IMG/VR virus record: IMGVR_UViG_3300035698_013242
Location: 1-25,965 of that record
Reading direction: 5' to 3' (one strand)
DNA: 25,965 bases
DNA from: a virus
Both the position numbers and the translations under genes were made by a program. A model generated the notes under the pieces. It saw nothing but the letters and a program-made list of their open reading frames with translations, was not told where the DNA came from and ran no database searches. This document shows positions 1 to 25,965 of the stretch, piece by piece (position 1 is the first letter of the stretch; every line of letters starts with the position of its first letter).

Positions 1-33
1 ACAAGAAGGTTTCTACTAAAGGACGGTATATAA

Positions 34-1086
34 ATGAGTGATCTAAGAAAAGCTTTAGTTAAGTTAGCGAATGCGAAGCCTGAGACTAGGAAGCATTTGG
101 AACCCTTACTAAGAGGGGCAGCCAGTGGCCCTAAATATGAAATCACAGATGAGAAGAAAGGTAACCTTTTTCGTGTCAGGGCGTTAAAAAACTTCGGAAA
201 TGTACGCGCTGGTGAGTTAAGTGGTTGGGTTGAAAGTGAAAACAACCTAAGTCAAAAAGGTAGTTGTTGGGTTTTCAAAAAGGCTATGGCCATCGGTTCT
301 GCTAGGGTCAGCGGTAATGCACAGGTCTATGATAAGGCAGAGGTCGGTGGTTATGCCAAGGTTTCCGACAATGCAGAGGTCTACGGCAAGGCCAAGATCG
401 GCGGTGGTGCTAAGGTCAGCGGCACTGCTCATGTCTATGGTGACGCTAAAGTCTACGGCAAGGCTGATGTTTACGGTGGTGCTTATGTACAGGACAGGGC
501 ACTCATTTATGATAATGCTAAGGTCGGTGGGAGGGCCAAGGTCTTCGGCAAGGCCAAGATTGGTGGCAATGCCGAAGTCTATGGTAATGCTAAGGTCTAC
601 GAAAACGCTGCGGTCTTCGATGATTGTGCGGTCTTTGATAAGGCAGAGGTCTACGGTAATGCTGGGGTCGGCGGTAATGCACAGGTATATGACAAGGCCA
701 AGGCTTACGGTGGTGCTAAGGTCTATGGCAATGCTATCGTCTACGGACAGGCCCAGGTCGGTGGACAGGCCAAGGTTTACGGCAAAGCCAAGGTCTTCGA
801 TAACGCTGAGGTCTTCGGCTATGCTGTAGTTTACAACAACGTTAAGGTCTACGATTATGCCCTCGTTTATGGTAAGGCTATCGTTTATGATAAGGCACAT
901 GTCTTCGGCACTGCCAAGATTTCCGACAATGCCAAGGTCTATGGTAATGCTCAGGTCTACGAAAACGCTGCGGTCTCCGACAATGCAGAGGTCTACGGCA
1001 ATGCCATAGTTTACGACAATGCTAATGTCCACGGCAATGCCATAGTCAGTGATAATGAAGTTGGCGGTAATGAAGAGCTATATTGA
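34..1086 (+). CDS. Left-handed beta-helix (hexapeptide-repeat) protein with N-terminal phage tag
   Basis: 350 residues, no known enzyme motif. Residues 1-30 form a charged helical segment (MSDLRKALVKLA, then PETRKHLEPLL) that recurs on three other products in this window. Residues 34-80 form a small domain (KYEITDEKKG, then GWVESENNLS) that in many phage and prophage proteins precedes hexapeptide arrays. Residues 84-341 are about 43 hexapeptides of the form NAKVYG/KAEVYG, enough for about 14 coils of a left-handed parallel beta-helix. The start is set by AAAGGA just upstream. The next gene is a shorter paralog with an almost identical leader. The fold is confident, the function unknown; a virion appendage or scaffold is an inference. 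Other frames are open across the array only because of the codon periodicity. Confidence 0.85.
   Translation: MSDLRKALVKLANAKPETRKHLEPLLRGAASGPKYEITDEKKGNLFRVRALKNFGNVRAGELSGWVESENNLSQKGSCWVFKKAMAIGSARVSGNAQVYDKAEVGGYAKVSDNAEVYGKAKIGGGAKVSGTAHVYGDAKVYGKADVYGGAYVQDRALIYDNAKVGGRAKVFGKAKIGGNAEVYGNAKVYENAAVFDDCAVFDKAEVYGNAGVGGNAQVYDKAKAYGGAKVYGNAIVYGQAQVGGQAKVYGKAKVFDNAEVFGYAVVYNNVKVYDYALVYGKAIVYDKAHVFGTAKISDNAKVYGNAQVYENAAVSDNAEVYGNAIVYDNANVHGNAIVSDNEVGGNEELY
283..1056 (+). repeat. 18-bp coding repeat array (about 43 hexapeptides)
   Basis: Degenerate 18-bp units such as GCC-AAG-GTC-TAC-GGC run head to tail and encode [N/K]A-x-V-[Y/G/S/F]-[G/D]. Some units are near-identical at the DNA level, which would favour slippage or unequal recombination and so length changes of the beta-helix. 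Confidence 0.85.
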
Positions 1087-1111
1087 CATTGAAGAGAGGA
1101 CATTTTAGAAG
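1083..1111 (+). promoter_or_regulatory. Putative sigma70-like promoter of the second tag gene
   Basis: TTGACA (1083-1088), a 17-base spacer, then TAGAAG (1106-1111), 33 bases before the ATG at 1145. The -35 overlaps the stop codon of the upstream gene. From 1112 on, the leader is nearly identical to bases 1-33, so the first copy probably had the same promoter left of the window. Confidence 0.45.
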
Positions 1112-1144
1112 ACAAGAAGGTTTCCACTAAAGGACGGTATATAA

Positions 1145-1570
1145 ATGAGTGATCTAAGAAAAGCCCTAGTTAAGTTGGCGAATGCGAAGCCTGAGACTAG
1201 AAGGCATTTGGAACCCTTACTAAAAGAGGCAGCCAGCGGCCCTAAATATGAAATCACAGATGAGAAGAAAGGTGGTCTTTATCGTATCAGGGCTTTAAGA
1301 CGCTTTGCTAATGTCTATCCAAGACAGTTTGGCGGTTGGATCGAAAGTGAAAAGAATTTGAGTCAAAAGGGTACTTGTTGGATTGATGGTGAGGCCAAAG
1401 TTAGCGGAAACGCTAAGGTGTCTGGTAATGCCAGAGTGAGAGATAGAGCCCAAGTATTTGGTAACGCCAAAGTGTATGGTAATGCCTTAGTGAATGACAA
1501 GGCTAAGGTTTATGGTAATGCTGTAGTTTATGAGGGGAATATTACCGAGGACATTAGTGAAGAGGGTTAA
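1145..1570 (+). CDS. Short hexapeptide-repeat protein with N-terminal phage tag (paralog of the 34-1086 product)
   Basis: 141 residues. The first 80 match the upstream product with scattered substitutions: the same MSDLRKALVKLA tag, the same KYEITDEKKG start of the second domain and the same GGWIESEKNLSQKG block. The repeat part has only about 8 hexapeptides (residues 84-131) against about 43 in the neighbour, then an acidic tail (NITEDISEEG). The leader and ribosome site are duplicated too, so the whole gene unit was tandemly copied and then diverged mainly in array length. Role unknown; a short beta-helix or trimer-forming element is an inference. Confidence 0.8.
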   Translation: MSDLRKALVKLANAKPETRRHLEPLLKEAASGPKYEITDEKKGGLYRIRALRRFANVYPRQFGGWIESEKNLSQKGTCWIDGEAKVSGNAKVSGNARVRDRAQVFGNAKVYGNALVNDKAKVYGNAVVYEGNITEDISEEG

Positions 1571-1605
1571 ATCTAGATCTAGATCCTCTACCCCTTAGTA
1601 TTTTT
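1561..1605 (+). terminator. Possible weak terminator hairpin
   Basis: AGAGG (1561-1565) can pair with CCTCT (1585-1589) around the perfect palindrome ATCTAGATCTAGAT (1571-1584). A short T-run lies at 1601-1605. The T-run is separated from the stem by 11 bases, so this is only a weak candidate. Confidence 0.25.
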
Positions 1606-1830
1606 CTAACTCCTAACCTTCATCTTAGAGACCTTTCAAGTTTTTAGATCACCAAAGTAACATTTAAAAGGGCTTCCAGCAAAGGATTTTCTAAATCTTT
1701 GGGGGGTATATCTTTTTCTTTAGGGGGTATGTTTTTCAGTTTTAGAACCAAAAGTATTTCAAAAGAGTAGTAAGAGGGTTAGGGCCTTTCTGGATAGGAG
1801 GGTCTCAGGTGCTTTTATTGTAGGAGTTTT
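1606..1830. other. Gene-free stretch with paired G-tract motif
   Basis: No coding potential seen on either strand. It holds two copies of CTTTRGGGGGTAT, at 1697-1709 and 1718-1730, exactly 21 bases apart. That spacing is two helical turns, so the pair may be a protein-binding site for the gene beginning at 1831. No clear sigma70 promoter is visible. Confidence 0.35.
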
Positions 1831-2181
1831 ATGATGGCTAGATGTACTGAAGTGGTTGAACATTTACAGGCTTTGGATTTGACTCCTTTGGAGGGTGCTC
1901 CTGAAACAACTAATCTGATTAGGGAAGTACTTCGGATAGGTAGGGTGAAAATCCTAAAGGATATAGAGGAGAATGTTCCTGAAGCTGAGCGTTGTAGTTA
2001 CTTGGATGCTTCTATACGTCCAAGGGCAAGGGAGATTGGGGAGCGATTATGGGAGATCACAAAAGAGACAGACCCAGGGTTTTTCCAGTGGTTTGCTCAC
2101 TGTGACATGCTTAGCCTTCCTCCTATGGAGCAACGAGAGTTGTCCATTGTTTGGGATGGTATAGGGGATTGGCGGGACTAA
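1831..2181 (+). CDS. Hypothetical phage protein, 116 aa
   Basis: Not recognised. A soluble, mainly helical, acidic protein with two Trp-rich patches (ERLWEITKETD and the C-terminal IVWDGIGDWRD). The start is preceded by TAGGAG at a normal distance; a second ATG follows immediately and either could be used. It is the first of four short genes in the same direction (1831-2934) that lie 12 to 20 bases apart and probably share a transcript. No function can be given. Confidence 0.65.
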   Translation: MMARCTEVVEHLQALDLTPLEGAPETTNLIREVLRIGRVKILKDIEENVPEAERCSYLDASIRPRAREIGERLWEITKETDPGFFQWFAHCDMLSLPPMEQRELSIVWDGIGDWRD

Positions 2182-2201
2182 AAGTAGTAAGGGGAATAAG
2201 A

Positions 2202-2462
2202 ATGGCAGATAAAAATGAAGACGTAGCAGAGGATGAGGATTCTTTTGAGTTACCTTATAAGTTATTGGTACAGTTTAGCTCAATAGGGGGGGAGCAAATC
2301 CAATTAGGGATGGTGTTAGCAGAATTAGAGACCCCTGTATTAACGGATCAGGCTATGCTTTCCATTAGGGGTATTTCAGCCCGGCTTAGAGGGATCGCTG
2401 ATTCAATAGAAGAGGCTGTGAAGTCAGAGTGGGTAGAGAGGGGAGCTTTCATAGATAATTAG
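2202..2462 (+). CDS. Hypothetical phage protein, 86 aa
   Basis: Not recognised. The N-terminus is very acidic (DKNEDVAEDEDS), followed by a predicted helical region with ISARLRGIADSIEEAV near the end. The ATG at 2202 is chosen over an upstream in-frame ATG at 2151 because AAGGGGAA sits just before it and the longer form would overlap the previous gene. Part of the 1831-2934 small-gene cluster. Confidence 0.65.
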   Translation: MADKNEDVAEDEDSFELPYKLLVQFSSIGGEQIQLGMVLAELETPVLTDQAMLSIRGISARLRGIADSIEEAVKSEWVERGAFIDN

Positions 2463-2474
2463 TAAGGAGGGGTT

Positions 2475-2696
2475 ATGTCAAAAAGAGTTGAAAAATTGAA
2501 CCAGGATTTAGCCCACGCGGAAGGCACACTAGAGGAATTGCTTCCTCTACTGATGGATGACATGGAGGCGGACCCCGCGGCGTTCCCGGGAGGAAAAAGG
2601 CAGCAGATAGCAGTGCAAACGGTACAAATGGCCGTGAATAAAGCCCAGCTTGATTTGGTGATAGAGCTGCTTAAAGAAATAGCGGCAAAACTTTAA
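2475..2696 (+). CDS. Small helical (coiled-coil-like) protein, 73 aa
   Basis: Not recognised. Almost entirely helical: a heptad-like N-terminal half (VEKLNQDLAHAEGTLEELLPLL), a Pro/Gly break (AAFPGGK), then a second amphipathic helix ending in LLKEIAAKL. A very strong ribosome site (AAGGAGGGG) lies just ahead of the ATG. It starts 12 bases after the previous stop. It may be a dimerising adaptor or inhibitor, but that is a guess from shape alone. Confidence 0.65.
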   Translation: MSKRVEKLNQDLAHAEGTLEELLPLLMDDMEADPAAFPGGKRQQIAVQTVQMAVNKAQLDLVIELLKEIAAKL

Positions 2697-2709
2697 TAGG
2701 GAGAGTGAA

Positions 2710-2934
2710 ATGGAAAGTAATCTAGGAAAAGCCATTACGGTTATGGAAAAGGATGTCTTGGAGAAAGTTACATTGGCTAAGAATACTCCGGGTGGTAAAC
2801 ACTCTAGTTTAGCTATGGCTGAATACATTGGGGTGATGTTGGAGAACATCCGTGAGGCTAAGCAGATTAGAGGTACTCCAGTCACAAGCGATAACGAGAC
2901 CGAGGGGGATAGAAACCCTCCTGCCGAGAAGTAA
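2710..2934 (+). CDS. Hypothetical phage protein, 74 aa
   Basis: Not recognised. A helical protein with a disordered, charged C-terminal tail (SDNETEGDRNPPAEK). GGGAGAG precedes the ATG. It is the last gene of the 1831-2934 cluster. No membrane segment, signal peptide or metal-binding motif is visible. Confidence 0.6.
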   Translation: MESNLGKAITVMEKDVLEKVTLAKNTPGGKHSSLAMAEYIGVMLENIREAKQIRGTPVTSDNETEGDRNPPAEK

Positions 2935-2987
2935 GACCCCTACAATCTAAAACCCTGAGTTCCATTTACATAGTTACTTGCAGAATG

Positions 2988-3048
2988 TGGCGGACAAAAA
3001 AATACCCGCCAAGGGAGCTTGCTACTTTCGTGGCAGAGGCCTGGCGGG
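2988..3048 (+). ncRNA. Structured RNA element with two mutually exclusive stems
   Basis: In the 217-base gap before the gene at 3152, CCCGCCA (3005-3011) can pair with TGGCGGG (3042-3048), enclosing a 6-bp inner stem TGCTAC/GTGGCA with loop TTTC (3020-3035). The same CCCGCCA can instead pair with TGGCGG (2988-2993) across an A-rich loop. Three segments of this kind resemble an attenuator or riboswitch-like switch. I match it to no known class and see no T-run after it, so it may also be a small RNA or a processing site. Confidence 0.4.
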
Positions 3049-3151
3049 CGTGTTAAATGAATACTAACAAGAGAGCCTACCTTTGACAAGACTTTTATTG
3101 ATGAAGATTTCCTGTGCCGAGTAGATAGTTAGAAAGAAGGAGATCTAAGAT

Positions 3152-3595
3152 ATGTCTAAAAAGCAGCAAGATATAGAGGGTGCCCTACGAGAGGGTACTA
3201 GACTTGTTACTGTCCTAACAACTTTGATGGAAGCCGCAGGTGGTACAGTGCCGTCGCAAAGCCCTCCAGAAGCGGTGGCCCCTCCCAAGCCCCCGCCTTC
3301 AGAGGCAACTACCCACGGGAGTGCCCCAAAGTGGCAACAGGGTTCGGTGGACCTTTGTATGAGATGCGATTGTGTTCAGGACATGGATAACGGCGGGGCT
3401 TGTAGGGTTTTTAGTCGGGCTGTCCGTGATGACGGTAGTTTTCGGTGTAGGTACTTCTATAATTGGGATGACAGGGGGATGCCCCATGAAAGGGGATGGG
3501 CGCAACGATGGGAGAAAAAGAAGGCAGAGAAGGCCGCTTTAGACCAGAAGGCAGCTTTAGCGAAGGCCAAGGATTTACTACAGGAGGCACCCTAA
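3152..3595 (+). CDS. Cys-cluster protein, 147 aa
   Basis: Not recognised by name. It has a helical start, a Pro-rich linker (about residues 35-55), then a probable zinc site with cysteines in CMRCDC, GGACRVF and FRCRYFYNW (residues 69-102), and a Lys/Ala-rich helical tail. AAGGAG precedes the ATG. The next gene begins with GTG directly after this stop codon, and its ribosome site (AGGAGG) lies within the last codons here, so the two are translationally coupled. A small nucleic-acid-binding or adaptor role is possible but unproven. Confidence 0.65.
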   Translation: MSKKQQDIEGALREGTRLVTVLTTLMEAAGGTVPSQSPPEAVAPPKPPPSEATTHGSAPKWQQGSVDLCMRCDCVQDMDNGGACRVFSRAVRDDGSFRCRYFYNWDDRGMPHERGWAQRWEKKKAEKAALDQKAALAKAKDLLQEAP

Positions 3596-4222
3596 GTGAA
3601 AGGTTTTGTCTATGTAGTACAAGCGGGTGATACCTACCGTTTCAAGGTGGGCCGTACTGGCAACCTTCCCCAACGTATGCGGACTCTCCAGTTAGGTTCC
3701 CCGACACCACTTCATTTAGTAGGTTGGTTCCGTGCGGATAACTCCTATCGAGAGGAAGCTGAATGGCACCGTCGCTTAGGTATTAACCGAAGGCATGGTG
3801 AATGGTTTGATTTACCCCTAAAGGACCTAGTGACCATTCTTGGTGTTTGTGAGAGCTATGGCCGGGAGGAACCCCCTACGAAAGCCTTAGAGTTAGATTT
3901 TGAGAAAGAGTACCATGTGTTTTGGGAGGGCTCCATTTATCCTATACAGATAGATGACCTTGATGACGAGGACCCCTCTTGTATCTATGTGGGGACACAA
4001 ACGGTACCCGGCAGTACGGATATCAAGCGTACCTGGCCCCCGATGCAGATTGAACAACATCGTAATTTCCCAGAGATTTTTCCTCGGGAGTATATAAGTG
4101 ACGACCCCAGGGGAGCTTTACTTTATCATGACCTAATGGGGACTTCACAAGAAGCCATCCAATTCCATAGGACTTGTTATCAGGCAATGTGTGATGCAAG
4201 AGCTATTAGGGGGATACGATGA
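3596..4222 (+). CDS. T5orf172/GIY-YIG-family protein with unknown C-terminal domain
   Basis: 208 residues. Residues 3-75 fit the T5orf172 (MUG113-like) branch of the GIY-YIG nuclease superfamily: GFVYVVQAG, then FKVGRTGNLPQRMRTLQLGSP, AEWHRRL and the closing HGEWFDL. The Tyr pair, the VGRT motif and the helix Arg and Glu are present. Residues 90-208 are an unrecognised acidic domain. The start is GTG, supported by AGGAGG 10 bases ahead inside the previous gene. It overlaps the next gene by ATGA. Such phage proteins are probable DNA nucleases; whether this one is mobile, repair-related or anti-host cannot be told. Confidence 0.75.
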   Translation: MKGFVYVVQAGDTYRFKVGRTGNLPQRMRTLQLGSPTPLHLVGWFRADNSYREEAEWHRRLGINRRHGEWFDLPLKDLVTILGVCESYGREEPPTKALELDFEKEYHVFWEGSIYPIQIDDLDDEDPSCIYVGTQTVPGSTDIKRTWPPMQIEQHRNFPEIFPREYISDDPRGALLYHDLMGTSQEAIQFHRTCYQAMCDARAIRGIR

Positions 4223-4509
4223 GTAATGTCATACAAAAACTTTTAGAGGGTTGCCCTGACTTCCCTACCGTCCAAGATATTGCGGATGAGAAAGAGCCAG
4301 AGGTGTTCTTGAATAGGGATGAGGGTGAGGAGGCTTGCCGTACGGTCTTGCCTGGGGATTCCTTGGACGGTCATTTCTATGAAGGCACTATGGAACCGAA
4401 TCCTTATCTGTATGTGCCTTATTCAAAGCTGAAGGTGATGCTGGAGACCGCTACAGGTGAGGAGCGTACTCTTATGTATAAGGCTATCGGAATGCAATCA
4501 AGGGCTTAG
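4219..4509 (+). CDS. Hypothetical phage protein, 96 aa
   Basis: Not recognised. Acidic protein with a Tyr/Pro-rich middle (NPYLYVPYSKLKVML). It starts within the stop of the T5orf172 gene (ATGA overlap), so it is probably co-translated with it. The last eight codons lie inside a 44-bp sequence found again at 5633-5676, so the C-terminus may have been created or altered by recombination. Confidence 0.6.
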   Translation: MSNVIQKLLEGCPDFPTVQDIADEKEPEVFLNRDEGEEACRTVLPGDSLDGHFYEGTMEPNPYLYVPYSKLKVMLETATGEERTLMYKAIGMQSRA

Positions 4510-4529
4510 AGCTTTTTGATGACATCTTC
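4486..4529. repeat. 44-bp direct repeat, copy 1
   Basis: Identical over 44 bases to 5633-5676. This copy covers the end of the 4219 gene and, on the minus strand, the last codons of a truncated reverse gene (DVIKKL-stop). Confidence 0.9.
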
Positions 4530-4706
4530 TCGTTTTCGGAAGAGTAGGTCATTCCAAGTGTCCAAGGTTCTGTAGGGGCAAGTGTCCATGAAAACGACTT
4601 CCAGGAAGGGGCTCATCTCGGGATCAAGATATCTTATACGATGTCCATTTTTGTGGTTGACCTCCCAGCGCAAGGGGGTGTTATTAGCATCCGTACTTGC
4701 TGCAAA
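4506..4706 (-). pseudogene. Remnant of a reverse-strand gene that lost its 5' end
   Basis: Reading leftward, an open frame from about 4724 to the stop at 4506-4508 gives protein-like sequence (FAASTDANNTPLRWEV, then a DPEMSPFLEVVF stretch and EDVIKKL at the end) without a start codon or ribosome site. The intact 33-codon gene at 5653-5754 shares both its FAAS codons and its DVIKKL end. It looks like the same gene with 165 bp (55 codons) removed between them. The start of the parent gene has been replaced here at about 4707. Function unknown. Confidence 0.5.
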
Positions 4707-4720
4707 AGGAGTCCAAATTG

Positions 4721-4822
4721 ATGGCTATTCAAATTAAGGAGACGGTGTCCTCTCGTTTGGATAGAAAGAAAGCAGACTTGGAACAGTTTGAAGCAACACT
4801 GGAACAAGCTATAGGGGTTTAG
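4721..4822 (+). CDS. Small helical ORF, 33 aa
   Basis: MAIQIKETVSSRLDRKKADL opens the product and AIGV ends it; it is one amphipathic, coiled-coil-like helix. AAAGGAG lies 9 bases before the ATG. It sits between the reverse-gene remnant and the tag gene at 5024, inside the block bounded by the 44-bp repeats. It could be a real micro-protein or the surviving 5' end of a longer gene. Confidence 0.4.
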   Translation: MAIQIKETVSSRLDRKKADLEQFEATLEQAIGV

Positions 4823-5023
4823 GAAAAGCTTTACTCGTAGGGGAGACTCCCTCTCGTATTCAAAAGAACATGCCAGCCCCAGCTTTAGATGCGAAGCTGC
4901 CCCCCCAAAAAGCTTGAGAGTGAACCCCCGGTTCTCCGCAACCCTCTCCGCCACCCGTTAATCTCCTTATCAAAATCCTTTTATCAGTTACTACTTTGTT
5001 TTTATACTACAAGGAGATTTATA
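4823..5023. other. Gene-poor stretch with a hairpin and a promoter-like site
   Basis: No credible coding sequence on either strand. A 6-bp hairpin (CAGCTT/AAGCTG, about 4878-4898) lies beside C-runs. A sequence ending CCCTCTCCGCCA resembles a tRNA 3' end, but the rest does not fold as a tRNA. Near the right end, TTATCA (4981-4986) and TATACT (5003-5008), 16 bases apart, resemble a promoter for the gene at 5024, although the implied start point would fall inside its ribosome site. Confidence 0.35.
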
Positions 5024-5554
5024 ATGAGTGATTTACGAAACGCCCTAGTGAAGTTAGCCCGAGAGAACCCAGAGACTAGGAAGCATCTTATGCCACTTAT
5101 CCACTGTGCAGCGAAAAGAGTTGTGCGGGAAGAATATTTTAGTTTTTTTAAGTCCCTAGACCGAAAGATAACTAGGTTGGGTGGTAAGTTAGCAGAGAAT
5201 TTGGGTGCGGTCAAAATGGGGCTTAAGCATAACCCGGACTACCATTTTCGATGGGAATTTAACATTACTGCACCTCCCCCATGGGATGATGAGGATGATT
5301 TCAATAGCTTTCTTGATGTTTACCGTCAAAAGCAGTTTTTTCGAAAGTATAATGTAGATACATATGATGGTTTAGTTAAAGTTATCAAAAAGAAACGGGC
5401 AGAGGAAGAGAGGAATTTCCATAAGATAGCACGTCAAATTGAATCCTGGCTGCCTAATGAATTGAAAAACCCTCTGGATGTTAGTTTTCGGAACCACACT
5501 GCTTCACTATGGTTGGAGGCTATGCCTTTCTATGAGTGGGTGTCAAGTTATTAG
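5024..5554 (+). CDS. Tag-bearing phage protein, 176 aa
   Basis: Residues 1-30 (MSDLRNALVKLA, then NPETRKHLMPLI) are the same N-terminal segment seen on the beta-helix proteins at 34 and 1145, here joined to an unrelated body. The body is helical and basic early (SFFKSLDRKITRLGGKLAENLG), has a Pro/acidic loop (PPPWDDEDDF), a Lys-rich helix and a Trp-containing end. The ATG at 5024 is preceded by AAGGAG. An in-frame upstream ATG at 4889 is rejected because it would bury the ribosome site and put the conserved tag inside the protein. Function not recognised. Confidence 0.75.
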   Translation: MSDLRNALVKLARENPETRKHLMPLIHCAAKRVVREEYFSFFKSLDRKITRLGGKLAENLGAVKMGLKHNPDYHFRWEFNITAPPPWDDEDDFNSFLDVYRQKQFFRKYNVDTYDGLVKVIKKKRAEEERNFHKIARQIESWLPNELKNPLDVSFRNHTASLWLEAMPFYEWVSSY

Positions 5555-5632
5555 GGTACTCCAGTCCCATAATGAACGACCTAAGAAATCTTATAGTTAA
5601 GCTTGCCCAAGAGAAGCCTGGATACAGGAAGC

Positions 5633-5676
5633 ATCGGAATGCAATCAAGGGCTTAGAGCTTTTTGATGACATCTTC
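5633..5676. repeat. 44-bp direct repeat, copy 2
   Basis: Identical to 4486-4529. Here it is followed directly by ACTTGCTGCAAA (5677-5688), a 12-mer that in the first copy stands 165 bases further on (4695-4706). Copy 2 is therefore copy 1 with a clean 165-bp deletion, or copy 1 carries an insertion. Confidence 0.9.
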
Positions 5677-5754
5677 ACTTGCTGCAAACAGTTTCCAATC
5701 ATCTTCGATCCATTCATCCAGGGTTTCCTTGGATACTTCTTCTTTCTGTCCCAT
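5653..5754 (-). CDS. Small reverse-strand ORF, 33 aa (internally deleted form)
   Basis: Begins MGQKEEVSKETLDEWIEDDW and ends DVIKKL. AAAGGA stands at a normal distance before the ATG at 5754. It lies 44 bases downstream of the reverse zinc-finger gene and is probably co-transcribed with it. Comparison with the remnant at 4506-4706 shows that 55 codons are absent between FAAS and EDVIKKL, keeping the frame. It is therefore an internally shortened gene that may or may not make a functional peptide. Confidence 0.5.
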   Translation of the reverse strand: MGQKEEVSKETLDEWIEDDWKLFAASEDVIKKL

Positions 5755-5798
5755 TTTATAATTTCCTTTATCTAGGGGTTACTCAAACGATGTCCGGG

Positions 5799-6227
5799 TT
5801 AGCCGTATTTCACATCAAAGAGGACATGTTCTGTCGCACTCATAGGGCCTAGTTTTTTGCATTGGGCTATGATGGTACGGGTACGCTCTTTTGATATACC
5901 TTTTTTACGTAAGGTGTGGGCACTTAGCATCAGACTAAACATTCTTAGGATGATCCCGAAGCCGGTGGTGTAGAGGTTGGCCCGGATGGCTTTCACAAAG
6001 CACTGATCCTCGAAGGCTTCCTTGTCATCCTGCATCTTCTGATACGCCTCATTCTCTTTCCTTTCCACTTCCTCTCTTCTTTTCCTAAATATTTCTTGGA
6101 CTTCCGGATGATGTCGGCAAGCTCTTTCAGTTTCGGAGATAGCAAGAGTAGATCGTTTGGAAACAAGTTTGTTGTCGTTACAGATAACACAAGTAACCAT
6201 TGGAGGCCCCTTCTTTTGGGTAGTCAT
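5799..6227 (-). CDS. Small zinc-finger phage protein, 142 aa
   Basis: The N-terminal 45 residues hold a probable zinc site: CVIC (residues 13-16) and ACRHHPEVQ (Cys37, His39, His40). This resembles small phage proteins in which a Cys pair and a 'RACRxH' motif flank a short linker (recalled, not searched). A long charged helix follows (EIFRKRREEVERKENEAYQKM), then a basic C-terminal domain. The start at 6227 is chosen because AGGAGAAG immediately precedes it; the upstream in-frame ATG at 6338 has no such support. Divergent from the Slx1-like gene. Function unknown; nucleic-acid binding is likely. Confidence 0.65.
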   Translation of the reverse strand: MTTQKKGPPMVTCVICNDNKLVSKRSTLAISETERACRHHPEVQEIFRKRREEVERKENEAYQKMQDDKEAFEDQCFVKAIRANLYTTGFGIILRMFSLMLSAHTLRKKGISKERTRTIIAQCKKLGPMSATEHVLFDVKYG

Positions 6228-6243
6228 TTTCTTCTCCTGAAAA

Positions 6244-6280
6244 GTAGTTATTCTCTTGAGACTACTCTGATAGGGGGTAC
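6244..6280. promoter_or_regulatory. Divergent intergenic control region with AGTAGT/ACTACT inverted repeat
   Basis: AGTAGT at about 6244 and ACTACT at about 6262 form a short inverted repeat between the divergent genes ending at 6227 and starting at 6290. They are followed by GATAGGGGGT. The same two ingredients occur in the other divergent region (8184-8236), so this is probably a shared control element rather than chance. Confidence 0.35.
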
Positions 6281-6289
6281 CATGATCCC

Positions 6290-6727
6290 ATGGCAAGAAA
6301 AAAATATAAAAAGAGAAGTAGCAAGCCCTTCCCAACAAAACTCTTTAAAGAGGCATACTCGGAACCTTCGTCAAAAGAGTGGTTTGTGTATGTTCTTCAG
6401 TCTGAAAGTAGGCTGACAAAGAAAGGCGTTGGTTATACCTATGTAGGAGCCACAAACAACCCGTCACGCCGTTTGAGACAGCACAACGGGGAATTGCTTG
6501 GGGGAGCTAGAAGTACCCTTAGCGGACGGCCTTGGACCATGAAGGCGTTGTTTGGACCTTACGCTGATAGAAGGGAAGCTATGAGGGCTGAATATGCTTT
6601 GAAGCATCGGAAGCGCGGAGAGAATCGTTTTCACTGGGTGGAGAGTGATTCCAAGTGGTGTAGGGGTTTGGGAGTAGCGGACAATCGCTTAGCGGCTATC
6701 AATGAGGGCAAGAAAGCTTTCGTTTAG
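6290..6727 (+). CDS. Slx1-like GIY-YIG endonuclease
   Basis: 145 residues. A single GIY-YIG domain fills most of the protein: WFVYVLQSE, then YTYVGATNNPSRRLRQHNG, the GGARSTLSGRPW block and the helix AMRAEYALKHRKRG with the metal-binding Glu. The GGAR...GRPW segment is typical of the Slx1/UPF0213 branch, which cuts branched or flap DNA. Slx1's RING domain is absent, as in bacterial and viral stand-alone forms. A basic N-terminus (ARKKYKKRSSK) probably binds DNA. Likely roles are resolution of replication or recombination structures, or mobility; the sequence does not decide. An ATG slightly upstream is out of frame. Confidence 0.8.
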   Translation: MARKKYKKRSSKPFPTKLFKEAYSEPSSKEWFVYVLQSESRLTKKGVGYTYVGATNNPSRRLRQHNGELLGGARSTLSGRPWTMKALFGPYADRREAMRAEYALKHRKRGENRFHWVESDSKWCRGLGVADNRLAAINEGKKAFV

Positions 6728-6811
6728 GATACCGGAAATGCTGTCTTCTAAATAAACCAGTTATAAAAAAGATAGGGGAGAGGCAAAGGCCAGGACAAGG
6801 AGGCTCTTTAG

Positions 6812-7210
6812 ATGACGGGTTTAAAAAGAAATGCTGGGGATGCTAAAAAGTTAGCCCAAAGATATTTGGTTTTAGCTGACATGCAGGGTGTCCCTCCTGA
6901 AGACAGTTGGGGCGATGCCCTAAAGGCTTTGCAGACACTGGGTAAAAAGGCAAAGCTCCCTGTCAGCTTCACCTCTATTAAAGCGAAGAGCTTTAAGGTA
7001 AAGGTGCCTGCAGAAATGAAGTCCTTATTTAAGACTTTGGAGATAGATCTTAACTGGAAAGCTGGTGAGACCTGGGGCCGACTTCAATGGAGCTATACAC
7101 ATCCCTCCGGCGGAAGTAACGGTATGGATATTGGTTCTGTGGGTTGGGACAACGATGAGGAAAAATGGGGCTGGAGACTAGAAACAGGTCAGTATGGCCT
7201 TATAGGCTAG
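6812..7210 (+). CDS. Hypothetical protein of a tandem paralog pair, 132 aa (copy A)
   Basis: Not recognised. N-terminal helix (KKLAQRYLVLAD), a basic beta-rich centre (FKVKVPAEMKSLFKTLEID) and a Gly/Trp-rich end (HPSGGSNGMDIGSVGWDND, then WGWRLETGQYG). The end is shared with the next gene, position by position. AAGGAGG precedes the ATG. The Trp/Gly-rich C-terminus suggests a compact beta domain; the role is unknown. Confidence 0.65.
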   Translation: MTGLKRNAGDAKKLAQRYLVLADMQGVPPEDSWGDALKALQTLGKKAKLPVSFTSIKAKSFKVKVPAEMKSLFKTLEIDLNWKAGETWGRLQWSYTHPSGGSNGMDIGSVGWDNDEEKWGWRLETGQYGLIG

Positions 7211-7269
7211 ACCTCCTGTCCTATGCAGTTCCAAATGTTTTTATATATGTGCCATTTTTAGGAGGCCAC

Positions 7270-7647
7270 ATGAGTTATTCTGCGGAGAAATTAGCACAGC
7301 GGTATTTTGGCGAGACCGGAGTTCAAGCGGCCATCCATATTGGGCCGGAGGATCCCGAAGGGCCAAAGATGGCTTTACAGGGTTTGCTTAATTATGCGAG
7401 GTTGCCCATTAAGATTAGGGAAGCTAAGACAAAGGATTATGCCGTAAAGGTTCCTATGGGTTTTGGCTCCTTATTTCGGACTATAACGATCCATGTAGAA
7501 TGGGATGCCAGACGTAACCAAGGTAGTGTAGGATGGAATTACCAACATCCTAGTATGGGGTCCAACGGGATGAACATTGGTCGATTTGGTTTGGATGGGG
7601 ATCGTTGGACTTGGCGGTCGGAGACGGGGACTTTCGGTAGCGTTTAA
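7270..7647 (+). CDS. Hypothetical protein of a tandem paralog pair, 125 aa (copy B)
   Basis: Paralog of the 6812 product: AEKLAQRYF at the start, KVPMGFGSLFRTITIHVEW in the centre and HPSMGSNGMNIGRFGLDGD then WTWRSETGTFG at the end. The start at 7270 follows AGGAGG; an in-frame upstream start at 7165 would run through the end of copy A without a ribosome site. It is convergent with the reverse pncC-like gene; the two stop codons are separated by one base. Confidence 0.65.
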   Translation: MSYSAEKLAQRYFGETGVQAAIHIGPEDPEGPKMALQGLLNYARLPIKIREAKTKDYAVKVPMGFGSLFRTITIHVEWDARRNQGSVGWNYQHPSMGSNGMNIGRFGLDGDRWTWRSETGTFGSV

Positions 7648-7648
7648 G

Positions 7649-8155
7649 TTAAGATATCCTATCCAAAAATAGTTGTAGTGCTGCAAGGACACATTCCTCT
7701 TTGCTTTTTTGTCTGTCTTGGCTCTGAAGTTCCACCTTTATGGTGGGGGTTAGCCTCCGCATTAGACACCAATTGTCTGATGCGATAGCTATATAAGCGA
7801 CCCCAAGTTCCCCCTCCGGATTGGCGGGGTCTTTACGAGAGAGTGTTCCAGTAATCCCGATACCAAAGGTAGCTCGTTTTGCCCCTAACCTAGCCATAGC
7901 TTCAGCCGTTTCGGCACTGTAAACCCCGTAACGTTTAATGATGTCACCCATATCGTCTGGCCCTAAGAAAGAGCTTAGATCAATCTTGGCCATATTGCTG
8001 TAGGTGACGTAGCCATATCCAAAGACTCTACTAGACCCCTCTACATTGGTGATAGCGTTAGCTATGGCACCACCCGTACAGGATTCCACGGTACATACCG
8101 TCATACCGTAGGCTTTGAGTTCTTTGACTACTACTTTTGCTACTTGGTTTATCAT
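7649..8155 (-). CDS. pncC: Nicotinamide-nucleotide amidase (PncC / CinA C-terminal domain family)
   Basis: 168 residues, the normal length of a stand-alone CinA-C domain. Family signatures are clear: TVESCTGGAIANAIT near residue 22, GYVTYSNMAK, YGVYSAETAEAMA, GIGITG and GVAYIAI. The family hydrolyses NMN to nicotinate mononucleotide and ammonia, feeding NAD salvage. The conserved SCTGG nucleophile region is intact, so activity is likely. It lies alone on the minus strand, a cargo-type gene, divergent from the gene at 8243 with a symmetric control region between. A role in keeping NAD up during infection, including against NAD-depleting defences, is inference. Confidence 0.85.
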   Translation of the reverse strand: MINQVAKVVVKELKAYGMTVCTVESCTGGAIANAITNVEGSSRVFGYGYVTYSNMAKIDLSSFLGPDDMGDIIKRYGVYSAETAEAMARLGAKRATFGIGITGTLSRKDPANPEGELGVAYIAIASDNWCLMRRLTPTIKVELQSQDRQKSKEECVLAALQLFLDRIS

Positions 8156-8183
8156 ATCCTCTCCTATTTAGGTCATTTGGCCT

Positions 8184-8227
8184 TTATACTACTCTAGGCT
8201 CCTATTGGATGATCTGGAGTAGTATAA
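8184..8227. promoter_or_regulatory. Perfect 11-bp inverted repeat carrying TATACT on both strands
   Basis: TTATACTACTC (8184-8194) and GAGTAGTATAA (8217-8227) are exact reverse complements, 22 bases apart, between the divergent genes ending at 8155 and starting at 8243. Each arm contains TATACT on one strand (plus at 8185-8190, minus at 8226-8221), a good -10 hexamer. Clear -35 boxes are not visible. It may be a pair of facing promoters, an operator, or both. GATAGGGGGT follows as the likely ribosome site for 8243. Confidence 0.5.
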
Positions 8228-8242
8228 GATAGGGGGTTCCTA

Positions 8243-8824
8243 ATGAGTGTGACTATCAAAGGACCTAGGGACTATGCCCCAGGGCATTTACCTATCGGCA
8301 TAATTGACACTACTTCTAGATCTAAAACTTGGTCCCGAGGTTTGTCACCCTTTTTGCTAGGTCCAGTATCTTTGTATGAGGGGGCTCCTGTAGCACAGGC
8401 TCAATCTGTGGAGAATGCTTGGCAATTTTCTAAGGTCTACCCAAAGTATGTCATGATCAATGGAGACCCTTCCGAAGGCTATTTCCGTTGGGCCGCTGAG
8501 GGCTGGGCCGATAGACGGGGACAACGTTATCCTATGGGTAAAGGACAAAAGCCCGCTTACACTTGGTGGGCTGGTGAACGGTTGGACTATGTTGAAGCTA
8601 AGCGAAAGGTTTATATTCCTCTTTATGTACGGGCTGTCCTCAAATCGGAGGCTTGGCAAAGGCTACTGGTTTTGTATAGGCAGCAAAAAGAAATAGTGCT
8701 TTGGGACTTTGATGGTTTTGATTACCAAGCACGAGGGCTTTCTTTTAAAGATGCTGTGGCCTGTAGAGACTATAAGTTGGGGCATGGGATGATCTTGGCG
8801 GGCTTACTGGATCAGTTGGGTTAG
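8243..8824 (+). CDS. DUF6939-like phage protein, 193 aa
   Basis: From memory this resembles the DUF6939 family of phage and bacterial proteins: an IIDTTSRSK strand, a FSPF/LSPF-like loop, AQSVENAWQFSKVY, EAKRKVYIPLYVRAVL, and a final VLWDFDGFDY strand. The family has no established function as far as I know. The ordered, conserved polar motifs (Ser-Val-Glu-x-x-Trp; Asp-Phe-Asp) suggest an active site. It is transcribed away from the pncC-like gene with GGGGG as ribosome site. Confidence 0.6.
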   Translation: MSVTIKGPRDYAPGHLPIGIIDTTSRSKTWSRGLSPFLLGPVSLYEGAPVAQAQSVENAWQFSKVYPKYVMINGDPSEGYFRWAAEGWADRRGQRYPMGKGQKPAYTWWAGERLDYVEAKRKVYIPLYVRAVLKSEAWQRLLVLYRQQKEIVLWDFDGFDYQARGLSFKDAVACRDYKLGHGMILAGLLDQLG

Positions 8825-8888
8825 GCTTTTCGTTTTGGCTCCTATACTAAACACATTAATGTAGAATGTTCCTTTAGGAGGCTCTCGA

Positions 8889-9092
8889 ATGCCAGGTCCA
8901 AAACGTATGTATGAGTATATAGCCGATGACGGCACTGTTTTTTGGTCCCTGACAAAGAAACCCTCCATGGTATCTCCACCGACCCGTTTACTCCTCCAAG
9001 ATAAGAAGGGCCTTCTCCTAGGACAGTTTGTTGTTCAGTTACGCTATGAATCGCTGCAGCCACAAACTTCTAAGAGTAAGGAAGAAAAGTAG
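8889..9092 (+). CDS. Small hypothetical protein, 67 aa
   Basis: Not recognised. Beta-rich small protein (YEYIADDGTVFWSLT, then RLLLQDKKGLLLGQF) with a charged tail (KSKEEK). AGGAGG is 7 bases ahead of the ATG. It lies at the left edge of the structural operon and points the same way; it could be a small virion or chaperone-like component, but nothing specific shows it. Confidence 0.6.
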   Translation: MPGPKRMYEYIADDGTVFWSLTKKPSMVSPPTRLLLQDKKGLLLGQFVVQLRYESLQPQTSKSKEEK

Positions 9093-9137
9093 TGGGTAGA
9101 GTAGCAAGGTGAATACCCTAACAAGGAGGACCAGGGA

Positions 9138-9557
9138 ATGAACGACAAGAATAATGAGATTGGAGTCGTAGGAGAAGAAGTTAAGGCCGTAGAGGCAGTG
9201 GAAGAAACTGAAGTGGTAGAAACAGCCCCTTTGGATACTCCCCCGGAAGTTCCAGGTGAAGAAGCACAGGACGCTAATATAGTGGGTGCTTTGACTCCGG
9301 AAGAAATGGCACAGCTTCAGATGCTTCGTCAGCGTGGAAGCCAGTTCACTATGGAAATTGGTACGCTGGAACTTCAGAAAGCCAGACTTTTCGGTACTAT
9401 CGCTGAGATAGAGACCACAGGTCAGGCATTGTTGGAAACAGTTGCTAAACGTTTGGATATCCCGGACGGGCAGCAGTGGCAGGTTATGCCTGATGGTAGG
9501 GCTCGCATTTTAACTAATGTTACCCCCATGCCAAACAGGGCTGCGCCGAAAGCATAA
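9138..9557 (+). CDS. Acidic/coiled-coil phage protein, 139 aa
   Basis: The first 50 residues are acidic and of low complexity (Val/Glu/Ala-rich). Then comes a coiled coil (MAQLQMLRQRGSQFTMEIG, continuing LELQKARLFGTIAEIETTG) and a short beta end (DIPDGQQWQVMPDGRA). AAGGAGG precedes the ATG at a somewhat long spacing. The next gene starts 12 bases after its stop, so it belongs to the virion operon. The shape fits an assembly chaperone or scaffold-type protein, which is an inference. Confidence 0.6.
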   Translation: MNDKNNEIGVVGEEVKAVEAVEETEVVETAPLDTPPEVPGEEAQDANIVGALTPEEMAQLQMLRQRGSQFTMEIGTLELQKARLFGTIAEIETTGQALLETVAKRLDIPDGQQWQVMPDGRARILTNVTPMPNRAAPKA

Positions 9558-9569
9558 TGAGGGCTATAA

Positions 9570-10982
9570 ATGGCAGAAGGCTGGACACCAGATCCTACAG
9601 CACAACCAATACCCCCCCAGAACGGGCAGGTTATAAGTTCGTTTAAGCGTGGTGTTTTGGATGTACGGTGGGATAATCCTGCCCTTCTGGCCAGAAATGG
9701 TGGTTGGACCGTAGTAGGTGTTAATGTTTACCGGTCCGATGTCTCTGACCGAGGCCCTTATTTCAGAGTCAATGAGTATCCTTTAGGCGGGACATTCTTT
9801 CGGGACGGGACTGAGAATGTCTTTGTGTCGAAAGAACCCGTCCTATGGAATAGTTCCTGGCGGTTCAAAGGGGATGCCCCTAATGACCGTCGTTGGGTCT
9901 TTTGTACTCTGCAACCTATCTCTAAAAAAACACCGCAGGGGCCTTATCAAACGGTTACCCCAGCTAATTCTATTTCAGATGTATCCCTTTATATAGATGG
10001 TGTAGAAGTCCCCGTGGAGAGTGTCTTTGGCCCGTCGGGTGAAGTGACACTACTCAACCAGGGTACTTTTGATCAGCTAACAGAGAAGATTGAGTCAGCA
10101 TCCCTTCCTACGGAAAGTAGTGTGGTTGAGATTTCCTATTGGACTAATCGTAATCAGATCCGTTCAGGGTTAGATGCAAATCTATTTTATCGCCTTACGA
10201 CCGTTATACTTGATAGCTCTACACCAAGTGGTTATCGGGAGACGGAACTAGAATTTAGTCCTGCCCTCACCTTAAATGATGTGGAGACTATGGATTACAT
10301 CTGGCGGGAAGCCGTTAGGCGGAATCATTGGATTCTACAACAGGGCGGTGAGCGTGTACGCTTGTTTATCCGTAAACAATCCGGTGTGCCTTGCTCTTGT
10401 CAATTAGATGATAGGCTACGGGAATACTCTAAGCAACCGTCTAATAGATGTACTGCTTGCTTCGGAACAGGTTTCATAGGGGGCTATGAAGGCCCTTACG
10501 ATATTATAGTTGCTCCGGATGATGCTGAACGTAGGATCGCACAAACAGCGATGGGCCGTAAGAAAGAACATACCTATGAGGTGTGGGGTGGTCCTTCTCC
10601 TATGGTTACGCAACGGGATCTCATTGTTAAACAAACTAATGAGCGGTATTCCATCGGTGCTGTGCGTAGACCCTCCAATAGGGGAAACAGACTACAGCAG
10701 CATTTCAGTATTGGTTACCTGGATGAGCAAGATATCAGATACTCCATACCTATAGACGGTATTACATCTTATCCATGGCCACAAACTCGTTATGGTCAAC
10801 AGTTCTATCCGCCTATGCCTGTGGACGGGGAATTGAAACCTGTACAGTGGGCCAACCCCGATACTCCCCCATACCCAGAGGGTGGTTCCTCCCAGATCCC
10901 GATGGAGACTTCAAAGGACAGTACTCCGGATGAGAAGGAAGTTCGCGGACGTACCCCGGTGTGGGAAAACACTTCCTATTAG
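9570..10982 (+). CDS. Virion structural protein with zinc-type Cys cluster, 470 aa
   Basis: The N-terminal part is beta-rich and reads like a fibronectin-III/Ig-type module (VVGVNVYRSDVSDRGPYFRV). A second module (SLYIDGVEVPVESVFGPSGE) resembles those in the sheath. Around residues 274-305 lie CSCQ and CTACFGTGFIGGYEG, a likely zinc site, then a beta domain (YDIIVAPDDAERRIAQTAMG) and a Pro-rich tail. The position just upstream of tail-completion and sheath genes suggests a neck or portal-proximal protein; I cannot assign it further. An inserted nuclease gene follows 9 bases after the stop. Confidence 0.65.
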   Translation: MAEGWTPDPTAQPIPPQNGQVISSFKRGVLDVRWDNPALLARNGGWTVVGVNVYRSDVSDRGPYFRVNEYPLGGTFFRDGTENVFVSKEPVLWNSSWRFKGDAPNDRRWVFCTLQPISKKTPQGPYQTVTPANSISDVSLYIDGVEVPVESVFGPSGEVTLLNQGTFDQLTEKIESASLPTESSVVEISYWTNRNQIRSGLDANLFYRLTTVILDSSTPSGYRETELEFSPALTLNDVETMDYIWREAVRRNHWILQQGGERVRLFIRKQSGVPCSCQLDDRLREYSKQPSNRCTACFGTGFIGGYEGPYDIIVAPDDAERRIAQTAMGRKKEHTYEVWGGPSPMVTQRDLIVKQTNERYSIGAVRRPSNRGNRLQQHFSIGYLDEQDIRYSIPIDGITSYPWPQTRYGQQFYPPMPVDGELKPVQWANPDTPPYPEGGSSQIPMETSKDSTPDEKEVRGRTPVWENTSY

Positions 10983-10991
10983 GGGGCCGTT

Positions 10992-11966
10992 TTGAGATTT
11001 CTAGGTCATTGTCAAATTTGTGGGAGAAGTATCCCAAATTATCGGTCGTTGGGACAACACCTACGACATATGACGGACCCTGTGCATGAAAAACTGAAGT
11101 CCGATTGGGTTCATTGGAAAAATACTTATAGTGCAACTCTTCGTTGTAGAAAATGCGGACAATTATGGGAGATCCTGAAGAAATCCGAAAAGGATAAGAA
11201 ACGGTGTCCTCGATGTGAAGGGCTTCGTTGCTCAATGAGTAAGAGGCAATATGAGAAGATTAAGTTTGATATCCCAGAGGACAAACGCCAACTGATGGCG
11301 GAATCCAATTCAAAAGCTCAATGGGATGGGCTAATGAATCGGACTTTTCGGTGGGAACCTGAGGATGAGGTCTATGAGCAAGTGCGTCTGGGTTTGGAAA
11401 AGGGGATGCACCTAAAGGACATGATGTGCCAGTTTGGTGTTCCTTACGGTGCTTTGCGAGACATTGCTATCCATGCTTTTGGAAAAGAAGCCTTTCAACA
11501 AAAGATGCGGACACGGAAAATTGCGGTTGTACGAAAAATGGTGCAAAAAGCGCAGCATCATAGTGGGCTTGAGGATGCCTTCGTGGGCATGCTTCAAAAA
11601 GCGGGAATCCCTATAGCAGCCCGGAATGTTTGGACCACCTTAGAAGTGCTGGGGGCTTCGTCCCATCGAGAAGTAGACATCAAAATAAATCTTTCGGGAG
11701 GGCGTAAGTTAGTTTTACTTTGTGATGGGGAGGTTTTTCATGGCCCAAAGACTTTGTACGGGGATGCTGAGGCTCGTATATCAGATGATGTGGGTACAGC
11801 TAGAGCCTTTTTCTCATTAGGCTACTCCGTTTGCAGATATTCTGAGTCTGAAATTCATTCCGGATGTGCCCTGTCTCATTTACAACAAATATTTCCTGTT
11901 TTACAGGGGGGTGCGCGAGTGCTACGCCTTTGGCATCCTAAGTTAGAGGAGTTTGTGTATGGCTGA
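10992..11966 (+). CDS. Zinc-finger Vsr-like (EDxHD-type) homing endonuclease
   Basis: 324 residues. C2H2-like zinc finger at the start (CQIC, then HLRHM), a zinc ribbon at residues 52-75 (CRKC and CPRC), a helical recognition region, and a C-terminal nuclease of the Vsr/PD-(D/E)XK fold: Glu194 in SGLEDAF, Asp229 in REVDIKI, Asp245/His250 in LLCDGEVFHG and Asp266 after it. This matches the free-standing EDxHD homing endonucleases of phages such as I-Bth0305I. The start is TTG with GGGGG before it. It sits between two virion genes and overlaps the next gene by 8 bases. Its product probably cuts genomes lacking the insertion. Confidence 0.7.
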   Translation: MRFLGHCQICGRSIPNYRSLGQHLRHMTDPVHEKLKSDWVHWKNTYSATLRCRKCGQLWEILKKSEKDKKRCPRCEGLRCSMSKRQYEKIKFDIPEDKRQLMAESNSKAQWDGLMNRTFRWEPEDEVYEQVRLGLEKGMHLKDMMCQFGVPYGALRDIAIHAFGKEAFQQKMRTRKIAVVRKMVQKAQHHSGLEDAFVGMLQKAGIPIAARNVWTTLEVLGASSHREVDIKINLSGGRKLVLLCDGEVFHGPKTLYGDAEARISDDVGTARAFFSLGYSVCRYSESEIHSGCALSHLQQIFPVLQGGARVLRLWHPKLEEFVYG

Positions 11967-12561
11967 CCAAAGACGGATGAGGGCCATACTTGGCGGACCC
12001 CTAACCAAAATGACCGACATGCCTGTAACACCACAGCTATTAGCTAAGGTGGGGAGGTATATGGTTGAGGCTTTGTCAGATGAATCCCGTAAATACTTCG
12101 CTAAAAGAGGTTGGACAGGAGAGGACCCCCAGGGAGGGCCACCTATCTGGGAATCCTTTTCGTTTCGTTTACGGGGGAAAAAGACATTAGAGATCACCTC
12201 TTCTTTTTATGGGATGGGGGAATTAGCGTTGGGGGATATACCTGAGCGTAAAATGACCTGGCTAACGCAGGACGCTAAAGATAGAAACCCTATGAGCTTT
12301 AATCTCACCAAAAGAGAGCGTCAGTTAGGAATGCGGAAAACGGGTCGAGTGTCTAAAGGGCAACGACTTCCTTTAGTTGTGCCTATTCAGACTAAGGGCG
12401 GTACAGTAGAATTAAGAAGGGCGCCTCTTACTATAGGAGATGCTTGGGTTCATCCTGGTATTGCTAAGTTCACTTTCTTTGAAACAGCAATGCGAAAGTG
12501 GCGTACACGTTGTGCCAAGCTTTTGATGGATGAGTTCCTAAAGAATATGACGGGGGGCTAA
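11959..12561 (+). CDS. Tail-completion-like protein (HK97 gp10-like), 200 aa
   Basis: Basic alpha/beta protein. The start looks helical (LLAKVGRYMVEALSDESRKYF), followed by a Trp/Pro loop (PPIWESFSFRLRG), strands with a central basic stretch, and an end with HPGIAKFTFFETAMRKW and a basic helix. The late 'HPG...F...A...W' signature and helix-strand order recall gp10-type head-tail connector or tail-completion proteins. The ATG at 11959 is preceded by AGAGGA and overlaps the end of the endonuclease gene. The stop overlaps the next start (TAATG). The assignment rests on position and pattern, not on a search. Confidence 0.5.
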   Translation: MADQRRMRAILGGPLTKMTDMPVTPQLLAKVGRYMVEALSDESRKYFAKRGWTGEDPQGGPPIWESFSFRLRGKKTLEITSSFYGMGELALGDIPERKMTWLTQDAKDRNPMSFNLTKRERQLGMRKTGRVSKGQRLPLVVPIQTKGGTVELRRAPLTIGDAWVHPGIAKFTFFETAMRKWRTRCAKLLMDEFLKNMTGG

Positions 12562-13145
12562 TGGTGCGGCAAGCTCGAATAAAGTGTATTTGTAGGTCAA
12601 TCAAGATCCAAGACTTAGGACTTGATTTTGTCCAAGGCCAAGAAATGATTCTGACTCCGGAAGAGGCAGCTCGTTCCCAGGATCTATCTATGGCTGTACG
12701 GAATAACGCCGTCACGATTACATATGAAGCCCTATGTGAACATCGTAGGGAACCAGAGGATAAAACCTTGCAGAAAAATTTAGTACGGTCCCCAGCCCCT
12801 TTCATTGCGGCTAGGGAAGTCCCCAAGGCGGCGCCAGCGGTCGTAGTGGATACGGACGCTATAGCGCAAGAGGTTAAAGAAAAGCTGCTGGAGGCTTTGT
12901 CTGTGGCCCTTCCAGGGTTGTTATCCCAGATACCTCAAGGGGTGTCTTTAGCTCCTACACAGGAACGAGAACCCATTAAGAAAAAGATTGCTCGTAGTAA
13001 GCCAGAAGAGCCTGTTTTTATACCCAAAGATTTGGTTGCAGGTGGTGACGTTGCTACGGTGGCGGTAGAGTCAGTAGAAACGGAAACCGATAGTATTGCG
13101 GCTGCTACAGCTCTGCTTCGGAAAAATAGGAGGCAAAAGAAATGA
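12561..13145 (+). CDS. Hypothetical structural-operon protein, 194 aa
   Basis: Not recognised. The N-terminal 65 residues form a small domain with Cys pairs (CICRS and later LCEH) and the phrase GQEMILTPEEAARSQDL. The rest is Ala/Pro-rich and probably disordered with one helix (EVKEKLLEALSVALPGLL), ending in a basic tail. It shares bases with both neighbours (TAATG before, ATGA after), so it is translationally tied to the tail-completion-like gene and the actin-like gene. It may be an adaptor between them; this is a guess from linkage. Confidence 0.6.
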   Translation: MVRQARIKCICRSIKIQDLGLDFVQGQEMILTPEEAARSQDLSMAVRNNAVTITYEALCEHRREPEDKTLQKNLVRSPAPFIAAREVPKAAPAVVVDTDAIAQEVKEKLLEALSVALPGLLSQIPQGVSLAPTQEREPIKKKIARSKPEEPVFIPKDLVAGGDVATVAVESVETETDSIAAATALLRKNRRQKK

Positions 13146-14176
13146 GTGAGACTACAACTAAAAAGGAAAAAGCACCCCTTGTCCCTCTAGGGGTTGGGTT
13201 GGATATCGGGACCATGAATCTTGTTTCCGCAAGACGAACGGCTAAAGGCGTACAGACTAAGCGTATGCGGGATGTCTTCTTAGACCTCCCCCCTAACGCT
13301 AAAAAGATGCTGAAGCTTTCCGGTACTTCCTTTGTAGACCGTGGAAGTGACATCCTTATTCTAGGGGATGCCGCTATGGAGACGGCTAATGTTTTTGGGC
13401 GAGAGCCTAGGAGACCCTTGTCGTCCGGAATCATCTCCCAAAGTGAATCCTCAAGTTTAGAGGTTCTGGGGTTATTGATTAAGAATGTCTTGGGCGAACC
13501 TACGGTACCAGGTGAGGTTTGTTACTACTCAGTACCAGCGGCCCCTTTGGATGAAGACCGGGACATCATTTATCATAAGGGTGTCTTTCATCGTATTGTC
13601 AAAGAATGTGGCTACACACCCTTCTTTGCAAATGAGGCGATGGCTATCATTTATAGTGAAGCGGCTGCCGAAAGTTTCTCCGGGCTCTCTATCTCGTTTG
13701 GTTCTGGGATGGCTAATGTAGCGTTGGCTATCAATACCATTGAGGGGCTTACCTTTTCAGTGGCTCGTGGCGGTGATTGGATTGATAAGGGTGCAGCGCA
13801 GTCCGTAGGGGCTACTCAAGCCCGTATGTGTGCTATCAAAGAGTCCGGTTTGGATTTGATGAAGCCCACGGACAGGTCCCAGGAAGCTATCGCCTTTTAT
13901 TACCGGAACTTAGTGGAATATGTACTAGAGCAGATTGCAGAAAGGTTCAAAGAGATAGAGGGCAAGTTTAATCTGGCTCGTCCTATTCCTTTGATTGTTT
14001 CCGGTGGTACAAGTTTAGCTGGTGGCTTTATGGAATTCTTCACGGAAGTTTTTGAGGAACGTCGAAAGCGTTTCCCCATGGAGATCTCTGAGATACGACA
14101 TGCACAAGAGCCTTTGAATTCAGTGGCTTATGGCTTACTGATTCAAGCGGTTCAAGAACAGGAGGATATGGAATAA
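13142..14176 (+). CDS. Actin/ParM-like ATPase-fold protein in the tail operon
   Basis: 344 residues, typical for ParM/MreB-type actins. Phosphate-1 loop GLDIGTMNLVSAR (residues 19-31); NEAMAIIYSEA (164-174) matches the connector region; phosphate-2 loop ISFGSGMANVALA (184-196); RGGDWIDKGAA (209-219); adenosine motif IVSGGTSLAGGF (285-296). In ParM/MreB the phosphate-2 loop starts with a catalytic Asp (D-x-G-G); here Ser185 stands in that place, so ATP binding looks kept but hydrolysis may be weak. The gene overlaps both neighbours (ATGA before, TAATG after) inside a virion-assembly operon. A role in tail assembly or particle positioning is inference; plasmid-like segregation is the alternative, but no partner or centromere-like repeat is seen here. 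Confidence 0.75.
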   Translation: MSETTTKKEKAPLVPLGVGLDIGTMNLVSARRTAKGVQTKRMRDVFLDLPPNAKKMLKLSGTSFVDRGSDILILGDAAMETANVFGREPRRPLSSGIISQSESSSLEVLGLLIKNVLGEPTVPGEVCYYSVPAAPLDEDRDIIYHKGVFHRIVKECGYTPFFANEAMAIIYSEAAAESFSGLSISFGSGMANVALAINTIEGLTFSVARGGDWIDKGAAQSVGATQARMCAIKESGLDLMKPTDRSQEAIAFYYRNLVEYVLEQIAERFKEIEGKFNLARPIPLIVSGGTSLAGGFMEFFTEVFEERRKRFPMEISEIRHAQEPLNSVAYGLLIQAVQEQEDME

Positions 14177-14901
14177 TGAATTGTAAATCTTTCCGAGTTA
14201 TCACTGAGATTGAAACGATAGTAAATGGGGAATCTAAGGTTGTTATACAAACCTATGTCTTAGACCCCACAACGGTTAATACACATCAACATGGGATGTC
14301 GGAGGAGGGCACAAAGCAGTTTCTAACTATTTCAGGGATGGCCCAGTGTGTAGGGGCCACAAAGCCTTTAGATGTTCAAGTTTATGCGTTACCTTTGAAT
14401 GATGGAGTGGTGGCGGATAAAAGGAAGGTTCTCCTAAATGATTTGATGGAAGAAGCCAAAGCTCCTTTTAAGGGGATGAAAAGAGAGGTGTGTACAGATA
14501 TATTTTGTTCTGATGCTAATGAGTGGCTTATTGAGCTATACCAAGCACAACAGAATAAACACGATTTAGAGCCTTGGGATGATGTTTGGGGTAGGCGGAT
14601 TGCTTTTATAGATGATACGCAAAAGGAAATGGTTAGTATAAGCCTTGTATCATTGAGGAGTAGGCCTATTGAGAAGGATGTTGCGGCTTTGTTTGGCAAA
14701 GAAGAGTACGAAATAATGGGTCTTTTAGCTTCTACAGATGGTAGATACCTTTTGATTACAGGAAAGGATATTTCTTGCGAGGAGCTTAATGCAGAAGATA
14801 TGGAGCAACTAAATGCGTTGGAAGATGCTTGGCAGGTTGAAGCAGAAAAAGACAAGCCCGCAGAGGATGGGGTTTTAGATCTTCCTTGGGGGAAGGTTTG
14901 A
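14176..14901 (+). CDS. Hypothetical structural-operon protein, 241 aa
   Basis: Not recognised. The N-terminal beta part (FRVITEIETIVNGESKVVI, then the short motif THQHG) is followed by a helical centre (REVCTDIFCSDANEWLIELY) and an acidic C-terminus. The start overlaps the stop of the actin-like gene (TAATG). This tight link makes it the best candidate for a partner of the actin-like protein, though nothing in its sequence proves that. Confidence 0.6.
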   Translation: MNCKSFRVITEIETIVNGESKVVIQTYVLDPTTVNTHQHGMSEEGTKQFLTISGMAQCVGATKPLDVQVYALPLNDGVVADKRKVLLNDLMEEAKAPFKGMKREVCTDIFCSDANEWLIELYQAQQNKHDLEPWDDVWGRRIAFIDDTQKEMVSISLVSLRSRPIEKDVAALFGKEEYEIMGLLASTDGRYLLITGKDISCEELNAEDMEQLNALEDAWQVEAEKDKPAEDGVLDLPWGKV

Positions 14902-14906
14902 ACACC

Positions 14907-15200
14907 GTGACCATCAAGATCACTGCGAAGGATGGGTCCACGAGAGAGATACTTGTGTATCCCACCCAAGTTCAAGTTAGCCAAGACCCAATGCGTATGG
15001 GGTCTCTTTTGGTTTTTGAGGCACAGATACCTGAAAATAATCAGGAGGATGCTTTAGCGTGCCTGGTTGGTAGTTTGAGAAACACACCTGAAAGGTTCCC
15101 ATTAGTAAAGGCTCAGAAAGAAGATGTCCCTGAAGAGGCTGCTTTAGAAAAAGAATTTTCTTTACGAGAGTTCCTGGAGGATACATGTATTTCCGATTAA
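14907..15200 (+). CDS. Hypothetical structural-operon protein, about 97 aa
   Basis: Not recognised. A beta-strand start (TIKITAKDGSTREILVYP) suggests a small ubiquitin-like or tail-associated fold; the end is acidic. The start is uncertain: GTG at 14907 has GGAAGG about 10 bases upstream and is preferred, but TTG at 14898 or 14886 is possible and would overlap the previous gene. The 3' end overlaps the next gene by 16 bases. Confidence 0.55.
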   Translation: MTIKITAKDGSTREILVYPTQVQVSQDPMRMGSLLVFEAQIPENNQEDALACLVGSLRNTPERFPLVKAQKEDVPEEAALEKEFSLREFLEDTCISD

Positions 15201-16384
15201 CCGAAGCACTCAAGAGACGTTTCATTCTAGAGCTGCGGAGATATTGGCAAACCCATCCCAGGTATCCGGACCTAGTAGATAATATTCAGGGGAAGTATTC
15301 CTTCAAAGAAAGACCTCAACATGGAATCATTGTCAAAACAGGTTCAGCAAACCATGTCCTTTTGTCTGCCGATAATTATGTAGGCACCGTGGAAAGCTAC
15401 ACCTACCTCACGACAGTAAAGAACTTCCCCGGGTTGGCTTTAGAATGGGTCAGGGAGGATGCGGTGGCCATTCAGAATAATAGGGGGGTCTTTCCTTCTC
15501 CGCCCGGTGTGTATTACATAGAACTCACTGAGGACAATGAGTTCTTTGTAGATCAGTTATTAGATGTGGAACGGGAAGCGGTAACGAAAGTATCCGATAC
15601 CGTTTGGCAGCTTCAACACCCACCCCTAATGGGAACCTTACGCTTATATGAACAACCTGCGGGTTTTCAGTTGGTGGAGGGTATCAACTACAATCTGACA
15701 TTAGATGCCCAAGGCAAACCTACAGGGGAGATCATTCTGGTAAACCCCTTGACCGGAGGACGGTCCCTAACCGCCGATTACCGGACACCGGGGGGAACAA
15801 CGGGACCTTATACGTTAATCCCAGGTAGGGCTAATAACAGGGCGATCCCTGGTGTTGTGTTAGCCTTTGGGAGACGGAATGCTAAAGGTGATAGGTTAGC
15901 TGTAGTAGTAGAGAGTATAAGACGGCCCGCTGCGTTAGAGTATGGCGGCAAGTGGGAACTTACTTTAGACTTTGATGTTATGTCTAGAGACGTTTACGCC
16001 CAGCAAGAAATAGCTGATCAATCCGTTGTATATCTATGGGGGATTCTACGGTCATATCTGTCTTCAGAAGGTATAGAGTTGATGGACATTTCAATGGGGG
16101 GTGAGGCGGAGGAACCCTATGACGAGACAGGGGATGATTATTTTTATACGTCGTCCTTTTCAATTACCGTCCTAACGGATTGGTCCGTGCATGTGCCTTT
16201 AGGATTGTTCCTGAGACAAGTAGCTCCTCTAACGGTGGAACAAAGTAGAACTGTTGCAGCTATGACGGATGAGGAACTTGATGGTTGGCAGGGTAATATA
16301 ACAATGCTTGAGAATTTAGGGCTTCAGTATGTTTCTGATCCTTTTTTCTCCGGTCGAAGTGATACTTATGAAGTACTTAAATGA
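15185..16384 (+). CDS. Large tail/neck structural protein, 399 aa
   Basis: Starts with a basic helix (ALKRRFILELRRYWQTHPRY) and the phrase NIQGKYSFKERPQHGIIVK, which I associate with conserved virion proteins of large phages without a firm name. The middle holds beta modules resembling those in the sheath (INYNLTLDAQGKPTGEIILV). The C-terminal region (VYLWGILRSYLSSEGIELMD, then FSITVLTDWSVHVPLG) has the helix-strand layout of tail-terminator proteins. GGAGG is 5 bases before the ATG, within the previous gene. Placed one gene before the sheath, it could be the tail or sheath terminator. Confidence 0.6.
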   Translation: MYFRLTEALKRRFILELRRYWQTHPRYPDLVDNIQGKYSFKERPQHGIIVKTGSANHVLLSADNYVGTVESYTYLTTVKNFPGLALEWVREDAVAIQNNRGVFPSPPGVYYIELTEDNEFFVDQLLDVEREAVTKVSDTVWQLQHPPLMGTLRLYEQPAGFQLVEGINYNLTLDAQGKPTGEIILVNPLTGGRSLTADYRTPGGTTGPYTLIPGRANNRAIPGVVLAFGRRNAKGDRLAVVVESIRRPAALEYGGKWELTLDFDVMSRDVYAQQEIADQSVVYLWGILRSYLSSEGIELMDISMGGEAEEPYDETGDDYFYTSSFSITVLTDWSVHVPLGLFLRQVAPLTVEQSRTVAAMTDEELDGWQGNITMLENLGLQYVSDPFFSGRSDTYEVLK

Positions 16385-16392
16385 GGTGACTA

Positions 16393-16845
16393 ATGGCTAT
16401 TTTTACATATCAGTGTGACTGTGGGATGAGGTTTGAGGCATCCCGTCCAGGTGCCGAGGGGAAACTTCCCTATAAGTGTCTTCAATGCGGGGAAATGGCT
16501 CCTAGGTCTATTCCGCAGGATCTCCAGGGCAGCTTTCGCCAAGACGTTGAAGGCCTGATGCCTACAAATACGGGCATATCACAATTGGATGCTCATATTG
16601 ACAGGAGTATTGGGGCCTCCGCTCGTAAGGGGTGGGAGATCACGGATAAGCGCGTGCAAGAGAAGCGTGAGGTGTTGGCCGGTAACACGGATGCGACGGG
16701 CTATGATCTATCTCGTAACCCCGACGGGACATATAGAGTCATGGAAAAAGATGAACGTGGCGTGCATGAACGAGCTTTAGCTATCCATAGTGAAGCTCAG
16801 AATGGCCCTAGTCCAAAGAAGCCAGAATCTGCTAATAATAAATAG
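16393..16845 (+). CDS. Zinc-ribbon phage protein, 150 aa
   Basis: An N-terminal FmdB-like zinc ribbon (YQCDCGMRFEAS and YKCLQCG, residues 6-33) is followed by a helical, charged, probably extended region (residues 60-150). GAGGTGAC directly precedes the ATG, the same leader as the sheath gene (GAGGTGACC), so the two may be translated at matched rates. The terminator at 16889 ends its transcript. It may assist tail assembly; function not shown. Confidence 0.65.
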   Translation: MAIFTYQCDCGMRFEASRPGAEGKLPYKCLQCGEMAPRSIPQDLQGSFRQDVEGLMPTNTGISQLDAHIDRSIGASARKGWEITDKRVQEKREVLAGNTDATGYDLSRNPDGTYRVMEKDERGVHERALAIHSEAQNGPSPKKPESANNK

Positions 16846-16888
16846 CCCGCCGTTTTTGCTTCAATAAACATCTATTACCAGTGCTACC

Positions 16889-16923
16889 CGGCATCTTGTC
16901 GTGGACAGATGTGCCGATTTTTT
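16889..16923 (+). terminator. Rho-independent terminator between the operon and the sheath gene
   Basis: CGGCATCTTGTC (16889-16900) pairs with GACAGATGTGCCG (16904-16916) around a GTG loop, with a small bulge, followed by ATTTTTT. It would end or attenuate the upstream operon, so the sheath gene probably has its own promoter. AATAAATACTT at about 16932 resembles a T4-type late promoter core but is a single case. Confidence 0.65.
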
Positions 16924-16955
16924 GGGCTGGAATAAATACTTAATGAGGTGACCAA

Positions 16956-19900
16956 ATGGCTTTCCCTGAAACTGATTACGCGCCCCCCGGAGTTTATACT
17001 AAGACTTCTTTCGATAACCCCCTAAGCCGGACGCTGGAAGCGCTTAAGATTCCGGTACTTATTGGTGAAGGTAACGAGAACTTATTTCAGCAAGATTTGG
17101 AATTAGTTCGTGGTTCCTCCGCTACCGTAGACCAGAGGGTAGCTAGTGAAGATGAATCTTTACGGGCTGTTATCTCGGTTACAGCCGCAGGCCAAGTTAC
17201 TTCCGGTCCTTTTGATGGAACCCTGGATACTTTTCAGGTCGTCAATTACCCCATCGTAACTGGGGATGGTAACGGAACTACAACTTCAAACCGTACCGAT
17301 GTAGTGGTAACGGTTGATGGACAGCTAGTTCCCGCTCGTGCTGTGAATGGTACTACAGGTATCATTCAACTTACTGCGACACCCGCCAAGGACGCTATCG
17401 TACGATGCACCTATTACTTTAATAGGACGGATACGCTGGTTATGGATGATGTTTCTGACCAGGTACCGAATAGAAGTGCTACCGTCAAGGCTTTGACTGG
17501 TTTGGCCGATGTGGATGCTCCTGATAATCAGGGTGCTACATTGAACATTCATGGTGATATCCTTAATACGGCTGGCGGGATTGCTCAGGAAGCCAATAAT
17601 GTCCTCAACGTAGTTGTGGATGGGGTTAACCGTAGTATTGTATTGCCTGCCCGCAGTGCTTCTACAATGGCCCAAGTGGCAGCCTCTATTGTTGCAGCAA
17701 AAGCTGGGACATTGACGGCTACTACCTTTGTTAATAGCTTTGGTCATTCAACCCTTCAGCTTCAAGCGGATGGCAGCGTTGCCATTCTTGACGGAAGTGC
17801 GACAGGGATATTAGGACTTATTACTGGTTTGGCAGATAACCGTACAAGTACCTTCTACACATTTAACGGTCCGATTGTGGATGGTTCCGGTGGTGGTGTT
17901 GGAACTACAGACCCTTCACATCTTGTGGTTAGGGTTAATGGCGTTCAGGTAATACCTATATCTGTAGACGGTGCCTCCCGTGCTGTGACACTTGCAACGG
18001 CTCCTAAGTCGAGTGCAACGGTAACTATCCAGTATTATTGGAATACTTGGCAAGATACTTTCGATTACCTTGCTCATATCAATGTGACTAGTATCACACG
18101 CTGCGGGACAGTCCCCAGTGTTAGTGATTATGTTCAGGAAGCTGATTTTGTACTTAAAGATGACAAGATCATGTGGGGAACCGCAGTCAGTGTAGCCGCT
18201 GGTATAAATACCACGGGATATGAGCCCTTTGATTCCACTCAGGTTACTAACCTCTTGGTAGACGACAGAACATTCTTTTCCGAATGTACGCCTGTAATTC
18301 AAGCTAGTGGTGGGATTTCCTCGGATTCCCGTCTTGAGTTCCAGCTTTCTAACACACCTACCCTTGGTAATGGTCGTGATACACCATTAGGCCAGAGCCT
18401 ATACCAGACCTTGAGCAACAACCGTATGGACGTACCAGTTAATCGTCCCGATGTTGTTTGGGCATACTGGGGTTATGATGTCCAGGATGCACTCGGCAGA
18501 GGCCGTGTGGAAGTTTTGAAGGTTGAGGGTACGGTTATCACCTTAGCGGAGAAAGTTCCCGTAGACGCTACCGTATGGTCCACCTTCTATTACAACTTGC
18601 TAACGGATGCGGTCTACACACTTAACTGTGAAGTAGGCGGTCCTTCCGGTGTTGGCCAGTATACGGTTCAGAACGCTTTAGGCGCTGGGATCTTTGGTGC
18701 AACTATTATTGCGGGAAGCAAGGGTGCAGCTCTTCTAGGTGTTACCGTTGAGTTCCCCTCCGGTTCTGAATTAACACCTGATTTCCATTATGAGTCCGTA
18801 AGTGGAGAATACTTCACAGGCCCCGTGGAAGAGATTGTTACTGTCACGTTTGAAAGCCGTATTGCTTCTTTGGCTAGGTACACCCTGTCCGGAAGTGGTC
18901 CTTATTCCTTTATTCCGGGTCAGTCCGATTATCTTCGGTTAGATATTCACGGTACTGATGTGTTCACTACAACGGGACTTAATTTAGGCTCCCCTTCAGC
19001 AGTAACTACCCACGTAGGTGGCTATTTTGCTTCCCTTGTAGGTAGCGAACTGGTTTATGCTGGTGGTACTACGGGAACGGTTGGTGTCGATGTTGATATC
19101 ACGGCGGAAGAGCTGCTTACCCTTAAGGTAGACAATGTTCAAATTCCTGTGATCATCCCACCTACAGTCACAGCACTTGATATCAATTACTTCGTAGACC
19201 GGATCAATGATTGTGCTTCCGGGCATGGTGGTGCAGCAGGTGCCGCTACAGGTGCTCTTGCAATTGAATTGGCTGCTGGGTTAAGACCTCCCGCAGCATC
19301 CACTTCCGATGATTATTATGTCGGTTGGAATGTAGTTGTCGGTGACGGTGCCGCTGCCGCAACGCCTGGTCAAGTACGTACTGTGACTGCTTATGACGGC
19401 GTTTCCGGTGTGGCTACTGTAGCTGCATGGGCGGTTGGCGATCTGGCGGCTGGCGATGACTACTACATCTACAACCCCGCAACCGTAGCGGAATTCACAG
19501 GCACGGGCGTATTCGACGGCCCCTATCTTGTGGATGCTGGTCTGCATTGTGAGCTTGAACTGTTTTATCATGGAGATGGATCGGGTGTTAAGCCCATCTC
19601 TATTCTAATAGATGGCCCGGGTCCTGTGACATACTCCTCTGCTACTACTTTAGCCGCAGCGGTTACAGCAGCTATAGCGGCGGAACTGATTGCAACGCCT
19701 TCTGCTCCTCACGCTGGTCTTATAATCACTTGTGAGGCTGATGCGGATGGCCAGTTGGTCTTTTCAATGCAGCTTCCTGGTGTGGATACCGCTGGTTCCC
19801 TACAGTTCTTAGACGCTTCAGCACCAGCGGCGGACTTCGCAATCGCAGCGGGCTTGGATACGGGATCTACACCAGATGAGGCACAGGCAGCCTTGGTTCA

Positions 19901-21833
19901 GGGTCCTATAGCTCGTGCTTATGACGCTCCTGTTGCAGGAACGGCTAAGCCTTATGATAGAGTTATCCTTCGTAACCGCGTCCTACCTGGATCAAACAGT
20001 CTAGCCTCTGAGAGTATTGTCGCTAAGACTACCCTTGAGGTTATGATTGGAAATGATCTTGTAGGTTTGGCTACGGGTGATACGGGTCTTGCTGGTTATG
20101 CCGCTGTAGTACACCCCGCAACGATGGCCGGTTCTATCGGTTATTTGGGCGGACAGGATGCTGTAACGGCTGAACCCCAGGTGACTTTCTATGATGGTAC
20201 TGGTTCACAGGGTGTGAATAACGTCTTTAGTTTTGAACTGGACGGAACGCCCGTAAGCGTAGACTTTACGGCTATCGCAGCCGGAACAGCTACGAACCTT
20301 GGACCTATAACGGATGTTACTAGTGTTATGGGGCAGATTGTTGCCGCAATGGCCACAGTAGGTACTTGGGGAGTTGCAGGAGCAATCGTAGCTAATAACA
20401 TTATCCGTCAAGAAGGTGCGGGCTTCCGTATCACGGGTACGGATACTACTACACAGGCTAAGCTTGTTATTGGTAGCGGTTCCGCAACGGGACTCTTGGG
20501 CTTCGGCGCTGGATCTGCTGCACTTCGTAAAGAGGTTGAAGTAGCTGAATTGGCTTCCGCTCTGATGAGTAATCAGATAACCACATTTAATGATTGGGTT
20601 CTGGACCCCACCGCGTTTTCTGTGACCTCCTTTGCGAAGTGGGGTATTGCAACGGTGGTAGAGGATGCTACCGGAGCAGACTTCCTTTATGTACAGGACG
20701 CTCCTGTTTTGGCTGCTCAGTTAGGTACTCTGTCTAGTGTTACAGTGCTGAATCCTAGTCCGAATCTTCAGAATGCTCTTTTCTATGGAACGGGGCTTAC
20801 TTCTGAGGACGGCGACGGTGGTGTAGGTGACCCTGCACTTGATGGATACTTTGTAACCTCTTCAAGCACTACTGGTTCAGGTAGCAGGGCTACTTCGGTA
20901 CTCAATAATGGCATAGGCCAGGATGGTATCGTTGGTCAGACCTATCAGGATGAAGTTACTGGCTTGACCTTTACAATCCTGCCTAGGGGTTGGAGTACAG
21001 ATAAGGTTGGACCTTGGGTTAGTTATCCTGTAGGCGCCACATCCCTTTTCACTGTTCGTTGCAGTACTACACAGACTTGTGATGCTAACATCCCCGTGAA
21101 GGTTGTTCCTGGTGTAGAGATGAAAATCTCTAATACGGTCAATGTCAATGTGGATGATACGGCTACGGTACAGACTTTCGAGAGATCCGGTAATGAGCCC
21201 GCAATAGGGGATCTTTACTATGCCTCTTATGTCTATTCGAAGCTTGACTTTACAACGCAGTTCTTTACGAAGATGTCTGCGGCTGAAGCTGCTTTCGGTT
21301 CACCTATTCCGGACAACCCCGTTTCCTTGGGTGCCTATTTGACAATGTTGAATGGTGCCGTATTGGTTGGGGTGAAACAGGTACAGAAAGAGGAAGGTTC
21401 AGAGCAGGCTAGTCTGACTTCATATCGTGATGCGGTAGAAGAGTTGGAAGGTATCTTGCCGGGATTCGTTTCCCCTGACATCCTTATTCCTATGAGAGGG
21501 GATTCCACGGATCTTTACCAGGTCATCAGACGTTCCTGCGATAAGATGAGCAGCATTCGCTACAAAGCGGAAAGAACTGCAATTCTAGGAACTTCCGCGG
21601 GGACTAGTAAGGATGCCGTAATTACTATGGCAAAAACCTTAAGCTCTACCCGTATGAGACTTGTTTATCCTGATATGGTTCTGATTACCGTGCAGGATAA
21701 TGTAGGGAACTTGAAGGAATACTTGGCGGACGGTACCTTTGTGGCTGCTGGTCTGTGTGGTGCTGTTGTTAGTCCTAATAGGGACGTCGCAACACCTTGG
21801 ACAGGTCTTCGGTTAGTTGGGTACACAAGGTAA
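16956..21833 (+). CDS. Contractile tail sheath protein, giant form, interrupted by TAA near its 3' end
   Basis: 1625 residues before the stop. N-terminus YAPPGVYTKTSF is typical of sheath proteins. The C-terminal part has the sheath core: VSLGAYLTMLNGAVLVGVKQ, then the VSPDILIPMRG and YKAERTAILGTSA stretches, and GLRLVGYTR. Between them lie many inserted modules: residues 92-160 and 302-370 are copies of each other (PIVxG-G, V-x-V-G-x-V, Y-x-x-N), and the 195-295, 670-770, 870-970 and 1087-1205 regions look like a second module type. T4 gp18 has 659 residues, so this sheath is heavily decorated. The frame ends at TAA (21831-21833) and continues afterwards to 22250. GAGGTGACC precedes the ATG. 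Confidence 0.9.
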   Translation: MAFPETDYAPPGVYTKTSFDNPLSRTLEALKIPVLIGEGNENLFQQDLELVRGSSATVDQRVASEDESLRAVISVTAAGQVTSGPFDGTLDTFQVVNYPIVTGDGNGTTTSNRTDVVVTVDGQLVPARAVNGTTGIIQLTATPAKDAIVRCTYYFNRTDTLVMDDVSDQVPNRSATVKALTGLADVDAPDNQGATLNIHGDILNTAGGIAQEANNVLNVVVDGVNRSIVLPARSASTMAQVAASIVAAKAGTLTATTFVNSFGHSTLQLQADGSVAILDGSATGILGLITGLADNRTSTFYTFNGPIVDGSGGGVGTTDPSHLVVRVNGVQVIPISVDGASRAVTLATAPKSSATVTIQYYWNTWQDTFDYLAHINVTSITRCGTVPSVSDYVQEADFVLKDDKIMWGTAVSVAAGINTTGYEPFDSTQVTNLLVDDRTFFSECTPVIQASGGISSDSRLEFQLSNTPTLGNGRDTPLGQSLYQTLSNNRMDVPVNRPDVVWAYWGYDVQDALGRGRVEVLKVEGTVITLAEKVPVDATVWSTFYYNLLTDAVYTLNCEVGGPSGVGQYTVQNALGAGIFGATIIAGSKGAALLGVTVEFPSGSELTPDFHYESVSGEYFTGPVEEIVTVTFESRIASLARYTLSGSGPYSFIPGQSDYLRLDIHGTDVFTTTGLNLGSPSAVTTHVGGYFASLVGSELVYAGGTTGTVGVDVDITAEELLTLKVDNVQIPVIIPPTVTALDINYFVDRINDCASGHGGAAGAATGALAIELAAGLRPPAASTSDDYYVGWNVVVGDGAAAATPGQVRTVTAYDGVSGVATVAAWAVGDLAAGDDYYIYNPATVAEFTGTGVFDGPYLVDAGLHCELELFYHGDGSGVKPISILIDGPGPVTYSSATTLAAAVTAAIAAELIATPSAPHAGLIITCEADADGQLVFSMQLPGVDTAGSLQFLDASAPAADFAIAAGLDTGSTPDEAQAALVQGPIARAYDAPVAGTAKPYDRVILRNRVLPGSNSLASESIVAKTTLEVMIGNDLVGLATGDTGLAGYAAVVHPATMAGSIGYLGGQDAVTAEPQVTFYDGTGSQGVNNVFSFELDGTPVSVDFTAIAAGTATNLGPITDVTSVMGQIVAAMATVGTWGVAGAIVANNIIRQEGAGFRITGTDTTTQAKLVIGSGSATGLLGFGAGSAALRKEVEVAELASALMSNQITTFNDWVLDPTAFSVTSFAKWGIATVVEDATGADFLYVQDAPVLAAQLGTLSSVTVLNPSPNLQNALFYGTGLTSEDGDGGVGDPALDGYFVTSSSTTGSGSRATSVLNNGIGQDGIVGQTYQDEVTGLTFTILPRGWSTDKVGPWVSYPVGATSLFTVRCSTTQTCDANIPVKVVPGVEMKISNTVNVNVDDTATVQTFERSGNEPAIGDLYYASYVYSKLDFTTQFFTKMSAAEAAFGSPIPDNPVSLGAYLTMLNGAVLVGVKQVQKEEGSEQASLTSYRDAVEELEGILPGFVSPDILIPMRGDSTDLYQVIRRSCDKMSSIRYKAERTAILGTSAGTSKDAVITMAKTLSSTRMRLVYPDMVLITVQDNVGNLKEYLADGTFVAAGLCGAVVSPNRDVATPWTGLRLVGYTR

Positions 21834-21866
21834 GCTCGGACACTTGATCCGGTAGAAGCGAACCAG

Positions 21867-22250
21867 GTGGCTCAGAATGGTGTTACCGTGATGGAAGACA
21901 AACCTCCATTCATTAGGGTACGTCACGGGCTTACCACTGACATGACGGATGTCCTTACGAAGCTCCCGACAATTATTATGATTCATGATGAGGTTCAGCG
22001 CCAGTCCCGGCAGGTGTTAGATAACTTTATCGGAATCAAATTCTTGCCTGGTGTTTTAGGTCAGGTTGAAGGTCGGTTGGCTATGATGCTTAAACGCCTT
22101 GTAGCAGCGGATATCATTAAAGCCTACACAGGGGTTAAGGCTGGTGTTTCAGCCGACGATCCTACAGTGGGTGAAGTTGAAGCCTTCTACTCACCCATAC
22201 TCCCTCTCTTGTACCTGGTACTTTCCTTCCACCTCCGGTCCAACCTCTAA
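21867..22250 (+). CDS. C-terminal segment of the tail sheath, in frame after an internal TAA
   Basis: Bases 21834-22250 continue the sheath frame without any other stop: ARTLDPVEANQ directly follows the TAA, then IRVRHGLTTDMTDVLTKLP, a helical tract (RLAMMLKRLVAADIIKAYTG) and VEAFYSPILPLLYLVLSFHL. That is the expected end of a sheath protein. The nominal start (GTG 21867) and the next (ATG 21891) both lack a ribosome site. So this is probably not an independent gene: it is the sheath tail, reached by readthrough, or lost through a recent mutation or a sequence error. Confidence 0.7.
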   Translation: MAQNGVTVMEDKPPFIRVRHGLTTDMTDVLTKLPTIIMIHDEVQRQSRQVLDNFIGIKFLPGVLGQVEGRLAMMLKRLVAADIIKAYTGVKAGVSADDPTVGEVEAFYSPILPLLYLVLSFHLRSNL

Positions 22251-22313
22251 GTGTCCGAAACTAAAGGGTTTTTCTACCCCCAACCCACACCCCAAACACC
22301 CAGGTAAAAGTCT

Positions 22314-22342
22314 TTGACAAAGGCCACCGTTGGGACTACCCT
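22314..22342 (+). promoter_or_regulatory. Putative promoter of the second homing-type endonuclease
   Basis: TTGACA (22314-22319), 17 bases, then TACCCT (22337-22342), 27 bases before the ATG at 22369. The -35 is perfect, the -10 poor. The gap 22251-22313 shows nothing else. Confidence 0.35.
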
Positions 22343-22368
22343 TGTAATCAAATACAGGGGAGGTTCCA

Positions 22369-24138
22369 ATGGGTGGTTCAAGATCAAAAGCTACAGAGAA
22401 AGATTTACAGGATAGTTGGTTTACAACGGAGACCTTTAAGGCGACTGCGTCAAGATTGGGTATGAGCCCTAACACGTTACGGCAGCGTTGGAAGGAGATG
22501 TTTGGGCAAGACGCTTTTGTAGAGCGGGGTCGTAAGTTGCAGGCCCGAGCTGCTACCAGAACGTGTTTAGCTATGGCGGATACGCGGAAGTACAAGGGTG
22601 TTTCTATCCTTTGTACTGAGTGTGGTCAGCAGGTGGTTTTAAAGTCAAACCGGGTAGCACAGTTAGATGTTTCGCAATTTGTTTGTGAGCAATGTCGGTG
22701 TGATAGAGAATGTCCTGTTTGCGGTGTCTTAGTGAATGGTGTTAAGGGTCTTTCTACGCATATGAGGCATCGTAGGGAGGCCGGGGATAAAGTTCACATT
22801 ACTTATGGGTTAGAGCAAGAAGAAAAGAGATGGGCATCTTTACGGGAAGACTTGGATTATGTTCGGTGTCGTATCTGTGGGCATCGTGCTATAAGTTTGG
22901 CTAGGCATTTGAAAGCTGTCCATGGGATAACGGCGGGTCAGTATAAAGCCAAGTATTTAGGTGCTTTGATTCGTTGTACTAAGATAACAGAAAAGAGGCA
23001 GGACGCGGCTAAGGGGCGTAAGGGTGGTTTTGGTAAGGGTGATAAGAAAATGGTTTGTTGCCCTGATTGTGGGGTTGTTTTGGTGGGTTCGAAGTTCCTT
23101 GTCCCCGGGGTTCATGATCTACGTTGTTCCGGTTGTCGTAAGAAGGTTGAAGATCTAAGATGGGTTGGTAAAACGGAACCGGAAGATTATGTTACCTGTT
23201 TGGAGTGTGGGTATAGGGCTGAGAGTCTTACAAGCCATATTCAGAATACCCATCCTGGTTATAGAGAGAAGTATCCAGAAGCTTTGATGACAGCTCTTGG
23301 GTCGGCAATACGAGATAAGGAAGCACTTAGGGGTCTTGTCCGACCACCTGAATTTGGTGCAAAGATTCGGGAGGCGAAGTTATTGAATTTAACAAAGGAA
23401 GACTTTGAGCCTTATTTAGAAACGGATGGGACGGTAGATCATCATCGGATGATGGCGGCGATAGGTTGTGTGTGGGAAACTCTTCGTCAGTACTTGGTTA
23501 AATGGGGGCTGGAGCCTACCCCTAAGTATCAGAAACAGGCTGCCTTGCGTCGTCAAATACTTTTTATGCCCGACACATTGAAAAGATTTTCATTAAAGAA
23601 TGGGAAGGTTAGTGTGGCTAGAGCGGTTCGGGGTCTTGGGTGTTGTAATATTACGGTTAAAAAAGAATGTCGTCGGTTAGGTTTGTCTTGGGCACATGGG
23701 AATATCTCTCAAACGTATTGTCTTTCCGCAGTTAGCCAAGTGTTGGGTGGTCTTCTGTTTAAAGAGGAGTGGTCTTCGTTTTCTTATACTAACCCTGAGA
23801 CAGGGCACAGGTTTCGTTTTGACGGTTACTTTCCGGATATAAACCTCATTGTGGAATTCATGGGGCATCAGCATTACACGTTTCCAAATGCTTTTATGGG
23901 GTCAGAGTCCCATCGACCTAAGTATGATGCTATGCAGGAGCGGGATAGGATTAAACGCGAAATGATTAAAAGGACTCCAGGGTTTTATTATTTGGAGGTT
24001 CGTGAAGACGAGCCTTATAAGGATGCGGGGTATTTGCGTGGGCGTTTGACGGAACTTGGTGTTCTAACAGTTCGGGGTGGGGGTATTTATCTTGGTGACC
24101 AAAAGGTTTGGGATAGTGTGGATGCATCGAAGGGGTAG
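22369..24138 (+). CDS. Multi-zinc-finger PD-(D/E)XK homing-type endonuclease
   Basis: 589 residues. An N-terminal helix-turn-helix-like part (TASRLGMSPNTLRQRW) is followed by a series of zinc sites: C82/C85 with C106/C109, C115/C118 with H131/H134, C167/C170 with H180/H185 (MucR-like, CRICGHRAISLARHLKAVHG), C231/C234 with C253/C256, and C277/C280 with H290/H295. The C-terminal nuclease core RFDGYFPD...LIVEFMGHQHY (residues 483-503) and a following basic helix fit the Vsr-like PD-(D/E)XK group used by phage homing endonucleases. GGGGAGG precedes the ATG. It sits directly behind the interrupted sheath gene. The target is probably nearby uninserted sheath sequence (inference). Confidence 0.75.
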   Translation: MGGSRSKATEKDLQDSWFTTETFKATASRLGMSPNTLRQRWKEMFGQDAFVERGRKLQARAATRTCLAMADTRKYKGVSILCTECGQQVVLKSNRVAQLDVSQFVCEQCRCDRECPVCGVLVNGVKGLSTHMRHRREAGDKVHITYGLEQEEKRWASLREDLDYVRCRICGHRAISLARHLKAVHGITAGQYKAKYLGALIRCTKITEKRQDAAKGRKGGFGKGDKKMVCCPDCGVVLVGSKFLVPGVHDLRCSGCRKKVEDLRWVGKTEPEDYVTCLECGYRAESLTSHIQNTHPGYREKYPEALMTALGSAIRDKEALRGLVRPPEFGAKIREAKLLNLTKEDFEPYLETDGTVDHHRMMAAIGCVWETLRQYLVKWGLEPTPKYQKQAALRRQILFMPDTLKRFSLKNGKVSVARAVRGLGCCNITVKKECRRLGLSWAHGNISQTYCLSAVSQVLGGLLFKEEWSSFSYTNPETGHRFRFDGYFPDINLIVEFMGHQHYTFPNAFMGSESHRPKYDAMQERDRIKREMIKRTPGFYYLEVREDEPYKDAGYLRGRLTELGVLTVRGGGIYLGDQKVWDSVDASKG

Positions 24139-24148
24139 TAGTTAGTTC

Positions 24149-24191
24149 TTGACAACCTCCTGTCCTAATGATTTTCTTAGGGCAGGAGGTT
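24149..24191 (+). promoter_or_regulatory. 15-bp hairpin hiding the ribosome site, next to a TTGACA box
   Basis: AACCTCCTGTCCTAA (24154-24168) pairs with TTAGGGCAGGAGGTT (24177-24191), 15 pairs with one G-U, loop of 8. The right arm contains the GGAGG of the gene at 24196, so the folded RNA would block translation. TTGACA (24149-24154) touches the left arm, with no good -10 beyond it. It may also act as a DNA operator. No T-run follows, so it is not an ordinary terminator. Confidence 0.6.
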
Positions 24192-24195
24192 TCCT

Positions 24196-24363
24196 ATGAA
24201 AAAAACACAAACAAAACTAGTTTCTGGACGAGGGCATACCACTTTAACTATGGAGATGCGTGCAGATAAGGTAAGACCTTTGCTTGCGGATACACCCATC
24301 CCTCTCGCTTCTCATTGCTTTGAGGACATCCTGAAACTTCGGGAAAAAGAAAAAACTGCGTAA
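24196..24363 (+). CDS. Small hypothetical protein, 55 aa
   Basis: Starts MKKTQTKLVSGRGHTTLTME and ends LKLREKEKTA. A basic start, a short middle with Pro/Leu (RPLLADTPIPLASHC) and a charged helix. Not recognised. The ATG is preceded by GGAGG inside the 24154-24191 hairpin, which is evidence that translation is controlled and that the short frame is real. It ends 26 bases before the promoter of the MerR-type gene, so it is a separate unit. Confidence 0.55.
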   Translation: MKKTQTKLVSGRGHTTLTMEMRADKVRPLLADTPIPLASHCFEDILKLREKEKTA

Positions 24364-24389
24364 GACTCCAAAAAAGCACTCTCGTTATC

Positions 24390-24417
24390 TTGACAAAGTT
24401 GCCAGTGGCTATATACT
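24390..24417 (+). promoter_or_regulatory. Strong sigma70-type promoter of the MerR-VIT/VWA operon
   Basis: TTGACA (24390-24395), 16-base spacer, TATACT (24412-24417), then AGGAGG (24425-24430) and the ATG at 24437. The predicted start point is only about 13 bases before the ATG, next to the ribosome site, a very short leader. MerR-activated promoters usually have spacers of 19-20 bases; this one does not, so it should fire without an activator. Confidence 0.75.
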
Positions 24418-24436
24418 AGCTCACAGGAGGCAACAG

Positions 24437-24841
24437 ATGAATAGCTATACCTTGGAGCAACTAGAGAAAGAGACCGGGGTAACTCGAAGACAAATCCGTT
24501 ATTATATTTCGGAGAAGCTTCTTCCGGGACCTGTTTCCCAGGGCCGGAATGCCAGCTATACAGAAGTACATCTAAAAGGATTACGGGATATTAAACGGCT
24601 AAGGGATGCTGATCAGTCCATAGCCGCTATTCGTAATCAGATGGCTCTTGTATCCAGGTGCAGAGTAATCCCATTGACTAAAGTGGTGCGAGAGGAATTC
24701 GAAATCGCGGTGGATGTTCGAGTGTCCGTAAGAGTAGGAGTATCTGTAAAGAGAAAACGCCGCATCCTGGAGGCTTTGGATGATTTTTCCCAAGCACTCT
24801 TAGTAATTACAAATGTAAACGAGGAGGGAAGAGATGTCTAG
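24437..24841 (+). CDS. MerR-family transcriptional regulator, 134 aa
   Basis: Residues 1-70 are a MerR-type winged helix: YTLEQLEKETGVTRRQIRYY, then EKLLPGP, the wing region SQGRNASYTEVHLKGLRDIK and IAAIRNQM. The C-terminal part is unlike metal-sensing MerR proteins: Val/Arg-rich strands (VDVRVSVRVGVSVKRKRR) and a short helix, with a single Cys, so no metal pocket is expected. It starts right after a strong promoter and overlaps the VIT/VWA gene by 8 bases, so the two are co-expressed and coupled. It probably regulates its own operon, perhaps sensing something linked to its partner. Confidence 0.8.
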   Translation: MNSYTLEQLEKETGVTRRQIRYYISEKLLPGPVSQGRNASYTEVHLKGLRDIKRLRDADQSIAAIRNQMALVSRCRVIPLTKVVREEFEIAVDVRVSVRVGVSVKRKRRILEALDDFSQALLVITNVNEEGRDV

Positions 24842-25965
24842 GTTTGAAACGGATAACTGCGGATTACGGGATGGTAGAACACAACAGCCTATCCCATTGG
24901 TAATGGACAAGCTTGAGATGACAGGGCGTATTTGCTCCGTTGGAGGGTTGTTAACCCTTGTCCATAGCTTCAAGTGTGCCGGGGATGCCCCAATGGAAGC
25001 CATCTATGTTTTCCAGCTCCCCCGAAATGGCGCCGTACGTCGATATAAGGTGAAGGGCCAGGATTTTGAAGTATCCTCTGTTTTGACCCCACGGGAGAAA
25101 GCCCGTAAGGATTATGAGGAAGGGGTAGAAGCTGGCCACCTTTCAACTTTGGCGGAAACCTCTGCTGATGGCTTAGTTACCCTTATGGTAGGTCAGATTC
25201 AACCAGAAGACATTATAACGATAGCAGTAGAGATACTGGTGGGTGTGGAACAGCGTGACGATGAGTATCGTTTCCGTTTCCCCTTTACCATTGCTCCTAG
25301 TTATCATGGTAATGCAGCCGTTACAGCAACCCCTAGGGGTGTTAAGCTGGCTCTTCCGGAGAGTGTTTTTGGGGATCTTGTTCTACCTAAGTGGGAAAAG
25401 AACACAGAGAATCTACATGAAGTTACTTTCCGCGTCCATATAGAGGGCGTAGGTTCAACAGGTTCTATTGCATCCCCCTCCCACCATGTGGCAGTTCAGT
25501 TCAATAAGGATGAATCTGCCGATGTGTGGTTGTCTAATTTGGGTTCCAAGCCGGATAGAGATTTGGTTTTGGATGTCACCAACGGAGATGTTAAGCCTGT
25601 ACTTTTTGCAGATAAGTCCTTGATTCAAGGGGACTATTCGAACATCTCAAAGGACAAGCCTCATTGGATGTTGACGTTACCGGCGGAACTTGTTCCAGCG
25701 GCAGCTAAGGATTCTAGGAAAATCTTGTTTCTACTGGATAGGTCTAGCTCAATGAGGGGTCTTCCTCTCACTCAAGCAAAGACGGCTTTAGCTGGATGCC
25801 TTTCAGCTTTATCCCCAGAAGACGCGTTTGCTCTTCTTCGCTTTGATACTGAGGTGGAATGTTTCCATGACAAGTTAGCAAAAGCTACCGATATGAACAG
25901 AGCCCGTGCCGCTCGTTGGTTGGCTGGAACGGAAGTCCAGGGTTGTACCGAATTAGATAAGGCTC
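24834..25965 (+). CDS. VIT/VWA-domain protein (partial, runs off the window)
   Basis: 377 codons present, 3' end missing. Residues of about 20-135 fit a VIT domain (vault/inter-alpha-trypsin type): IYVFQLPRNGAVRRYKV, the EKARKDYEEGVEAGHLSTL stretch and IQPEDIITIAVEI. From about residue 296 a VWA domain begins: ILFLLDRSSSM carries the MIDAS motif Asp302-x-Ser304-x-Ser306, and Thr372 in QGCTELDKA is the third MIDAS position. Metal binding is therefore intact in what is visible. The ATG lies inside the end of the MerR gene, with GAGGAGGG before it. VIT/VWA proteins usually mediate protein contacts; partner and target are unknown here. Confidence 0.8.
   Translation, partial: MSRFETDNCGLRDGRTQQPIPLVMDKLEMTGRICSVGGLLTLVHSFKCAGDAPMEAIYVFQLPRNGAVRRYKVKGQDFEVSSVLTPREKARKDYEEGVEAGHLSTLAETSADGLVTLMVGQIQPEDIITIAVEILVGVEQRDDEYRFRFPFTIAPSYHGNAAVTATPRGVKLALPESVFGDLVLPKWEKNTENLHEVTFRVHIEGVGSTGSIASPSHHVAVQFNKDESADVWLSNLGSKPDRDLVLDVTNGDVKPVLFADKSLIQGDYSNISKDKPHWMLTLPAELVPAAAKDSRKILFLLDRSSSMRGLPLTQAKTALAGCLSALSPEDAFALLRFDTEVECFHDKLAKATDMNRARAARWLAGTEVQGCTELDKA

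Follow-up and report, generated by a model that had tools for sequence, protein, structure and literature searches.

Does the TAA that interrupts the tail sheath gene of this virus serve a purpose, either as a stop that some ribosomes pass or as the border between two separately made chains, or is it a lesion in an otherwise ordinary gene? The question is raised by the window, a 25,965-base virus record that is a fragment of a genome. The features on which the argument depends are as follows.

16956 to 21833, plus strand: first 1,625 codons of the tail sheath gene, 44-68% identical along the length to huge-phage sheath genes.
21831 to 21833, plus strand: private in-frame TAA, at a position where relatives have no stop and mostly a leucine codon (71 of 82, with Thr, Val, Phe or Ile otherwise).
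21834 to 22250, plus strand: last 138 sheath codons, covering the rest of the C-terminal domain, with the true stop TAA at 22248-22250; assigned by phrog_2839, the predicted fold and identity to the relative L011.
22369 to 24138, plus strand: zinc-finger / Vsr-like homing endonuclease gene, matched to phrog_9084 (homing endonuclease) at E 2.6e-6.

The TAA was confirmed at 21831-21833 in the frame of the ATG at 16956, a start with the ribosome site GAGGTGA four bases upstream, and it closes a sheath open reading frame of 1,625 amino acids. The open frame that the sequence-only reading had described behind this stop is real, although it runs for 138 codons and not 139 before meeting the second TAA. 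Among 5,542 homology-checked codons of the window, the TAA at 21831 is the sole in-frame stop, and no such stop interrupts the alignment of any other window gene that has a homologue. The sheath-like character ascribed to the sequence past the TAA was likewise borne out: these 138 amino acids match the PHROG tail sheath family phrog_2839 (E 2.9e-13) and are 49-79% identical to close relatives, a level of identity that shows the continuation not to be a product of chance.

The whole gene resembles a gene of Tunturiibacter phage Tunturi_5 annotated as tail sheath, aligns with the 485-kb LR745208.1 at 44-45% identity across its length, and also aligns with many IMG/VR contigs, the longest of 536 kb; the closest relatives found, L011-L014, reach a sheath identity of about 68-75%. 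The window belongs to a huge-phage clade with relatives of up to 536 kb, and its sheath gene, taken unbroken, is an ordinary full-length huge-phage tail sheath of about 1,764 amino acids. When set against the huge-phage sheaths of LR745208.1, L011-L090 and Tunturi_5, most of which measure about 1,650-1,830 amino acids, it falls into the same size class and agrees with them in sequence along its length and in gene neighbourhood, whereas the in-frame stop is found in the window copy only.

By modelling the last 314 sheath residues with AlphaFold2, reading the TAA as leucine for the purpose of the fold only, a prediction was obtained whose pLDDT was 88 with an alignment of 60 sequences and 49.6 with nine. 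Comparison by VIA-align matched this model to the sheath of phage 812 (Z 28.2, 2.5 A over 277 residues), to the contractile nanotube 3j9q_A (Z 26.4) and to a model of T4 gp18 (Z 21.7), while a nine-sequence profile search against solved structures had given no match. Similarity to the sheath family and a sheath C-terminal fold, the two marks of a contractile tail sheath protein, are both present. The stop falls at model residue 176, within the C-terminal sheath domain; four helices and five strands come after it, including H182-189, E193-199, E202-207, H221-241, H248-267 and the three final strands. Given this position ahead of so much of the domain, the model suggests that a sheath chain truncated at the TAA should fail to fold or assemble.

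The residue standing at the site in relatives, which the sequence-only reading had named as a check, was examined in a comparison set of 82 relatives with 63 distinct C-terminal sequences. In all 82 the sheath frame continues unbroken past the site, with leucine in 71, threonine in four, valine in three, phenylalanine in two and isoleucine in two. Neither a stop nor a gene boundary occurs there in any of the 82, so the real boundary that had been entertained for relatives does not exist among them, and no insertion interrupts the relatives' frame at this point. The TAA lies one base from a leucine codon, and two relatives (L061 and L062) carry TTA at the site. Since sheath identity reaches only about 68-75% in the closest relative, a stop that had become fixed in one very narrow lineage would escape such a comparison; a search of viral_contigs for near-identical strains, by means of a degenerate DNA pattern spanning the site, returned none, in a set from which the window's own record may be absent.

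The condition of the sequence behind the stop was also considered. Compared with L011, residues 1500-1625 show an identity of 0.70, residues 1627-1700 one of 0.82 and residues 1700-1764 one of 0.75, with 79% for the segment past the stop. In the 32 near-invariant columns of this segment the window has one private change, as do most relatives, and its differences from L011 at codon positions 1, 2 and 3 number 28, 6 and 87. The identity profile, the single private change and the third-position bias indicate that the segment past the stop shows no decay, and the lesion is therefore either recent or not real; the sheath has diverged too far for a closer dating. A private frameshift was seen in the sheath gene of one unrelated contig (L059:2985-3000, passing from frame 2 to frame 1 near locus position 2992-2995). 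As the one other lesion seen among the 82 relatives, it demonstrates that isolated lesions do occur in such metagenome contigs.

The TAA is thus very probably a nonsense lesion, private and recent, produced by a one-base change in a sheath gene that is otherwise ordinary and full-length, a reading that follows from the sense codon in every relative, the distance of one base from leucine, the undecayed sequence past the stop and the lack of any other broken gene among the homology-checked genes of the window. Of the options left by the sequence-only reading, that of a fresh mutation or sequence error is the one that gained support, a sense codon being present at the site in all 82 relatives.

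The best of the competing explanations, and an improbable one, holds that an ochre-reading tRNA encoded elsewhere in the genome decodes the TAA as an amino acid, so that full-length sheath is made late alongside some truncated form. Stop-anticodon tRNAs in relatives made this readthrough worth testing. The large relatives hold 30-70 tRNAs, some with stop anticodons, and in this the clade is like the recoding huge phages (Lak). Using ARAGORN with scoring by Rfam, solid amber-type tRNAs with the anticodon CTA were identified in G004 (L150:6944-7034, 55 bits) and G007 (L151:8403-8478, 60.8 bits), together with an ochre-type candidate (TTA) in the distant relative LR745208 (L149:7629-7705) that is weak, with several mispairs and 29.5 bits against a cut-off of 29. 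Against readthrough, the sheath genes of these three relatives contain no in-frame TAA or TAG, and 176,632 homology-checked codons of the three genomes (43,789, 68,566 and 64,277, keeping the best frame per stretch and excluding opposite-strand shadow open reading frames) yielded neither codon in frame with good flanks; two in-frame TGA hits both came from one weak query at 33-36% identity. Within the window, TAA terminates 10 of the 26 genes, the sheath gene itself among them, and is therefore an ordinary terminator there. Moreover, the RNA past the stop folds no better than shuffled sequences (z -0.23), and a tRNA search of the 26-kb fragment found none. The stop is neither conserved in relatives nor repeated in other genes, and TAA has not ceased to act as a terminator; readthrough to two sheath forms, as once proposed, is not supported.

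Published surveys point in the same direction. TAA recoding was present in none of 10,754 jumbo phages (PMC13037316), and Lak phages all have a TAA-type tRNA, yet give no sign of TAA recoding (PMC8346664). The recoded genes of Lak phages (code 15) read TAG as glutamine, whereas the window has one TAA at a leucine site and relatives without recoding. A gene-specific version, in which the single TAA would act as a switch restricting full-length sheath to the late phase through an ochre-reading tRNA located elsewhere and with no general recoding, is a shade less probable again.

Less credible still is a sheath made in two parts, with a restart at GTG 21867 or ATG 21891 and assembly of the two chains. 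In its favour is a weak four-base Shine-Dalgarno-like GGTG, eight bases upstream of ATG 21891 and shared with GTG 21888. This is the best such match past the stop, and only three bases match at GTG 21867, the first of the internal starts, whereas matches of five to seven bases precede 16 of the 24 genuine window starts tested; the description of the internal starts as having no ribosome site proved correct. The relatives, none of which has a stop or a gene boundary here, give no precedent for separately made halves, and the break would, according to the predicted fold, split one compact domain.

That the endonuclease gene caused or accompanies the stop, as the mark of a disturbed locus, can be dismissed as scarcely plausible: its start at 22369 is indeed 118 bases past the second sheath stop, as had been claimed, but more than 20 relatives (L011-L014, L017, L028, L031, L039, L046, L051, L054-L058, L065, L068, L075, L076, L088 and L090) have a homologue directly past a sheath gene whose frame is unbroken at the site, other relatives lack one, nothing is inserted at the site in the relatives' frame, and an Rfam search of the window for an intron returned no match.

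Within this clade the endonuclease recurs as a neighbour of the sheath gene, and it shows no association with the TAA. It lies about 50-150 bases past the sheath stop (for example L011:7031-8986, L039:7016-8722 and L057:3562-4911) in more than 20 relatives but not in others, making it a repeated occupant of one site adjoining an essential sheath gene. Elsewhere in the window, a second zinc-finger protein (10992-11966) has a C-terminal part that by eye is endonuclease-like, with a homologue in the same place in G001/G002 at 61% identity. An N-terminal motif resembling MSDLRxALVKLAxxxPETRKHLxPLL is common to several different proteins, namely those at window positions 34-1086, 1145-1570 and 4889-5554 and others in G006, G004 and LR745208, and may be a shared segment for targeting or cleavage. 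Past the sheath region, genes for a MerR-type regulator and a VIT/VWA-domain protein (24437-25964) recur in many relatives. A decaying prophage was considered and rejected, given the recurrence of these genes in relatives and the unbroken state of the other window genes.

Returning to the nonsense lesion, the TAA would probably have arisen as a consensus error or minority variant of the metagenome contig, and with a distinctly smaller chance it may be a true mutation of a genome unable to build a working tail; we infer this order of the two causes, which reads alone can separate. Under either cause, the working virus would make a single unbroken sheath chain and the stop would have no function. 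Ordinary ochre mutants and consensus errors in phage genes present the same picture of a one-base change at a conserved site with no decay and no other lesion, and nothing observed distinguishes the window TAA from them. If readthrough were true after all, a stop-reading tRNA encoded by the phage would be serving one gene only, that of a major structural protein, and the case would be relevant to why such tRNAs are found in huge phages without recoding. As a lesion, the TAA has little biological weight, and the case shows that a lone in-frame stop in one metagenome contig needs comparison with relatives before a mechanism is proposed.
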